From the IMG/VR virus record IMGVR_UViG_3300025083_000028, positions 1-58,899 of that record: a stretch of 58,899 nucleotides of DNA; one strand, 5' to 3'. How positions within the stretch are numbered: the stretch's first letter is position 1; each line of letters starts with the position of its first letter. Shown in pieces: positions 1 through 58,899 of the stretch. The position numbers and the translations under genes were made by a program. Source of the stretch: a virus. Under the pieces are notes generated by a model. The model saw only the letters and a list, made by a program, of their open reading frames with translations. It was not told where the DNA came from and searched no databases.

Positions 1-555
1 AATGGCGTTGTAGAGCAATTTGTAACTACTAATAGTAATTTACATCAAGGTAAATTTAGTAGAGTTGGTGGTGGGGCTGGAGTTGCTTTTAGCTCTCTTT
101 CTTCTTTAAAAGTATCTTTACATAATTTAAATAACATTGATGTATCTCAATTTTTTGATCATCTAGTAGGACAAGGGTTTAAAATATCAAATGTAGATAA
201 TTTAAATGAATTTGGTCAATATGTTTTATTAAGTGTTACTAAAGCAAATGAAGGTGATACTTTCGCTACTTTTTCACTTAGCTATTTAAACGGTAACGGA
301 AACTTAAAAGATAATAAATATTATTTACTTAATTTAGATAACACCGGAAGAACAGATAAAAATTTTACATCACCAAATATAAATTTTCAAGCAGGTGTTG
401 CTGCTCCAATAGCACATAACTTATCTAAATTTCCTGCGGTAACAACTGTAGATTCAGCAGGATCTCATATAGTGGGTGAAGTACAACATATAGATAATAA
501 CAATTTAACATTAACATTTAAAGCCTCATTTCAAGGTAAAGTATACATAAACTAA
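1..555 (+). CDS. Tail fibre/receptor-binding protein, C-terminal part (5' end outside window)
   Basis: Open in frame 1 from the first base to a TAA at 553-555, with no methionine in the visible 184 residues, so the start lies outside the window. The C-terminus (ending GEVQHIDNNNLTLTFKASF then GKVYIN) matches the end shape of many phage fibre proteins, where a histidine-containing strand is followed by alternating polar/hydrophobic strands and a final Gly-Lys-x-Tyr-x-Asn. It is followed 6 bases later by another fibre gene. Exact role (short fibre, fibre tip) cannot be told from the fragment. Confidence 0.6.
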   Translation, partial: NGVVEQFVTTNSNLHQGKFSRVGGGAGVAFSSLSSLKVSLHNLNNIDVSQFFDHLVGQGFKISNVDNLNEFGQYVLLSVTKANEGDTFATFSLSYLNGNGNLKDNKYYLLNLDNTGRTDKNFTSPNINFQAGVAAPIAHNLSKFPAVTTVDSAGSHIVGEVQHIDNNNLTLTFKASFQGKVYIN

Positions 556-561
556 TAAACT

Positions 562-1551
562 ATGGCACTCTCATATTTAACAGACATTAATTTAAACAAA
601 AACGAATTACAAAATGCAGTAATTCAGAAAGTAGGTACTGATCCCTCCTCGGGATTAACCGAAGGTTATATAATATATAATACAGCAGCGCATCAACTGA
701 AAGTATATAGCGAAAAGCAAATAAGTGGTAGTGATGAAGGTTGGATAAATGTTGGAGGCGATATAACAGGAGTTGATATAACAGCTGGAACTGGATTATC
801 AGGAACAGTCAGTACAACATCAGGTCAACACACTCAAACTATTGATTTAGCAAATACAGCAGTAACAGCGGGATCATATGGTTCAGCTACTGCAATACCA
901 ACTTTTACAGTAGATGCACAAGGTAGATTAACGGCAGCTGGTGAAGCGAGTATAACTACTGTTCTTACAATAGATGGCGATTCTACAACTGAAGATGTAG
1001 CATTAGCTACTGATGATCTTAAAATAATTGGTACATCAAATGAAATAGAAACAGCAGTAACTAAATCTGGCACAGATGTTTCATTAACAATAGGTCTTCC
1101 AGACGATGTTACAATTGGAAACGATTTAACAGTACTTGGAGATTTACAAGTTACAGGAACAACAACAACTAACAATGTAGAAACAGTAAGTACATCAAAT
1201 GGTATTATATTTGAAGGTACTGTTGCAGATGCTCACGAAGGTACTTTATTAGCTGGCGCTTTAACTGCAGATGTTACATATACATTACCGGATAAAACAG
1301 GTACTGTAGCAATGACAAGTGATATTACTGATAGGTTCTACGCTACATCTATAGGTGACGGATCTGCTACTTCTTACACTGTAACACACAATTTAGGTTC
1401 TCAAGATGTAATAGTACAATTATATGATTCAAGTTCATTAGATACAGTCTTTGCGGATGTGGTTAGAACATCTACCTCTGTTGTAACAATTGATTTTGCG
1501 GCTGCACCAACTTCAAACGATATAAGAGTACTGGTTACAAAGATTGCATAA
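562..1551 (+). CDS. Tail fibre-type structural protein (329 aa)
   Basis: Low-complexity Thr/Ser/Gly/Ala-rich protein typical of phage fibres: an AGTGLSG segment, the motif FTVDAQGRLTAAG near residue 115, then a strand-rich C-terminal domain (about 265-329) containing GDGSATSYTVTHNLGSQDV and ending IRVLVTKIA. That terminal domain is a common module of marine phage fibres and probably caps a trimeric stalk. Starts 6 bases after the preceding fibre gene and precedes two very long fibre genes, so the four likely form one adhesion apparatus. No enzymatic motif seen. Confidence 0.75.
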   Translation: MALSYLTDINLNKNELQNAVIQKVGTDPSSGLTEGYIIYNTAAHQLKVYSEKQISGSDEGWINVGGDITGVDITAGTGLSGTVSTTSGQHTQTIDLANTAVTAGSYGSATAIPTFTVDAQGRLTAAGEASITTVLTIDGDSTTEDVALATDDLKIIGTSNEIETAVTKSGTDVSLTIGLPDDVTIGNDLTVLGDLQVTGTTTTNNVETVSTSNGIIFEGTVADAHEGTLLAGALTADVTYTLPDKTGTVAMTSDITDRFYATSIGDGSATSYTVTHNLGSQDVIVQLYDSSSLDTVFADVVRTSTSVVTIDFAAAPTSNDIRVLVTKIA

Positions 1552-1566
1552 TATTAAATAAAATTC

Positions 1567-4500
1567 ATGGCTAAGAAGTTTTTAACTGACATAAACATAG
1601 CCGCAGGAGTATATGATTCTAGTGGAGACATAGGAAACAGTGGACAAGTATTGTCATCGACTGGGTCTGGTGTCAATTGGATAAATACTACTACTTCGGC
1701 AAGTATAATTTACCAAGACGGTTTTACTGGTGATGGTAGCACAACTGCTTTCACATTAGCCAATAGTCTAGACAACGAAAACAAAACACAAGTATATATA
1801 GAAGGTGTATACCAACATAAAGATAACTATTCTTTAAATGGGGCTACACTTACTTTTAGTTCTGCACCACCCGACACTTCTGATATAGAAGTTATATCTT
1901 TTGGTAGTGTTACAGCTGCTGATGATATTTTATATGATGATGATTTTACATCTGCTGGTTTAATGACAACAGATGGATCAGGTGTGTATAGCATAACGAC
2001 AAACAACTCTTCAAACTGGAATACAGCTTACACACATTCTCAAGCTGCTCACGCTCCTGCAAACGCAGAACAAAATGTACAGTCCGATTGGACAGCTACA
2101 TCAGGCGATTCTTTCATTCAAAACAAACCTACGATTCCAAGTGGTAATCAGATTATAGATTGGACAGCGGATCAAGGATCAACTGAGATACATTCCGGTA
2201 ACTACATTAATACAACTTATACAGTTGGTGATGGTGGTTTAACTCAAAACAATTTTACAAACGCTTTAAAAACAAAGCTAGATGGTATTGAAGCTAGTGC
2301 TGATGTAACAGATACAGCAAATGTAACTGCCGCTGGTGCTTTAATGGATTCTGAATTAACAGATTTAGCTGGTGTTAAAGCTGTAACAATATCTGATTTA
2401 GCTACAGAAACATATGTAGATACTGCAGTTAGTAATTTAGTTGATAGTTCACCCGCAACATTAGATACATTAAACGAGCTTGCTGCAGCGTTAGGTGACG
2501 ACCCTAATTTTGCTACAACTACAGCTACAAGTATTGGAACAAAGCTACCATTAGCTGGCGGAACATTAACAGGGGATCTCAATATGGTCCAAACCTCTGG
2601 CAACAATTTAATTTATATTAATAGTTCTGGCGGTGGTGCTCCTGTTATATACCTAGAGGATTCAACCGTTAAATGGGGACAATTTGTTTCATCTGGAAGT
2701 TTTTATATTAAAAATGAAACCACAGCCGTAGATGTCTTAACATTAAGTGGTAGTAACGCAACTTTTGGAGGCAATATAAACACAACTGGACAATTCGTAA
2801 CTACTTTAGCTAATGGTTTTAGAGTTGATAGCGGGGGTTATGCAAGAATAGAGTTAGATTCAAATTCTAATTGGTCATATATAAGATACCAAAACAATAG
2901 CACTGTTTCATGGGATGTCGCTGTTTATCAAGGCGGGCAGTATGAATTAAGGCCAGGAGGTTCAGGCACTAATTCTTGGACTTATAGTTCAGCTGGGCAT
3001 GCTACGGCGGGGGCGAGCTCAAGAGCGCCTATCTTTTATGATTCAAACGATACAAATTATTATTTAGATCCCAATGCGCAATCTGGAGCCACAAGTTTTT
3101 ATACTAAAGGCGATATTGAACAAACAAACATAGCTAATAGCACTTGGCCATATTTATTTACAACGAGTGGTGCAAGTAACAGCAACGCTTCAGGGTTTTG
3201 GACTAGTAATGTTGGTTACCCAGATATGAGATTAAGAAGAAACAATTCAACAGTAAGAGCGTTGATATCTTCTTGGGAACGTTCTTATACATCAAATGGA
3301 TTTAACGATTCTAGTGATATGAGAGCCCCGCTATTCTATGATTTAAACGATACAAATTATTATCTTGATCCAGCATTAACAGGTAAATCTTTAAAAATTG
3401 CTGGTGGTATATCAACTAATGTTGCTAATGGTGATGTTATTATAAAACACACTGTATCAGAAGGGAATTCTTGGTTGTTTCAAGAAAATGCAGCTAACTG
3501 GGGGTTATTTTGGTTAAATGAAAGCGCTAATGGCACTGCTTTTGGCAGCTACACTACTGTTGGAGCAGAATTTATTGGGTTTAGAAATGGTAGTCAAACA
3601 GGATTTAAAAACCCTTCGGCTTGGACAGGCATTAATAGTGCCGCTTATGCTGGTTGGTTACTTTCAAATTATAGTGGATATTTTTGGACAGCATCTACAC
3701 AATATTCCGAAACGGATATGCGAGCGCCTATATTCTATGACGCAAATAACACATCTTATTATGTTGATCCTGCCTCTACTAGTATTTTAAATAGAGTAGA
3801 AATTAATGACAATTTGGATGTAAGAGCCCAACTCGGAACTTGGATTACATCTGATGTAATGGGTGATGCCATTGGTTGGAACAGTAGTTATGGGGTTTAC
3901 ATAGGATCAAATGTTGGGGGCACACACTATTTAAGAGGTAATGGTACATTCACAACCGGTGGTAACACATATAATTTATGGCACAGTGGTAATGACACTG
4001 GTTTATTAGTTAAAGGCACAGCTATATTCGCTAATGCAGTAGCAGACGATACGTCAGGCCCTTTGAATTTTAATAGAAGTACTGGCTGGGACGAATATAT
4101 AATAAAGCACGGAACTAGCAAAGGAATGTTTGGTAAAAAAGGGATAGGCTGGCACATGAATAGTGCTAATTCATTCCATATTTTATCAACTGGTTGGACG
4201 GCTAATTTTGGTGTAGAGCATGGTGGATCATGTAGAGCAGCTGGTGATTTTAGAGCGCCAATATTTTATGATTCAGGGAATACTGGATTTTATATAAATG
4301 CTGATAGCACAAGTAATTTGTATAATCTTGAATTAAGCGGGGCAAAACATACATATCTATATATAACCCCAGGAAACGGATATGAAGCAATGGTTAGGTT
4401 TAATGGTGGACAAGGTAGCACTTGGTACGTTGGGAAGAGAACAACTACACAGTTGCTGGGAACGCAAGATGCGTGTCATTTTTATTCACAAACCGCAGGC

Positions 4501-5364
4501 CAAACTGTTGGCGGGTACAGCACCACAGGTCACCATTATGCGGTAAGTTCGTCTAGGGCACCAATATTTTACGATCAAAATAATACTGGTTATTACACAA
4601 ATCCAGCAAGTACTAGCGTTTTAAACGGTTTGCAATTTGGGTTTACTCAGCACGGTTCTGCTAATAATATAAGAATGGGGAATAGCACTACCATGAATGC
4701 TATTTCTTCTGGTACTAATAACGCAGCTTTTGGTGTTGAAGCATTAGGTAATTGTAGCAGTGGTAGCAGAAACTTTGCGTATGGTTATGCGGCATTGTTT
4801 AGTGTAAGTAGTGGCGGAAGTAATATCGCTATGGGTGATGCTTGTGGCTACAATGTAACTTCTGGTAGTAACAACTTATTGTTTGGTCAAAACGCTGGTA
4901 GAACAGGTTATCAGTCACCTTATCAGTCTATAGCTGGTGTGACAAGCGGCAGCAACCAAATACACATGGGTAACGAATCCCATAGTACAGCAAGAATACA
5001 GATAAGTTGGACTGTAAATTCAGATGCAAGAGACAAGACAGATGTAACACCAATAAATGTAGGTTTAGATTTTGTTAAAGATTTAAATCCAGTAACATTC
5101 AGATGGGATAAAAGATCTTCTTATGAAGATAGAACTCCAACAGGTGAAAACAAATTAGAAGAGTTAACGTTAGGATTTTTAGCACAAGAGGTTGAGGAAG
5201 TAGAAAAATCTTACGGTTATGATGTAGCAAATAAAACAAATTTAGTTGTAGATAGGGATGTTGAGCAAGACCATTTTGGAATAACTTATGAAAAAATGAT
5301 TCCTATTTTAACTAAAGCAATACAAGAATTAGAAGCAAGAGTAAAAGAATTAGAAAATAATTAA
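1567..5364 (+). CDS. Large tail fibre with C-terminal S74 intramolecular chaperone (1265 aa)
   Basis: The N-terminal part carries a GDGSTTAFTL module (about residues 55-115) followed by fibre-type low complexity. The middle repeats a cassette of the form R-A-P-(I/L)-F-Y-D-x-N-(D/N)-T-x-Y-Y-x-(D/N)-P five times. The last ~110 residues are a peptidase S74 chaperone: N-S-D-A-R-D-K-T-D-V, then FLAQEVEEVEK, and a final coiled coil (IQELEARVKELE). In this family the C-terminal domain guides trimer folding and cuts itself off just before the Ser of the S-D-x-R-x-K motif, using a Ser-Lys dyad. Expected product: a long trimeric adhesive fibre for host recognition. Confidence 0.88.
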   Translation: MAKKFLTDINIAAGVYDSSGDIGNSGQVLSSTGSGVNWINTTTSASIIYQDGFTGDGSTTAFTLANSLDNENKTQVYIEGVYQHKDNYSLNGATLTFSSAPPDTSDIEVISFGSVTAADDILYDDDFTSAGLMTTDGSGVYSITTNNSSNWNTAYTHSQAAHAPANAEQNVQSDWTATSGDSFIQNKPTIPSGNQIIDWTADQGSTEIHSGNYINTTYTVGDGGLTQNNFTNALKTKLDGIEASADVTDTANVTAAGALMDSELTDLAGVKAVTISDLATETYVDTAVSNLVDSSPATLDTLNELAAALGDDPNFATTTATSIGTKLPLAGGTLTGDLNMVQTSGNNLIYINSSGGGAPVIYLEDSTVKWGQFVSSGSFYIKNETTAVDVLTLSGSNATFGGNINTTGQFVTTLANGFRVDSGGYARIELDSNSNWSYIRYQNNSTVSWDVAVYQGGQYELRPGGSGTNSWTYSSAGHATAGASSRAPIFYDSNDTNYYLDPNAQSGATSFYTKGDIEQTNIANSTWPYLFTTSGASNSNASGFWTSNVGYPDMRLRRNNSTVRALISSWERSYTSNGFNDSSDMRAPLFYDLNDTNYYLDPALTGKSLKIAGGISTNVANGDVIIKHTVSEGNSWLFQENAANWGLFWLNESANGTAFGSYTTVGAEFIGFRNGSQTGFKNPSAWTGINSAAYAGWLLSNYSGYFWTASTQYSETDMRAPIFYDANNTSYYVDPASTSILNRVEINDNLDVRAQLGTWITSDVMGDAIGWNSSYGVYIGSNVGGTHYLRGNGTFTTGGNTYNLWHSGNDTGLLVKGTAIFANAVADDTSGPLNFNRSTGWDEYIIKHGTSKGMFGKKGIGWHMNSANSFHILSTGWTANFGVEHGGSCRAAGDFRAPIFYDSGNTGFYINADSTSNLYNLELSGAKHTYLYITPGNGYEAMVRFNGGQGSTWYVGKRTTTQLLGTQDACHFYSQTAGQTVGGYSTTGHHYAVSSSRAPIFYDQNNTGYYTNPASTSVLNGLQFGFTQHGSANNIRMGNSTTMNAISSGTNNAAFGVEALGNCSSGSRNFAYGYAALFSVSSGGSNIAMGDACGYNVTSGSNNLLFGQNAGRTGYQSPYQSIAGVTSGSNQIHMGNESHSTARIQISWTVNSDARDKTDVTPINVGLDFVKDLNPVTFRWDKRSSYEDRTPTGENKLEELTLGFLAQEVEEVEKSYGYDVANKTNLVVDRDVEQDHFGITYEKMIPILTKAIQELEARVKELENN
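3016..4626 (+). repeat. Five degenerate protein-level repeats inside the large fibre gene
   Basis: The encoded cassette RAPIFYDSNDTNYYLDP and variants occurs five times, starting near bases 3022, 3325, 3722, 4252 and 4555. Each copy follows about 60-170 residues of variable sequence, so it looks like a structural knot joining exchangeable segments of the fibre shaft. Two weaker versions occur in the next fibre (near 8115 and 8455). Confidence 0.7.
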
Positions 5365-5366
5365 AT

Positions 5367-8300
5367 ATGGCATTAACTAAAGTATCAGGTGATTTTATAG
5401 ATGCGGGTTCGATAACCCAGGGACATTTACATTCAAGTCACGGTATAACTACAACTCACATAGCCGAAGGTGATAAATTGTTTTTCACTAATGCTAGAGT
5501 AGATTCTAGAATAGGTAGTTTAAGTTCTTCTGATTTGTCAGAGGGTACTAATCTATATTATACTGATGCAAGAGCAGATGCTAGAATAGCAGCAGCAGAC
5601 ACAGGAGACTTATCTGAAGGAACTAATTTATATTATACGCAAGCAAGGTTTAATAGCGCTTTTACAGCTAAATCAACTAGTGATTTAAGCGAAGGTACTA
5701 ATCTTTATTACACAGATGCTAGGGCTGATGCTAGAATAACCGCAGCAGATACAGATTCACTATCAGAAGGTTCAACGAACTTATATTATACAGATGCAAG
5801 AGCAGACGCAAGAGTTGCTTTGATAGTGGATTCTTCACCTGATGCCTTAAATACTTTAAATGAATTAGCGGCTGCATTAAACGATGATGCAGATTTCAGC
5901 ACAACAATTACAACTAGCATTGGATTAAAAGCACCTAAAGCTTCGCCATCATTTACTGGAAACTCAACTTTTACGGGTAGTGTTTTAATAAATTCCGATG
6001 CTGGGTTAACCATACACACTACCACAAATGGAGAAAATGCTAAAATTGATTTTAGTTCCCATGTTCCAGGCCACACACAAAAAGGAACTTTTGCTTACAA
6101 TCACGCTGATACTCTTTCTTATGGAAGTAATGAAAGCTTTGTAATTAGTGGTACTGAAAGTACAATGACAATACTTGCTGATGGTAAGTTAATGTATAAC
6201 GAAGGTATTTATTCTAAACCCGCTTCAGGAACTGGTGCAGGAACAAGAAAAGATAGCAATTGGGATACAGCTTATGGCTGGGGCAATCATGCTAGCGCAG
6301 GATATTTAACATCCCTGCCCTCTCATACTCATGATGACAGGTATTATACTGAGTCTGAAATACAAGCTTTTTTTAATAGAGGTTATTTATCTAACCATTC
6401 TGCTAGCGGCCTTACGGTCGGTTGGTATACAATCGCTACAAATACAGGGGATAGGGCATTGGGAGAATTCCAAATATGGGATACCGCGAGTGGTGATCAC
6501 CAATCTGTATTGTTTACTGCATCTCATCATTTTGGTATAAACACATCAAATGATATAACTGTTTTAGCAAACTCAAGATATAGCGGTACTAACTTTAGGT
6601 ATATAAGAATTAAAGAAGGCGGTACTTATGATGGTGCTGCTCTTCAAGTTTATATTGATGGAGCTAGTAACACTGTTTATGCAGCAATAGTCGGGGGTAA
6701 CGCACAAGAAAGCGGATGGGTATTAAAAGATTGGATTGCAGATGGAACTGACCCTGGCGATCTAACATCATACAGCTCTATGGTAGAAAGAACTATAGTT
6801 GACTTAGATGTTATAATAAATGGTGGTATAATGACTACTGGTCCAATTTATTCTGGTGGTCAAACAGCTCAATATAAAGTATTAACACAAGCTGATGAAG
6901 GTTCAGGCAATGGAATAGACGCAGACACTTTAGATGGCATTCAAGGTGCAAATTACCTAAGAAGTGATGTTGAAGATCAGGGTCATATGCTGAACCTAGG
7001 TGGTGAAATATCAGCAGGATCCGGCGCGAAGCTTCAAGTTCAAGGTTTTATGAGAACTGGCCCTATAATGATTGCGTCTGGCAATACTGGTGTAACAACT
7101 TTCAATAATACAAATGAGAAATGGTTAATGAATAATGCTGGAAGCATTTACATAGGTGATGGCACAAATTTTACTGATAGAATATTAACAACAGCAGACG
7201 AGGGGAGTTACATGACTTTATCAGGTAATCAAAGTATAACTGGAACAAAAACATTTAGCTCTGCCTCACTTGTAATATCGGGTAGTCACGGTACTATATC
7301 TTTTTTAGATAACAGTTCTAGTGCTGATGATTTTTATATTCATGTTAATAGTAATAATTTTTATGTTCTTGCAGATAGACAAGGAGGTAACGAGGTAGAC
7401 GCTGGTTATGAAGCTCCTCATCCATTGCAACTTGAAGCAGATACAAATACTGCATACACTTTTGGCAATAGAATATTAACTACAGCAGATGAAGGTTCTG
7501 GAAATGGTATTGACGCAGATACAGTGGATGGGTTGCAAGGCGGAAGCTTCCTTAGAAGCGATAGTGGCGATACTTTTACAGGTAAGCTTTCGGTTGCTAA
7601 CACAGGCGCACGAAGAGCGGGTATGTATGGTATATATGATTCTAATAAAACTGGACACATATGGTCAATGGGAACGGCATATCAAATACCCCAAGATGGT
7701 TCTGATTTTGGAAATTTATATGGGTTAGCTTACAAGCACACAAATAACTCTACTGGTGGAACTATGGCAAGTGGCCACCAAATGGTTTGGTGCTCTAATG
7801 GAACTCCTAAATCTGCTATAGGCACTAATATATGGACAGATGGAATAATAGATGCCGATGGGGCAACTTTTGGCGGAACTGTATCTATGAATGGCCAAGC
7901 TATATCAATGGGGAATGGTAATATTACTGGAATTAATCATATGACAATGAATGACCCTGGTGTTAATGAGGGTTTACAATGGACAGGCGGGAATGATTGG
8001 TACATACAAGAATGTCCTGACGCAATGACTAACGCTAGTGGTAATTTACAATTCAGCACGGGAACAACTAGAAGATTTACAATAAATACATCCGGGTATG
8101 TTTATGCAGAGAGGTATTATGATATGGGCTCTACCAGTTATTATCTAGACCCAGGGGGTACAAGTGTTTTAAATGCGGCAACATTTGCTGGGGATATAAC
8201 AGTTAATGGAAATCAAATTAGAACACTTGGAGGAAATGCAGATGTAAAATTTTCTGTATGGAGTGGAACAACCTATGGTATAGGAATGACTTCTGGAGTT

Positions 8301-9038
8301 ACATTGGGTAATTTAAATGATTATGCAATGACTTTTTGTATGAACAACGAAGCTGATAGAGGTTTCTGGTGGGGTTACAGTGGTCAAAGCAAAGGGGCTG
8401 GAGCAATGTCTTTAACAACTGGCGGTAAGTTATATGTTTCTAATCGTGTTACTGCTCCCGTATATTACGACACAAACACTACTTATTATGGTGATTTTGC
8501 TTCAACTAGTAATTTTAACGCCTTAAACATGGCGGGGAATTTACGTGTTGGTTCTTCAGGTACATCAAATATATATATGGGTGGAACATCTGGAAACTAC
8601 TTTAGATTCCATACAAATAACTCACATACGTATTTTGATGCAAACGTTGGGAATGTATATTGGAGACAAGGGTCAAGTACTAGATTTTACTTTTATATGT
8701 CAAATGCTAACATGACCATAAACGGTTCATTAACGCAAAATTCAGATGAAAGAGTAAAAGAAAACATAGTTGAAATACCGGATGCTATTGATAAAGTAAA
8801 AGCAATGAAGGGTGTTTACTATAATAGGACGGATTTTAATACAAGCGTAACTAAAGTTGGGGTATTAGCGCAAGATGTTGAAGCTGTGTTGCCTGAATTA
8901 ATAGTTGTAGCTCCGGACTCAGGATTAAAATCAGTGGCTTATGGAGAACTTACATCTGTATTGATAAACGCAATTAAAGAACAACAGACTATTATTGATG
9001 ATCTTAAGTCAAGACTTGAAACTTTAGAAAATCAGTAA
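5367..9038 (+). CDS. Second large tail fibre with C-terminal S74 chaperone (1223 aa)
   Basis: Begins 2 bases after the first S74 fibre. Residues 35-150 repeat LSEGTNLYYTDARADARI and variants about five times, a shaft repeat common in marine phage fibres. The middle is Gly/Asn/Thr-rich with segments such as ILTTADEGSGNGIDADT seen more than once. The C-terminal domain has N-S-D-E-R-V-K-E-N-I, then VGVLAQDVEAVLPE and a terminal helix (IDDLKSRLETLENQ): a canonical S74 chaperone with the conserved Ser-Asp-x-Arg-x-Lys. Likely a second trimeric fibre, or a paralogous alternative adhesin, matured by self-cleavage. Confidence 0.88.
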   Translation: MALTKVSGDFIDAGSITQGHLHSSHGITTTHIAEGDKLFFTNARVDSRIGSLSSSDLSEGTNLYYTDARADARIAAADTGDLSEGTNLYYTQARFNSAFTAKSTSDLSEGTNLYYTDARADARITAADTDSLSEGSTNLYYTDARADARVALIVDSSPDALNTLNELAAALNDDADFSTTITTSIGLKAPKASPSFTGNSTFTGSVLINSDAGLTIHTTTNGENAKIDFSSHVPGHTQKGTFAYNHADTLSYGSNESFVISGTESTMTILADGKLMYNEGIYSKPASGTGAGTRKDSNWDTAYGWGNHASAGYLTSLPSHTHDDRYYTESEIQAFFNRGYLSNHSASGLTVGWYTIATNTGDRALGEFQIWDTASGDHQSVLFTASHHFGINTSNDITVLANSRYSGTNFRYIRIKEGGTYDGAALQVYIDGASNTVYAAIVGGNAQESGWVLKDWIADGTDPGDLTSYSSMVERTIVDLDVIINGGIMTTGPIYSGGQTAQYKVLTQADEGSGNGIDADTLDGIQGANYLRSDVEDQGHMLNLGGEISAGSGAKLQVQGFMRTGPIMIASGNTGVTTFNNTNEKWLMNNAGSIYIGDGTNFTDRILTTADEGSYMTLSGNQSITGTKTFSSASLVISGSHGTISFLDNSSSADDFYIHVNSNNFYVLADRQGGNEVDAGYEAPHPLQLEADTNTAYTFGNRILTTADEGSGNGIDADTVDGLQGGSFLRSDSGDTFTGKLSVANTGARRAGMYGIYDSNKTGHIWSMGTAYQIPQDGSDFGNLYGLAYKHTNNSTGGTMASGHQMVWCSNGTPKSAIGTNIWTDGIIDADGATFGGTVSMNGQAISMGNGNITGINHMTMNDPGVNEGLQWTGGNDWYIQECPDAMTNASGNLQFSTGTTRRFTINTSGYVYAERYYDMGSTSYYLDPGGTSVLNAATFAGDITVNGNQIRTLGGNADVKFSVWSGTTYGIGMTSGVTLGNLNDYAMTFCMNNEADRGFWWGYSGQSKGAGAMSLTTGGKLYVSNRVTAPVYYDTNTTYYGDFASTSNFNALNMAGNLRVGSSGTSNIYMGGTSGNYFRFHTNNSHTYFDANVGNVYWRQGSSTRFYFYMSNANMTINGSLTQNSDERVKENIVEIPDAIDKVKAMKGVYYNRTDFNTSVTKVGVLAQDVEAVLPELIVVAPDSGLKSVAYGELTSVLINAIKEQQTIIDDLKSRLETLENQ

Positions 9039-9082
9039 AACAAGTGATAATAAATTATAACACAAATAATTAAAACTAAATT

Positions 9083-9454
9083 ATGGCAATTACTTACACA
9101 TGGGCAATCACGGCTATGAAAAAAGCACCCAGTCTCGACGGTTTGTCGGATGTGATTACACACGTAAATTTTAAATACGTAGGAACTGATGATGAAAATG
9201 ATTCCGAAGGGAATCCTTACACTGCAGAATTTTCAGGAGCGTGCCCTATAGGAGCACCTAACTCTGAAACTTTTACTGCTTTGTCTTCAGTTACAGAAGA
9301 AAATGTTATTGAGTGGGCTCAAGCTAATCACCCAGTTGATCACATGCAAGAAGTTATAACAAAAAATATTAGCGAACAAAAAATACCAACAAACGAAGAC
9401 GTTTCTGAACTGCCTTGGGCTCCAGCTCAAGAAGAAGCAGAGCCAGAAGCTTAA
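9083..9454 (+). CDS. Conserved small phage protein, MAITYTW family (123 aa)
   Basis: Starts MAITYTWAITAMKKAP and ends in an acidic tail after LPWAPAQ. I recognise this layout (MAITYTW start, a strand-rich VxFKYxGTD core, a late VIEWAQ helix and a terminal LPW) as a widespread family of unknown function in marine phages, often beside fibre or packaging genes. No catalytic motif. Preceded by a 44-base AT-rich gap. The peptide QKIPTNED recurs in the scaffold protein. Confidence 0.65.
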   Translation: MAITYTWAITAMKKAPSLDGLSDVITHVNFKYVGTDDENDSEGNPYTAEFSGACPIGAPNSETFTALSSVTEENVIEWAQANHPVDHMQEVITKNISEQKIPTNEDVSELPWAPAQEEAEPEA

Positions 9455-9490
9455 AATTAAATTAAGTTAAATTAAAATTAGATTAAAATT

Positions 9491-9775
9491 ATGGAAAACC
9501 AAGAAAACAAAATTAGCCAAGAACAATTAGAGGAACTACAAGGATTTGTAGGGAAGCTTAATAATGCTGCTTCTCAAATTGGAAACCTAGAATTACAAAA
9601 ACACCAGCTTAACCACGCTGCGGCAGAAGTCCAACAAGACTTGAACAAGTTGCAAGCTAAGCTAGAAGAAAAGTACGGTAAAATTAAAATTGATATTCAA
9701 ACTGGAAACTACGAACTTATCGAAGAAGAAAGCGGGGAACAAGTAGTTGGACCAGAAGTATTAAAGAAAGCATAG
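9491..9775 (+). CDS. Small coiled-coil protein (94 aa)
   Basis: Residues 8-65 form a continuous predicted coiled coil with heptad-like Leu/Ile spacing and many Gln/Glu/Lys (QLEELQGFVGKLNNAAS, then LNKLQAKLEEKYG), followed by a short strand-like tail. Similar small coiled-coil proteins are common beside phage fibre and terminase genes, but I do not recognise a named family. Its leader is nearly pure A/T (TTAAAATT before ATG), the initiation context seen across this phage. Confidence 0.6.
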   Translation: MENQENKISQEQLEELQGFVGKLNNAASQIGNLELQKHQLNHAAAEVQQDLNKLQAKLEEKYGKIKIDIQTGNYELIEEESGEQVVGPEVLKKA

Positions 9776-9777
9776 TA

Positions 9778-9996
9778 ATGTCTTTGGTAAGAAAAATTAG
9801 TATAGGTAGAGACTATAAAAACGACGCTATGCACTATGCAGTTGGCCAAGAAGTATATGGCGGCCATAAAATATGCAATATAATAGAGGAGTCTGGCAAG
9901 TTTTCTATTTTCATACAAAAAGGGAAAGAAGTGTTGCCGTGGAAAGACTTTAATAAAAATATGGCTATAGCTGTAGAATACAATTTAGAATATTAA
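9778..9996 (+). CDS. Small protein of unknown function (72 aa)
   Basis: Starts 2 bases after the coiled-coil gene and its stop overlaps the next start by one base (TAATG), so it is clearly part of the operon. The sequence (SLVRKISIGRDYKNDAMHYAVGQEVYGG, etc.) suggests a small beta-rich fold with a conserved-looking DYKNDAMHY segment. A KI-x-IGRDYK-x-AMHY-x-VGQ pattern feels familiar from other Bacteroidota phages, but I cannot name a function. Confidence 0.6.
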   Translation: MSLVRKISIGRDYKNDAMHYAVGQEVYGGHKICNIIEESGKFSIFIQKGKEVLPWKDFNKNMAIAVEYNLEY

Positions 9997-10589
9997 TGCA
10001 AAGTTTATTTGATTTTATTATAAAACCAAAAAACAAAAGATACGATAATAAAAAATATATAGATGGTCAAGAGCTTTTAGTTAATACTGAAATCTCTGAT
10101 CATCGATATGTTAGTCGTATTGGAATAGTTTTAGGAGTGCCAAAACTTGAAGAAACAGAAATACAAATTGGGGACGAAGTTATCGTGCACCATAATGTAT
10201 TTAGAAGATGGTACGATCAACATGGTAAAGAACGAAATACCCGAAGTCATTATAAAGAAGATTTATATTTTGTAAAATCAGATCAAATATACTTATATAA
10301 ACGAAATAACGAATGGAATGCTCCTAAAGGCTTTTGCTTCGTTAAACCAATCCAATCTACTAATATATTAAATAACGAAAAAGAACAAGCCCTAAGGGGT
10401 ATTATAAAATATGTTGACAAAGACATTAGCAGTTTAATAGAAAAAGAAGATTTAATTGGATTTACGCCAAGCAGTGAATATGAATTCATTGTAGACAGTG
10501 AAAGAATGTACAGAGTACTAACTAATTCAATATCTATTAAATATGAACGTCAAGGAAACGAAAAAGAATATAATCCAAGCTGGTTATGA
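9996..10589 (+). CDS. GroES-like co-chaperonin-type phage protein (197 aa)
   Basis: Two features fit a GroES (Cpn10) fold: an early IGIVLGVPK then IQIGDEVIVHHN stretch (about residues 42-65), resembling the 'G-x-V ... GD-x-V' strand pair, and a late EFIVDSERMYRVLTNSISIKY (about 165-185), resembling the strand ending in GroES 'E-x-DIxA'. Between them lies a longer insert than in bacterial GroES. Phage co-chaperonins usually replace host GroES for capsid folding, which fits a place just upstream of terminase. Function is inferred from pattern only. Confidence 0.45.
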   Translation: MQSLFDFIIKPKNKRYDNKKYIDGQELLVNTEISDHRYVSRIGIVLGVPKLEETEIQIGDEVIVHHNVFRRWYDQHGKERNTRSHYKEDLYFVKSDQIYLYKRNNEWNAPKGFCFVKPIQSTNILNNEKEQALRGIIKYVDKDISSLIEKEDLIGFTPSSEYEFIVDSERMYRVLTNSISIKYERQGNEKEYNPSWL

Positions 10590-10812
10590 TGCAGTCAAAG
10601 AATTGGTTAAGGTTGCTAAAGAACCTATCGTTGAAACTGATGATGACATTTCAGCCGATAGACTCAAGAACGCTGCAGCCACTAAAAAGCTCGCAATATT
10701 CGATGCATTTGAGATCCTAAATAGGATTGAAGAAGAAAAAGGTTTGTTAGAAAATAAACCTAAAGAAAAAGAAGATACTTTTAAAGGGTTTGCCGAAAGA
10801 AGATCTAAGTGA
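10543..10812 (+). CDS. Putative terminase small subunit (89 aa)
   Basis: Helical, charged protein directly upstream of, and overlapping by 4 bases, the large terminase gene; it also overlaps the preceding gene by 47 bases in another frame. Position and size suit a terminase small subunit, and the core (AATKKLAIFDAFEILNRIEEE, about 44-65) resembles short small-terminase-like proteins of marine phages ending in a basic F-A-E-R-R-S-K. There is no clear helix-turn-helix, so the DNA-recognition role is inferred from context. Confidence 0.5.
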   Translation: MNVKETKKNIIQAGYDAVKELVKVAKEPIVETDDDISADRLKNAAATKKLAIFDAFEILNRIEEEKGLLENKPKEKEDTFKGFAERRSK

Positions 10813-13022
10813 TGTACAAACAAAGTTTATATAAGGTTATTGAGCCCATAAAAATAACCACCATTAAAAGATTAAATAGATCTAAAAAATGGGAGTATGG
10901 ATATAATAAAGAACACGATGTTATTGTTATATCCAAAAGCGGCCAGATTGGGGAAGTGTATAGCATTCAGGGGCTTAAGATAGCATTACCCAAGCCAACC
11001 GACGTAGATAACACGAATAATAAATGGGTTGCACACGAGTATCCTAAGGAGCTCAAATCTGTTAAAAGCATATTTGATTGGAAAGATTATCCAGATGAGT
11101 TTAAACAAAGATGGCATACCTATATAGACGCCGAATTCACTAAAAGAGATGAGGGGTATTGGTTTAATAACAAAGGAACACCAACTTATATAACAGGAAC
11201 TCATTATATGTACCTGCAATGGACAAAGATTGATGTAGGCAAACCTGATTTTAGAGAAGCAAATAGATTATTCTTTATATTTTGGGAAGCTTGTAAAGCA
11301 GATACAAGAAGCTACGGGATGTGTTATTTAAAAAATAGACGTAGTGGATTTTCGTTTATGGCATCTGGTGAAACAGTTAACTTAGCAACCATATCATCCG
11401 ATTCAAGATACGGTATATTATCTAAGTCTGGTGCTGATGCTAAAAAAATGTTTACAGATAAAGTAGTTCCAATATCAATTAACTACCCGTTCTTTTTTAA
11501 ACCGATTCAAGATGGTATGGATCGACCTAAAACAGAGCTTGCATATAGAGTGCCCGCATCAAAGTTAACTCGTAAACGTTTTGAATCAAAAGAAAAAGCA
11601 TTACAATTAGAGGGGTTAGATACAACTATTGATTGGAAAAATACTGGGAACAACAGTTATGATGGTGAAAAACTTACGTTGCTTGTACACGATGAAGCTG
11701 GTAAATGGGAAAGACCAGAAAACATTCTTAACAACTGGAGAGTTACTAAAACAACCCTTAGATTAGGTTCAAGAATAATTGGCAAGTGTATGATGGGTTC
11801 AACAAGTAACTCATTAGACAAGGGCGGTGAGAACTTTAAAAAACTATATAATGACTCGGACGTTACGAAAAGAAATAAGAATGGACAGACTCGCTCGGGA
11901 TTATATTCTTTGTTCATACCTATGGAATGGAATTTCGAAGGATTCATCGATTCTTATGGAATACCTGTCTTTAACACACCGAGCAACCCTGTCAAAGACC
12001 ACCAAGGAGATAATATCGACATCGGGGTTATTGAACATTGGGAGAATGAAGTTGAGGGATTAAAAGGAGATCAGGACGGTTTAAATGAATTTTATCGTCA
12101 GTTTCCAAGAACTGAGGAACACGCATTCAGAGACGAAACAAAAAATAGTATATTTAATTTAGCAAAAATATACGAGCAAGTAGATTTTAACGAAGAAGCA
12201 AAATACAGCGCTTTAGTTACAAAAGGAAGCTTTCAATGGCAAAATGGTGTTAAAGATACAAAAGTTGAATTTATACCTAATCCAAACGGAAGATTTAATG
12301 TTAGTTGGGTTCCACCCACACATTTACAAAATAAAGTAATACTAAAAAATGGAATTAAATATCCTGGAAACGAACATAGCGGTGCATTTGGCTGCGATAG
12401 CTACGATATATCCGGGACTACCGACGGCCAAGGATCTAAAGGCTCTTTACACGGTCTCACAAAATTTAGCATGGAAGAAATTCCTGCTAATATGTTTTTT
12501 TTAGAATATATAGCTAGACCGCAAACAGCGGAAATGTTTTTTGAAGATATATTAATGGCATTACACTTTTATGGTATGCCAATACTAGCAGAAAACAACA
12601 AGCCTAGATTATTATATTATTTAAAACGAAGAGGATATAGAGGCTATTCAATGAATAGACCTGATAAAATATGGAATAAATTATCGGTTACTGAAAAAGA
12701 AATAGGAGGTATACCGAATTCAAGCGAAGATATTAGACAAGCTCATGCTGCTGCAATTGAAAGTTATATAAATAACTATGTAGGTGAAAAAGAAGATGGT
12801 AGTTACGGAGATATGTATTTTAATAACACATTAAACGATTGGGCTAAGTTTGATATAAATAAAAGAACAAAATTTGATGCGGCGATAAGTTCAGGCTTAG
12901 CGGTTATGGCATGCAATAAAAACAGATACGCCCCAAATCAAACAAGAGAATTAAAAAGCAAAGTTAATTTTAGTTTTTCTAAATATAACAATAATGGAAA
13001 TTTTTCAAAAATAATACAATAG
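10809..13022 (+). CDS. terL: Terminase large subunit, packaging ATPase/nuclease (737 aa)
   Basis: DNA-packaging motor. The ATPase half has a degenerate P-loop LKNRRSGFSF (residues 174-183), a Walker B LLVHDEAGKW (D295-E296 acidic pair) and a coupling motif GSTSNS (330-335). The C-terminal half has the RNase H-like nuclease start F-G-C-D-S-Y-D (around 535) and later acidic residues. The P-loop lacks the usual Gly-Lys-Thr and uses an R-R-S-G-F-S form, as in some other phage terminases. Length is typical for large phage terminases of this group. The stop is followed immediately by the portal start. Confidence 0.88.
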   Translation: MMYKQSLYKVIEPIKITTIKRLNRSKKWEYGYNKEHDVIVISKSGQIGEVYSIQGLKIALPKPTDVDNTNNKWVAHEYPKELKSVKSIFDWKDYPDEFKQRWHTYIDAEFTKRDEGYWFNNKGTPTYITGTHYMYLQWTKIDVGKPDFREANRLFFIFWEACKADTRSYGMCYLKNRRSGFSFMASGETVNLATISSDSRYGILSKSGADAKKMFTDKVVPISINYPFFFKPIQDGMDRPKTELAYRVPASKLTRKRFESKEKALQLEGLDTTIDWKNTGNNSYDGEKLTLLVHDEAGKWERPENILNNWRVTKTTLRLGSRIIGKCMMGSTSNSLDKGGENFKKLYNDSDVTKRNKNGQTRSGLYSLFIPMEWNFEGFIDSYGIPVFNTPSNPVKDHQGDNIDIGVIEHWENEVEGLKGDQDGLNEFYRQFPRTEEHAFRDETKNSIFNLAKIYEQVDFNEEAKYSALVTKGSFQWQNGVKDTKVEFIPNPNGRFNVSWVPPTHLQNKVILKNGIKYPGNEHSGAFGCDSYDISGTTDGQGSKGSLHGLTKFSMEEIPANMFFLEYIARPQTAEMFFEDILMALHFYGMPILAENNKPRLLYYLKRRGYRGYSMNRPDKIWNKLSVTEKEIGGIPNSSEDIRQAHAAAIESYINNYVGEKEDGSYGDMYFNNTLNDWAKFDINKRTKFDAAISSGLAVMACNKNRYAPNQTRELKSKVNFSFSKYNNNGNFSKIIQ

Positions 13023-15434
13023 ATGGCAAGAGTATCACCAAAAGGTATTTTTCCGAGTCAAGCAGTTAGCGACGCAGAAAAAGGAGGTTTAGATTATGGA
13101 CTTCAAGTTGCTAAAGCTGTTGAGTCAGAATGGTTCAAAAAAGATTCAGGAGGATCTCGCTATTTCTCAAATAGAGATAACTATCATAACCTTAGGTTAT
13201 ATGCTAGAGGCGAACAAAGCATTAAAAAATATAAAGATGAATTATCCATTAACGGTGATTTGTCTTATCTAAATTTAGATTGGAAACCAGTACCTATTAT
13301 TCCAAAGTTTGTGGATATAGTTGTTAATGGTATTGCCGAGAGGGTATACGGATTAAAAGCTTTTTCTGTTGATCCTATTGCCAGCAAAAAAAGAACAGAA
13401 TATGTTAATGAAATGCTTAACGATATGTACGCTCGTGATTTTGCAGCTAAAATATCAGAAGCAACCGGCGTTAATACTTTAAGTAATAAAGAAGAGTCGA
13501 TCCCAGAGTCAGAAGATGAACTTAATTTACATATGCAATTAAATTATAAACAATCTATAGAATTAGCACAAGAGCAAGCTATAGATAATATTTTTAATTT
13601 AAATAAATACGAATTATTAAAGAAAAGATTAGATTACGATATTACTGTTTTAGGTATTGGATGTGTTAAGAATAGCTTTAACACTGCGGAAGGTATAAAA
13701 CTAGAATACGTTGATCCCTCTGATTTAATATATTCCTACACAGACTCGCCTTATTTTGATGATTTATATTATGTTGGGGAAGTTAGAAGAGTAAGTTTAG
13801 TTGAATTAAAGAAACAATTTCCCGAATTAACAAACGAAGATATTGAAGAACTTGAGGGTAAAGGCAATAGCTCATTATTATACAACCAAATTGGTGTAAA
13901 CTCTTCGGATAAAAATTTTGTATATGTATTGTATTTTGAATATAAAACATTTCAAAACCAAGTATATAAAATAAAAGAAACTAATAGTGGGGCAGACAAA
14001 GCAATTAAAAAAGACGACACATTTAACCCCCCTAAAGATTCTAGAGCTAGATTTGAAAAAGTAAATAGATCTATAGAATGTTTATATGAAGGCGCAAAAA
14101 TAGTTGGCCATGATAAATTATTAAAATGGCAAAAGGCTGTTAATATGACAAGACCTAAATCTGATATTACAAAAGTTCAGATGAGTTACAATATTGTAGC
14201 ACCTAGAATATACAAAGGAAAAACTGAATCGTTAGTTAGTAGAATGACATCATTTGCCGATATGATTCAAATCACACATTTAAAGCTCCAGCAAGTTTTA
14301 TCTCGTATGGTTCCTGATGGGGTTTATTTAGACGCGGATGGGTTAGCGGAAGTTGATTTAGGCAATGGAACTAATTATAACCCGCAGGAAGCATTAAATA
14401 TGTATTTCCAAACTGGTTCTGTTATTGGTAGGTCAATGACACAAGACGGTGAATTTAATAATGGTAGAGTACCTATACAAGAATTAAGAGCTGGTGCTGG
14501 AGGTTCAAAAATACAAAGCTTAATACAATCTTATAATTATTATTTGCAAATGATGCGAGATGTTACGGGGTTAAATGAAGCAAGAGATGGAAGCACGCCA
14601 GATAGAAATGCCTTAGTCGGTTTACAAAAAATAGCTGCTGCTAATTCAAATACAGCTACAAGGCACATACTACAAGCTGGTTTATATATTACTTTAAAAA
14701 CTGCCGAAGCAATATCATTAAGAATATCTGATATATTGGAGTTTTCAAATACTAAAAATTCTTTTGTACAATCATTAGGCAAAGTTGATGTTGCCACTCT
14801 TGCTGAGATTAAAGATTTACATATTCATGATTTTGGAATATTTTTGGAATTATCCCCAGACGAGGAAGAAAAACAATTGTTGGAAAATAATATACAAATG
14901 GCTATATCTCAAAAGCAGATAGAACTAGAGGATGCTATTGATGTTAGAGAAATTAGAAATTTAAAATTAGCCAATCAGTTATTAAAATTAAGAAGAAAGC
15001 AAAAGTTTGAAAGAGATAGACAAATCCAAATGGAAAATATCCAAGCACAATCACAAGCTAACGCTCAGTCAGCTCAAGCAGGAGCCGCCGCAGAAATACA
15101 AAAACAGCAAGGGATTGCTGAAACAAAAGTACAAATTGCACAAGCACAATCGCAATTTGATATTGCAAAACTTGAACGAGAAGCACAAATTAAAAAAGAA
15201 CTAATGGAGTTTGAGTTTCAACTTAATATGAAGCTTAAAGAGCAGGACAATCAGGTGATTAACAATAAAGAGAAGTATAAAGAAGATCGTAAAGATAAAA
15301 GAACAAAAATACAAGCATCACAGCAAAGTGAACTTATAGACCAGAGAAAATCTGGAAAACCGCCAAAAGACTTTGAATCAGCAGGATTTGATAATTTGGG
15401 TGGATTTGGTTTAGAGCAATTTGAACCAAGATAA
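13023..15434 (+). CDS. Portal protein (803 aa)
   Basis: Follows the terminase with no gap. The N-terminal two thirds look like a podovirus-type portal (VPIIPKFVDIVVNGIAERVYG near residues 88-110; later GAGGSKIQSLIQSYNYYLQMMRDVTGLNEARDGS). The last ~180 residues are a long Gln/Ala/Lys-rich coiled coil, the extended barrel/crown helix seen in podovirus portals. The dodecameric portal would form the DNA channel and dock the terminase and tail adaptors. Identification rests on position, size and overall pattern rather than a single catalytic motif. Confidence 0.82.
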   Translation: MARVSPKGIFPSQAVSDAEKGGLDYGLQVAKAVESEWFKKDSGGSRYFSNRDNYHNLRLYARGEQSIKKYKDELSINGDLSYLNLDWKPVPIIPKFVDIVVNGIAERVYGLKAFSVDPIASKKRTEYVNEMLNDMYARDFAAKISEATGVNTLSNKEESIPESEDELNLHMQLNYKQSIELAQEQAIDNIFNLNKYELLKKRLDYDITVLGIGCVKNSFNTAEGIKLEYVDPSDLIYSYTDSPYFDDLYYVGEVRRVSLVELKKQFPELTNEDIEELEGKGNSSLLYNQIGVNSSDKNFVYVLYFEYKTFQNQVYKIKETNSGADKAIKKDDTFNPPKDSRARFEKVNRSIECLYEGAKIVGHDKLLKWQKAVNMTRPKSDITKVQMSYNIVAPRIYKGKTESLVSRMTSFADMIQITHLKLQQVLSRMVPDGVYLDADGLAEVDLGNGTNYNPQEALNMYFQTGSVIGRSMTQDGEFNNGRVPIQELRAGAGGSKIQSLIQSYNYYLQMMRDVTGLNEARDGSTPDRNALVGLQKIAAANSNTATRHILQAGLYITLKTAEAISLRISDILEFSNTKNSFVQSLGKVDVATLAEIKDLHIHDFGIFLELSPDEEEKQLLENNIQMAISQKQIELEDAIDVREIRNLKLANQLLKLRRKQKFERDRQIQMENIQAQSQANAQSAQAGAAAEIQKQQGIAETKVQIAQAQSQFDIAKLEREAQIKKELMEFEFQLNMKLKEQDNQVINNKEKYKEDRKDKRTKIQASQQSELIDQRKSGKPPKDFESAGFDNLGGFGLEQFEPR

Positions 15435-15457
15435 TATTTAAACAATTATATTTTATT

Positions 15458-16672
15458 ATGTCAGAAAACATCAAAGCAGAAGCTTTAGACATCGAAGAAA
15501 AGTCTATTGCTGAAAAAGAAGCAGAAGTACAAAAAATACCAACCAATGAGGATGGTGATTACACTGTAGATTTAGGAAAAATTAACGAAACAAAAGAAGA
15601 AACAGATGCCGTTCAAGAACAAAAAACAGAAGATGGCGTGTTACGCGGAGGCGGCGAGAATGAAAAAGATGGGGAAGAAGCCAAAGTGGAACTGCAAGAA
15701 GTACAGCAAGAAAAAGTAGAAGAACCTGTACTTGAAGAGGTTATTGAAGAAGAAGTTTCGGAAGAGCCGGCTCCAGCAGCTGAAGAAAAACAACCACAGC
15801 AAGAAGTTGAACCGGTTGAAGAAACAAAAGAATCAGAAGTAAACCTACCAGAAAACATACAGGACCTGGTAAAATTTATGGAAGAAACCGGTGGTACTCT
15901 TGAAGATTATGTCAGATTAAATGCTGACTTTTCAAATGTAGATCAAAATACATTATTAAGAGAATACTATAAACAAACTAAGCCTCATTTAAGCTACGAT
16001 GAAGTATCGTTTTTATTAGAAGATCAATTTTCATTTGACGAAGAAATTGATGAGGAAAGAGATATTAAAAGAAAAAAACTTGCTCTTAAAGAGGAAGTCG
16101 CAAATGCCAATAAGTTTTTAAATGAAACTAAGGATAAATACTATAAGGAAGTCAAGTTGAGTTCCAAATTAGCTCCTGAACAACAAAAAGCTATTGATTT
16201 TTTCGACAGATACAATAAAGAGCAAAAATCAGCTGAAGAATTATTACAGCAGCAAACAAAACATTTTGAACAAGAAACTAGTAAAGTTTTTAGCGAAGGA
16301 TTTAAAGGTTTTAATTTCGACGTAGGAGACAAGAAATATCGTTTCAATGTAAAAGATGTTAATAAAGTAAAGGAAACCCAAAGTGATTTATTAAATGTTT
16401 TTAATAAATATGTTGGTGACAATAAAATGTTACAAGACGCCGGGGGTTACCATAAAGCTTTATTTGCCGCTTCTAATCCTGACAAAATAGCTAACCATTT
16501 TTATGAACAAGGTAAAGCTGACGCAATCAAGCAAATGAGTGCGGAGGCCAAAAACATTAACATGGACCCTAGAAAAACTTCTAGTGGGTATGTTGACGCT
16601 GGCGGAATAAAAGTAAAAGCTATTTCTGGGGATGATAATTCTAAGCTAAAATTTAAACTTAAGAATTATTAA
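15458..16672 (+). CDS. Scaffolding protein (404 aa)
   Basis: Very acidic N-terminal half (repeated Glu/Gln/Pro-Glu runs, residues 1-145) followed by a helical, charged C-terminal half that ends in a basic tail (KVKAISGDDNSKLKFKLKNY). This composition, with a basic end able to touch the shell, and a position between portal and major capsid genes, is typical of phage scaffolding proteins. They guide procapsid assembly and then leave. No protease is obvious next to it. Assignment is mostly from context and composition. Confidence 0.72.
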   Translation: MSENIKAEALDIEEKSIAEKEAEVQKIPTNEDGDYTVDLGKINETKEETDAVQEQKTEDGVLRGGGENEKDGEEAKVELQEVQQEKVEEPVLEEVIEEEVSEEPAPAAEEKQPQQEVEPVEETKESEVNLPENIQDLVKFMEETGGTLEDYVRLNADFSNVDQNTLLREYYKQTKPHLSYDEVSFLLEDQFSFDEEIDEERDIKRKKLALKEEVANANKFLNETKDKYYKEVKLSSKLAPEQQKAIDFFDRYNKEQKSAEELLQQQTKHFEQETSKVFSEGFKGFNFDVGDKKYRFNVKDVNKVKETQSDLLNVFNKYVGDNKMLQDAGGYHKALFAASNPDKIANHFYEQGKADAIKQMSAEAKNINMDPRKTSSGYVDAGGIKVKAISGDDNSKLKFKLKNY

Positions 16673-16691
16673 CTAACAAAAAAAAATTAAA

Positions 16692-18116
16692 ATGGCGAAT
16701 AACAATTCATTTGCTGGCCCATTGGCTGGCAGCATTTTGACTCCTTCGGCTCAAAAAATGACAACCTTAGGAAGTTACTTAGACATCCAAAACGATGGAT
16801 GGGCTAAACAATATCTACCTGAGCTTTACGAAAGTGAAGTACAGAGATACGGGAACAGAACTATTTCTGGATTCCTTTCACAAATTAGTGCAGAAATGCC
16901 AATGTCTTCTGATCAAGTAATTTGGTCTGAGCAAGGTAGACTACACTTATCTTACAACGGTACAATTAACTGTACAGATGGTGTTGTAACTTCAATAACT
17001 GGAATTGATAGTGGCGCAACTGAAGCTCACGCTGTAAGAAAAGGCGCTACTGTAGTTGCTGAAATTACTGGATCTGCTGGTACAGTTGTTGTAAAAGCTT
17101 TATGTACTGAAGGCGTTGAAACTGCTACTAACGCATTGAAATTAAAGCCTTACGGAGGGCAAAATTTTGATGATTTAGATGTTTTAGTTGCTAACGATAC
17201 AGCTGTAGCTATTAAATTTTTCGTATACGGTTCTGAATTTTCAAAAGGAACTGCTAGTATGACTGAATCTATTGAGCCTACATTCAAAACTTTCACTAAC
17301 AAGCCAATGATTATTAAAGATCACTTTGAAATCAATGGATCTGATACTGCTCAAATCGGGTGGGTACAAGTAAGTGGTGAAAGCGGAGAGTCTGGATACC
17401 TATGGTACTTAAAATCTTCTGCTGATACAAAAGCAAGATTTGATGACTATTTAGAAATGATTGCAATTGAATCTGAAAAAGCTGACGGTGCATCTGAAGT
17501 AGGTGTTGCTGGTTCTCAAGGATTACTTTCAGCTATTGGCGAAAGAGGAATTGTAGCTACAAATCAATTTGATTCAGGTGCAGTATTATCTGAATTTGAT
17601 GATGTATTAAAAGAATTAGACAAGCAAGGAGCTATTGAAGAAAACATGCTTTTCTTAGACAGAGATGCTAACTTAGTAATCGATGACTTACTTGCAGGAT
17701 TAAATCCAAATATTTCTGGAGGTCTTGGATTTGGAGTATTTAATAACTCTGAAGACATGGCGTTAAATTTAGGTTTTTCTGGTTTTAGAAGAGGTTCTTA
17801 TGACTTCTATAAAACTGACTGGAAATACTTAAACGACAAGTCAACAAGAGGTTCGATCGGTGGATTAAAAGGACTTTTAATTCCTGCTGGAACATCTTCA
17901 GTATATGACCAAAACTTAGGAAGCAATGTTAGAAGACCTTTCTTACACGTAAGATATAGAGCTTCTCAAGCTGACGATAGAAAATTAAAATCTTGGGTTA
18001 CTGGTTCAGTAGGTGGAGCATCTACAATCGGTGATGACAAAATGGAGATTCACTATCTATCAGAAAGATGTTTAGTGGTTCAGGCTGCAAACAACTTCAT
18101 AAGATTTGACTCATAA
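16692..18116 (+). CDS. Major capsid protein (474 aa)
   Basis: Located right after the scaffold, with an A-rich leader (AAAAAAATTAAA before ATG). The sequence is balanced and Gly/Ala-rich, and contains the MPMSSDQVIWSEQGRLHLSY segment and C-terminal RPFLHVRYRASQADDRKLKSW, which look like the HK97-fold major head protein of this marine phage group. Codons are less AT-biased than in neighbours, consistent with high expression. A strong hairpin follows the stop, as often after capsid genes. No separate decoration protein is evident. Confidence 0.85.
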   Translation: MANNNSFAGPLAGSILTPSAQKMTTLGSYLDIQNDGWAKQYLPELYESEVQRYGNRTISGFLSQISAEMPMSSDQVIWSEQGRLHLSYNGTINCTDGVVTSITGIDSGATEAHAVRKGATVVAEITGSAGTVVVKALCTEGVETATNALKLKPYGGQNFDDLDVLVANDTAVAIKFFVYGSEFSKGTASMTESIEPTFKTFTNKPMIIKDHFEINGSDTAQIGWVQVSGESGESGYLWYLKSSADTKARFDDYLEMIAIESEKADGASEVGVAGSQGLLSAIGERGIVATNQFDSGAVLSEFDDVLKELDKQGAIEENMLFLDRDANLVIDDLLAGLNPNISGGLGFGVFNNSEDMALNLGFSGFRRGSYDFYKTDWKYLNDKSTRGSIGGLKGLLIPAGTSSVYDQNLGSNVRRPFLHVRYRASQADDRKLKSWVTGSVGGASTIGDDKMEIHYLSERCLVVQAANNFIRFDS

Positions 18117-18131
18117 ATTTTAATGTAATTT

Positions 18132-18158
18132 TTACCCTCGTTGTAACGACGGGGGTAA
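18132..18158 (+). terminator. Hairpin downstream of capsid gene (terminator or processing site)
   Basis: TTACCCTCGT pairs with ACGGGGGTAA (10 bp, one G-U pair) around a 7-base loop, 16 bases after the capsid stop. There is no clear U-run afterwards, so it may be a weak terminator or an mRNA 3' stabiliser rather than a full stop. Confidence 0.6.
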
Positions 18159-18191
18159 TCATTACTCTTATTAATTATATTATATTATATC

Positions 18192-18947
18192 ATGGCAAAA
18201 ATTAAAGAAAAAGCAACTAAAGTTGCGCCCAAATGGGAAATAAAAGATAAATTATATCAATTATCAATAAACGAATCACCAATTGCTTTTATGGTAAAAA
18301 CAAGAGGCATATTGTGGTTTGACGAAGAAAAAGGATACGAAAGAGAAATTAAATATTGTGAAAATCAAAAAACAGTATTTGTTGACGAAATGAAAGGTCC
18401 TGAAAGATTATCAAGAATTGTTTTTAGAGACGGAAGATTATTTGTTCCAAAAGAAAAACAAACATTGCAAAAATTTTTAGCTATTCACCCGGACATGAAT
18501 AAAAAATTCTACGAATACAATCCGGTTAAAGAAGCAGAAGATGATTTAGATGTTCTTGAATATGAAATACAAGCATTAACTATGGCCCAGAATATAGATA
18601 TTGATCACGCTGAGGCAATATTAAGAACAGAGCTTGGAAATAAAGTGTCTAAGATGACTTCTAAGGAACTTAAAAGAGATTTATTATTATTTGCTAGAAG
18701 CAATCCAGAATTGTTCTTAGAATTGGCAAATGACGAAAATATAAATATTAGAAACATTGGTATAAAAGCTGTTGAAAACGGTATTATATCTTTATCAAGT
18801 GATCAAAGAACATTTAAGTGGGCATCGAACGATAGAAAACTTATAACAGTTCCATTTGATGAAAATCCATATTCAGCTTTAGCAGCATACTTTAAAACCG
18901 ATGAAGGTATTGAAGTATATCAAACGGTTGAAAAAAAATTAAAATAA
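18192..18947 (+). CDS. Virion-region protein of unknown function (251 aa)
   Basis: Hypothetical protein between the capsid and head-tail adaptor genes, isolated by hairpins on both sides. The N-terminal half is strand-rich (FMVKTRGILWFDEEKGYEREIKYC; RIVFRDGRLFVPKEKQTLQKFLAIHP), the C-terminal half is helical and acidic. The pattern F-R-D-G-x-L-x-V-x-K followed by L-Q-x-F-L-x-x-H-P is one I associate with conserved proteins downstream of capsid genes in marine phages. A structural or head-completion role is plausible, not shown. Confidence 0.6.
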   Translation: MAKIKEKATKVAPKWEIKDKLYQLSINESPIAFMVKTRGILWFDEEKGYEREIKYCENQKTVFVDEMKGPERLSRIVFRDGRLFVPKEKQTLQKFLAIHPDMNKKFYEYNPVKEAEDDLDVLEYEIQALTMAQNIDIDHAEAILRTELGNKVSKMTSKELKRDLLLFARSNPELFLELANDENINIRNIGIKAVENGIISLSSDQRTFKWASNDRKLITVPFDENPYSALAAYFKTDEGIEVYQTVEKKLK

Positions 18948-18961
18948 AATGCTTATAGTGG

Positions 18962-18985
18962 TTAGGCCGCAAATAAGCGGCTTAA
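18962..18985 (+). terminator. Hairpin after the 251-aa gene
   Basis: TTAGGCCGC pairs with GCGGCTTAA (9 bp, one G-U) around AAATAA, 14 bases after the stop codon, followed by an AT-rich stretch. It resembles an intrinsic terminator or attenuator separating capsid-level from tail-level expression. Confidence 0.6.
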
Positions 18986-19005
18986 TCATTATATAAAAAA
19001 ATATT

Positions 19006-20019
19006 ATGGCAATATCAGTTGATACAACATATAAAACAGTATTATCAATACTCAATAAAGAATCAAGAGGTTTTTTAACGCCAGATGAATTTAATAAAAT
19101 AGGTTCACAGGTGCAACTTGATATATTAGAAAAAAATTTTTACGAATATAATAGAGCGGTTATTAAAAGTAATTTAAATCGTTCTGTGTCAGAATACGGT
19201 GATATTCCATCAAATATTAAAGAAAAAATAGACATTTTGTCTAAAGAACAAGAAGTTTACATACCAAATGCAAATTCTTTTATTCCTAATACTGATCTTA
19301 GGCAAGTAGAAAGCATAATTGGTGTTACCACACCAACAAGCATTACAGCTGGAACTTATAGCAATATTGCTACTACTACAACAGGCAGTGGAACTGGTTT
19401 AACAGTAACGGTTGTCGCTACGGGAAGCACCTTTGTAGCAGGAACAACAACAGTTAAAGTTGTTGATGGGGGAACTGGATATTTAGCAGGCGATAGTATT
19501 ACAGTACCTCAAGCTTCCATGACTGGAGCGTCTGGTCCTTTTACGTTTCCTGCTCTTTCATCACATTTAAACATTACTGGAAACTTAATTTTACCTACAG
19601 ATATATATAAAGTAATTGCGCTTTCAAGATTAAGTAGAACAATAAATTTTGATGAATTAAAGAAATCAGAATTTACTTATGTTAACTCTTCTAAATTAAC
19701 GGCCCCATCTTTAACTTATCCTGTATACTATAGAGATTCAACTAGTATAAAAGTTAGCCCTTCTACATTAATCAATAGTTATCTAACATTAGATTATGTT
19801 AAAACACCTACAGATCCTGCATGGGTTGGAACTGAAGATTCAAATGGGGCTTTAACATATTCTGCTGGTTCATCAGTTGATTTTGAATTACATATTTCCG
19901 ACAAAGTGTCTTTAATATTGGGGATTTTAAAATACGCAGGGGTCGTAATCAGTGATCCCCAAGTAGTTCAAGCCGCTAGCGCTGAAGCAAATTCACAAGT
20001 TCAATTAGAAAATTTATAA
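19006..20019 (+). CDS. Head-tail adaptor/tail tubular A-type protein with inserted beta module (337 aa)
   Basis: Follows the capsid region, where podoviruses encode the adaptor (gp8/gp11-like) proteins. The N-terminal helices (residues 1-105) and C-terminal part (from about 190: NLILPTDIYKVIALSRLSRTINF, and late helices with KVSLILGILKYAGVV) read as one fold. Between them, residues 107-188 form an inserted Thr/Gly-rich beta module with GTGLTVTV and GGTGYLAGDSITV, a motif usually found in phage fibres. Role is inferred from position and a helical adaptor-like pattern. Confidence 0.6.
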   Translation: MAISVDTTYKTVLSILNKESRGFLTPDEFNKIGSQVQLDILEKNFYEYNRAVIKSNLNRSVSEYGDIPSNIKEKIDILSKEQEVYIPNANSFIPNTDLRQVESIIGVTTPTSITAGTYSNIATTTTGSGTGLTVTVVATGSTFVAGTTTVKVVDGGTGYLAGDSITVPQASMTGASGPFTFPALSSHLNITGNLILPTDIYKVIALSRLSRTINFDELKKSEFTYVNSSKLTAPSLTYPVYYRDSTSIKVSPSTLINSYLTLDYVKTPTDPAWVGTEDSNGALTYSAGSSVDFELHISDKVSLILGILKYAGVVISDPQVVQAASAEANSQVQLENL

Positions 20020-20022
20020 TAA

Positions 20023-21162
20023 ATGGGATTAATTACAAAAACAAATCAATCGTATTACAATAAATCGCAAGGTTTTATAGGCAATGGCTCTAATAAAGTT
20101 TTTACTTTAGCAACAAATGCATTCGAAACAATCCCATCCAATGTTGCAGTGTTCGTTGGCAATGAAGAAATAAATACAAACAATTATACTTATGCTGCCC
20201 CCACATTAACATTTTCTTCTAATGTTAATAATTCACAAGTATTAGCGTCTGGCGGTGCGCCTTTGGCTGACAAAGTAATAGAAGTTAAAGCAGCAGGGGT
20301 ATTAAGCAGATTTGGCGACTATAGATACATTTCTTTAAACGATATAATAAATAATTATATAGTTGCTTTTGTGGGGGATGGAAAATTAATACCAAGTGTT
20401 AAGAAGTCAGACGTATTATTTCATACAAAAAGAGGTATACAAGAGTTTAGTTATGATGTGGCTAGAACTGAAAAAATACAAGAAATAGAAGTTGGACCAA
20501 GCTTGTCTATACCAATGCCACAAGATTACGTGCATTATGTTAGAATATCTTTTATAGATGATGTTGGTGTTGAACATATTATTTACCCGGGTAGATACAC
20601 TTCTAAACCTTCTGAATCAATATTACAAGATGATGATTACGCGTATCTTTACGACGTAGACGGCTCGTTATTAACTGGTTCACCAGTAACAAGTGATAGA
20701 TTTAAAGATTTTGATAATAGAAAAATATCCGGCAATTTTGCTGATGAAGATATTACATACGATACAAACGTTGGTTTACAAAAAATTACATCCTACGGTG
20801 GTAGAAAAGGATCAAATCCTGAAACTACTCAAGAAAACGGAATATTTTTAATAGATGAACTAAATGGTAAAATTAGTTTTTCTAGTGAATTATCAGGACA
20901 AATAGTTACATTAAAATATACGTCGGATGGTTTAGGAACGGACGATGAAATGAAAATACACAAATTTGCAGAAGATGCAATATATAAGTACATAACTTAT
21001 GCTGTAGCTAGCTCAAGAGCAAACTTTCCTGAATACATTATAAATAGATTTAGAAAAGAAAAAAGAGCGGCAATAAGAAATGCTAAATTAAGATTATCTA
21101 GCCTTAAAATTGCAGAACTAGAGCAAGTGATGAGAGGTAAATCAAAATTTATTAAACACTAA
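20023..21162 (+). CDS. Tail adaptor/tubular-type structural protein (379 aa)
   Basis: Starts 3 bases after the previous gene. Residues 17-70 hold a GNGSNKVFTL beta module that resembles the GDGSTTAFTL module of the large fibre. The rest has VLFHTKRGIQEFSYDVART, IPMPQDYVHYVRISFID and a C-terminal basic helical part (FRKEKRAAIRNAKLRLSSLKIAELEQVM), which I recognise as a conserved structural protein between adaptor and nozzle genes in marine podoviruses. It probably joins the portal-adaptor ring to the tail. Confidence 0.65.
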   Translation: MGLITKTNQSYYNKSQGFIGNGSNKVFTLATNAFETIPSNVAVFVGNEEINTNNYTYAAPTLTFSSNVNNSQVLASGGAPLADKVIEVKAAGVLSRFGDYRYISLNDIINNYIVAFVGDGKLIPSVKKSDVLFHTKRGIQEFSYDVARTEKIQEIEVGPSLSIPMPQDYVHYVRISFIDDVGVEHIIYPGRYTSKPSESILQDDDYAYLYDVDGSLLTGSPVTSDRFKDFDNRKISGNFADEDITYDTNVGLQKITSYGGRKGSNPETTQENGIFLIDELNGKISFSSELSGQIVTLKYTSDGLGTDDEMKIHKFAEDAIYKYITYAVASSRANFPEYIINRFRKEKRAAIRNAKLRLSSLKIAELEQVMRGKSKFIKH

Positions 21163-21165
21163 TAC

Positions 21166-24100
21166 ATGCCAGAAATTAAAAACAACTTCGTTCAAGGTAA
21201 AATGAATAAAGACCTTGATGATAGATTATTACCTAACGGCCAGTATAGAGATGCAAAAAATATAACAGTTTCAAAATCTGAAAACTCAGATGTAGGAACT
21301 GTTCAAAATATAAAAGGAAATGTAAAATTATTTAATGATAATTTAAATCTTCCTGTGTCTGCTCCTTTTTGTGAAACAATAGGTAAATATATAGATTCAT
21401 TAACTGGAGAAATATTTTGGTTTGTAACAAATTTTGATGGAACAGCTTCTGAAAGTTCTTCTTTAGTTAATTATGCGGGGTCTTCTTTTGTTTGTAAAAT
21501 ATTTTATTCAAAACCAGATGGAACATTTAAAACATTAGTTGACTCTTATAGATTAAATTTTAGTAAACAACACCCTATAACACATTTAAATCGGTTAGAC
21601 AATATTTTATTTTGGACTGACAATTATAATCAGCCTAGAAAAATAGAAATAGACAAAGCGTTAGGGAATAATAATCCCTATAGTAACGATGTTTATTTAG
21701 AAGACAAAATTAGTGTTGCACAATATGCTCCTTATGCTGCTCCAATAGTAAAATTATCTTACGATTCTTCTATAAAAAGTAAAACAATTGAAGAAGAATT
21801 TGTTAAATTTTCATATAGATTTAAATATGATAATAATGAATATTCATTGATGGCGCCGTTTACTCAGCATTGTTTTCATCCTGGAAAAGCCGCACAAACA
21901 TTTAATGATGGAACATATTCAACATCTAGTAGCGGTATGGCGGGTATTTTAACGTCTAGTGATATATCAGATATTGCAAAAACTACAGTAGTTAACAATA
22001 TGGTTAATAAGGCTAATAAAGTTTCTTTATTAATTACTCTTCCATTTGATGAATCTATATCTTCACACGCAACCGCTAAAGTTAATAACGGATCAGGATT
22101 AACAGGAACAACTCACACAATAGATACGGTTGCTGGAACAATTGCCGCTAATAATATAATGTTAACAGATAATAACGAATTATATGTTATTAATAGTTTT
22201 ACAGCTGGCAATCCTAATTCTACATTAGCAACAACTGCTTCTATTTCCCCAGCAATAGCTAATAATACAGATTTGTATTTTTTCAATGTAGGCACATCCT
22301 CACCTTACGGGTGGAGTAATAAATTAAAAATAAAAGAAATTGAAATATTATATTCTGAATCTGATAGCACTGCTATAAAAGTAATAGATATAATAAAAGT
22401 TGGAACCTCATCACTAACAGTAAAGCCTATTATAGAGGTTATAAGCAGTGCCTCTGCGAGATTAAGATATACCTACGAATATATTTACAAGTCAACTAAA
22501 GCGACAAAAACACTTCCAGAGGCTGATTTAATTAGGGTTTCAGATATTATACCAGTTAAAGCTAAAACACAAGAAATATCTGGTAATAGAATAATTTACG
22601 GAAATTTTTTACAAAACAGAAATACAGATGATGTTTTTGATACGTCTAGCATTACTATTGGAAGTGGGGATCAAAGCTTAAAAAATAAAGAATATTTATT
22701 GTCTTCTGTAAAATCAAATAGAACATATCAAGTGGGTATTGTTCTTTCTGACAGATACGGCAGGCAATCCCCTGTTATACTGCCAGACGAATCAACATCT
22801 TTTGTTGACCCTAAAACTGGTGTTGTAACAAATGGTTCAAATTCTTGGAACCATAGTTGTTTAAAAACAACTTTTAATACACCTCTTGGAAGCGATATAT
22901 ATAATAGCGCTGATAATCGTTTAGGATGGTATTCTTATAGGTTTGTAGTTAAACAAACAGAGCAAGATTATTATAACGTTTATTCACCTCAAGTGTTAGA
23001 GGCTGGAACATTGACAAGTGCTACCGACCGCAGTTCTTTCGTTTTACTTCACGGAGATAATATAAATAAAGTCCCTAGGGACGTAACTGATGTTAATGCA
23101 GAAACTGGCAATCAAGGATCTAACATTAGACTTTTACCAAAAGTTAAAGAAAATAGTGTTTTACAAGCGGGTTACACAAATTTACAACAGCAAACCGGGG
23201 TAGATTTTATTGAAGTTACTTCAATTGGTACTGCTTTAGAACAAGGTTTAACAGAAAAACTAGATGGAGGGGCCGCAACTGATGTTTTAAATGAAGTGTA
23301 TCTTAAAGAAAAAAATCCTTTATTTGCACAAATGCCAACTGGTTTAGGCTCTTATTTTAGTACTTGGGCACCTGGAACAAAAGCGTTTAGTCTATATGCT
23401 TTCGAAACACAGCCGTTTGTTTCATCTATTGATATATATTACGAAACATCCTCATGCGGTTTATTGCAAGATTTAAAAGATAAAATAGCTGCGAGTGCTG
23501 GTGAAGCACCTACAGATATAAGTGTAAACTCAACAACATTTAATGAAGCGGACACTTCTGGTTCTACTGTATGTACTTATACAGCTAAAAAATCAAATGG
23601 TGATCCAGTTCAGGGTGGAGCATCATTTGCAATAAATAGTATAACAGATGGATTAGGTAATTCTAGACCTGGTATATTTGCAATAAGCGGAAATCAATTA
23701 GTTACGGCTACAACTTTTAATTTTAAAAATACGTCTGCAGACCAATTTGTAGTTTCTGTTACAGCAACAAGGAATAATACAAGTGAAACATACACTAGAA
23801 CCCACCTGTTTACGTTACAAAACACTCCAGCTAAAATTAATGTTGGTTCTGGTAATAACGTTTCAAATACAACCCCAGGTGTAACAATAGCGGCTGTACA
23901 AGCTAATCAGAATACAAGTATAACTATAACCGGTTTAAATGGGGGTTTAGCAAATAATACAGAAAATGTTACGTTTACTTTGGTTTCTCAAACTAATACA
24001 GGAAGATACAGTATTGATGCTAATACGGGTGTAATTAGTGCTAATGTTAATTTATCGAATGGTATGGCTGACACTTTGGTTTTAAAATCTAGCGATGTTG

Positions 24101-24444
24101 CTGGAAGTGATAGCCCTAATACTAGTTTAAAAATTACAGTGACTGGTTCTCCTTATACTCAATTTTGGAGATCCGCAAATGGTGATGCAGCAGAATCTAA
24201 TGCAGTTGATGAACCAACAGGCGTGCAAGTATGGCATAATGGAAATAATGCATTGCCTCAAGAATTTGATATAGTGTATAGCAACGCAACCGGAACAGCT
24301 CTTTTTAGCACAGGTTCCGCTACAGATGGTGCTGGTGGAGTGTGGCATTCCATGTGTGGTCCTAACTATTGTAGTCAGCAAACTGCAACGTTTGTTTTCA
24401 AAACAAGCAGTGATGGTGTAGTTAGAGCGGTAACAATAGCTTAA
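21166..24444 (+). CDS. Tail nozzle ('stabilization'-type) protein, N-terminal half plus Ig/cadherin-like domains (1092 aa)
   Basis: Begins PEIKNNFVQGKMNKDLDDR then LLPNGQYRDAKNITVSKSE, the hallmark start of the marine-podovirus 'stabilization protein' family, which corresponds to the T7 tubular B/nozzle ring. A beta-propeller-like region follows (DRYGRQSPVILPDE around 525). From about residue 780 the sequence changes to Thr/Ser/Asn-rich Ig/cadherin-like repeats (NTENVTFTLVSQTNTGRYSID then NTGVIS), ending at 1092. In relatives I remember, the propeller continues in the same polypeptide; here that continuation is the next gene. Confidence 0.75.
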   Translation: MPEIKNNFVQGKMNKDLDDRLLPNGQYRDAKNITVSKSENSDVGTVQNIKGNVKLFNDNLNLPVSAPFCETIGKYIDSLTGEIFWFVTNFDGTASESSSLVNYAGSSFVCKIFYSKPDGTFKTLVDSYRLNFSKQHPITHLNRLDNILFWTDNYNQPRKIEIDKALGNNNPYSNDVYLEDKISVAQYAPYAAPIVKLSYDSSIKSKTIEEEFVKFSYRFKYDNNEYSLMAPFTQHCFHPGKAAQTFNDGTYSTSSSGMAGILTSSDISDIAKTTVVNNMVNKANKVSLLITLPFDESISSHATAKVNNGSGLTGTTHTIDTVAGTIAANNIMLTDNNELYVINSFTAGNPNSTLATTASISPAIANNTDLYFFNVGTSSPYGWSNKLKIKEIEILYSESDSTAIKVIDIIKVGTSSLTVKPIIEVISSASARLRYTYEYIYKSTKATKTLPEADLIRVSDIIPVKAKTQEISGNRIIYGNFLQNRNTDDVFDTSSITIGSGDQSLKNKEYLLSSVKSNRTYQVGIVLSDRYGRQSPVILPDESTSFVDPKTGVVTNGSNSWNHSCLKTTFNTPLGSDIYNSADNRLGWYSYRFVVKQTEQDYYNVYSPQVLEAGTLTSATDRSSFVLLHGDNINKVPRDVTDVNAETGNQGSNIRLLPKVKENSVLQAGYTNLQQQTGVDFIEVTSIGTALEQGLTEKLDGGAATDVLNEVYLKEKNPLFAQMPTGLGSYFSTWAPGTKAFSLYAFETQPFVSSIDIYYETSSCGLLQDLKDKIAASAGEAPTDISVNSTTFNEADTSGSTVCTYTAKKSNGDPVQGGASFAINSITDGLGNSRPGIFAISGNQLVTATTFNFKNTSADQFVVSVTATRNNTSETYTRTHLFTLQNTPAKINVGSGNNVSNTTPGVTIAAVQANQNTSITITGLNGGLANNTENVTFTLVSQTNTGRYSIDANTGVISANVNLSNGMADTLVLKSSDVAGSDSPNTSLKITVTGSPYTQFWRSANGDAAESNAVDEPTGVQVWHNGNNALPQEFDIVYSNATGTALFSTGSATDGAGGVWHSMCGPNYCSQQTATFVFKTSSDGVVRAVTIA

Positions 24445-24475
24445 AAAAGCAGTAAAAAATGTAATAATTTAAAGT

Positions 24476-25696
24476 ATGGCATACGTAGTTGATATTCAAT
24501 TTTTTAACACCTTTATTCTTAGGGCAGCAGATCAGGACACTGTTCATGTAGAAGAATCAAGAATAAAAGGAGGTTTTAATGAAGCATCGGCCGGTCTTGG
24601 CCCGAAGGCTTATATTACAAATGAAAACTACGAAGAAAATAAAAGAGCTAATGCTTTAATATATTCTGGTATATATAACTCTAAAACCGATGTTAATAAA
24701 ATAAATGTTTTTAGTGCAGGTGATAAAATAACTAGGTCTGTAGATCCTGTCAATGGTGCTATAGAAAAATTATACGCAGAAGACACTAATTTATTAATAT
24801 TTCAAGAAGATAAAGTAAGTAGAGCTTTAATTGATAAAGATGCTTTATTTACAGCTGAAGGAGGGCAGTTAACCGCGTCAGGAGCTGCTGTTATAGGCCA
24901 AATTATACCATTTGCGGGTAAGTATGGTATTAGTAAAAACCCTGAAAGCTTTGCCTTAAAGGGCAATAGAAAGTATTTTACTGATAAAAGTAGAGGAGCA
25001 GTGTTAAGATTATCAAGAGATGGTATAACAGAAATATCTAAAGCAGGTATGAAAGATTGGTTTAAAGATAATTTATCTACAGCTTCTAAAATTGTGGGAA
25101 TGTATGATGATAATTTAGATCAATATGTCCTAAATATTAAAAACAATACTGAATATAATACTTTAGGTTTTGAAGAAGATGTTAAAGGGTGGACCAGTTT
25201 TTATAGTTATAACCCTGATTTTGGCTTTAGTATTAATAAAAATTTTTATACAATAAAAGATAATTATATATGGGATCATGGCACTCTTAATCCCAGCAGA
25301 AATTATTTTTATGATGGATTTGAAGAAAGTAGTATAACTTTTGTTGTAAACGCTGAGCCTTCTGTGGTTAAAAGTTTTAATACTATAAGCTATGAAGGAA
25401 GCTCAGACTGGGTTATGGAATCTTCAGAAACCGATTTAGCAATGAAATCTTGGCCTATTAGAAAAAGTTCAACTTCAATTGGAAGTGGAGTTTTAGGCAC
25501 AAGTTTTATTAAAAAAGAAAACAAATATTATTCCCATATAAGAAATAATACTACTTTAACTGCAAAAAACCAAATTATAGGCGTGGATGTATCCGGTATT
25601 AAAGGATTTTTTACAACAGTAAAAATGAAGCACGATTCTACAACAGACGAAGTTGAATTATTTACCGTATCGCATAATATAGTAAAATCAAGTTAA
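24476..25696 (+). CDS. Tail nozzle protein, C-terminal half as a separate gene (406 aa)
   Basis: The segments ALIYSGIYNSKTDVNKINVF, QEDKVSRALIDKDALF, GKYGISKNPESFA and FTDKSRGAVLRLSRDGITEI match the second half of the same 'stabilization'/nozzle family, normally fused to the preceding region. Here the start MAYVVDIQFFNTFILRA lies 31 bases downstream of the previous stop, in a different frame. The two products probably assemble together. A sequencing frameshift is possible but would not explain the extra Ig-like domains between the halves. Confidence 0.72.
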   Translation: MAYVVDIQFFNTFILRAADQDTVHVEESRIKGGFNEASAGLGPKAYITNENYEENKRANALIYSGIYNSKTDVNKINVFSAGDKITRSVDPVNGAIEKLYAEDTNLLIFQEDKVSRALIDKDALFTAEGGQLTASGAAVIGQIIPFAGKYGISKNPESFALKGNRKYFTDKSRGAVLRLSRDGITEISKAGMKDWFKDNLSTASKIVGMYDDNLDQYVLNIKNNTEYNTLGFEEDVKGWTSFYSYNPDFGFSINKNFYTIKDNYIWDHGTLNPSRNYFYDGFEESSITFVVNAEPSVVKSFNTISYEGSSDWVMESSETDLAMKSWPIRKSSTSIGSGVLGTSFIKKENKYYSHIRNNTTLTAKNQIIGVDVSGIKGFFTTVKMKHDSTTDEVELFTVSHNIVKSS

Positions 25697-26104
25697 ATGA
25701 AATTAAATATACGCAGGCTCAATGAGTCAGACTATGAAGCATTAGTTACATGGTGGAATGCATGGCCAGAGTGGCAAGCCCCGCCCAAAACCTTTTTGCC
25801 AGATAATGGAAAAGGTGGATTTATTGTTGAAAAAAACAATATAGGTGTAGTTGCTGGATTTGTTTATATGACCAATTCTAAAGCAGCTTTACTTGAATGG
25901 ATTATATCTAATCCAGAATATAGAGAAAGTGACAGAAAAGACGCGATAGAGCTATTAATTAACGCTGTGGAGCAAGTTTTAAAAGACCAGGGAATTAAAC
26001 ATGTATTCTCAATAGGTCGAAATAAACATTTAATAGAAACTCATAAAAAATTAAATTGGATTGTTGACAGTAAACCTTCCTACGAAATAATAAAAAATAT
26101 ATAA
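25697..26104 (+). CDS. GNAT-family acetyltransferase-like protein (135 aa)
   Basis: N-acetyltransferase fold: start KLNIRRLNESDYEALVTWW (beta1-alpha1), then IGVVAGFVYMTNSKAALLEWIISNPEYR, corresponding to strands 3-4 and the acetyl-CoA entry region, and a C-terminal KHVFSIGRNKHLIETHKKLNW. The usual Q/R-x-x-G-x-G/A loop is weak, so activity is uncertain. Proteins like this are a standard single-gene insertion among tail and ejection genes of marine podoviruses; the substrate is unknown. It starts at the base after the previous stop. Confidence 0.65.
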   Translation: MKLNIRRLNESDYEALVTWWNAWPEWQAPPKTFLPDNGKGGFIVEKNNIGVVAGFVYMTNSKAALLEWIISNPEYRESDRKDAIELLINAVEQVLKDQGIKHVFSIGRNKHLIETHKKLNWIVDSKPSYEIIKNI

Positions 26105-26105
26105 T

Positions 26106-26726
26106 ATGGCAGTATTTAGCGCAATAGCAGCTCGAAAAGCTAGAAAGCAGCAAATTGAAGCTCAAGAAGAATTAGACAAGCAGATAAAAGGTAGACAAAA
26201 AATTATAAATCCATATGAAAATGTATCGGATTTAAGCGGTTTAATATCTAATCCTTTTGCTAACCTACAGGTCGCGACAGGAGCAGCGGAAATGCAAGCA
26301 GAACAAGCGGATATATCTTTGGCAAATACTTTAGACACATTGAGAACCACCGGAGCTGGTGCAGCGGGCGCAACTGCTTTAGCTCAAGCGGCTTTAAAAG
26401 GTAAACAAGGAATTGCTGCCAACATTCAACAACAAGAAGCACAAAATGCTAAATTAAGAGCGCAAGGAGAAGCAGGAGCAATGCAAATGAGAATGGCAGA
26501 AGGGCAAAGAATGCAAGAGGCCGATATATTAGGGAAAACTTTTAAATTTCAAGCACAAGAAGGTAGAGAAATTGCTGATATATCCAGAAGTAGTGCAATG
26601 ATCCAACAATACGGACAGCAAAGAGCTGACGCTATGGGCGCAATCGGAGCTAACACCATGTCATTCCTAGGTGCTGTTGCTACGGCTGGTGCAGCTGGAG
26701 GAGCCGACGGACAAGGATTTTTTTGA
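26106..26726 (+). CDS. Internal virion protein, small ejection protein (206 aa)
   Basis: Ala/Gln-rich helical protein (NIQQQEAQNAKLRAQGEAGA) with an amphipathic N-terminus (MAVFSAIAARKARKQQIEAQ) and a Gly/Ala-rich C-terminal segment (GAIGANTMSFLGAVATAGAAGG) able to enter a membrane. This matches the shape of T7 gp14-type ejection proteins, which form the outer-membrane part of the DNA channel after injection. It sits immediately before two further ejection-protein candidates. Uses TGA as stop, rare in this genome. Confidence 0.65.
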   Translation: MAVFSAIAARKARKQQIEAQEELDKQIKGRQKIINPYENVSDLSGLISNPFANLQVATGAAEMQAEQADISLANTLDTLRTTGAGAAGATALAQAALKGKQGIAANIQQQEAQNAKLRAQGEAGAMQMRMAEGQRMQEADILGKTFKFQAQEGREIADISRSSAMIQQYGQQRADAMGAIGANTMSFLGAVATAGAAGGADGQGFF

Positions 26727-26742
26727 TAAAATATAATAAATT

Positions 26743-28419
26743 ATGGGATTACCAAAAGTAACATACGGAAATTACAATTACGGACAATACGCAAATCCAA
26801 AAGCAATACAATATAAAGGAGGGCTTGGTGAGGGATTAGCTGGTGGTGCGCAAACTATTGCTAACACTATTGCGCAAAGCAGAAAAGAACAAAAAGAAGA
26901 AGGAAAAAAAGAGGATGAAAAACTAAAAAAAATTAATATAGATAGTATCAGTAAAGCTGGTATATTTGGTTCTCAAATGAAAAAAGCCGCTGGAAAATCT
27001 TTTGCAATAAAAGAAAATAAAAAATACATTAGGCAATTAAAAAAAGATTTTGGGGAAAATGAAAAACAATTTGCTTTACAAGGTAGCGCATATGCAGATG
27101 AGTACAGCGAAAAAAAAGATTTTTTTGAAAATATATTAAATGAGTTAATTGAATTTAGAAATCACGCCACCACTGCTCTTAAAGGATCCGATTTAGACAT
27201 TAAGGATATTAGAAATAATACTGCAAACCTTGCCCGTTACCAGCAAAGAAAAGCTATAGAAAATGGACTTTTTACTTTTGGTACTAACGAAGGCACTCGA
27301 GGTTTGCAAATTACATTTTCAACAAATGGTGAACCAGCCACTTTATTGGCTAGTGATATTTATTCAGATGCAAAGTCTTTAACACCTCAGGCTGCATATT
27401 CTAATAGCATGAATAGTACTTTTCAAGAAGAAGTTGAAGACGCCTTTCAAAATTTTAGAGGAGTTGAAGGAGTGACAATACAGGATAAAAAAGCTACAAA
27501 TAATAGAATACATAGCCGTTTAAATTTTGAAGGAGCAGAAAAAGAAATTAAAAATTATCTTCAAAGTTCCTCGTCTATAACTAAAATAATGAAAGACCCT
27601 ACTTTTGATAATGAAACTTATTATGAAGACATTTTAGGTTTGGAAAATTACGAGGGCACAGAGGACGAAGACAAACTTATAGTTGAAGGTTTGGCTAATG
27701 ATATGTTTGAACAAGCTAAAAAATTAAATAAGTCCGTTTCTTCTTATACTTATTCTCCATCAACAACAACAGCACCTCCAACAGAAATTGGAAAATTTGT
27801 AAAGACCCTTGGGTTAACGCCTATGAAAGAAAGAGATTATACTAACCTTTACGAAACGGTACAAGGGTTTACAGTAGAAAGAGGCGGTAAACAATTAACA
27901 GGAAAAGACGTGGGAGCTGTTGATATGATAAAACAAATTAAGGGAGCCGACGAGTTTAAATACGGCACTAATCTTACTGATGTTTTAACAAATGAAGAAT
28001 TAAAAAAGGAAATTGATTTGGCTTTATCAGAAAATGAAGAAGATAGAAAAAAATCTATTTTAAGAACAGGAAAGGGCAAAGTTGTTTCTAAATATAAGAG
28101 GTACGATAAAAACTTAAAATCACATTTATTAAAATTAAGAGATAAGTTAGGAAGCTTAGAGAAAGACGACATGAAAGCACAAGGTCTTGGAAAAGCATAT
28201 CAGCTTAAGGTCATAGGTAAGGACGACAATAGTTTTTTAGTTCCTGTTTTTGATAGTAACGGTAATTTTAAACCTATGCTGGAAATAGACAATGACACTT
28301 CTTTAGATTCTCATAGTAAAGTTTTTTCCTTAACACCTAGTATAGGAACAGGAAATAGTGGAATAAGAACAACCTCAGAAATATACAGCGCACTTGGAAA
28401 ATTTTATAAATCTTATTAA
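26743..28419 (+). CDS. Internal virion protein, middle ejection protein (558 aa)
   Basis: Lys/Glu-rich, largely helical protein with an N-terminal Tyr/Asn/Gly segment (YGNYNYGQYANPKAIQYKGG) and a Gly-rich stretch, followed by charged helices (QSRKEQKEEGKKEDEKLKK). Its position between gp14-like and giant ejection proteins mirrors the T7 gene 14-15-16 order, so it is probably the gp15-type component that forms a tube across the periplasm. I see no catalytic motif. Assignment is by order, size and composition. Confidence 0.6.
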   Translation: MGLPKVTYGNYNYGQYANPKAIQYKGGLGEGLAGGAQTIANTIAQSRKEQKEEGKKEDEKLKKINIDSISKAGIFGSQMKKAAGKSFAIKENKKYIRQLKKDFGENEKQFALQGSAYADEYSEKKDFFENILNELIEFRNHATTALKGSDLDIKDIRNNTANLARYQQRKAIENGLFTFGTNEGTRGLQITFSTNGEPATLLASDIYSDAKSLTPQAAYSNSMNSTFQEEVEDAFQNFRGVEGVTIQDKKATNNRIHSRLNFEGAEKEIKNYLQSSSSITKIMKDPTFDNETYYEDILGLENYEGTEDEDKLIVEGLANDMFEQAKKLNKSVSSYTYSPSTTTAPPTEIGKFVKTLGLTPMKERDYTNLYETVQGFTVERGGKQLTGKDVGAVDMIKQIKGADEFKYGTNLTDVLTNEELKKEIDLALSENEEDRKKSILRTGKGKVVSKYKRYDKNLKSHLLKLRDKLGSLEKDDMKAQGLGKAYQLKVIGKDDNSFLVPVFDSNGNFKPMLEIDNDTSLDSHSKVFSLTPSIGTGNSGIRTTSEIYSALGKFYKSY

Positions 28420-28429
28420 ATAATAATAT

Positions 28430-31400
28430 ATGGAAGATTTTATTTACGAGCTTGATGGCAAAGAAATTGTTGTTAAAGCTGAACATAAAGAAAATTTTGA
28501 AAGTTTATTTCCTAAAGCGGTTTTAAAACAGCAAGCAGAAAATTTTCAACCGGGTGTCCCGAATGTGGATGCGAGCGAGACGCCTGTAAAAAGAAGAATA
28601 CAACAATCAGGCCAATCTTCGGGCTTCGCATCAGGAACTACTTCTTCGGAATCACAAGAAGATAAATATTCTTTTGAAAAACCTTTTCAGGGCACATTTT
28701 TTGGTGATGTAGTATTAGATTATTTTGGCGATATAGGCAGAGCCTTTGAATCGGGTGCCGCTGCTGGTATGAGTGTAGATGAGGCCTTTGATATATACAG
28801 AAAAGGAGCTAGTATTTCAGATGAAGATTTAGATTTTTTTATTGAAGCAGACAAAAGAATACAAGCCAAAGGAACTTCTGACGAAATGTTGGAATATCAA
28901 AATATATATAAGGAAGAGGGCGGAGGAATACTAGGGTTTTTAATTGCTAACGCAAAAACAAGAGGGCAAGTATTACCACAAATCATAGCCAGTTCTGTAG
29001 CAACGATGGCAACATCATTAGAATCTGGAGAGGTTAGGGGAGCCGCATTAACTGGGGCTGGAACAGGAGCATTAATAGGTAGTAGTGCAACTCCTATTGG
29101 AACTGTCACGGGAGCTGTTGGAGGTGGAGTTGCTGGTTTAGTGGGCGCAATGGAAACAAGTTTGACTTTGTCTGAATTATTAAAAGAAGAAATTGGTAGT
29201 GATACATTAACAAAAGAAAACATAAGAGCCGTACTTGAAGACTCTGAAAAGATGAAAAGTATAAAAAATAAATCTCTTGGGAGGGGGATTGCTATTGGTG
29301 CTGTTGAGGGAATAACATTAGGTCTTTCTAGGGGTTTAGCAACCAGCTTGAGTAAAGGGGGTATGAAGGCTAGTGGGGTGACAGCAAGAGTCGCTGGGCT
29401 AGAAGCTGTTGGCGGATCTACCGGTGAAATAGCAGGTAGAATAGCCGCAGATCAAGAAATGGACACTTCTGATATTTTATTCGAAGGTGTTGCTGAGCTA
29501 AAAGGGGTAGTTAATGTTACTGACATTATAAATAAAAGCCAATATAAATTAAATGGCGAAATAAGAAAAAAGAAAGACATTCAGGAATTTATATCAACAG
29601 CCACACCAGAACAAATCGCTGGGGCAAATATAGATATTAAAAATGATAATAATTTTAAGGCTGTTATAGATGAAAAACAAAAAGACGTTTATTTACAATC
29701 AACAATTCCAGCTGAAGTCACTAATCCTAATGATAGATTTTCTCTTTTCAAATTAGAAAAAGAAAGAATTAAGTACAAAGGAAACGACACCAAAACAGCT
29801 CAGAACATGCTTTCTGATATTAATTCTGAAATAAAAGAAATAACTGATAAATACCGACGAAGAGGAAGAAAAAGTAAAGAAATTGCCGCTCAAATAATAG
29901 AAAATGAAAAAATACAAAAAGCAACCCAAGATAGAACAGTAGCAGGAACAATTGAATTTGCACAAACGCAAGGAGAAAAAATAGGTTTAAAAACTATTGT
30001 TGCAGAAGATAATAAATCTTTTGAGGCAGAGCTTAAAAAAGATGGTATAAAATTATCTAAAGAGGATAAAGCAAGCATTGATAGAATAGGCGGTTATATT
30101 CAAGGTAATAAAATATACATAAACAAAGACGCCGCCGGTAAAACAGGACAAATTAATGTGGGAGGGCATGAATTATTGCATGGTATTATAGAGAGCGCTA
30201 ATATAAAAGACATGGGCGCACTGGTTAATGATTTTAAAAAACAGTTAAGCCAAGACCAAGTAAGTATATTAGAGGCCCAAATGGTGGCTAGGGGATACGG
30301 TGTTGATTCTAAAACATACTCTAAAGAGTATTTGACTAATTTTTCAGACGCAATTGTTGATGGAACTATAAAGTTCAATGAAAATTTATTTACAAAAATA
30401 GGCGAAGGAATTGTTAATTTATTGAAAATATTTGGTTATGAAAATATAAATTTTAAGAATGGCAAGGGAGTTTATAATTTTATGAAAGAATATTCTAAAA
30501 ATATAAAAGAAGGTAAATTATCTGAGTCCGTTATAAAACAAGCGGGGACCTCTATAAATGTGGAGGGTGCAATGTCTGTGTCACCAGAATCTGCGGCAAA
30601 AGTAAATCAAATCTACAAAGATAATCCCCCCTCAATAGCTGCTCAAAAAATTGTGTTTGATTCGGAGGTTAATTATAGAGGAATGGCTGAAAAATATTTA
30701 AATGATTTTATTGCTAATCCAAATTTATCTGATGAACAAAAAGGAATAATGCAAAGAAATAGAGAGGATATAGCTGCTATGATGTTATATGACAGAATAC
30801 CATCTCAGAGAAAAGGATCAAAATTAAGAAATGTTATTGGTTTAGTTGAAGGATTTGAAGAAGTAAAAAATCAATATGGTAAAGATGGTGTTGCAGGATA
30901 TATTAACAAATTTTTTAGAAGGAGAGGTTTAGAGGCTATAAATTATTATTTAAAAGATTCAGGGCTAAAAAATATTGAAACCGAAGAGGGGACTGTAAGA
31001 AAAGACGTTGCTGTAAAAACAGCGTCTACACAAAATATTGAAGTTTCAGAAAAACAAAATAAAAGTTTTGAAAGAAAAATTACGCTAAGCAAATTAGCAA
31101 AAGATATATTATCTGATCCAACAGAAACTTTAACAAAAGTCACAAATATAATCACAAAAGAATTAAAACTTCTTGCGAGAAATCGAGTAATAAATATTGA
31201 AAAAATTGAAAAAGTAATTCAAAAAGAAATAAGAAAAGTTGTGGTTGACGGGATAGGCAAAATTAAATCTGAACAAATACCTGGAACCGCTAAAAGAAGA
31301 GCCGTAATACCAACATTGTATTCAACAATTATTGAAACTAAATTTAATGAAATAGCAGACGCTATGTCATTAATTGATATAAAGAAAAGATATAATAAAT

Positions 31401-34400
31401 TATTTAAAGTAACAGATACTGGTAAAAGAGAAAAAACAGCTGAAGGTAATCCAATATTCACAATAGCTAAACCAATTAAAGCTGAGTTTATAAAATATTT
31501 TACTGATACTAATATAGCTATGACTACATTAGTTGAAAGACAAAAAATGCTAGGCGAAATAATATCAAAAGCTATAACATCAAAAATATTAAAAGAGTAT
31601 AATTCAAATGATAGTTTAATTGAGCTTGCTCAAATAGCTAATTTAAATCCTGCGGAAGGTGCAAAAGCAGTGACAGAATTACAATTAGCAAATGAAATTA
31701 GTGATGTAGCTAAACAATTAGATACATACGAAGGTGAAAAAATGCTGCAAGATACTAGGCTGTTTTCAATTGCGCCTACAGCAGCAGAAAAAGTAAATAT
31801 TACTAAAGCCTATGCAGCATTGCAAAAAGCAAAGGGAGATATAACTAATGACAACTATCTAAAAGTCATAGAAAATTTACCTGTAGTCGTGCAAGAATTT
31901 GTTGAAGATTTGTACGAAAAAAGAGGCGAAATTAAAGGCGATAGAATAGGTGGCCCTATATACGAATCAATATTAGCAGATTTAGTAAAAAAAGAAAGTA
32001 ATATAGAGGTCACTGCTGAAGGCGGCTTTACATCTGGTCCTGATTTACAATTAAAAGTTCGAGGTGCAATAATACCTATTGAAATAAAAGCTGATCCTAC
32101 AGCTGATTTTGGTAGTATATCTGCTTCTTATAATACAGAAAGCGGAAAATTTACTTTTGTAAAAGATAAAGAAACAATTGAATTAAAAGATTTGCCTGAC
32201 GGCGAAATACTTAAAGAAGTTTTTAGAACTACTTTGCCTTTTTTAGAGAAAAAAATAGAAATTGCTAATAAAGCATTAGGAATTGAAATAAAAAACTTTC
32301 CTGAAGATTTTAATAAAGCAATGACAGATAAATTTGGTTCAGTTTCATCAAAAAATACAGCAGCAGAAAACAAAAAAGTTAAAGATGCTAAAAAAGCATG
32401 GGTTAAAAAAAATTGGCAATTTAATGATGAGAAAAATAATCCATTAGGTTTACCTGGCCCAAAAAATCAAACCAACGCAGCTGTTATAAAATTTTATAAT
32501 GATAAAAAGGTATATTATATACAAATAGGAGGTAAAGGTTTATATAGATTAGGCGAAGATAAATATAATTTAGGGGCTAGCGAATTAAAGGCTACATTTA
32601 GATACCCTGTAAGATTAAAGCCTAACGGCAGAATGGGATTTAATTGGCAAGTAGCACCTAAAATAGAAGCGCCTGCTAAAGTTCCAAATTCTGATATAAG
32701 TTTAGAAAATACTAAAGATATAAAAACTATAGAGCAAAATATAAATAAAAATAAAGGATTTTTAAGTAGAGCCGCAAGAATTGATAAGACGGGTGAAACA
32801 ACGTTGGATAAAGCCTTTAACGATATACTTGAAGAAAAAACAGGTATTGCATCGGATAAAGTATATAGTAAAGAAAGAGCCAGAATAGCGGGTAAGAAAA
32901 ATAAAAAGATGAGTTTTTATATTTCTCCTGGTGCTGAAGATTTTACAGGCTTAATGTATAAATTATTATCTAAAGGTAAATTGGGAGATGCCCAAATGGC
33001 TTGGATTAAAAAACATATATTAAACCCCTACTCTAAAGCAATGGATGAAATATCTATTGAAAGGGTTGCTTTATTTGAAAAATTTAGAGCGCTAAAAAAA
33101 GAAATATCAGCAGTCCCTAAAAAAATAAAGAAAAAACTACCAGGAACAGACGATACATATGAAACAGCAGTTAGAGTTTATATGTGGGACAAGCAAGGTA
33201 TGGACATACCAGGTTTAACTAAAAAAGAAATAAAAGAATTAGTCAGTGCAGTAAAAAAAGACAAAGAATTAAAAGCATTTGGAGACCAGCTTATAACTAT
33301 ATTTCCTGGTGGTTATCCACAAGCTCAAAATTTTTGGTTATCAGGTAATATAACTACCGACTTTTTAAATGGGTTAAATACAACAAGAAGAGCCGAAATA
33401 TTATCTAAATGGCAATCAAATGTAGATGAAATATTTTCTGAAAAGAATTTAAATAAATTAGAATCACAGTTTGGAGAAAACTACAAAATTGCTTTAAAAA
33501 ATATATTGGGAAGAATGAAAACAGGCAGCAATAGGCCTATAACTGATAATAAAGCTTTAAATGATTTTTATGATTGGATTAATGGCGCAGTTGGTGTTGT
33601 GATGTTTTTAAATATGCGTTCCGCTATACTGCAAACTATATCCATGGTTAACTATATAAACTGGAATGACAATAATATATTAGCGGCCGGAAAAGCTTTT
33701 GCAAATCAAAAACAATATTGGGCCGATTTTAAAACTATTTGGAATTCTGATTTTTTAAAAAATAGACGGGGGCAATTAAAATTAAACGTGAGTGAATCAG
33801 AAATAGCAGATATGGCTGATAAAGGAGGTGCAAGGGGCGTTGTAAATTATTTATTAAAAATAGGATATACCCCCACAAGGGTAGCGGATAGTTTTGCAAT
33901 TGCTGCCGGTGGTGCATCTATGTTCAGAAATCGAACTAAAAGCTATATGAAAAATGGTTTTTCTCAAGAAGAAGCAGAATTACAAGCTTTTAGAGATTTT
34001 CAAGAATTAACAGAAGAAGCACAACAATCCTCCAGACCTGATAGAATATCAAAACAACAAGCTAGCACTACAGGCAGATTATTTTTAGCATGGGCTAATA
34101 CACCTATGCAATACGGTCGATTAATAAAAAGATCCACACAAGATTTAATAGCAGGCAGAGGGGATAGAAACACTAATATATCTAAAATTGTACATTATAG
34201 TTTTTTACAAAACATAATATTTAATTTTATGCAAAAAGGAGCTTTTGCTTTAGCTTTTGCACAAGAAGAAGATGATGAAAAAAGAAGAAATGTTTATAGT
34301 GGAGTTGGCGAAAGTATGGCAGATTCAATAGTAAAAGGAGCCGGAGTTCAAGGGACGCTGCTCATGGCGGCTAAATCACTTGTAAAAGATATTGTAAAAG

Positions 34401-34813
34401 AAAGTAAAAAAAGCAGACCTGATTATGAGGGTAGTTTATGGAAAATATTAGAAGCATTCCCTCCAATAGATGCTAAAATGGACAGGGCTAAAGATGTTGT
34501 ATATGCTTTTCAATTTGAAAAAGAAGAAATGATAGAAGAGGGATTAGCAATAGGCAGCCCAGGTCTAGAGGCTATAGCAAGTGGAATATCTTTTGCTAGC
34601 AATGTGCCAGTTGATAGAGCTTTAAGAAAAATAGAAAATATTAAAGCCGCTTTAGATGATCGAACGGACACTTGGGCAAGAATAGCATTATTATTGGGTT
34701 GGGGAAGTTGGTCGTTGGGATTAACAGAAGATGAAACTGCAATTGTAAAAAATAGCTCAAGAAAAATACAAAAAAGAAAAATACAAAAAAGGAAAATACA
34801 AAAAAGAAATTAA
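28430..34813 (+). CDS. Giant ejection protein with HExxH and PD-(D/E)XK-like motifs (2127 aa)
   Basis: Largest gene. Around residues 205-245 a Gly-zipper segment (GAGTGALIGSSATPIGTVTG) could cross a membrane. A metallopeptidase-like region has VGGHELLHGII (H580-E581-x-x-H584) and a later EYLTNFSDAIVDG. A nuclease-like region has G-P-D-L (D1205) followed by IPIEIKAD (E1218, K1220), the PD-(D/E)XK spacing. The C-terminal third (about 1600-2080), with FLNMRSAILQTISMVNYINW and ASTTGRLFLAWANTPMQYGR, is the conserved tail of giant phage ejection proteins. It likely enters the host with the DNA (T7 gp16 analogue). Ends in a short Lys/Arg repeat. Confidence 0.75.
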   Translation: MEDFIYELDGKEIVVKAEHKENFESLFPKAVLKQQAENFQPGVPNVDASETPVKRRIQQSGQSSGFASGTTSSESQEDKYSFEKPFQGTFFGDVVLDYFGDIGRAFESGAAAGMSVDEAFDIYRKGASISDEDLDFFIEADKRIQAKGTSDEMLEYQNIYKEEGGGILGFLIANAKTRGQVLPQIIASSVATMATSLESGEVRGAALTGAGTGALIGSSATPIGTVTGAVGGGVAGLVGAMETSLTLSELLKEEIGSDTLTKENIRAVLEDSEKMKSIKNKSLGRGIAIGAVEGITLGLSRGLATSLSKGGMKASGVTARVAGLEAVGGSTGEIAGRIAADQEMDTSDILFEGVAELKGVVNVTDIINKSQYKLNGEIRKKKDIQEFISTATPEQIAGANIDIKNDNNFKAVIDEKQKDVYLQSTIPAEVTNPNDRFSLFKLEKERIKYKGNDTKTAQNMLSDINSEIKEITDKYRRRGRKSKEIAAQIIENEKIQKATQDRTVAGTIEFAQTQGEKIGLKTIVAEDNKSFEAELKKDGIKLSKEDKASIDRIGGYIQGNKIYINKDAAGKTGQINVGGHELLHGIIESANIKDMGALVNDFKKQLSQDQVSILEAQMVARGYGVDSKTYSKEYLTNFSDAIVDGTIKFNENLFTKIGEGIVNLLKIFGYENINFKNGKGVYNFMKEYSKNIKEGKLSESVIKQAGTSINVEGAMSVSPESAAKVNQIYKDNPPSIAAQKIVFDSEVNYRGMAEKYLNDFIANPNLSDEQKGIMQRNREDIAAMMLYDRIPSQRKGSKLRNVIGLVEGFEEVKNQYGKDGVAGYINKFFRRRGLEAINYYLKDSGLKNIETEEGTVRKDVAVKTASTQNIEVSEKQNKSFERKITLSKLAKDILSDPTETLTKVTNIITKELKLLARNRVINIEKIEKVIQKEIRKVVVDGIGKIKSEQIPGTAKRRAVIPTLYSTIIETKFNEIADAMSLIDIKKRYNKLFKVTDTGKREKTAEGNPIFTIAKPIKAEFIKYFTDTNIAMTTLVERQKMLGEIISKAITSKILKEYNSNDSLIELAQIANLNPAEGAKAVTELQLANEISDVAKQLDTYEGEKMLQDTRLFSIAPTAAEKVNITKAYAALQKAKGDITNDNYLKVIENLPVVVQEFVEDLYEKRGEIKGDRIGGPIYESILADLVKKESNIEVTAEGGFTSGPDLQLKVRGAIIPIEIKADPTADFGSISASYNTESGKFTFVKDKETIELKDLPDGEILKEVFRTTLPFLEKKIEIANKALGIEIKNFPEDFNKAMTDKFGSVSSKNTAAENKKVKDAKKAWVKKNWQFNDEKNNPLGLPGPKNQTNAAVIKFYNDKKVYYIQIGGKGLYRLGEDKYNLGASELKATFRYPVRLKPNGRMGFNWQVAPKIEAPAKVPNSDISLENTKDIKTIEQNINKNKGFLSRAARIDKTGETTLDKAFNDILEEKTGIASDKVYSKERARIAGKKNKKMSFYISPGAEDFTGLMYKLLSKGKLGDAQMAWIKKHILNPYSKAMDEISIERVALFEKFRALKKEISAVPKKIKKKLPGTDDTYETAVRVYMWDKQGMDIPGLTKKEIKELVSAVKKDKELKAFGDQLITIFPGGYPQAQNFWLSGNITTDFLNGLNTTRRAEILSKWQSNVDEIFSEKNLNKLESQFGENYKIALKNILGRMKTGSNRPITDNKALNDFYDWINGAVGVVMFLNMRSAILQTISMVNYINWNDNNILAAGKAFANQKQYWADFKTIWNSDFLKNRRGQLKLNVSESEIADMADKGGARGVVNYLLKIGYTPTRVADSFAIAAGGASMFRNRTKSYMKNGFSQEEAELQAFRDFQELTEEAQQSSRPDRISKQQASTTGRLFLAWANTPMQYGRLIKRSTQDLIAGRGDRNTNISKIVHYSFLQNIIFNFMQKGAFALAFAQEEDDEKRRNVYSGVGESMADSIVKGAGVQGTLLMAAKSLVKDIVKESKKSRPDYEGSLWKILEAFPPIDAKMDRAKDVVYAFQFEKEEMIEEGLAIGSPGLEAIASGISFASNVPVDRALRKIENIKAALDDRTDTWARIALLLGWGSWSLGLTEDETAIVKNSSRKIQKRKIQKRKIQKRN
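34760..34807 (+). repeat. 15-base tandem repeat at the end of the giant gene
   Basis: Three exact-to-near copies of a 15-base unit (AGRAAAATACAAAAA) plus one codon, encoding R-K-I-Q-K three times and making a basic C-terminal tail. Units start at 34760, 34775 and 34790; one base differs (AGG for AGA). Likely slippage-prone. Confidence 0.85.
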
Positions 34814-34815
34814 TT

Positions 34816-34932
34816 ATGCCAAAAGACGCGTGTTACTACAAAGTAAAAAGACAATACAAAGTATTCCCATCCGCATATGCGAGTGGAGCTATAGCTAAAT
34901 GTAGAAAAAATAAAGGTAAAAAGAAAAAATAA
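34816..34932 (+). CDS. Very small basic Cys/Tyr protein (38 aa)
   Basis: Starts MPKDACYYKVKRQYKVFPSA, continues with YASGAIAKCRK, and ends in a poly-Lys tail. The K-V-K-x-x-Y-K-V-(F/W)-P-S-A-Y-A-S-G-A-x-x-K-C-R-K pattern is widespread in marine phages and also in giant viruses, of unknown function; the two Cys and the basic charge suggest nucleic-acid or metal binding. It starts 2 bases after the giant gene's stop, and its stop overlaps the next start (TAATG). Too short for ordinary gene callers. Confidence 0.75.
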   Translation: MPKDACYYKVKRQYKVFPSAYASGAIAKCRKNKGKKKK

Positions 34933-35051
34933 TGGCTAAAGAATTTAAAGCGCATAAAATGTATTGCAAAGGCAAACCATTTATGGCAAAAACATACAAA
35001 GAGCACTTAACTTTAAAGAAAAAAGGCTGTGGCCATAAAAAACCAAAATAA
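34932..35051 (+). CDS. Very small basic Cys/His protein (39 aa)
   Basis: MAKEFKAHKMYCKGKPFMAK, then KEHLTLKKKGCGHKKPK. It overlaps its neighbours on both sides through TAATG junctions, which is strong evidence for translation. Two Cys and three His on a Lys-rich background could bind a metal or nucleic acid. Same style as the flanking basic proteins. No named family recognised. Confidence 0.7.
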   Translation: MAKEFKAHKMYCKGKPFMAKTYKEHLTLKKKGCGHKKPK

Positions 35052-35350
35052 TGGCAGTAAGAAAAACTAAAAAAGGCGCTGCGTTAAAGCGCTGGTTTAA
35101 AGAGAAGTGGGTTGACGTTAGAACAGGGAAAGCTTGTGGCCGTAAGAAAGGCGATGGCAGAGGTGTGCCTTACTGTAGACCTAGCAAAGTGCCTTACTGT
35201 AGACCTAGCAAAAGAGTATCTAGCAAGACACCAAAAACATCGAGCGAAATGTCTTCATCTGAAAAAGCAAAAAAAATCAGAGAAAAGAAAAGCTTAGGAC
35301 AACCAAAAGGAAAACCAAGAAGGGTCAAATCAGTTAAAAGAAGAAAATAA
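35051..35350 (+). CDS. Basic DUF5872-like protein (99 aa)
   Basis: The motif LKRWFKEKWVDVRTGKACGR, then GRGVPYCRPSKRVSSKTPK-type sequence, matches the DUF5872 pattern (W-F-K-E-K-W-V-D-V ... C-G-R ... C-R-P-S-K-R-V-S-x-K-T-P), a small basic protein of unknown function shared by phages and large eukaryotic viruses. Here the V-P-Y-C-R-P-S-K block is duplicated. The C-terminal third is Lys/Arg-rich. Its place at the end of the virion operon suggests a packaged nucleic-acid-binding protein, which is inference. Confidence 0.75.
   Translation: MAVRKTKKGAALKRWFKEKWVDVRTGKACGRKKGDGRGVPYCRPSKVPYCRPSKRVSSKTPKTSSEMSSSEKAKKIREKKSLGQPKGKPRRVKSVKRRK
35164..35211 (+). repeat. 24-base tandem duplication in the DUF5872-like gene
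   Basis: The 24-base unit beginning GTGCCTTACTGTAGACC occurs twice, exactly and in frame (35164-35187 and 35188-35211), encoding VPYCRPSK twice. Perfect identity suggests a recent duplication. Confidence 0.9.
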
Positions 35351-35351
35351 A

Positions 35352-35516
35352 ATGGATACTCAAGATTTAAAAGTGTTAGCATTGAACACATCGGCGTTTA
35401 CAGTTTCAATGACTTCGGTTGAAGATATACTTAAAATAATATTATTATTAGTTTCAATAGGTTTTACTGTTCAAAGATGGTATGAAATACATAAAAGGAA
35501 TAAAGATAATAAGTAG
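35352..35516 (+). CDS. Holin-like small membrane protein (54 aa)
   Basis: One transmembrane segment (about residues 27-45: ILKIILLLVSIGFTVQRWYE) after a short polar N-terminus (MDTQDLKVLALNTSAFTVSM) and before a basic tail (HKRNKDNK). The order L-N-x-S-A-F-x-x-S-x-T-x-V-E-D-x-L-K-I followed by a single TM and Lys/Arg end is one I recognise from putative holins of marine phages. First gene of the lysis island; an endopeptidase lies downstream. It overlaps the next gene by 35 bases in another frame. Confidence 0.62.
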   Translation: MDTQDLKVLALNTSAFTVSMTSVEDILKIILLLVSIGFTVQRWYEIHKRNKDNK

Positions 35517-35946
35517 TTTATTATTCTGTATTATAATATCTGCACAAGATATTAAAATAAACGATATAAAAAATTCAATTCAAACTGGCCCTTTGGTTGG
35601 CAATAGGAACGTTGGGTTTGGGTTAAAAAATATATTAGAAGAAGTGGTTCAGGATCAAGATTATAACTTAAATGATAAAAGTGAAGATGTTTTAGATGTT
35701 GAGCTAATTTATTTTGATGTAAAACGTACTCAGTCAAATATTGCGTTGTATAGCAAATCATCGAGTCAAACCGAAATAATTGCTATTGCTAAATATAAAA
35801 AGAAAAAAGTAAAAGTAAAAGGCACATCAAAAGATATAACTACATCTTTAATTTTATTAAATGAACAAGGTAAGTTTACACAAAACAGTGTTAGTGTTGC
35901 ATTAAAAAAATTATCTGAAAACATTATTAAGAAATTAAAACTATGA
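35482..35946 (+). CDS. Exported protein, possibly CsgG/LptE-like fold (154 aa)
   Basis: Signal peptide MKYIKGIKIISSLLFCIIISAQ, then an alternating strand/helix domain: an early helix (VGFGLKNILEEVVQD), strands around DVLDVELIYFDVKRTQSN, and a terminal helix ALKKLSENIIKKLKL. This layout resembles small CsgG- or LptE-related periplasmic domains but lacks a lipobox. Overlaps the holin-like gene by 35 bases and the next gene by 4 (ATGA). It belongs to the same exported-protein cluster as the CsgG-like gene at 38161. Confidence 0.55.
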   Translation: MKYIKGIKIISSLLFCIIISAQDIKINDIKNSIQTGPLVGNRNVGFGLKNILEEVVQDQDYNLNDKSEDVLDVELIYFDVKRTQSNIALYSKSSSQTEIIAIAKYKKKKVKVKGTSKDITTSLILLNEQGKFTQNSVSVALKKLSENIIKKLKL

Positions 35947-37568
35947 AAAAATTATTGTTTTTATTATTACCATTACTCTGCTTAGCACAAGATTTAAAAC
36001 TTGATCACAGTTATACAAACGCCGAAGATTTTGCGGTTGGTGATACTATAACAATAAAGTTTAATACAATACAAGTTACAGAAGATGTAGATCCTAACTT
36101 GTATATATTTGATTATGAGTACAATAACAAGCTGCTACAAAAAATTGCTCATAGATTTAAAGTAACCGATAACTCAGCTAACACGAATGCACAAACATCG
36201 TTGACACATTGGGACGGTTATAAGTATAAAGTTTTAAGTACTTATGATGAAGATAATCTTTCAGCCCAGTATTTACACGGTTGGTTTAATAGAACGCAAG
36301 TGGAAGGAGATACCAATTCATACCCCGCTGATAACGATTGGTCAGTTGAAAGAATAACAATTCAAGACGGTGTGGGCGTAACATATAATAATACTTTAAT
36401 TGAAGTTGATTTTAAAATTAAAGATAAGATTAATACTAACTACAGCAATTATAATAATGTAACACATCTTAACTGGATGAGGGCTGAAGATAATTCAACA
36501 TCAACAAAATACGATGTTGACGCGATGCAACAAAAAATAACATTATCTGACGTTGAAGGTGGTGATGCAGGTAGTGTTACTATAAATCTTAAAACAGAAA
36601 ACGACAAACCGACGCATTACAAATACGATATATTAAGTAATAATAATAGCGTAGCGAGTGGTAATTTTGATGCTAACTCTCAAGCCATTGTAACTGGTTT
36701 AGAAAACAATATTAAATACGATATTAACATCACTGTTGATAATGAATTGTCCTCTGATTGGCTAGACGATGTAGTTACCGTAACCGATGTCTTCCTAGTA
36801 TTTAAAGAAGCCATTGGTGCAGGCACTAGCCCTGGGGGATCCGCTAATACGTTTACACACTCTATACAGTATTTATTAGGCGAAGTTAATAACAGTGGAA
36901 ATGTAGACTTTGATGATTCTTATGTTATGCTTAGTCACATAATGGACGAAAATGTTAGTGAATATTTTACCAGCTCTGCTAACGGTGCTAAAGATATTTG
37001 GGGGGAAAAAACACAATACGGATATGCTACAGATGATTATTACTTTGGACAAAAAAAACATTTTACACCTACTGATTCTAATAAGGTTTTTGATTTTGGT
37101 CACGGACTTATTGGAGACGTAGACTTCTCACATTCATTTGAACCTATAGTTGAAGACGATAACGAGGGCGTTGTAAGAATGCCTAGTGTGCAGGGTAAAA
37201 TTGAAAATTTAGATTTAGATATTTCAACAAGTTTAGTTAACGATAAAGTGGAATTATTAGTTGAGCTCGAAAAAGATTACTTAGCGGGTATGCAATTTGT
37301 AATTCAGTTTGACGATACCATATTAGAATTTGAGGAGGTTCAATTCGATACAGGCAATCTATTAACTAATTTTGCAACAGAACGCGATAATAAATTATAT
37401 TTTGGGAGCATCAGTGTGGAAAACCAAGAAAGCATTAAGGTTGGTAAACCTTATAAAATTATATTTAATACAAAACAAACGGTAACGAATGCGTCAGGTT
37501 TAATTTATTTTAAAACAACAGATGCTGTTACAAGTGATGGAACTAAAGTAATTTTAAAAATACAATAA
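35943..37568 (+). CDS. Exported cohesin- and dockerin-like domain protein (541 aa)
   Basis: Signal peptide MKKLLFLLLPLLCLAQ. Residues ~15-150 form a cohesin-like strand domain (TNAEDFAVGDTITIKF); ~205-285 looks like a fibronectin-III-type domain. Near residue 315 GEVNNSGNVDFDDSYVMLSH matches a dockerin calcium loop (G-x-V-N-x-x-G-x-V-x-x-x-D), with a weaker second loop GDVDFSHSFEP near 397. Residues ~430-541 are cohesin-like (VELLVELEKDYLAGMQFVIQ then FDD). Having both partners in one polypeptide suggests self-assembly or surface anchoring. Overlaps the previous gene by ATGA. Confidence 0.65.
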   Translation: MKKLLFLLLPLLCLAQDLKLDHSYTNAEDFAVGDTITIKFNTIQVTEDVDPNLYIFDYEYNNKLLQKIAHRFKVTDNSANTNAQTSLTHWDGYKYKVLSTYDEDNLSAQYLHGWFNRTQVEGDTNSYPADNDWSVERITIQDGVGVTYNNTLIEVDFKIKDKINTNYSNYNNVTHLNWMRAEDNSTSTKYDVDAMQQKITLSDVEGGDAGSVTINLKTENDKPTHYKYDILSNNNSVASGNFDANSQAIVTGLENNIKYDINITVDNELSSDWLDDVVTVTDVFLVFKEAIGAGTSPGGSANTFTHSIQYLLGEVNNSGNVDFDDSYVMLSHIMDENVSEYFTSSANGAKDIWGEKTQYGYATDDYYFGQKKHFTPTDSNKVFDFGHGLIGDVDFSHSFEPIVEDDNEGVVRMPSVQGKIENLDLDISTSLVNDKVELLVELEKDYLAGMQFVIQFDDTILEFEEVQFDTGNLLTNFATERDNKLYFGSISVENQESIKVGKPYKIIFNTKQTVTNASGLIYFKTTDAVTSDGTKVILKIQ

Positions 37569-37927
37569 TGAAAAAACTTTTTATACTATTTTTATTTATA
37601 AGTTGTACTACAGAGGTATACAATGAAAGACCAATACAAGAAGTGCCCGAATCTTTATTCATGCCTCAAGCTGTTGGTTTAAAACTTGAAAGTTACATAG
37701 TGCAAGATAAAGTAAGAATAAATACTAAACTGCCTTCTGATGGTGATTATAGAATTAAAATATTAGATTTTACAAATAGTATAATTAATCAAGAGATAAT
37801 AAAAGGTGAAGAAGGTGATAATATATTGAATATATATGTTAATTCATTGCCAGTTAGCTCATATACCGTGGAGCTGTATACTAAAAACAATCAATTCATA
37901 GGCAGACAAACCTTTTCAATGAAGTAA
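37568..37927 (+). CDS. Lipoprotein of the lysis/export island (119 aa)
   Basis: Lipoprotein signal MKKLFILFLFISC with lipobox Cys13, followed by a small strand-rich domain (VRINTKLPSDGDYRIKILDF; LPVSSYTVELYTKNNQFIGR) with the look of a C-terminal sorting or Ig-like domain. Start overlaps the preceding stop (TAATG). Expected at the inner leaflet of the outer membrane. It could assist the CsgG-like protein or act as an outer-membrane spanin; the sequence does not decide. Confidence 0.6.
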   Translation: MKKLFILFLFISCTTEVYNERPIQEVPESLFMPQAVGLKLESYIVQDKVRINTKLPSDGDYRIKILDFTNSIINQEIIKGEEGDNILNIYVNSLPVSSYTVELYTKNNQFIGRQTFSMK

Positions 37928-37928
37928 T

Positions 37929-38159
37929 ATGAAAGAATTAAAAAATCAAATAATAGCTACAGTAGGTTTAATTATAACTGCAGCTGGTGGAATACTCATA
38001 GCCAACATGGAGGCTATATTTAGTCCTGAAGATGATTCACCACCACCAACAATGGAACAAACAATAACAATACCACCGAGTGTTGTTAAAGATACTTTGG
38101 TTATAACTAAAACAGTTATACAAAAACCGAAGAAAAAAGAAAGAGAGATAGATTGGTAA
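37929..38159 (+). CDS. Small single-TM protein with periplasmic Pro-rich tail (76 aa)
   Basis: An N-terminal transmembrane segment (IIATVGLIITAAGGILIANM, residues 8-27) is followed by acidic then Pro-rich sequence (PEDDSPPPTMEQTITIPPSV) and a basic end (KPKKKEREIDW). The topology suits an inner-membrane anchored periplasmic protein such as an i-spanin or an adaptor for the neighbouring exported proteins. One base separates both its start and its stop from adjacent genes. Confidence 0.55.
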   Translation: MKELKNQIIATVGLIITAAGGILIANMEAIFSPEDDSPPPTMEQTITIPPSVVKDTLVITKTVIQKPKKKEREIDW

Positions 38160-38160
38160 C

Positions 38161-38880
38161 ATGAAAAAATTTATACTATGTGCGATATTTGTATCGGCTG
38201 TGGCTTCTGCTCATAGCCAAGTAATTGGAAAAACAACAACCGAAGATTATGTCGGTAGCTTTGAATCAAAAGAATCTATATGGAGTGTACCGGAATACAA
38301 TGGCGACCCTGTATCTGTAGCTTTGCTTAACATTGGTGTTACTGAAGAAATATTAAATCAGTACCCTGAATTAGGTGATTATAGGGTTGGATTAGGTTTA
38401 ACTAATATAACTGTAGCATTCTTAGATGAAACGTTTCGTTTTGAGTTTGTAGAAACAAGGGATGAAATAAAAGACAGAATGATTAAACAATTCAAAGCAA
38501 GTGAAAAAGGCTTTACGGCTAACGTAATAAATCCTATAGGTAAAATAGTTTTAGCTAAATATTTTTGTTATATAGAAGTATATGACTTTAGTATATCAGA
38601 AGATGAAACCATTAATCTAAAAGACGGTATTAAAAATAAATTAGTTACAAGATTAGGTTTACAAGTTAAGCTTGTTGATTCTGAAACTGGTTTATACATG
38701 ACCGGATCTGGTTTAGGTAAAGCCACAACAACAAGGGAATTAACCTTGTTAAATAATGAAAATTTAGAGGATATTAAATTTAACCAATCATCAATTGGCA
38801 CATCGACTAAAAAAGCTTTAGAAACTGCGGTTGCTAAGGTTGTTAAACGAATGATAAGAAAAAAGATATTTGATCATTAA
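38161..38880 (+). CDS. CsgG-like curli-secretion-type protein (239 aa)
   Basis: Signal peptide MKKFILCAIFVSAVASAHSQ, without a lipobox Cys at the cleavage site. The core follows the CsgG order: SVALLNIGVTEE (first strand), RFEFVETRDEIKDRM (helix after 'F-x-x-V-E-R' in CsgG), then LGLQVKLVDSETGLYMTGSG and GKATTTRE, corresponding to the CsgG strand pair V-x-L-R-x-V-(D/N)-x-x-T-G-E-I, and a final helix ALETAVAKVVKRMI. CsgG forms a nonameric outer-membrane pore for curli subunits. A pore or secretion role in phage exit is inferred. Confidence 0.65.
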   Translation: MKKFILCAIFVSAVASAHSQVIGKTTTEDYVGSFESKESIWSVPEYNGDPVSVALLNIGVTEEILNQYPELGDYRVGLGLTNITVAFLDETFRFEFVETRDEIKDRMIKQFKASEKGFTANVINPIGKIVLAKYFCYIEVYDFSISEDETINLKDGIKNKLVTRLGLQVKLVDSETGLYMTGSGLGKATTTRELTLLNNENLEDIKFNQSSIGTSTKKALETAVAKVVKRMIRKKIFDH

Positions 38881-40211
38881 TGAAAAAAATAATAATATTA
38901 TTATTATTTTCCTCAAGTATATATTCTCAAACATTAGTACAAGCCTTTGCGGATAGATGTACCGGAGAGATTAAAAGAGTTTCAATTCAAATGGAAGGTT
39001 ACACAACAGTATCCTTTTATAATAGAACAAAAACTTTTACTGCTAATGATTTTTACAGTGGTGCATTAAGAACTTGGATGGAACAAACGTATGCCTGGTG
39101 GTATGCTTTGTCAGCGTGTTCTACAGCCCAAACTACCCAAACAACAACACAAACATCTACATCAAATACCAACAATAGTTCTGATTCTAGTGGTTCAACC
39201 GATACGGGATCAACTGATAATTCAGGAAGTGGCTCTGATTCAGGTGGAGATAGCGGCGATAGTGGTGGTGATTCAGATGGAGGGGAAGACAGCGATGGCG
39301 GTAGCGACTCTGATGATGGAGGGGGAGACAGCGATGATGGGGGTGATGATGGTGGTGATTCTGATGATAGTGATAATGAAGAAGAACAAAAAGAAGAAGA
39401 ACAAGAGGAAGAGAAAAAGGAAGAGAAAGAAGAGGAAAAAGAAAAGGAGGAAGAAGAAAAAGAGGAAGAAGAAAAAGAAAAGAAAAAGAAAAATACAAAT
39501 CCTATAATTATATCAGCTAATCTAATGCGTATGTCAGGGTTAGATGGCGCGGCAAATCAAGTTATAGGTATTGGCTTTGCACAATCATCTATGAATGGCG
39601 AGTTTAATTACTCTGCTAATATGATGATATGGGATAACTTAAAACAATTTAGTTTAAGTGGATCAAGAGGGCATACATTTCATAGATACGATAAGAAAGT
39701 GCCTATGGTAATTAAAGAAGATGGCAAAGAATACGTGTTTGGATATTTTTACGACAAAGGAAGTATAGCCAATGTACAAACATTATCCGCTGGATTAATG
39801 TATATGTATGGCGTTTACAATATGTCCTTTGGTATAAGTAACGTGTATATTGGCCAAAAAGAAAATAAATGGAAAGGATTTGTTGGGGGCGTGTCCGCTT
39901 CTAATAATATATTATACAGTCAAGGCGAGTGGAATGTAATGCCAGCATTTGTAGCATTCGGCACTAAGCCTTACAATTTTAAAAGATTTACTGTATCACC
40001 TATGTTAGCTACCGCATTAACACCAGTGAGTTACAGTACATTAGATAATGGATTTGTTTTTAATGAGCACGCTTTATTCGTGGGTGGCGCTAACTTTGAT
40101 TTTTCTATAACTAAAACCTTTAGAATGAATTTAGGTTTTAATGTAGCTAAAAGCACAGACTCATTTCCATTAACATATTCAATAACAATAGGCGGTAAAT
40201 TTAAATTATAA
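38880..40211 (+). CDS. Outer-membrane beta-barrel protein with acidic repeat linker (443 aa)
   Basis: Signal peptide MKKIIILLLFSSSIYSQ, then a conserved-looking N-domain (LVQAFADRCTGEIKRVSIQM; TWMEQTYAWWYALSACS). Residues ~85-165 are Ser/Asp/Gly repeats (GGDSGDSGGDSDGG), turning into Glu/Lys repeats to ~205. The last ~235 residues are amphipathic strands ending in an aromatic-poor but barrel-type ITIGGKFKL, typical of outer-membrane barrels. Start overlaps the CsgG-like stop (TAATGA). The linker could bind calcium or span the cell-wall space. Role in lysis or export inferred. Confidence 0.65.
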   Translation: MKKIIILLLFSSSIYSQTLVQAFADRCTGEIKRVSIQMEGYTTVSFYNRTKTFTANDFYSGALRTWMEQTYAWWYALSACSTAQTTQTTTQTSTSNTNNSSDSSGSTDTGSTDNSGSGSDSGGDSGDSGGDSDGGEDSDGGSDSDDGGGDSDDGGDDGGDSDDSDNEEEQKEEEQEEEKKEEKEEEKEKEEEEKEEEEKEKKKKNTNPIIISANLMRMSGLDGAANQVIGIGFAQSSMNGEFNYSANMMIWDNLKQFSLSGSRGHTFHRYDKKVPMVIKEDGKEYVFGYFYDKGSIANVQTLSAGLMYMYGVYNMSFGISNVYIGQKENKWKGFVGGVSASNNILYSQGEWNVMPAFVAFGTKPYNFKRFTVSPMLATALTPVSYSTLDNGFVFNEHALFVGGANFDFSITKTFRMNLGFNVAKSTDSFPLTYSITIGGKFKL

Positions 40212-40214
40212 AAA

Positions 40215-40670
40215 ATGATTAGCGAACACATTAGTAAAAAAGAAGCAACGTTTAGTGCAACAGCAATGAGAACAGGTATAGATAATATACCTGGTGAATA
40301 TGAATTACAGAATATGGAATTGATTGCTGAAAAAGTATTTGAGCCATTAAGAAAACACGTTAATGGACCTATTAAAATTAACTCGTTCTATCGCAGTAAA
40401 GAATTAAATCGAGCGATCGGAGGGAGCTCAAAATCGCAGCATTGCCAAGGCAGAGCGATAGATTTAGACGACACATATGGTTATATGTCTAATGCAGATA
40501 TGTATAAATATATAAAAGATAACTTAGATTACGATCAGATGATTTGGGAATTTGGAACCGATGAAAACCCGGATTGGGTACATGTAAGCTACGTAGACGC
40601 TGACTCAAATAGAAAAAGATGTTTGAAAGCATATAAAGAAGAAGGTAAAACTAAATATAAAGTAATATGA
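40215..40670 (+). CDS. Peptidase M15-family endolysin (151 aa)
   Basis: Zinc D,D-/L,D-type peptidase fold. Ligands appear in order: H76 in SSKSQHCQGRAIDLD, D83 in the same segment, and H123 in DWVHVSY, matching the M15 pattern S-x-H-x(6)-D ... W-x-H-V. An upstream INSFYRSKELNRAIGG is the usual substrate-groove segment. No signal peptide, so it would need the holin-like protein to reach the wall. Cuts peptidoglycan cross-links. It overlaps the next lipoprotein gene by ATGA, as endolysin-spanin pairs do. Confidence 0.85.
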   Translation: MISEHISKKEATFSATAMRTGIDNIPGEYELQNMELIAEKVFEPLRKHVNGPIKINSFYRSKELNRAIGGSSKSQHCQGRAIDLDDTYGYMSNADMYKYIKDNLDYDQMIWEFGTDENPDWVHVSYVDADSNRKRCLKAYKEEGKTKYKVI

Positions 40671-41038
40671 TAAAATTAAATAAACTTATTTTTTTAGTGC
40701 TATTAATAATTGGATGTTCAGTACAGAAAAAACCTGAAATTAAAATTACTCACGTATTAGCTGTAACTCATACAGGTGATACATTAACAATACCTATTGA
40801 TGTTATAAGACCTGTTAATTATAGAATAATTAATTATGGTGGGTATAACTATAGCTGGCCAAGACCTTATTATTATGATTATCATAGACAATATAATTAT
40901 AATCAAGGTTCGTCTTATAGATCAAATAATAATAATAACAATAATAGTAATGATAAAAACATCAATAAAATTGTACCAAGAGAAGATCCTGGGGATGGTA
41001 AACCATCTGCTGATGTTTTGATGAAAGGAAAGAAATAA
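40667..41038 (+). CDS. Asn/Tyr-rich lipoprotein, spanin-like (123 aa)
   Basis: Lipoprotein signal MIKLNKLIFLVLLIIGC (lipobox I-I-G-C, Cys17). A short strand region (HVLAVTHTGDTLTIPIDVIR) is followed by a Tyr/Trp/Pro-rich stretch (YNYSWPRPYYYDYHRQY) and an Asn run. Last gene before the convergent terminator and overlapping the endolysin gene. The position suggests an outer-membrane lysis (o-spanin-like) protein, but the sequence is not diagnostic. Confidence 0.55.
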   Translation: MIKLNKLIFLVLLIIGCSVQKKPEIKITHVLAVTHTGDTLTIPIDVIRPVNYRIINYGGYNYSWPRPYYYDYHRQYNYNQGSSYRSNNNNNNNSNDKNINKIVPREDPGDGKPSADVLMKGKK

Positions 41039-41042
41039 AAAA

Positions 41043-41065
41043 AAGGGGCCTTAAAAAAGCCCCTT
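41043..41065. terminator. Bidirectional terminator between convergent operons
   Basis: AAGGGGC pairs with GCCCCTT around a 9-base loop. The plus strand has an A-run on the left, so minus-strand transcripts (from the nucleotide-reductase operon) end with hairpin plus U-run; the plus-strand lysis operon meets the same hairpin 4 bases after its last stop, followed by TAATTATTT. The 54 bases up to the next gene show nothing else. Confidence 0.85.
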
Positions 41066-41119
41066 AATTATTTGGATCCCACCAACCACTCATTTCCTCA
41101 CGCGCGCTTCTTCCAAATT

Positions 41120-42841
41120 TTATCCATCACAAGCTAAGCAATTCTCATCCATTGCTGCCTGCGCAATATCACCTCTCAATACAGATTCCGTTCTCATATA
41201 ATATAAGGTTTTAATACCTTTCTTCCACGCTTCATAATGAACTTTATTAATCCATTTAGGATCTGCAACGCTAGGGAAAGCTAAATTCAAACTAACAGAC
41301 TGATCTATATATTGCTGTCTTATACCTGCTTGATTAACTAATTCTAGTTGATTAATTTCTTTAAATGTTTTAAATACTTCTTTCGCTGGTGTATCCCATT
41401 TACCTATAGTTATATCATTAAGTTCTTTTACACCTTGAACTGAACCTCCGTCTTTCATTATTCTATTCCACACTTTATCAGTATTGATTTTATGTTTTCT
41501 TAATAACTTTAATAATGTAGGGTTCTTGCGAATGAAAGTACCTTTTGCACTTTGTTCCGTAAATACATTAGCGGCCCAGGGTTCGATACCGGGACTAACA
41601 TTGCCACTAAGTTTACTATTGCTAACAGTAGGAGCAATGGCGCGGAGATGAGTATTCCTAAAACCTGAACCCCTACACCATAGAGGTTCACCAAACTCCT
41701 CTGCAAGTGCCATGGAAGCTCTTTCGCTTTCAATTTTAATTTGACTAAATATTTTTCTTGTTTCATATTGTGCTAATAATCCTTCAAACGGTAAACCTTG
41801 ATCTTGTAAATAAGTATGCCAGCCAAGCACACCTAACCCTAAAGCTCTACCCTTTTCAGCAGATCTTACAGAATTATGAAAGCCAACTTTACCTTTGGAT
41901 TTTTGTATAAATTCTTCTAACACGCCATCTAAAAACCATATACTATCGTATATAAGATTCGTGTTTTTCCACTCATCGTATTTAGCTAAATTTAACGATG
42001 ATAAACAACAAACAAAAGAATGAGATTCATCAGTATGTAATGTAATCTCGCTACATATGTTTGTCATATGCACTTTTAATCCGTGCTTTCTGTATTGCTC
42101 TGGGTTATTTTTGTTTGTATTCCCCTTAAATAGCACGTAAGGTTCTCCAGTAGCTTTACGCTTTTGAAGTAGTTTTCCCCAACGTTTTCTAGCTTCTCCA
42201 TCTCCTTGCTCAAGTCGTCGCATAAACTTGTCGCCGACCACAGCGCACTGGTGTAGGTTGAGCGATTGACGATTAACGTCTCCTTTAGGCTCACGTATTT
42301 CGAGCCACTCATCGAAATCGGGGTGATCAATGTTAATATTAACCGATGCAGCTCCTCGTCTGACAGATCCTTGATTAGTGGCAAGTATTGTTGAATCGTA
42401 TACCTTACAAAAAGGCACAACTCCGTCACTTGTTCCATTTCCTGTTATTTTATCGCCGGCGGGTCTGATTTGATTTATACCAATGCCAACTCCACCGCCG
42501 TGCTTAGCGAGTAGCATCATCTCTAAATTTTTACTTCCAATGTCATATATCGAGTCAGCAACATCTATACCAAAGCATGATATTGGCAAACCTCGATCTG
42601 AGCCTGTGTTAGACAACACAGGGGAAGCTAAACATAGCCAACCATTCCATATATATTCAAAAAATGTTTTGGCCATTTCTGGGCGTCCTAAACGCTTCGC
42701 TACAGTTTCACAAACTCTATTGTATGCGTCTCTTGGTGTTTCATTTTTAATTAAATAACCACCACCAATTGTTTTTTTATATACATCTGTGTCGCCCCAC
42801 GAAGGGTAGTCTACACCTTTTTTCCATTCTTTATTCCACAT
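41120..42841 (-). CDS. nrdA: Class I ribonucleotide reductase, alpha subunit (573 aa)
   Basis: Makes deoxynucleotides for phage DNA synthesis. Active site: C89 in GLPISCFGID, N261-x-C263-x-E265 in TNICSEITL, and C278/C279 in FVCCLSSLNL. Radical-transfer tyrosines Y547-Y548 lie in TLYYMRTES, and the C-terminal redox pair is C568-x-x-C571. The enzyme starts directly at the catalytic barrel with no N-terminal ATP-cone, so it should lack the usual overall allosteric off-switch. It overlaps the preceding small gene by 11 bases and ends the minus-strand operon before the terminator. Confidence 0.95.
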   Translation of the reverse strand: MWNKEWKKGVDYPSWGDTDVYKKTIGGGYLIKNETPRDAYNRVCETVAKRLGRPEMAKTFFEYIWNGWLCLASPVLSNTGSDRGLPISCFGIDVADSIYDIGSKNLEMMLLAKHGGGVGIGINQIRPAGDKITGNGTSDGVVPFCKVYDSTILATNQGSVRRGAASVNINIDHPDFDEWLEIREPKGDVNRQSLNLHQCAVVGDKFMRRLEQGDGEARKRWGKLLQKRKATGEPYVLFKGNTNKNNPEQYRKHGLKVHMTNICSEITLHTDESHSFVCCLSSLNLAKYDEWKNTNLIYDSIWFLDGVLEEFIQKSKGKVGFHNSVRSAEKGRALGLGVLGWHTYLQDQGLPFEGLLAQYETRKIFSQIKIESERASMALAEEFGEPLWCRGSGFRNTHLRAIAPTVSNSKLSGNVSPGIEPWAANVFTEQSAKGTFIRKNPTLLKLLRKHKINTDKVWNRIMKDGGSVQGVKELNDITIGKWDTPAKEVFKTFKEINQLELVNQAGIRQQYIDQSVSLNLAFPSVADPKWINKVHYEAWKKGIKTLYYMRTESVLRGDIAQAAMDENCLACDG

Positions 42842-43034
42842 CTCTTTTATCTAAATCTTTAAGTTCTTCAACAAGTTTATCCCAGTCATCTTTACCAATA
42901 TGTAATTGAAATGCTGTTAGCGTCCCTTGGGACAATACCTTTAAAGCATCTAGTTCTTTTAATGCATTGGTTAAAGCACCGCTTAAAATTCCTACTTGTT
43001 CTTGCAATTGTTTAATGTTTTTTTGTACTCCCAT
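42831..43034 (-). CDS. Small coiled-coil protein between nrd genes (67 aa)
   Basis: Heptad-rich N-terminal helix (NIKQLQEQVGILSGALTNAL) and a second acidic helix (WDKLVEELKDLDKRD). It lies between the two nucleotide-reductase subunit genes, 10 bases from nrdB and overlapping nrdA by 11. It could be a structural or accessory partner, but I recognise no family. Confidence 0.6.
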   Translation of the reverse strand: MGVQKNIKQLQEQVGILSGALTNALKELDALKVLSQGTLTAFQLHIGKDDWDKLVEELKDLDKRDVE

Positions 43035-43044
43035 AATTTAATTT

Positions 43045-44037
43045 TTACCAAACGTCTTCAAAATCTTCTCCTTCGTTTGCTTTACTATAGTCAGTCGGCC
43101 TAATAGCGAAGAAATCAGTGTGAGTGTGACCCCCAGTAAGATGATCGAACCAAGCCATTTTGTTAATTGCTTTTTGGTCATACGATTTTTCTGTCCAATC
43201 CCACTGCTTGTATTTTCTTTCTGTGTAACCGAGCTCTTCAAGTTTGTCACCAACTCTTTTTTTGATGAAGTGTTGTAAGTCATAAGCTGTTAAATTTTCT
43301 ATATCACCCATCTCAAACATCTTATTTATATAAGACATTTCAGCGTTGTGCATTTCTAAAGCGGCTAAATATATATGTGGCTCGCACTCTTGTTTTAGAC
43401 CGGGTATTTGTGAACACATATGTCTAAACAACTGGCACCCCATTTTACTGTGTAATGATTCATCTCTTACAGACCACTTCATTTGTTGACCAATACCCTT
43501 AAGCATATTACGCATTTGAAAACTGTATAGCACAGCGAATGCAGAATATAAAGATACACCTTCAGCAAATGCAGAAAATACTGCAAGACTTTTACCAATA
43601 CCCACGGGATCGTTGCCCTCATAAGCAACTAGATTTTCAAATCTTTTTGCTGTAGCGGGCTCGTGTAAGAATGCCTCATAGTCTTCAAGACCTAAGGTTT
43701 CATTCAGGTAGCTGTATGCAACGGCGTGGATAGTCTCTTGACTACCGAACATCATTGCCATTTGTTGAATCTCGTGCTTGGGAAACCACGAGACAACATT
43801 CTGCGTCCAATAGTCGGATACTGCGCACTCTGTCTGGGCAAAGCCGAGTAGTATGTTTCCGACCAAGTTCTTCTCTTTGTCATTTAGTTTTTCGTTCCAA
43901 TCTTTTAAATCACCGGACATAGGAATTTCTGTATGTAGCCAAAAAGCCTGAGCTTGTTTTAACCAACCCTCTGTGTAATACTCAGGATATTCAAATGGTT
44001 TGTACGGAATTCTTTCTGTAAATAATGGTGCGTTCAT
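43045..44037 (-). CDS. nrdB: Class I ribonucleotide reductase, beta subunit (330 aa)
   Basis: Provides the tyrosyl radical for NrdA. Metal ligands are visible at the right spacing: E70 (position of Asp84 in E. coli), E101 and H104 in SQETIHAVAYSY, E159 in FAEGVSLYS, and E193-H196 in RDESLHSKMG. The radical Tyr is Y108, four residues after H104, as Tyr122 is after His118 in E. coli. So this is a conventional di-metal, Tyr-radical subunit. The start is 2 bases after the stop of the small gene upstream. Confidence 0.94.
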   Translation of the reverse strand: MNAPLFTERIPYKPFEYPEYYTEGWLKQAQAFWLHTEIPMSGDLKDWNEKLNDKEKNLVGNILLGFAQTECAVSDYWTQNVVSWFPKHEIQQMAMMFGSQETIHAVAYSYLNETLGLEDYEAFLHEPATAKRFENLVAYEGNDPVGIGKSLAVFSAFAEGVSLYSAFAVLYSFQMRNMLKGIGQQMKWSVRDESLHSKMGCQLFRHMCSQIPGLKQECEPHIYLAALEMHNAEMSYINKMFEMGDIENLTAYDLQHFIKKRVGDKLEELGYTERKYKQWDWTEKSYDQKAINKMAWFDHLTGGHTHTDFFAIRPTDYSKANEGEDFEDVW

Positions 44038-44039
44038 AA

Positions 44040-44195
44040 TTAATTTTTTATTTCTATTGCTATATCCACAAAGGGTAGATAAAATACGTGTTGTGTGTGT
44101 GTTGGGCCTTCATAAGTTCTAGCTCCAAATAGTACTCCTGGGTATGTGCCTAATGCCATACTCCATGTTCCTGATGGTTCTTCTTTATCATCCAT
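44040..44195 (-). CDS. Small conserved phage protein (51 aa)
   Basis: MDDKEEPSGTWSMALGTYPG followed by VLFGARTYEGPTHTQHVFYL and PFVDIAIEIKN. The pattern W-S-M-A-L-G-x-x-P-G-V-L-x-G-x-R-T-Y then FYLPFVDIAIEI is one I associate with short proteins encoded beside phage ribonucleotide reductase genes. Its stop lies 2 bases before the nrdB start, so the two are cotranscribed. Function unknown. Confidence 0.65.
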   Translation of the reverse strand: MDDKEEPSGTWSMALGTYPGVLFGARTYEGPTHTQHVFYLPFVDIAIEIKN

Positions 44196-44361
44196 AACAT
44201 TTTATATTATATTGTTCATGTATCATTATAAGATCTTTCCATTTTAAATAGCCCCTTTTGTTTATTGACCATTTAATGTACGTGTCTATTTTACGTTCTT
44301 TATATTTCCTTCGAGCTAAATGCTTTCCGGCGTTTTTATTAATTCTATTACCTGATCGCAT
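44188..44361 (-). CDS. Small basic protein (57 aa)
   Basis: ATG at 44361, reading MRSGNRINKNAGKHLARRKY, then KWSINKRGYLKWKDLIMIHE, stop at 44188. Basic and helical. It overlaps the upstream nuclease gene by 46 bases and the downstream 51-aa gene by 8, filling a gap that otherwise has no gene. No family recognised; could bind nucleic acid. Confidence 0.5.
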   Translation of the reverse strand: MRSGNRINKNAGKHLARRKYKERKIDTYIKWSINKRGYLKWKDLIMIHEQYNIKCYG

Positions 44362-44771
44362 TCTTTTTGATTTTGTGGTTTATATAAAGTGTAACCTGGA
44401 AATTGTTTTGTCATTAAATGTTTAAATAATTTCCAACGTATTGGAAACGATTCATTAGGTCTACCTTTAGTTTCTATTATAAAATCTTCTCCTATAAAGT
44501 CTGGCGTGTATTTAATTGGTAGTATTCTTTTACAACCTCTATTTTTAAATATGCCTTTACTATTAGATTGTCTTTCGTATACTTTGTTTTCAAAATGAAA
44601 ACCATTTATCAATACAAAAGTTTCGCCTTCGTATTTAGCTTTTATATTAGCCTGTTTTAAAGCTTTATACATATATTTTTCTAAACCAGAAGCGAAGTGG
44701 ATCCCATCGTAAATAACTTTTTTAGCTACGACAGGACCTCTCTTTCTTTTATATACTCTTTTCTTTCTCAT
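44316..44771 (-). CDS. PD-(D/E)XK nuclease, Holliday-junction-resolvase-like (151 aa)
   Basis: Motif order fits T7 endonuclease I-type or DUF1064-type phage nucleases: an early Glu in FASGLEKYMYKALK, then P-D-F-I-G-E-D-F-I-I-E-T-K-G, giving the D...E-x-K catalytic set, then RWKLFKHLM. Such enzymes resolve branched DNA before packaging or break host DNA. I use the internal ATG at 44771 (MRKKRVYKRKRGP); an upstream ATG at 44807 adds 12 residues but deepens overlap with the preceding gene. Confidence 0.75.
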   Translation of the reverse strand: MRKKRVYKRKRGPVVAKKVIYDGIHFASGLEKYMYKALKQANIKAKYEGETFVLINGFHFENKVYERQSNSKGIFKNRGCKRILPIKYTPDFIGEDFIIETKGRPNESFPIRWKLFKHLMTKQFPGYTLYKPQNQKECDQVIELIKTPESI

Positions 44772-44967
44772 AAGTTTCTTTAGCTTTTTGTAAATACAAT
44801 ACAGCATCCATCAACTCTTCTTGTAAATGATTAAGCCAGTCAACCATTTTAGAGGGGTCTTCATCAAGTGTAACGCCATATTTTTTATAGCCTACATCTG
44901 ATCGTTGTTTGAACTTGTCTACGACTCTTTCAACAACAGGGTCTCTGAATTTACATTTACAGCTCAT
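44749..44967 (-). CDS. Small MazG-like nucleotide pyrophosphohydrolase-type protein (72 aa)
   Basis: Compact helical protein with VDKFKQRSDVGYKKYGVTLD followed by DWLNHLQEELMDAVLYLQKA. The E-E-L-x-D-A-x-x-Y-L helix is the metal-binding signature of all-alpha NTP pyrophosphatases related to MazG. Phage versions clean or rebalance nucleotide pools. It is encoded beside a longer MazG-type gene, whose 3' end overlaps its start by 11 bases, so the phage carries two proteins of this class. Confidence 0.68.
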   Translation of the reverse strand: MSCKCKFRDPVVERVVDKFKQRSDVGYKKYGVTLDEDPSKMVDWLNHLQEELMDAVLYLQKAKETYEKEKSI

Positions 44968-45724
44968 CTTTCACAAATGTTCCGTTAATCATTTTTCCTG
45001 TTCTTTTGCTAATAACATTATAAGCTGAGTCAATACAATCTTCAATCTTAACACCTCTTAAATGTGCTAAGTTAGTAAGAACAACTATGATGTCACCGAT
45101 AGCATCGATAACTTCAGGTTGGTCATTCTTTAATAAAGCTTTAGCTAACTCGCCAGCTTCTTCTTGAAGTTTTACATATTGAGTGTTCTCATTACCCTTT
45201 TCATATAGGCCTCTTACTTTGGCCCAAGTTCTAATACTATCAAATATGTTTTGTTCAGCATCAATGTTTAATGATTCTAAGCTGTTATGTGAACAATAAA
45301 ATTCCCATAATGCTTTATTATATACATAGCTTCTATCGCTATTAAACATGGACGTATGCGCGTTAGATGCAATCCATTGTGCTGTTTCAACATCTAATAA
45401 TATTTTGCCAAAGTTGGTTGTCCATGTCATCCCAATCTGGTCCATCAATCTGCCTTTAACTTTAGCAACTGGCACAGGGAATGTTGTGGTTTGGTCGGTT
45501 ACGTTTATTTTCATTTTAAATAAATTTTTATAAGGTTTAATATCTACTTTGTAGCCATAAGACTTTTGAAGTTCTAGCTCTTTCTTTGATATGTAATCTA
45601 TATCGTCAGACTGATCTAAAACTTCGTACTCGGTAGGTTTATAACCCTGCGTTTGCGTAACTCTTTTACTAAGATTACGTGTAACGCCGATTTTTTTACC
45701 TGGAATGTGATATAAATAATACAT
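44957..45724 (-). CDS. GIY-YIG-like domain fused to MazG-type pyrophosphohydrolase (255 aa)
   Basis: Residues 1-70 resemble a GIY-YIG endonuclease core: YYLYHIPGKKIGVTRNLSKR then E-L-x-L-Q-K-S-Y-G-Y, with the Arg after the 'IG-V-T' strand. Residues ~70-160 are unassigned. Residues ~165-255 are a MazG domain: LQEEAGELAKALLKNDQPEV then DAIGDIIVVLTNLA, with the E-E-x-G-E and D-x-x-G-D metal residues. MazG proteins hydrolyse dNTPs or (p)ppGpp. The start overlaps the thyA stop by one base. The fusion is unusual. Confidence 0.72.
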   Translation of the reverse strand: MYYLYHIPGKKIGVTRNLSKRVTQTQGYKPTEYEVLDQSDDIDYISKKELELQKSYGYKVDIKPYKNLFKMKINVTDQTTTFPVPVAKVKGRLMDQIGMTWTTNFGKILLDVETAQWIASNAHTSMFNSDRSYVYNKALWEFYCSHNSLESLNIDAEQNIFDSIRTWAKVRGLYEKGNENTQYVKLQEEAGELAKALLKNDQPEVIDAIGDIIVVLTNLAHLRGVKIEDCIDSAYNVISKRTGKMINGTFVKDEL

Positions 45725-46572
45725 TATTTTCCAACGTTTAATTTTGCCGGTATTGCTGGCAAAGGGTTATAGTTTAATATTTCAATAGATTCTTTACTTG
45801 GTATATGTAATTTATCATCTATTATTTTAATACCCTCATTTAATTTTAATTCGGGTAGATTGTTTGATTCTCTTCTGTACATATAACAGGTTGCAGCATC
45901 AATATGATTATTGTATATATGACAATCACCAAGTTGAGCTATAAGTTTACCAGGAATATATTCTGTTTCTTTACATAATAATTCTAATAATAAACCATAC
46001 ATAGCTATATCGTAAGGCAATCCTAAAAACACATCAGCAGATCTTTGAACCCATATTAAATCCATCTTGTCGTTGTTTATATATACTTGAAAAGCATAAT
46101 GACAAGGAGGCAATGCCATATTATCTAATTCAGATGCATTCCATGCGCTAACTAATAATCTCCTTGAGCTAGGATTTTCTTTAATGTTTTTAACTAAATT
46201 ATACAATTGATCTGCATATCTTGTGTATGCACCATCTGCTATCTTCCACTTACGCCATTGATGGCCATATACAGGGCCAAGAGTACCATCTGTTCTGCCT
46301 GATCTTTTATAATCAGCATCCCAGTAAGATACATTATTATCCTGTAAGTATTTCATATCTGTTCTACCATTTAATATCCATAGTAATTCTGTTCTTGCAG
46401 AATTGAAATACATTTTTTTATTTGTAAGTAAAGGAAAGCCTATAGACATATCGTGTGTTAACTGTCTGCCAAATACAGATTTAGTTCCAACACCTGTTCT
46501 GTCTTCTTTATTAGGAGCTGACTGTAATATTGCAGCAACTAATCCTCTATACTGATTTTCTATATTTATCAT
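45724..46572 (-). CDS. thyA: Thymidylate synthase, ThyA type (282 aa)
   Basis: Makes dTMP from dUMP. Visible signature: LLWILNGRTDMKYL, DGTLGPVYGHQWRKW, catalytic C157 in LPPCHYAFQVYI, the phosphate-binding Arg pair in SSRRLLVSAWN (137-138), and QRSADVFLGLPYDIA with LIAQLGDCHIYNNH. I chose the ATG at 46572 (MINIENQYRGLV), which gives the family's usual N-terminus; an upstream ATG at 46638 would overlap the preceding gene by 92 bases. With the chosen start the overlap is 26 bases. Confidence 0.93.
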   Translation of the reverse strand: MINIENQYRGLVAAILQSAPNKEDRTGVGTKSVFGRQLTHDMSIGFPLLTNKKMYFNSARTELLWILNGRTDMKYLQDNNVSYWDADYKRSGRTDGTLGPVYGHQWRKWKIADGAYTRYADQLYNLVKNIKENPSSRRLLVSAWNASELDNMALPPCHYAFQVYINNDKMDLIWVQRSADVFLGLPYDIAMYGLLLELLCKETEYIPGKLIAQLGDCHIYNNHIDAATCYMYRRESNNLPELKLNEGIKIIDDKLHIPSKESIEILNYNPLPAIPAKLNVGK

Positions 46573-46828
46573 AATAATATTTACACATTCTATAATATTC
46601 TGGCCATAGTGTTTCTTTATCGTATATATGTGGAGCAAAGTTACACTTCTCCCCTTTTTTATACGGGCCTAAGTTTATACATATTTTCCATTGGCCATCT
46701 TGCGGCATAGCCCAAGGCGAAATTCTTATGTTCTTTCTTGTACAAAACAATTTCCATTCTTGTTCTTCAGGCGTTGCCATATATGAAGGCAAATAGTTTT
46801 TTTTTCTTCTTTTATATAAACTTTTCAT
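46547..46828 (-). CDS. Conserved small phage protein (93 aa)
   Basis: Contains ATPEEQEWKLFCTRKNIRIS then PWAMPQDGQWKICINLG and a Tyr-rich C-terminal helix (YRMCKYYYDKYRKSV). Begins at the base where the primase-helicase gene ends and runs into thyA. Trp/Cys pattern and position suggest a DNA-metabolism accessory protein. I recognise the ending Y-x-Y-Y-Y-D-K-Y-R from other marine phages but know no function. Confidence 0.62.
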   Translation of the reverse strand: MKSLYKRRKKNYLPSYMATPEEQEWKLFCTRKNIRISPWAMPQDGQWKICINLGPYKKGEKCNFAPHIYDKETLWPEYYRMCKYYYDKYRKSV

Positions 46829-48552
46829 TAATCCCAGGGCATAGGTTCGTCATCGTGTATAGCAACTTCGTGTGGTATAAAACAACCAGATTTAGGTTCC
46901 CACGTAAAATGAGCTTCAGCTCCGTTCTCTCCTAAATTCTGAAACTTAACTTTAAGTATTTTAGCCTTAACAGTTTTGTTTTCATAATCTCTATGAACTA
47001 ATATACCATGATAAGATGCATCATACCATTCACCTCCGCCTTTAATGTTATACATAGTTGGTTCTTCAATCTTGCCATTACTATCTTTATACATCTTAGT
47101 TGGATGTGCCACTATAAACACTAATACGTCATACTTTTTAGCAAACGTTTCAATCTTTGTTAGATACTCCATTGTGTATCTATTAACGTCTTCAGTTTTA
47201 CAATCAACGTCTCTGATTTTATTAAACGGGTCTATAACCAAACATTTAATACCTTTACGTTTTACTAACTCAGCGCCTTTACGCAATACAGATTCAAGTG
47301 TGTATCTTTCCATGTCAATGAAAAAGAAATTATCATTAACGTGTTCCGCTACTTGATTCCATTTGTCTGTGCCAATATCATGTTTACGCGGCATATCTTG
47401 CCAAACTTTTCTCATTAGTTTATGAGCATGTAAATATGTTGGTGCATTTTCAGGCGATGCAAATGCTGTTTTCCATGCGTAGTTTTGATTATAACCAACT
47501 ACCATCTGATCAACGAAATCTGATTTTCCGCTACTAGGTATCCCAGTAACAGTGATAAACTGGCCAGTATAAGTACTAAAAATGTTATCAAAATTAGGTA
47601 AACCAATTTGATACCCACGTTTGAAACCATTTTTAACAAAGTCCGTAATTTCATCTTCTATATCTTTAAAAGTTGTTACATTTTCTAATGGAACTGGCCT
47701 AGCTCCTTCAATACGTTTAATTAATTTCTCTTTACCGTATTTTATTAAATATTCATTTGCATCTTTGCAATCTTCAAATGTAACTAAATAACAAACTTCT
47801 GCTCCGAGTCGTCTTATAAATTCTTGTTGTAGCGCTTGACCTGGTTCGTCATTATCTACAGCTAGTATTACTTTTTCTTTATTCTCAAAGTAATCTATAC
47901 AGTTATCCAAATAATCTAAATTATTTGAATTAAGTGTAGCTCCGTTAGGAACTGATATTGCATTCTTAATTCCGGCTTCATGTAATGCTAACACATCCAT
48001 TTCACCTTCTGTTATTATACAATCGTCATAACCAACTATACTATTAATGTTATAAAATATCTTCTCAGCACCTTTATATAATTTGAAATTCTTTCTGCCG
48101 TCTCTATATTTAACATTAATGAGTTGGTCACCCATTATATAATTAAATTGAATTGTATTCTCGGACTTGCCGGTCTGTGGCATAAACTCTTTACCTTCCG
48201 TGACATTTAATTCATCTAAAGTTTTTTGAGATATACCTCGTGATTGGAACCACTCATATACTTTTGAACCTAACTGTTTAGGGTCAACAACATTCAACGC
48301 ATCGGGCCTAACATACTCTTTGAGTGCAGACCCTTTACGTTGATATGAATGTAATTGAAATGTTGAATCACAGTGATGGCAAGTACCCAAACCTCTTTCC
48401 CAATCGTAAGAGGCACACTTTTGTTTTCTATTTTCAGGTTTTCTATTAGACGAACACAGGGGACAAATCCCCTGTGCTTTACCAACATCTAAATTATGTT
48501 GGTTAAACTGGTCGATTAAAAAACCATTAATCTCCGTGTTGTTTACTTGCAT
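46828..48552 (-). CDS. DNA primase-helicase, T7 gp4-like (574 aa)
   Basis: Replication fork enzyme. N-terminal zinc-binding domain with C30-x-x-C33 and C58-x-x-C61 (CPLC ... CHHC). A TOPRIM primase core has ITEGEMDVLAL (E182) and VDNDEPG (D233, D235). The C-terminal RecA-like DnaB-type helicase has Walker A GIPSSGKS (337-344) and Walker B LVIDPFNK (D441), then HPTKMYKD and the 'arginine-finger' end. Domain order and length match bifunctional T7 gp4-type proteins. Its gene ends one base into the next start. Confidence 0.93.
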   Translation of the reverse strand: MQVNNTEINGFLIDQFNQHNLDVGKAQGICPLCSSNRKPENRKQKCASYDWERGLGTCHHCDSTFQLHSYQRKGSALKEYVRPDALNVVDPKQLGSKVYEWFQSRGISQKTLDELNVTEGKEFMPQTGKSENTIQFNYIMGDQLINVKYRDGRKNFKLYKGAEKIFYNINSIVGYDDCIITEGEMDVLALHEAGIKNAISVPNGATLNSNNLDYLDNCIDYFENKEKVILAVDNDEPGQALQQEFIRRLGAEVCYLVTFEDCKDANEYLIKYGKEKLIKRIEGARPVPLENVTTFKDIEDEITDFVKNGFKRGYQIGLPNFDNIFSTYTGQFITVTGIPSSGKSDFVDQMVVGYNQNYAWKTAFASPENAPTYLHAHKLMRKVWQDMPRKHDIGTDKWNQVAEHVNDNFFFIDMERYTLESVLRKGAELVKRKGIKCLVIDPFNKIRDVDCKTEDVNRYTMEYLTKIETFAKKYDVLVFIVAHPTKMYKDSNGKIEEPTMYNIKGGGEWYDASYHGILVHRDYENKTVKAKILKVKFQNLGENGAEAHFTWEPKSGCFIPHEVAIHDDEPMPWD

Positions 48553-48563
48553 TAACTAACTAT

Positions 48564-48875
48564 TTAAAATGGTAAATCATCTGCTACTGCAGGAGCCGGA
48601 GCCGCTGCTTGTGTCGGTTGATCTGATCTTGGTGCTGCATCAACATTATCACCATTTGTCCAAACTACTTGAACATTACCTAAATAAACTTTAGGATTTT
48701 TAGCTTCTCTTTCCTCCTTGGATTGAGCAACTACAACCGGTCCTTGATTACCGAACTGATCAACTTCATCATTTATTGTAATAGTAATCGGTAAATACTT
48801 ACCTTTCTTACCAACAATGATTTTGTCTTTTGGTATCTCGTTAAGATTGATACTTGTTTTAATTATACTAGCCAT
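48564..48875 (-). CDS. Single-stranded DNA-binding protein-like (103 aa)
   Basis: A short strand-rich domain (KIIVGKKGKYLPITITINDE; KEEREAKNPKVYLGNVQVVW) is followed by a Gln/Ala/Pro linker and the acidic tip A-D-D-L-P-F. That D-D-x-P-F end is the classic SSB tail that docks replication partners. The fold is smaller than bacterial SSB. Position between primase-helicase and recombination genes supports the role. The K-S-K-E-E-R-E/Y-L-G-N pattern occurs in other Bacteroidota phages as I recall. Confidence 0.72.
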   Translation of the reverse strand: MASIIKTSINLNEIPKDKIIVGKKGKYLPITITINDEVDQFGNQGPVVVAQSKEEREAKNPKVYLGNVQVVWTNGDNVDAAPRSDQPTQAAAPAPAVADDLPF

Positions 48876-48876
48876 A

Positions 48877-49095
48877 TTATACTGCTGTTTGAAATAAATT
48901 ATTGAACATAGTTCTCAGCTCAGTAGTTCCTACTGTAGCTCCTGTAGCTTGTAATCTTCTTCTGAAGTTGTCAGCTTTTTTGCTATACGCATGCAATCCA
49001 TCTGAAGATGTTTTGTTTGCATAAAACTCTGTTGTTGGAAAGGTCATTCCCGTCATTGCACATAATTTAGTTGTTGCTTTTTTTCTTCTTGCCAT
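48877..49095 (-). CDS. Small protein resembling a cysteine-poor zinc-finger domain (72 aa)
   Basis: MARRKKATTKLCAMTGMTFP, then TTEFYANKTSSDGLHAYSKK. The spacing follows the common phage zinc module K-x-C-x-x-C-x-x-x-x-x-x-x-x-F-Y-x-x-K-x-x-x-D-G-L-x-x-x-C-K-x-C, but only one Cys remains; the other three positions hold Thr/Gly-type, Ser and Ala residues. So it may keep the fold without zinc. It starts one base before the SSB-like gene's upstream boundary and probably works with the recombination genes next to it. Function unknown. Confidence 0.6.
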   Translation of the reverse strand: MARRKKATTKLCAMTGMTFPTTEFYANKTSSDGLHAYSKKADNFRRRLQATGATVGTTELRTMFNNLFQTAV

Positions 49096-49108
49096 AATAA
49101 TAAGGGTT

Positions 49109-49840
49109 TTAAAGGGTTAAATTCATAAAGTATTGTGAAGGTTCAAATCCTTCGGTTTTAAAAAATAAGTCGTAAGCCTCAGTGGCTCTTTTAACTTTAG
49201 CCTCACCTGACTTATAAAAATCTGGTGAGCAATCAATAACTGCTATTTGATGTGTCTTTTTATCTATTACCATAAACACAAATTCATAGCCGAATAATTT
49301 ACTGTAGATGTATGCCTGACTGTCGTAATTATAACGGTAAGCGGAACGCCTGAAAGCGTGTATATCAGAAGTGGTTTTCAGGTCAATGATTAGTTGATCA
49401 TCATGGTTTATGATGTCAGCTTTTCCCTTCCACATATTGCCTTCAAGCTCCACTATACCAGGCTTCTCATACTCAACATCTATACCTCGGACTAAACCTC
49501 GGCATATATCATTATTCATTAATTTTTCGGTCATCAATTCAATTTGATCGACTTCGTGTTGTAATAAACACAGTTCGCCGCCAGACATTTCTTTATAATG
49601 TTTTGTGTTTCTCGTACTGCTTTCAATTATCTTAAACTTTTTTAATTTATCTGGTTCAAGTATTGCAGTATGAAAATAACCACCAACAAGAAACGCTGAA
49701 GACATTTTTGATTGTTCGCCTAAAGCTAAAGGATTAGTAAGCAAAGTAGATATGTCACTGTTACTCAAGAATTGTTTACCAAACTTGCCATAATAATGTT
49801 CATCTTCTTTTAACTTTTCTAATACCTTTTCTTTGTTCAT
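49109..49840 (-). CDS. RecE-like PD-(D/E)XK exonuclease (243 aa)
   Basis: Likely the 5'-3' exonuclease of a two-component recombination system. Catalytic pattern: a His in GGYFHTAILEPD, then KGKADIINHDDQLIIDLKTT (D...D-x-K), and YNYDSQAYIYSKLFGY, the Q-x-x-x-Y helix typical of RecE/Cas4-type nucleases. Shorter than RecE but equal to its catalytic domain. The start follows directly on the ERF annealing gene, so the pair is cotranscribed, as in lambda Red-type systems. Confidence 0.85.
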   Translation of the reverse strand: MNKEKVLEKLKEDEHYYGKFGKQFLSNSDISTLLTNPLALGEQSKMSSAFLVGGYFHTAILEPDKLKKFKIIESSTRNTKHYKEMSGGELCLLQHEVDQIELMTEKLMNNDICRGLVRGIDVEYEKPGIVELEGNMWKGKADIINHDDQLIIDLKTTSDIHAFRRSAYRYNYDSQAYIYSKLFGYEFVFMVIDKKTHQIAVIDCSPDFYKSGEAKVKRATEAYDLFFKTEGFEPSQYFMNLTL

Positions 49841-50416
49841 TTACAATGTAGTTAATTCAATTAATTGTTTCTTAACATCTGGTGTTAAGACGTACTTGTT
49901 TTCAATCACTGCCATTTTACCACCTGCTCTAATGTAGTCTAAAGCTTTTTGAAATTTAACATCTTCTTTGTTTTTTATTTCAGCTTTGTTTGCGACTGGT
50001 TTAGGTTTAGCAATAGTAACTTTGCCGTGACTGTTTGTTGCGTCACTATCTTGAGTGTCGTCTATAAGTAATAAGTTGCCAAGTGCATACTTTTTACCGT
50101 AACTCGAAGCGGAACCAAACTTTTGTGGAGTTTGCATACCCTTCTGATTTAAGTCTACACCAACTAATGCTGTAGCTTTTATTTCCATACCTTTTTCATC
50201 TTGAATAACAGCTGTGCTTTCAAGTATAGGCATAGGTTCAGTTGAGATTAATTTTTCTTTAATCCTTACTGATACTCCTAACTCTAAGAGATAGGGTTTA
50301 ATTGCTTCGAGAATGTCTTCGGCTGATCTGAAGTTGTATTTGCCGAATGAGTTAAATCTACTTTTCTTCGATTTAAATTTTGTCTGAATGGTTGACAGTT
50401 TCTGGTTTAGGGTCAT
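49841..50416 (-). CDS. ERF-family single-strand annealing protein (191 aa)
   Basis: ERF pattern: KLSTIQTKFKSKKSRFNSFG with NFRSAEDILEAIKPYLLELG, then SSYGKKYALGNLLLIDDTQD (the conserved Y-x-x-K-Y-A-L-x-x-L-L-x-I-D-D-x-x-D-S-D block). The C-terminal part is a basic linker plus small helical domain. Anneals complementary strands during recombination-dependent replication or repair, with the adjacent exonuclease. The stop is directly followed by the exonuclease ATG. Confidence 0.88.
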   Translation of the reverse strand: MTLNQKLSTIQTKFKSKKSRFNSFGKYNFRSAEDILEAIKPYLLELGVSVRIKEKLISTEPMPILESTAVIQDEKGMEIKATALVGVDLNQKGMQTPQKFGSASSYGKKYALGNLLLIDDTQDSDATNSHGKVTIAKPKPVANKAEIKNKEDVKFQKALDYIRAGGKMAVIENKYVLTPDVKKQLIELTTL

Positions 50417-50469
50417 ACTAATATTATTACATGTTAATTATTAAACTTAAATTTTATATTTACCGTAAC

Positions 50470-51234
50470 TTACAGGTAATCAAGCACTTGCGAGCTGTCT
50501 ACGTTGTCAATTAAGGTTTGTATAGCATCGCGTTTTATCTGTGAAATACGAACATGAGCAGTACTCACATTGATTCCAACTATTGATGCTATCTCGTTTG
50601 CTGAATGCTTATCACAATCTAATCCGTAACTTAATCTTAATACATTATATTGCCGTTCATTTAAATGCGTTCGCATTAGTCCTAACAAATAAGTATTTAA
50701 TAAAGCTATGTTGTATGGTTCAGATTTATCTATAACTTGATAAGCTAAATTTTCGTCGTTGTTTGGCTTAGCATCAATTGAAGAGAATACAGAATTAAAA
50801 AACATTGAAACTAATCTTTCGTCTTTCGGATTTCTGCGTATCTCATTTAATTTATGCTCGGGTATTCTTATTTCGCCTCTATTCATATCAACTGCACGTC
50901 TGATTGCACCTTTGATCCGTTTAGATAAAAACGATTTTAATGTTTTCTCTTGATCATCTGACTTCCTTAATGTTTCACGATCTAATTTATTTGTGGCAGC
51001 AATTAAACCTGCACTACCCTCTTGTATTAAATCAAGTATTGATAATATACCTGAAGCTTGATCAGACGTTGATTGTTTTCTTGCTATGTTTTCCACTAAT
51101 GGTAAAAAGTTTATAATGATTTCATCATTAGTTAATCCAGTATAATCGCCGTCAATTGGTTTATTAACATCTTCCCAAGCATCTTCAACTTCTTGCTTAT
51201 ACTTTAAATATATTGGTATATTATATTTTTTCAT
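50470..51234 (-). CDS. Phage-encoded sigma-70-family RNA polymerase sigma factor (254 aa)
   Basis: Sigma region 2 is visible in PLVENIARKQ, LDLIQEGSAGLIAATNKLD (the core-binding D-L-I-Q-E-G helix) and FLSKRIKGAIRRAVDM; region 3-like in IRIPEHKLNEI; region 4 helix-turn-helix in HSANEIASIVGINVSTAHVR then ISQIKRDA. It would redirect host RNA polymerase to phage promoters; the phage has no RNA polymerase gene in view. The best candidates for its targets are the eight repeated motifs at 54.5-58.5 kb. ATGA overlap with the HTH gene upstream. Confidence 0.85.
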   Translation of the reverse strand: MKKYNIPIYLKYKQEVEDAWEDVNKPIDGDYTGLTNDEIIINFLPLVENIARKQSTSDQASGILSILDLIQEGSAGLIAATNKLDRETLRKSDDQEKTLKSFLSKRIKGAIRRAVDMNRGEIRIPEHKLNEIRRNPKDERLVSMFFNSVFSSIDAKPNNDENLAYQVIDKSEPYNIALLNTYLLGLMRTHLNERQYNVLRLSYGLDCDKHSANEIASIVGINVSTAHVRISQIKRDAIQTLIDNVDSSQVLDYL

Positions 51235-51869
51235 ATTTCGTTATTAAGTAATTCTTTTTCTGTTTTTAATTGGTTGCCCATGTTTCTATGTATTGTACGT
51301 GTCGTACAACCTAGTAATTTAGCTAATTTGTTAATTGTTATTTTTTGTTTTTCGTGGTTCAAATCAAGCATACACTGGTATATGTCATCTTCTGAAACTT
51401 TTTTGCCTTTACCAATTAATGTGCCAACAATACTCAGTTTTTGCGATAATGTTAAACCAGTATTAAATTTAAATATAACTTTACGTATACGATTACGCGG
51501 AGGTGTATCGCCAACAGCAAGCACTTCATTAATCATATTGTTAAGTATTTTTTGTTTCATAAAAAATGTAACAAAACCGTTTTCTTTGTCTGCAATAAAA
51601 TTAAATATAGATCGCATATCATCATCAAGTGAAACTTCATCACCTTCGATGCCATCTGCATTTAAATAGTATAAAACTAAGAAATGCCACTTTAAAGATT
51701 TGTATGTAGTTATCTTTGCTTTACTTCTGAATAAGCTATAGCATTGATACGTACCTTCCGCGTAGTAATCATATAGATCAGTTGACTCGGTTGGCTCATC
51801 TGTGATAGGGTTACGATAGTATATAACTTGTCTATCATTCAGCCACTGTATGTTTCTTTCTTGTGACAT
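51231..51869 (-). CDS. Helix-turn-helix protein, possible replication initiator or transcription factor (212 aa)
   Basis: N-terminal two thirds are helical with Tyr/Asp-rich sequence (YYAEGTYQCYSLFRSKAKIT). The C-terminal 45 residues form a helix-turn-helix: KITINKLAKLLGCTTRTIHR with a preceding basic helix. Co-translationally linked (ATGA) to the sigma-factor gene, so it may regulate the same promoters or act at the origin. No recognised family name. Membership in replication-initiator proteins is a guess. Confidence 0.6.
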   Translation of the reverse strand: MSQERNIQWLNDRQVIYYRNPITDEPTESTDLYDYYAEGTYQCYSLFRSKAKITTYKSLKWHFLVLYYLNADGIEGDEVSLDDDMRSIFNFIADKENGFVTFFMKQKILNNMINEVLAVGDTPPRNRIRKVIFKFNTGLTLSQKLSIVGTLIGKGKKVSEDDIYQCMLDLNHEKQKITINKLAKLLGCTTRTIHRNMGNQLKTEKELLNNEI

Positions 51870-51886
51870 TAGCTGTTTACTAATTA

Positions 51887-52000
51887 TTATTTATTAGCTT
51901 TCGTCGCTCTTCTTGGCTTTTGAAATTTTTTGATTTTATCTGTGATACCTCTGTAATTAACTTTAATTAAATGCTTTGCATTTTTTGCTGTGTTACTCAT
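51887..52000 (-). CDS. Very small basic protein (37 aa)
   Basis: ATG at 52000; reads MSNTAKNAKHLIKVNYRGIT, then DKIKKFQKPRRATKANK, stop at 51887. It overlaps the 3' end of the exported 3D-domain gene by 8 bases and leaves 17 bases before the HTH gene, so it fits the operon neatly. Strongly basic, possibly nucleic-acid or ribosome binding. Missed by a 60-residue cutoff. Confidence 0.55.
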   Translation of the reverse strand: MSNTAKNAKHLIKVNYRGITDKIKKFQKPRRATKANK

Positions 52001-52343
52001 TTAGTTCAATTTTTATGTTATTCCATTTTCCCATAGTGCCGACATTTACAAGTAAATCAATACGTTTAGTAAAACGTTTATTCATTCGGTCTTGTACAAT
52101 CCAGTCGCCATCAAATTTTCTATTTATTCCTTCAATGCAGACAATTGCTCCAAACGTATAACCCAACTTTTCAAGGTCTCGTGAAACTGCTATCCACCGA
52201 TGGCCTGCAGGATTATCAGGGTTTATATGTTTCATAGAGGCAGTGACGAATGGAGTACTGTCTGTCTGTTCAGGCACCGCATGGTAAACCGTAGCGGTCA
52301 CTAACTCCTTTAGGAATAGTGTTAAAAGTATAAGGTGTTTCAT
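51993..52343 (-). CDS. Exported 3D/double-psi beta-barrel-like protein (116 aa)
   Basis: Signal-peptide-like start MKHLILLTLFLKELVTATVYHA. The rest follows the RlpA/3D barrel pattern: YHAVPEQTDSTPFVTASMK, GHRWIAVSRDLEKLGY, then DWIVQDRMNKRFTKRIDLLV, where Asp residues in V-x-D-x-M and R-I-D-L mark the '3D' set. Such domains bind or cleave peptidoglycan glycans. It overlaps the upstream gene by 74 bases, unusual but consistent with its hydrophobic start. A second wall-directed activity away from the lysis cassette. Confidence 0.65.
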   Translation of the reverse strand: MKHLILLTLFLKELVTATVYHAVPEQTDSTPFVTASMKHINPDNPAGHRWIAVSRDLEKLGYTFGAIVCIEGINRKFDGDWIVQDRMNKRFTKRIDLLVNVGTMGKWNNIKIELNE

Positions 52344-52800
52344 TTTTATTTACTATTTTTGCTTTTTCAATAATGTAATATCGCCAGTAACCGTGTATAG
52401 CATTAGACCGTTTGAACTCGTCTGGCATGCATTGCGGCGGTTGTTTAAATTTATTACCAAGCGGCATACCCACTGGGCAATTTTTTAAAGCATCAAAACA
52501 TTTTTCAATACTCAAATGCCGTTTATTATATCGCTTAGTATACTCATTACCGAGTGCTAGCATGTGTTCAAATAACCAATAGTACTGTGCACTTGTTTCA
52601 CGACACCATATACTTGAGGGGTGATTGTAATGTGCTTTTTTATATGGTATATAAGAAGGATCATAGCCTCGTTCTTCAGCATAATGATGATGAGCCGTAC
52701 AGAGCATTTGAGCGCTCTCTAAGATCATTTTAACTTTGTGTTTGTCATAAACATAACTCGCTGCTAAATGAGGGTCGTCGTGTAAATAAAATATGTTCAT
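52270..52800 (-). CDS. Conserved phage protein, MNIFYL-DKHxxKM family (176 aa)
   Basis: MNIFYLHDDPHLAASYVYDK, then HKVKMILESAQMLCTAHHHY, SSIWCRETSAQYYWLFEHML and PPQCMPDEFKR. This D-K-H-x-V-K-M-x-x-E-x-x-Q family with many His, Glu and Asp is widespread in phages; some databases, as I recall, tag it as DNA-glycosylase-like, which I cannot confirm. The conserved acidic/His set suggests an enzyme. I moved the start to ATG 52800, giving an ATGA overlap with the upstream gene instead of a 43-base one. Confidence 0.65.
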   Translation of the reverse strand: MNIFYLHDDPHLAASYVYDKHKVKMILESAQMLCTAHHHYAEERGYDPSYIPYKKAHYNHPSSIWCRETSAQYYWLFEHMLALGNEYTKRYNKRHLSIEKCFDALKNCPVGMPLGNKFKQPPQCMPDEFKRSNAIHGYWRYYIIEKAKIVNKNETPYTFNTIPKGVSDRYGLPCGA

Positions 52801-52991
52801 ATTGTTTCTCCGTTTTGCCACTCGCCGCACTCTTGGCATGACGAGTCCTTTATTATATATTGGTGATATACTAATTCAGTGCTACCACAAAATTTGCATT
52901 TTTCTTTATTAGTTGTTTTTATTTTATTATCTATTTTACACCGGTAAGTTATAGTGCCATCTTTCCATGAAATTATATAAGAATTACTCAT
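52797..52991 (-). CDS. Small zinc-ribbon protein (64 aa)
   Basis: Two Cys-x-x-Cys knuckles, C-K-F-C-G-S-T-E-L and C-Q-E-C-G-E-W, spaced 18 residues apart (first to second pair), form a zinc ribbon; a strand-rich N-terminus (YIISWKDGTITYRCKIDNKI) precedes it. Likely binds nucleic acid or a protein partner. Linked by ATGA to the downstream gene, and 7 bases from the upstream stop. Confidence 0.65.
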   Translation of the reverse strand: MSNSYIISWKDGTITYRCKIDNKIKTTNKEKCKFCGSTELVYHQYIIKDSSCQECGEWQNGETI

Positions 52992-52998
52992 AGTCTCG

Positions 52999-53271
52999 TT
53001 ATAATCTTTTTTTTAGGTTTTCAATTCTTTTTTTAATAAACGCCGCTTGTTCGTATTCTTCGTTGTCTTCGTATTCTTTCATTACACCAGTTAAACTTTC
53101 TATTTCTTGTAAAATTATTTCACCTTCTGTATATTCTTTAGCATCCTGTTGTCGCACGACATCAAGCCCGTAAGTAGCAGTTTCAGGATTAATAAATTCA
53201 TTATACAAATCGGTTTTGATGCGGTTGTATAGCATTTGGTATTGCTTGTCTGTCATATTATTATTATCCAT
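52999..53271 (-). CDS. Small acidic protein with UVR-like C-terminal helix pair (90 aa)
   Basis: The last ~30 residues (MKEYEDNEEYEQAAFIKKRI then ENLKKRL) fit the UVR motif of UvrB/UvrC and Clp-associated proteins (M-x-x-A-x-x-x-x-x-(Y/F)-E-x-A-A-x-x-(R/K)-x-x-I-x-x-L), a protein-protein contact hairpin. The N-terminal part is Tyr/Asp/Asn-rich and unassigned. It could bind a host repair or protease complex, which is inference. One-base overlap with the upstream gene. Confidence 0.6.
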   Translation of the reverse strand: MDNNNMTDKQYQMLYNRIKTDLYNEFINPETATYGLDVVRQQDAKEYTEGEIILQEIESLTGVMKEYEDNEEYEQAAFIKKRIENLKKRL

Positions 53272-53657
53272 TAGTCTTCGTGTTTAGTCTGTATTTTATC
53301 TTGCACTTCAATATAAAGTTCATGAAGCATATCATCCACGTATAATTCGTCGTAAATTTCTTCATCGATAAATATATCAAGACCATCTTTAATACAACCG
53401 ATAATTTCTTCAGCCATACCTGTAGCATAATAGTATACATTTTCAGGATTAAAACCGTAGTCATCATTAGCGTGGGCCCAATAAACCGTATAAGAGTCTG
53501 CAGTATATACAGATTCAAATATATAGTCACAAGTGTTGGTTCCCATAAAGTCCGTTGTAATTTTAGAATTGTAATAATCTAGTATCCAAGTCTTTGCTTC
53601 TTCAGGTGTAACGTCGTACATATCTTCTTTGTATATTTTTTCTTTGTTATTCATCAT
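53271..53657 (-). CDS. Acidic small protein of unknown function (128 aa)
   Basis: Strongly acidic, Tyr-rich (YKEDMYDVTPEEAKTWILDY; FIDEEIYDELYVDDMLHELY). No catalytic motif or known family recognised. Such acidic proteins in phage early/middle regions sometimes mimic DNA to block host enzymes, which the composition allows but does not show. Overlaps upstream and downstream genes by 11 and 1 bases. Confidence 0.55.
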   Translation of the reverse strand: MMNNKEKIYKEDMYDVTPEEAKTWILDYYNSKITTDFMGTNTCDYIFESVYTADSYTVYWAHANDDYGFNPENVYYYATGMAEEIIGCIKDGLDIFIDEEIYDELYVDDMLHELYIEVQDKIQTKHED

Positions 53658-54111
53658 TATTATTTTTATCTTTCCAATTAGTATAACCCATATTGGGTTC
53701 TGAATACTTTTTAATTAACTTGTGACCCCCACCAACGAATACATTTTTGTTTTCGTAATTGTCCCAACAACTTATCCACACATCAGGTTTACCAGTCCAT
53801 ATTATCCATGTGTAATGGTGATCAATAGATTCTACACTAGGGTATAAGTATTGACTACGGTAATGAAAGTCTTTTACTAAATGTGATGCGATTCTTGAAC
53901 CATCGCCAAAATTACTAAATCCTTGGTCTTCTTGCATATGTGTTATCCAGTTGGATAATTCTACGCCGTGCCATTGTGGATAACCATCGTGGTGTAAGTA
54001 CATATTTACATAGCTATCGTCTTTTACTTTTTCAGGATTAACCGCAAAGCCTTGTTCAAATTGTTTAGCTACTGATCGGTTAATTACCATTGTTACGCTT
54101 CTTGTGCTCAT
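53647..54111 (-). CDS. Conserved phage protein, STRSVT-HHDGYP family (154 aa)
   Basis: Begins MSTRSVTMVINR and contains YVNMYLHHDGYPQWHGVELS, a pattern (S-T-R-S ... Y-x-H-x-D-G-Y-P) seen in many unrelated phages and of unknown function. A Trp/Tyr/His-rich middle follows (HHYTWIIWTGKPDVWISCWD). The H-x-D-G-Y-P loop may bind metal or nucleotide. Overlaps the upstream gene by 32 bases. Confidence 0.65.
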   Translation of the reverse strand: MSTRSVTMVINRSVAKQFEQGFAVNPEKVKDDSYVNMYLHHDGYPQWHGVELSNWITHMQEDQGFSNFGDGSRIASHLVKDFHYRSQYLYPSVESIDHHYTWIIWTGKPDVWISCWDNYENKNVFVGGGHKLIKKYSEPNMGYTNWKDKNNNDE

Positions 54112-54307
54112 CTAATATTAATTTTAAAATGTATTCGTATAATTCTTTTTCACGCTTTCTAGACTTTAATACAGAGTTGTGTAAACTCATAGGTATAAAT
54201 CTAGTTGCGGTACCGTCATCAATATCTTTTTGATAATCGTGTATTTCCCACTCTAACGCATTTATTTTAGCGTAGATTTTATCGTGTGCTCGCTCGTTTA
54301 ACGTCAT
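54080..54307 (-). CDS. Small helical protein (75 aa)
   Basis: Charged helical sequence: MTLNERAHDKIYAKINALEW, and SRKREKELYEYILKLILDEH at the C-terminus, a probable coiled coil. Start overlaps the upstream stop by one base. No family recognised. Confidence 0.55.
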   Translation of the reverse strand: MTLNERAHDKIYAKINALEWEIHDYQKDIDDGTATRFIPMSLHNSVLKSRKREKELYEYILKLILDEHKKRNNGN

Positions 54308-54531
54308 TACTTTTTGATAATGTTATCGCCGTATAGCACTGAGTCAAGTGATCTGTCGTAGAAGTCTGCCCAAGTTTGCAGTTGTCTAACGTCGTCAATA
54401 GTTAATTGATACCACGCCGTGTGGCTCATCAATCTGTACTTTAAGTGTTTTGCGGTTTCGTATTGTTTCGCATTTGCATTTAGATTTTTTCGTAGTTCAG
54501 GAAATAACCTGTGGTAAAGTGATTTGCTCAT
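54307..54531 (-). CDS. Small helical protein (74 aa)
   Basis: MSKSLYHRLFPELRKNLNAN, then YRLMSHTAWYQLTIDDVRQL. First gene downstream of promoter motif 1, 25 bases after its TATA end, so it heads the long minus-strand operon towards 41 kb. Helical, no recognised family. Confidence 0.6.
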   Translation of the reverse strand: MSKSLYHRLFPELRKNLNANAKQYETAKHLKYRLMSHTAWYQLTIDDVRQLQTWADFYDRSLDSVLYGDNIIKK

Positions 54532-54556
54532 AATTTAATTTTATTTAGTTTACGTT

Positions 54557-54590
54557 TATATTATCCAATTGTATTCGTATTTAGTTTGTA
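54557..54590 (-). promoter_or_regulatory. Phage promoter motif, copy 1
   Basis: On the minus strand: TACAAACTAAATACGAA, seven variable bases, GGATAATATA. Perfect match to the eight-copy consensus. It lies between the 51-aa membrane protein gene and the gene starting at 54531, which begins 25 bases downstream. Confidence 0.75.
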
Positions 54591-54591
54591 A

Positions 54592-54747
54592 TTAAACCAT
54601 CTCCTCAATTATACCAATTAACTCACTGATTATCAGTACAATACATGCCACTACAATATTGAAGGGTAGTAGTGCATACCCGCCAATTCTTACTACACTC
54701 TTCAGAATTGACACATAAAAATGTTTCTTTGCGTTCGGATATTTCAT
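54592..54747 (-). CDS. Small membrane protein (51 aa)
   Basis: ATG at 54747; MKYPNAKKHFYVSILKSVVR, then IGGYALLPFNIVVACIVLII and a final SELIGIIEEMV. One or two hydrophobic stretches. The K-S-V-x-R-I-x-G-Y-x-L-L then S-E-x-I-G-I-x-E-E-(L/M)-V pattern is shared by small proteins of many phages. It begins 3 bases downstream of the tRNA and ends 1 base before promoter motif 1. Function unknown. Confidence 0.7.
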   Translation of the reverse strand: MKYPNAKKHFYVSILKSVVRIGGYALLPFNIVVACIVLIISELIGIIEEMV

Positions 54748-54750
54748 TAG

Positions 54751-54822
<72 letters not shown>

Positions 54823-54829
54823 TTAAGAT

Positions 54830-54895
54830 AACAGTAAGCACAATGCACTTCCGTAATGCCTCTCATGTCAACAAGGCACACATGTACTTACTGTT
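54830..54895 (-). ncRNA. Structured RNA element A between tRNA and tRNA-like element
   Basis: AACAGTAAGTACA pairs with TGTGCTTACTGTT (13 bp, one G-U) and encloses a second hairpin TGCCT/AGGCA with a 12-base loop, then the single-stranded run TTACGGAAGTGCAT. Same ACGGAAGTG-T/C-AT string occurs in element B. It lies 7 bases from the tRNA and 3 from the tRNA-like element. Possibly a stable RNA or a processing spacer. Confidence 0.5.
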
Positions 54896-54898
54896 TAG

Positions 54899-54978
54899 GG
54901 AACATAGCGGGATTCGAACCCGCGTTACCGTATTCCTGCCTCCGGAAGCTTTTCTCCGGCCATACCAAATTATGTTCC
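54899..54978 (-). ncRNA. tRNA-like element without a normal anticodon arm
   Basis: GGAACATA pairs with TATGTTCC (8 bp), and a perfect T-arm GCGGG-TTCGAAT-CCCGC sits next to the 3' strand, exactly as in tRNA. But the 47 bases in between hold only one good hairpin (CCGGA ... TCCGG with loop GAAAAGCT); no 7-base loop with U33 closed by a 5-bp stem exists in any register I tried, and there is no D-stem. So it looks like tRNA at one end only. Could be a decayed tRNA, or a tRNA mimic. Confidence 0.6.
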
Positions 54979-54980
54979 TT

Positions 54981-55033
54981 GTGAGTTAGTGTGACAAATG
55001 GTCTCAGCTCTTAAATTGTCTCCTATTTCTCAC
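54981..55033 (-). ncRNA. Structured RNA element C
   Basis: GTGAG/CTCAC (5 bp) encloses GACAA/TTGTC (5 bp). Weak on its own, but it fits the row of folded elements between 54751 and 55116. No ORF of note here. Confidence 0.3.
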
Positions 55034-55055
55034 TTCGCCAGCTATTCACTTATGT

Positions 55056-55116
55056 GTGTGTAATACACTTCCGTACGTTCACATATGCCCGTCGACAGTC
55101 GACACCACATACACAC
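55056..55116 (-). ncRNA. Structured RNA element B
   Basis: GTGTGTA/TACACAC (7 bp) encloses a tight hairpin GTCGA-CTG-TCGAC and the run ACGGAAGTGTAT, which matches ACGGAAGTGCAT of element A. Same size class (61 vs 66 bases). Suggests two related RNAs on either side of the tRNA-like element. Confidence 0.42.
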
Positions 55117-55142
55117 CTAATTAAGCTACTCGTCTGACTTTG

Positions 55143-55334
55143 TTACTTTCTTCGCCACGATTTATGCACCGCAGCACTTACTTCTTGAGATACAATTTGC
55201 ACCTCGAGTACTTGTTTGTTTGCAATTATAGGTACGTAACTGTATTGTTGAGTTGTACTGCAATCAACACAGGTATTGTAACCTAGTTTGACTCTACCAA
55301 TTGGTATTATATTTTTACATTTACATTTTTTCAT
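55143..55334 (-). CDS. Small zinc-binding protein (63 aa)
   Basis: MKKCKCKNIIPIGRVKLGYN then TCVDCSTTQQYSYVPIIANK: C4-x-C6 ... C22-x-x-C25 make a zinc site resembling DksA/TraR-type knuckles (C-x-x-C-G-x-x-I ... G-R ... C-x-x-C). The C-terminal half is strand-helix with a basic end (HKSWRRK). Its ATG lies 5 bases after the end of promoter motif 2, so the mRNA would be nearly leaderless. Possibly a regulator; not proven. Confidence 0.68.
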   Translation of the reverse strand: MKKCKCKNIIPIGRVKLGYNTCVDCSTTQQYSYVPIIANKQVLEVQIVSQEVSAAVHKSWRRK

Positions 55335-55339
55335 ACAAA

Positions 55340-55373
55340 TATATTATCCAATTGAGTTCGTGTTTAGTTTGTA
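55340..55373 (-). promoter_or_regulatory. Phage promoter motif, copy 2
   Basis: Minus strand: TACAAACTAAACACGAA, seven variable bases, GGATAATATA. It overlaps the last codons of the upstream gene (ending at 55364, stop inside ACAAACTAA). The next ATG is at 55334, 5 bases after the motif. Confidence 0.78.
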
Positions 55374-55579
55374 TAATCTTCTGCAGGTACATATCCAGCG
55401 TGAAGTTTCTCGATAGTTAAGGTTTGTATAGCACCGTGCACCGTGTTGAATGCTTCGTCGTCTAATTTTTCAAACTCTTCAATTCCGTCCATTGCCCATG
55501 CAATAGAGTCATACAATGTTTCTATAATGTAAGCCACCTGCACGTCGGCAACTTCTTCCATAATTTTCATTTTACTCAT
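55364..55579 (-). CDS. Small acidic protein (71 aa)
   Basis: MSKMKIMEEVADVQVAYIIE, then FEKLDDEAFNTVHGAIQTLT. Helical and acidic, unrecognised. Its last codons and stop are part of promoter motif 2 (ends Y-T-N-stop from TACACAAAC... sequence). ORF overlaps the upstream start by 8 bases. Confidence 0.6.
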   Translation of the reverse strand: MSKMKIMEEVADVQVAYIIETLYDSIAWAMDGIEEFEKLDDEAFNTVHGAIQTLTIEKLHAGYVPAEDYTN

Positions 55580-55778
55580 AATTTTTAACTATTTTAAGGT
55601 TTAATTCGTCTGCAACATAGTTTATATGTTTTGTAGTGGTACGAGAAGATGACATTCCGTATACTCTCCATTTTAATTTATATAATTTGTCACCAACTAT
55701 TTCGGCAACGTGAGTATTATATGAATATACATCGTTACCTATTACTCTTAAATTTTGTTTATATCTCTTTAATTTCAT
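55572..55778 (-). CDS. Small conserved phage protein, NTHVA-KHINYVA family (68 aa)
   Basis: NDVYSYNTHVAEIVGDKLYK, then TTTKHINYVADELNLKIV. The S-Y-x-T-H-V-A ... T-T-x-K-H-(I/L)-N-Y-V-A-x-E-L pattern is shared by tiny proteins in many dsDNA phages. Function unknown. Start overlaps the upstream stop (TAATG). Confidence 0.72.
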   Translation of the reverse strand: MKLKRYKQNLRVIGNDVYSYNTHVAEIVGDKLYKLKWRVYGMSSSRTTTKHINYVADELNLKIVKNYE

Positions 55779-55933
55779 TATTTATAGTTTTTACATTTTC
55801 TAGAACTTATCCAATATTCACCATAAGGGTCACTTAGGTTGTACTCTTGCAATAGGAAGTTTGCTTCGGTTTTATCATTACATTCTTCTATTGTTTCGTT
55901 TTCACCATTGAATTTGTAGTTAATATATATCAT
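55778..55933 (-). CDS. Small phage protein (51 aa)
   Basis: ATG at 55933: MIYINYKFNGENETIEECND, then SDPYGEYWISSRKCKNYK, stop overlapping the next ATG. The E-T-I-E-E-C-N-D-K-T-E-A ... L-L-x-E-Y-N-x-S-D-P-x-G-x-Y-W-I-S-S-R pattern is one I have seen in small early phage proteins. Function unknown. Confidence 0.68.
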   Translation of the reverse strand: MIYINYKFNGENETIEECNDKTEANFLLQEYNLSDPYGEYWISSRKCKNYK

Positions 55934-56141
55934 TGTAATAAGGTTTTAGGTAGTTAGTATCGTAGTTAATTGATTTTGCTACGTTTTGTCTCCATTCCCA
56001 CTCTTTCTTGCGGTAATCATAGCTTTTACACCATTTTTTAACTGCAGTTACTTGTGGTATTTTACCGTATTTCGCTTCATAATCAAGACATTCTTGTAGT
56101 TTAGCGTCGATTTGGTCCTGAGGATAGTCTATAAATTTCAT
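55920..56141 (-). CDS. Small protein with Trp/Lys-rich C-terminus (73 aa)
   Basis: I use ATG 56141 (MKFIDYPQDQIDAKLQECLD), which overlaps the upstream stop slightly; an ATG at 56201 would overlap the membrane gene by 59 bases. The C-terminus is aromatic and basic (WCKSYDYRKKEWEWRQNVAK). Unrecognised. Confidence 0.55.
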   Translation of the reverse strand: MKFIDYPQDQIDAKLQECLDYEAKYGKIPQVTAVKKWCKSYDYRKKEWEWRQNVAKSINYDTNYLKPYYNDIY

Positions 56142-56142
56142 A

Positions 56143-56325
56143 TTATAGGGTATCAAATATTCCAAAGGTTGCATTTTCAATTGATGATGGATCGGTTGCA
56201 AGGTGGTATAGCAATTGGCCCATACCTAGTACCCACATTATAAATAATCCTGCAAGAACTATTTTTAATATTACATCGACCGCTTTGTAGTCACTCATTT
56301 TTGAAAAGAATATTGCTTTTATCAT
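56143..56325 (-). CDS. Small membrane protein (60 aa)
   Basis: One transmembrane helix (about residues 19-40: ILKIVLAGLFIMWVLGMGQL) with a short cytoplasmic start and an acidic/hydroxyl tail. First gene after promoter motif 3 (14 bases from its end). ATG at residue 10 (MSDYKAVDV) is an alternative start. Possibly acts on the host membrane early in infection; unproven. Confidence 0.6.
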   Translation of the reverse strand: MIKAIFFSKMSDYKAVDVILKIVLAGLFIMWVLGMGQLLYHLATDPSSIENATFGIFDTL

Positions 56326-56339
56326 AGTTATTAATTTAT

Positions 56340-56373
56340 TATATTATCCAACTTACTTCGTATTTAGTTTGTA
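56340..56373 (-). promoter_or_regulatory. Phage promoter motif, copy 3
   Basis: Minus strand: TACAAACTAAATACGAA, seven variable bases, GGATAATATA. The left half is also the last codons of the upstream gene (Y-K-L-N-T-K, then stop). Next ATG (56325) is 14 bases downstream. Confidence 0.78.
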
Positions 56374-56610
56374 ATGTCCATTTGGATCCACCGCGTAGTA
56401 ATTCCATCTACCTTTATAAGCATATGATTTACCTTTTAAGAACGTGGATTTTTGATTTACTTTGTAACGTCTGTTACCCATTCCACTGCACTCGCCGTAT
56501 ACTTTGGCCATCTCATAATGTTGATGAGCTCGTTGTTTTCTTTTTGCTTTGGTGTATGCCAACAATTCCTTCATTGACTTGCATACGTAGTAAGTTTTAT
56601 TTTCCTTCAT
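56353..56610 (-). CDS. Small basic protein (85 aa)
   Basis: Lys/Tyr-rich: YYVCKSMKELLAYTKAKRKQ, then GMGNRRYKVNQKSTFLKGKS. The final Y-K-L-N-T-K is encoded by promoter motif 3, so its C-terminus is dictated by the DNA element. Basic charge suggests nucleic-acid binding. It overlaps the upstream gene by 14 bases. Confidence 0.6.
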   Translation of the reverse strand: MKENKTYYVCKSMKELLAYTKAKRKQRAHQHYEMAKVYGECSGMGNRRYKVNQKSTFLKGKSYAYKGRWNYYAVDPNGHYKLNTK

Positions 56611-56716
56611 AATAATTTATCATTTTATTTACTTTGTTAAGTGAATCTATACTCACCCATTCGTTGATTTCGCTCACATAGACGCATCCGTCTATTACTT
56701 TTAATTGATTAGTCAT
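56597..56716 (-). CDS. Very small protein (39 aa)
   Basis: ATG 56716: MTNQLKVIDGCVYVSEINEW, then VSIDSLNKVNKMINYYEGK. Compact strand-helix pattern with a plausible start and stop inside the operon. Unrecognised. Confidence 0.45.
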   Translation of the reverse strand: MTNQLKVIDGCVYVSEINEWVSIDSLNKVNKMINYYEGK

Positions 56717-56727
56717 AGTATTAAATT

Positions 56728-56865
56728 TTAAATAGTTATTGTAGTGTTATAGTGTTCGTGGATTTCTTCAATTGCTTGTGTAAAATCTTCTTTTTCAATT
56801 GTACCATCGTTTAGTTTACTTATTTGGAAACCTATTTCTCGCATTAAATTTTCAAAGTTTTTCAT
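56728..56865 (-). CDS. Very small protein with minimal leader (45 aa)
   Basis: ATG 56865: MKNFENLMREIGFQISKLND, then EDFTQAIEEIHEHYNTTITI. The ATG lies 7 bases after the end of promoter motif 4, so transcription should start at or very near the start codon. Helical, acidic, unrecognised. Confidence 0.55.
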   Translation of the reverse strand: MKNFENLMREIGFQISKLNDGTIEKEDFTQAIEEIHEHYNTTITI

Positions 56866-56872
56866 ATTCAAT

Positions 56873-56906
56873 TATATTATCCGTTAGTGTTCGTATTTAG
56901 TTCGTG
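56873..56906 (-). promoter_or_regulatory. Phage promoter motif, copy 4
   Basis: Minus strand: CACGAACTAAATACGAA, seven variable bases, GGATAATATA (three changes from consensus in the left block's first bases). The whole right part sits inside the 3' end of the upstream gene, whose stop TAA is part of GGATAATATA. Confidence 0.72.
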
Positions 56907-57008
56907 AGTTTCAATTATACCTAGTACATCTACTCTAGTTAGTTTATCTTCCATTTGCATACCGATTGCCCAAGTAAGATCATTTCCGTATTTATCTGTA
57001 TATATCAT
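56877..57008 (-). CDS. Very small protein ending inside a promoter (43 aa)
   Basis: ATG 57008: MIYTDKYGNDLTWAIGMQME, then RVDVLGIIETHELNTNTNG. Its last residues and stop are encoded by promoter motif 4. Reads like a small strand-rich domain. Unrecognised. Confidence 0.5.
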   Translation of the reverse strand: MIYTDKYGNDLTWAIGMQMEDKLTRVDVLGIIETHELNTNTNG

Positions 57009-57020
57009 TTTATTCGTTTT

Positions 57021-57140
57021 TTAGTGAAATTCATTATAGATTGCTAAAACTTCTCTTTGTTCTTCTTTAGTTAGTTGAAAGACATTTTTGTTAGGGTAAA
57101 GGTTTTTAGCGATTCTAATTAGGGCAGATTGATTGTACAT
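57021..57140 (-). CDS. Very small helical protein (39 aa)
   Basis: ATG 57140: MYNQSALIRIAKNLYPNKNV, then FQLTKEEQREVLAIYNEFH. Good helix content; 6 bases downstream of the 57147-57377 gene. Unrecognised. Confidence 0.45.
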   Translation of the reverse strand: MYNQSALIRIAKNLYPNKNVFQLTKEEQREVLAIYNEFH

Positions 57141-57146
57141 AGTTAT

Positions 57147-57377
57147 TTATTTAATTTTATTTAGTTTATTTAGTAATTCACTTAGTAATTCAGTGTTAGT
57201 ATACTTTGATTTTTCGTCAAACCATTCTTGATTTACTATTTCATAAGTTAAAAAGTAATTGAAGATTTCATTTTCATTTTCTATATTTTCAATAGTTCCC
57301 CAATATTCTGGGTATTCATTTAGTAAAGTAATTTCTTTTTCAATTACATTTTTAATTAGTGGTAAAGTTCTTAACAT
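57147..57377 (-). CDS. Small acidic helical protein (76 aa)
   Basis: MLRTLPLIKNVIEKEITLLN, then SELLNKLNKIK at the end. Acidic middle (ENIENENEIFNYF). Starts 25 bases after promoter motif 5. Unrecognised. Confidence 0.5.
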   Translation of the reverse strand: MLRTLPLIKNVIEKEITLLNEYPEYWGTIENIENENEIFNYFLTYEIVNQEWFDEKSKYTNTELLSELLNKLNKIK

Positions 57378-57402
57378 AGTATTATTATTATTTGATTACA
57401 CT

Positions 57403-57436
57403 TATATTATCCAAATGACTTCGTATTTGCTTTGTA
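57403..57436 (-). promoter_or_regulatory. Phage promoter motif, copy 5
   Basis: Minus strand: TACAAAGCAAATACGAA, seven variable bases, GGATAATATA... with two changes in the left block. 25 bases upstream of the gene starting at 57377. Confidence 0.75.
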
Positions 57437-57439
57437 AAT

Positions 57440-57719
57440 AATTTCAAAAGTAGGTAAAATGTTTAATATGTAAAATGGTGTTGTAGGTATAACACTCTAT
57501 CTCTATATACCCAAAAGTGTGACATTAGGTATATAATGATTTAATAGTAGCTAGCTATTGTCGCTATTTACCGACTGTCGTTTTGTCGTGTTAGTAACTA
57601 AGTATGACAATTTGTCGCTTTTGAAAAGTTTGGCGCAATTTTTGCTATACAATGCTATACGCCACCGCGTAGATGCCACTGGTGTTGCGGTATCTACTTA
57701 CTCTACACGGTGATGTTTT
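57440..57719. other. Gene-free region with operator, iterons and stem-loop
   Basis: No ORF. Contains an imperfect inverted repeat TGACAATTTGTCG (57605-57617), then GGCGCAATTTTTGCTATAC (57632-57650), two TGCTATAC direct repeats 10 bases apart (57643, 57653), and a long fold in which CACCGCGTAGA (57663-57673) pairs with TCTACACGGTG (57703-57713) over an inner GTAGAT/ATCTAC stem. A small hairpin GTGTT/AACAC lies near 57479-57496. The same operator-iteron order recurs at 58339-58406. Confidence 0.65.
57643..57660 (+). repeat. Iteron pair TGCTATAC, cluster 1
   Basis: Two copies of TGCTATAC starting at 57643 and 57653, one helical turn apart, after GGCGCAATTTT. A second cluster of three lies at 58378-58406. 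Confidence 0.7.
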
Positions 57720-58025
57720 TTAAGATTCAAGTAAATCTATTCTTTCAATTACTTTGTTTCTTACATTAGTTGGCATATCAGTTGATTGAGACCAATACTT
57801 TCTTTTAATCCAACATGGCATTACTTTTAGTTTAGGTAACATTACTTTTAACACTTCGTCATGGTTATAAGTTATTTGTTGGTGTTTGTTATTAATAAAG
57901 GTTATTATTTGATTTCTACCAAACCAACTTTCTCTTACTACAAAGTTGTTTCTGTGAATAGGTGGGAAGATTTCAGTTAATTCTTCTTTACTTAATTTAC
58001 TTAGGTTTTCATTTAATTTACTCAT
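57720..58025 (-). CDS. Early-region protein of unknown function (101 aa)
   Basis: MSKLNENLSKLSKEELTEIF, then PPIHRNNFVVRESWFGRNQI and KYWSQSTDMPTNVRNKVIER. Basic, helix/strand mixture with Trp and Cys; could bind DNA near the adjacent repeats, which is only suggested by position. Starts 33 bases after promoter motif 6 and ends at the gene-free region. Confidence 0.55.
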   Translation of the reverse strand: MSKLNENLSKLSKEELTEIFPPIHRNNFVVRESWFGRNQIITFINNKHQQITYNHDEVLKVMLPKLKVMPCWIKRKYWSQSTDMPTNVRNKVIERIDLLES

Positions 58026-58058
58026 TTTATTTAATTTTAAAGGTTATACTTATTTTAT

Positions 58059-58092
58059 ATTATTATCCAGTTTACTTCGTGTTCAGTTTGTA
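58059..58092 (-). promoter_or_regulatory. Phage promoter motif, copy 6
   Basis: Minus strand: TACAAACTGAACACGAA, seven variable bases, GGATAATAAT. One change in the left block; the right block has an ATAAT-type variant. Upstream of the 101-aa gene. Confidence 0.72.
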
Positions 58093-58098
58093 AAAGTT

Positions 58099-58242
58099 TT
58101 ATTTATACTTTTGAATTAATTTATTTATTTCTTTTAAGTTTTTAAAGTGATAATGGTATATTACTTTATTATTATTTAATATTGTAAAGTCATACATTTT
58201 GAATTTTTTAGAGTAGGCTATTTGAAAGATATTTGGGTGCAT
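58099..58242 (-). CDS. Very small basic protein (47 aa)
   Basis: ATG 58242: MHPNIFQIAYSKKFKMYDFT, then HYHFKNLKEINKLIQKYK. Starts 22 bases after promoter motif 7 and ends just before motif 6. Basic and helical; unrecognised. The promoter placement is the main support. Confidence 0.48.
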   Translation of the reverse strand: MHPNIFQIAYSKKFKMYDFTILNNNKVIYHYHFKNLKEINKLIQKYK

Positions 58243-58264
58243 ATTATTTATTTTTAATTACACT

Positions 58265-58298
58265 TATATTATCCAATTTGCATCGTGTTCGCCTTGTA
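58265..58298 (-). promoter_or_regulatory. Phage promoter motif, copy 7
   Basis: Minus strand: TACAAGGCGAACACGAT, seven variable bases, GGATAATATA. Left block diverged (about five changes), right block perfect. Confidence 0.65.
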
Positions 58299-58308
58299 AA
58301 ACGGGAGA

Positions 58309-58351
58309 TGACAATATGACATATAAAAAATGAATGTATGACAATATGTCA
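58309..58351. promoter_or_regulatory. Operator-like inverted repeats
   Basis: TGACAATATGTCA at 58339-58351 is a perfect 13-base palindrome around one base; TGACAATATGACA at 58309-58321 matches except in the last half-site. A third, TGACAATTTGTCG, lies at 57605-57617. Spacing and symmetry suit a dimeric DNA-binding protein. Confidence 0.6.
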
Positions 58352-58377
58352 CAGGTAAAGATTCCGGCGCGGTTTTT

Positions 58378-58406
58378 GCTATACGCAATGCTATACATTG
58401 CTATAC
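58378..58406 (+). repeat. Iterons TGCTATAC, cluster 2
   Basis: Three copies starting at 58378, 58389 and 58399, spaced 11 and 10 bases, after GGCGCGGTTTT. Matches cluster 1 in order and distance from the operator. Confidence 0.72.
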
Positions 58407-58434
58407 AGCTTCGCTGTAGCTCCGCTGCTACACT

Positions 58435-58468
58435 AGTATTATCCAGTGCAGTCCGTGTTTACTACGTA
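58435..58468 (-). promoter_or_regulatory. Phage promoter motif, copy 8
   Basis: Minus strand: TACGTAGTAAACACGGA, seven variable bases, GGATAATACTA. The weakest copy. It points into the iteron/operator region rather than at a gene within 100 bases. Confidence 0.58.
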
Positions 58469-58669
58469 ACAAAAGGTAAAACTTTTCACTAAAATATCCT
58501 AAAAGGCGGGGGGGTGGGGTAAAATAAATGGCTTTACTATAAAGGTATATTGCTGTAATATGTATATATAACCCATTACTTCCCTATACGACATTAGCCT
58601 GTAAAGGTACATTAGTAGCTACCTAACGTCACGTTATTAATAATTAGGTATAATAAGTAATAATAAAGT

Positions 58670-58899
58670 ATGGCACAAAAACTATCAATGAAAGCCCGGT
58701 TGGCTAAAGCAAAGCGAGACAAGAAATATGCGATGAGCGAATGGGGTAAATACAAGAAGCGTACTGCACAGGCAAAGAAGTGTAAGAAAGGGTTTGATTT
58801 CGATCACAGATTAGGCAAATGTATAAAAGCATCCAAGAACAGAGCCGGTGGAAAAGGCGGTACTAAAAACGAAAAAACCCAAAAGAGGTACGGGTATTA
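58670..58899 (+). CDS. Basic Lys-rich protein (runs off the window, at least 76 aa)
   Basis: ATG at 58670; MAQKLSMKARLAKAKRDKKY, then KKCKKGFDFDHRLGKCIKAS and a Gly/Lys tail. Strongly basic with two Cys in K-K-C-K-K-G-F-x-x-D-x-x-x-x-K-C, similar in style to the small basic genes at 34816-35350. A TATAAT box about 15 bases upstream of the ATG and a divergent orientation suggest this is the first gene of the plus-strand (virion) transcription unit. The 3' end is outside the window. Confidence 0.65.
   Translation, partial: MAQKLSMKARLAKAKRDKKYAMSEWGKYKKRTAQAKKCKKGFDFDHRLGKCIKASKNRAGGKGGTKNEKTQKRYGY

Follow-up and report, generated by a model that had tools for sequence, protein, structure and literature searches.

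Gene content of the island

We analysed a window of 58,899 nt, the whole stretch of DNA given by the IMG/VR virus record IMGVR_UViG_3300025083_000028. At 35352-41038 it carries an island of nine plus strand open reading frames, all found where the original prediction had placed them and mostly bearing out its labels. The genes are tightly packed, with overlaps of at most 35 nt and gaps of at most 3 nt. A late structural block (28430-34813 and upstream) precedes them, and a strong, terminator-like hairpin (41043-41065) lies directly 3' of the last gene, before a convergent minus strand gene. Promoter scanning of the window gave 40 matches, no excess over shuffled sequences (32.1, sd 5.7).

The island opens with a small holin-like protein of 54 aa (35352-35516), found in 15 loci. 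Its predicted role agrees with its one transmembrane (TM) segment, and the match to the holin family phrog_1350 was weak (E 0.12). Six genes follow, g2 to g7, described below. The next gene (40215-40670) had been called an M15 endopeptidase, and the match to PF08291 (60.6 bits, cut-off 23.2) and to the endolysin family phrog_894 (E 5e-30) settled this. A small lipoprotein of 123 aa (40667-41038) closes the island; it is poorly conserved, with a counterpart in one relative only. Export signals were found, as predicted, on the genes starting at 35482, 35943, 37568, 38161, 38880 and 40667, and were missing, also as predicted, from the holin-like, single-TM and M15 genes. One nucleotide upstream of the island ends a plus strand gene for a DUF5872-like basic protein (35051-35350; PF19197, E 2.4e-13). 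Few relatives have one (7 loci), and it probably lies outside the core.

Distribution of the core and its lysis neighbours

The island's true unit proved to be a core of roughly six genes: a YajG-like protein (g2), a cohesin/dockerin protein (g3), a lipoprotein resembling a sorting domain (g4), a tether (g5), a CsgG-fold protein (g6) and a barrel (g7). The holin-like gene, the M15 gene and the last lipoprotein are not part of it. Relatives were detected 430 times in IMG/VR, on contigs of up to about 430 kb. We fetched 162 IMG/VR loci with the core, which is also present in one genus of isolated phages (Immutovirus) and on a single bacterial MAG contig. The carriers are viruses of Bacteroidota-type bacteria, in the hundreds, and the recurrence of the core in the 162 loci is far beyond chance. 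The original prediction had proposed comparing gene order in related phages, and the order proved conserved: g2-g3-g4-g5-g6-g7 was found in 53/76 dereplicated clade-1 loci. In clade 2, g3, g5 and g6 were present in 80/80 loci and g7 in 78/80. The g2 gene occurred in 74 clade-1 loci and 67/80 clade-2 loci. Judged by these sequence comparisons, the core is a conserved set of exported proteins, mutually inseparable in many phages. Among 84,980 genomes searched for a bacterial source, a single match was obtained, located on a MAG contig, and the origin was not traced. We found no published account of the cassette, and no cohesin/dockerin/lectin cassettes in phages in the open-access literature.

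The M15 gene adjoins the core in only 13/84 clade-1 loci, and the idea of a fixed lysis cassette with this enzyme was dropped. Peptidoglycan hydrolases of several unrelated families were instead found inside the cassette or within 3 kb of it in 46/55 dereplicated clade-1 loci, and within 4 kb in 27/33 clade-2 loci. A small holin-like membrane protein was encoded inside or within 1.5 kb in 53/62 and 73/80 loci. Because holin-like genes and exchangeable hydrolases usually stand beside or inside the core, the link to lysis is positional but robust. Exported NUC1-type nuclease genes were also seen near the cassette in many loci, and candidate coiled-coil spanin-like proteins (clusters c24 and c30) beside it in some relatives.

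The whole set is also present in a cultured phage, Flavobacterium phage immuto (Immutovirus, NC_055915), as gp013-gp019, annotated as hypothetical save for cohesin and lectin labels. This phage differs from the window in its 160 kb genome, in having g2 after the barrel, in a scaffold split over gp014 and gp015, in a lectin, and in an endolysin 8 kb away. The cassette is therefore not dependent on adjoining lysis genes.

Predicted structures of the core proteins

The g6 product (38161-38880, 239 aa, exported) had been predicted to be CsgG-like, with profile comparison and structure prediction as checks, and the two gave different answers. By sequence, the window protein and 24 relatives matched neither PF03783 nor any other Pfam family. 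The CsgG model found nothing in the window and Immutovirus genomes, whereas control genomes gave matches, and a profile search of the PDB returned no sequence match. Profile-profile alignment to CsgG with hhalign was weak, though colinear (P 0.034). By structure, CsgG gave the best Foldseek matches to the predicted model (E 2.6e-5, probability 1.00), with a VIA-align Z of 9.3 over 164 residues; the match spans residues 31-239, and the membrane-bound form of CsgG scored Z 8.7 over 188 residues. Since the mean pLDDT of the model is only 56, our confidence in the CsgG fold is moderate.

Two motifs are highly conserved in g6, YPELxDxRVGLG in 125/131 and EVYDFSxSxDE in 122/131 distinct sequences. 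Its mature N terminus is a conserved Gln20, whereas that of CsgG is a lipidated Cys. A lipobox-like match was seen in 15/131 distinct sequences, and no Cys is conserved. The hairpin equivalent to TM1 of CsgG carries the near-invariant, charged Glu147, Asp148 and Glu149, and the TM2 equivalent is ~9 residues shorter than that of CsgG; in the model-based comparison both features argue against membrane hairpins. With no CsgG lipid anchor and a charged would-be membrane hairpin, g6 itself is therefore probably no CsgG pore. Thus, of the CsgG-like claim, the fold stood, on a low-confidence model, and the sequence match and the pore did not. Genes resembling csgA/B, csgE or csgF gave no Pfam match among ten island proteins.

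The g2 product (35482-35946, 154 aa) is an exported, YajG/Lipoprotein_16-like periplasmic protein by a match below cut-off (PF03923, E 2e-4). It did not match CsgG by hhalign, and a profile search of the PDB gave chance matches only. A C-terminal motif common to g2 and g6 (P 0.001, probability 21%) was too little to treat them as paralogues.

The g7 protein (38880-40211) comprises a signal peptide, an N domain with two Cys (38928-39110), a helix, an acidic low-complexity linker and a C-terminal barrel (39492-40208). The outer-membrane barrel that had been predicted here was confirmed by AlphaFold2 (pLDDT ~90 over residues 210-443) and by matches to secretion barrels: NalP (Z 24.3, rmsd 3.0, 230 residues aligned) and FapF (Z 19.4). 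A BFVD search retrieved generic viral outer-membrane barrels, and PHROG matches were set aside, as they were located in the linker. In its modelled fold, g7 comes closest to the translocators of autotransporters and to the amyloid exporter FapF, and cargo translocation is a putative function. It shares with FapF and the type Va autotransporters NalP and EspP a C-terminal barrel preceded by a helix able to occupy the pore, at ~8-12% identity. It differs from them in the small two-Cys domain and in the acidic linker of ~100 residues that joins helix and barrel, and no Fap operon is present.

The 541 aa product of g3 (35943-37568) appears to be an exported scaffold of cohesin-like modules and dockerin-like loops. 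The cohesin/dockerin label held by way of homologues: the window protein had no Pfam match of its own, but Cohesin (PF00963) was above cut-off in homologues L027, L085 and Immutovirus gp015. Residues 313-327 and 391-398 of the window protein (36879-36923 and 37113-37136) resemble dockerin calcium loops, and the cohesin region lies at about 37263-37433. Distant g3 proteins, and likewise Immutovirus gp015, carry Por_Secre_tail above curated cut-offs. In distant relatives, C-type-lectin/dockerin proteins occupy the slot after g7; no C-type lectin was found in the window.

The g4 gene (37568-37927, 119 aa) encodes a lipoprotein whose fold looks like a split-off T9SS type A sorting domain (CTD). 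The window protein matched PF18962 below cut-off (E 0.019), and hhalign matched g4 to the CTD with P 2.6e-6 (prob 88.6), a profile comparison that indicates homology. A strict swap was observed: g3 had a CTD and g4 was missing in 86 loci, and g3 lacked the CTD and g4 was present in 71, with 0 exceptions. Every complete scaffold locus thus has a T9SS sorting domain or a putative surface-lipoprotein form of it. The lipobox Cys of g4 is invariant (30/30). At least two acidic residues at +3 to +6 were found in 35/55 distinct g4 proteins and in 0/14 other lipoproteins of the same loci, in agreement with the published Bacteroidota surface-export signal C-X-K-(D/E)2 (PMC5080379). The N terminus of the window g4, CTTEVYNE, has one acidic residue there, a weak surface signal.

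The g5 product (37929-38159, 76 aa) has a single TM helix and an extended Pro/Lys-rich tail, and ends in Trp in 131/131 distinct sequences. This alignment suggests an inner-membrane tether. The topology is that of an inner-membrane spanin, but without an evident coiled coil and without a spanin PHROG match.

Surface display, lysis and other explanations

The explanation we favour, and regard as evenly balanced between right and wrong, is an envelope cassette of the phage, expressed together with the lysis genes, that displays a cohesin/dockerin scaffold outside the infected cell. Here g3 would be the displayed protein, anchored either by a fused T9SS sorting domain through the host T9SS or, as in the window, via g4, a sorting domain turned surface lipoprotein. 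The g7 protein would form an outer-membrane barrel of the autotransporter/FapF type, and g6, with its CsgG fold, a periplasmic element beneath or around it that may be a ring. The g5 protein may tether the complex to the inner membrane via its C-terminal Trp, and in distant relatives a C-type lectin would dock onto the scaffold. The purpose might be to change the surface of the infected cell shortly before lysis; candidate benefits are that the cell aggregates with new hosts, or is coated against rival phages or the re-adsorption of progeny. Surface display is favoured because of the exceptionless swap of T9SS domain and lipoprotein, the CTD homology of g4 with its invariant lipobox and frequent acidic N terminus, the lectin/dockerin proteins after g7, and the secretion-type barrel fold. 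The export of a surface structure, one alternative in the original prediction, is thus the better fit to the gene content (T9SS domain, cohesin/dockerin, lectin in relatives). Against it, the window combines a weak surface signal on g4 with the lack of a C-type lectin, the quality of the g6 model is low, and, if clade-2 g3 exits via the host T9SS, the task of g6 and g7 is unexplained. The constant holin-like and endolysin neighbours also exceed what surface display would need.

Those neighbours point to the main rival, a lysis machine in which g5, g6/g7 and the lipoproteins span the envelope and disrupt the outer membrane after holin and endolysin, replacing a spanin or acting beside one. Hydrolases and holin-like proteins accompany the cassette in most loci, the window core is bracketed by holin-like and M15 genes in one close-packed run, g5 shares its topology with inner-membrane spanins, and a lysis role was proposed for the CsgG of methylophage Melnitz (PMC9004378). 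We nevertheless consider this machine rather unlikely. No role in lysis is known for cohesin, dockerin, lectin or T9SS sorting domains. The g5 protein lacks an obvious coiled coil, and the Immutovirus endolysin is 8 kb off. Spanin-like candidates stand beside the cassette in some relatives, and cultured flavophages are reported to lyse by holin/endolysin, with or without spanins (PMC8776804). Of the predicted spanin-replacing breach of the outer membrane, the lysis-gene neighbourhood stood; nothing in the gene content shows membrane disruption.

A curli-type (T8SS) system, with g6 as a nine-fold CsgG pore secreting an amyloid-like subunit, agrees with the fold match and with the curli cassettes of other marine phages (PMC7029224, PMC9599517). 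The original prediction had tentatively mentioned curli-like genes near lysis genes in flavobacterial phages; these are on record for pelagiphages and a methylophage, not for a flavophage. Like the window, the pelagiphage and Melnitz cassettes hold a CsgG-fold exported protein in a multi-gene exported cassette, with a proposed role in lysis or cell aggregation (PMC7029224, PMC9599517, PMC9004378). Their CsgG, however, can be recognised by sequence and is accompanied by CsgF and, in some of the cassettes, by CsgA/B-like genes, whereas the window has a g6 without recognisable sequence or lipid anchor, a separate barrel gene that always adjoins g6, a cohesin/dockerin scaffold, a tether and a T9SS-type domain. 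Together with the charged and shortened hairpin equivalents and the curli partners missing by Pfam from the island proteins, this makes a curli system highly unlikely. A surface complex that masks receptors from other phages or from the phage's own progeny would suit the surface targeting, the lectin and cohesin modules and the nearby exported nuclease genes, but superinfection exclusion would be expected to act early, not alongside lysis genes, and we find it improbable. Least probable of all are virion components that happen to bear export signals. The island does come after the late structural block, but signal peptides or lipoboxes are found on five core proteins, g7 is an outer-membrane barrel, and none of the core proteins has a structural PHROG match.

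For the favoured surface scaffold, a comparable layout is that of the PelB-PelC exopolysaccharide exporter, where a CsgG-fold-like PelC ring lies beneath a separate outer-membrane barrel (PMC12141448). The g6 model matches PelC (Foldseek E 2e-4), and a g6 ring is putative. PelC differs in being a lipoprotein that exports polysaccharide, and no polysaccharide genes were seen in the window. Phage proteins with T9SS type A sorting domains are also known from Cryophage, as isolated variable cargo genes (PMC7468147), whereas here the cassette is fixed and the domain either forms part of the cohesin protein or gives way to a lipoprotein version of itself. A bolder version, which we hold only tentatively and would sooner doubt than accept, is a widespread, phage-specific machine that reaches from an inner-membrane tether to a surface cohesin/dockerin/lectin scaffold, is assembled late and in co-ordination with lysis, lets the dying cell capture neighbouring hosts or glycans in the manner of a small viral cellulosome, and has two interchangeable routes to the surface.

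Should the cassette instead break open the outer membrane, it would represent a novel type of lysis apparatus. The strict swap between fused T9SS domain and lipoprotein is a natural experiment on protein retention at the Bacteroidota surface. Immutovirus on Flavobacterium sp. LMO8 has the whole cassette and offers a cultured test system. If surface display is true, many aquatic Bacteroidota phages would remodel the host surface with a scaffold of their own shortly before lysis, which would matter for aggregation, for host capture and for carbon export.

Gene layout and conserved core

All nine plus-strand ORFs of the original prediction (g1 at 35352 to g9 at 40667) were present at 35352-41038; adjacent ORFs share as many as 35 nt or lie no more than 3 nt apart. 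A tenth, DUF5872-like gene (35051-35350) ended 1 nt upstream of g1, and a hairpin (41043-41065) lay between the run and a convergent gene. Further upstream, this 58.9 kb virus record has genes for virion proteins, including those of the tail, and for the large subunit of the terminase. The 2127-residue ORF immediately upstream of the island (28430-34813) probably encodes a large internal virion protein.

Two profile scans of viral contigs gave 366 and 430 confirmed relatives of g6 (38161-38880), from which 162 loci were fetched, on contigs of up to 434 kb. Among 50,697 phage records, the sole match was Immutovirus, the genus of Flavobacterium phage immuto (NC_055915). Only one of 84,980 bacterial and archaeal genomes matched, a Bacteroidetes metagenome-assembled genome in which the match lay on contig CAIWBA010000291.1 (254 kb). 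Further neighbours of phage type are common to this contig and the viral loci, and the contig may come from a large phage that was binned with Bacteroidetes sequences.

The exact order g2-g3-g4-g5-g6-g7 was found in 53 of the 76 dereplicated loci of the window's clade (clade 1), and the remainder were mostly cut by contig ends or carried duplications. In a second clade (clade 2), g3, g5 and g6 were each present in 80/80 loci, g7 in 78/80 and g2 in 67/80. The M15 gene and g1 occurred in only 13 and 15 clade-1 loci, respectively, and therefore the conserved core, here called the cassette, is g2 to g7 and not all nine genes.

Association with lysis genes

The M15 endopeptidase assignment of g8 was confirmed (PF08291, 60.6 bits; phrog_894, E 5e-30), and the protein is of endolysin type. 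The gene labelled holin-like, g1, encodes a 54-residue protein with a single transmembrane helix and weak similarity to holins (phrog_1350, E 0.12). The lipoprotein g9 had a counterpart in one relative only.

A peptidoglycan hydrolase lay inside or ≤3 kb from the cassette in 46/55 dereplicated clade-1 loci with enough flank and ≤4 kb away in 27/33 clade-2 loci, and small holin-like membrane proteins were encoded in or near it in 53/62 and 73/80 loci, all these counts being of related, not independent, loci. The clade-1 hydrolases were M15, amidase, GH19, a phrog_3000/33083 enzyme and a DUF5675-like protein, which we take to be a peptidoglycan hydrolase. That unrelated enzymes replace one another beside a constant core argues for a real association. 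The main exception is loci of the Immutovirus kind, with the endolysin 8 kb off.

Other genes also adjoin the cassette. An exported NUC1-type nuclease was encoded nearby in 27 clade-1 and 10 clade-2 loci (L012:12910-13488, L024:10237-10845, L037:8202-8780 and others); such a phage enzyme, secreted or in the periplasm, could contribute to superinfection exclusion. In one subclade (loci L071, L072, L074, L075, L077 and L078), the barrel gene was followed by a lipase-like protein (cluster c57; GHSLGAAMA motif, identified by eye), adjoined by amidase or GH19 genes.

Predicted properties of the cassette proteins

The proposed cohesin/dockerin nature of g3 was supported by homologues matching Cohesin and by dockerin-like loops (residues 313-327 and 391-398), but the window protein itself had no Pfam match. 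Distant g3 relatives carry a C-terminal T9SS type A sorting domain (CTD), above curated cut-offs. In the clade to which the window belongs, g3 has no such domain, and the next gene, g4, encodes a lipoprotein with an invariant lipobox; the domain of g4 is homologous to the T9SS sorting domain (hhalign P 2.6e-6), and a profile built from the fused domains hit 34 g4 proteins (best E 6.5e-11). Fused CTD (86/157) and separate g4 (71/157) were mutually exclusive in 157/157 scored loci, none having both or neither.

At least two acidic residues stood at positions +3 to +6 in 35/55 distinct g4 N termini (e.g., CAKDEFYI, CMKDEEMF), and in 0/14 other predicted lipoproteins of these loci. This is the form of the Bacteroidota surface lipoprotein signal, with its optimum C-X-K-(D/E)2-X (PMC5080379). 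The window g4 (CTTEVYNE) has a weak surface signal. Clade-2 loci often have, in the position after g7, a gene for an exported protein with C-type lectin and dockerin modules (28 large proteins, one family). Immutovirus gp013 matched Lectin_C (E 3e-15), and the window had no Lectin_C match.

No sequence method connected g6 with CsgG, neither profile routes nor hhalign (colinear full-length alignment, P 0.034), but structure searches did. The AlphaFold2 model was poor (mean pLDDT 56), yet Foldseek ranked CsgG first among solved structures (E 2.6e-5, probability 1.00), and VIA-align gave Z 9.3 over 164 residues (membrane-bound form: Z 8.7, 188 residues). The next matches, PelC, LptE, GNA1162 and Cj1090c, belong to the same fold class and have no pore of their own. 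Since a misfolded model is unlikely to rank one family first so consistently, we assign g6 the CsgG fold with moderate confidence. A pore like that of CsgG is less likely: mature g6 starts at an invariant Gln where CsgG has a lipidated Cys, the hairpin corresponding to TM1 has a near-invariant Glu147-Asp148-Glu149 at its centre, and the stretch equivalent to TM2 is ~9 residues shorter. Conserved motifs (YPELxDxRVGLG, 125/131; EVYDFSxSxDE, 122/131) suggest a specific function.

Brevundimonas jumbo phages of about 350 kb (ON529851, ON529852, ON529853, ON529855, ON529860) encode a protein 26% identical to CsgG, in one case annotated as curli production assembly protein. Phage record OR851715.1, which is 1.5 kb long and bears the label Salmonella phage S.Kent, has an ordinary-looking csgG and is probably host DNA.

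The g7 product was modelled with the predicted outer-membrane barrel at its C terminus (pLDDT about 90). Ahead of the barrel come a signal peptide, a small two-Cys domain (both Cys kept in 128/129), a helix and an acidic low-complexity linker. The best structural matches were autotransporters, among them the translocator of NalP (Z 24.3 over 230 residues, 3.0 A), and FapF, which exports the functional amyloid of Pseudomonas (Foldseek E 6.5e-7, Z 19.4); at about 10% identity, this is a fold-level likeness. The single transmembrane helix of g5 is followed by a Pro/Lys/Glu-rich tail ending in Trp in 131/131 distinct sequences. Charges adjoining the helix suggest a periplasmic tail, which could then reach the outer-membrane complex. 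Next to g6 in Immutovirus-like and GH19 loci is another small membrane protein, of 55-61 aa (cluster c44; L029:7828-8004, L025:7822-7998, L028:401-568), with a C-terminal Trp like that of g5.

A putative surface scaffold

The data directly support the conservation, domain make-up, export signals, CTD/g4 swap and neighbourhood of the cassette. No description of it was found among open-access papers, the scope of our literature search. Phage-encoded T9SS cargo was reported for Cryophage (PMC7468147), and sibling capture was proposed for pelagiphage curli genes (PMC7029224, PMC9599517). A lysis role was proposed for those of Melnitz (PMC9004378). A less likely rival explanation here is that the cassette would tear the outer membrane. 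Its position near lysis genes points to late expression with them, and the proteins it encodes point to the cell surface. Surface location, assembly, timing and purpose are inferred. The g7 and g6 proteins would form an outer-membrane complex, for which PelBC is the nearest two-component parallel (PMC12141448); g5 would be the tether. Read jointly, content and position are best explained by a scaffold that the phage would attach to infected cells at a late stage.
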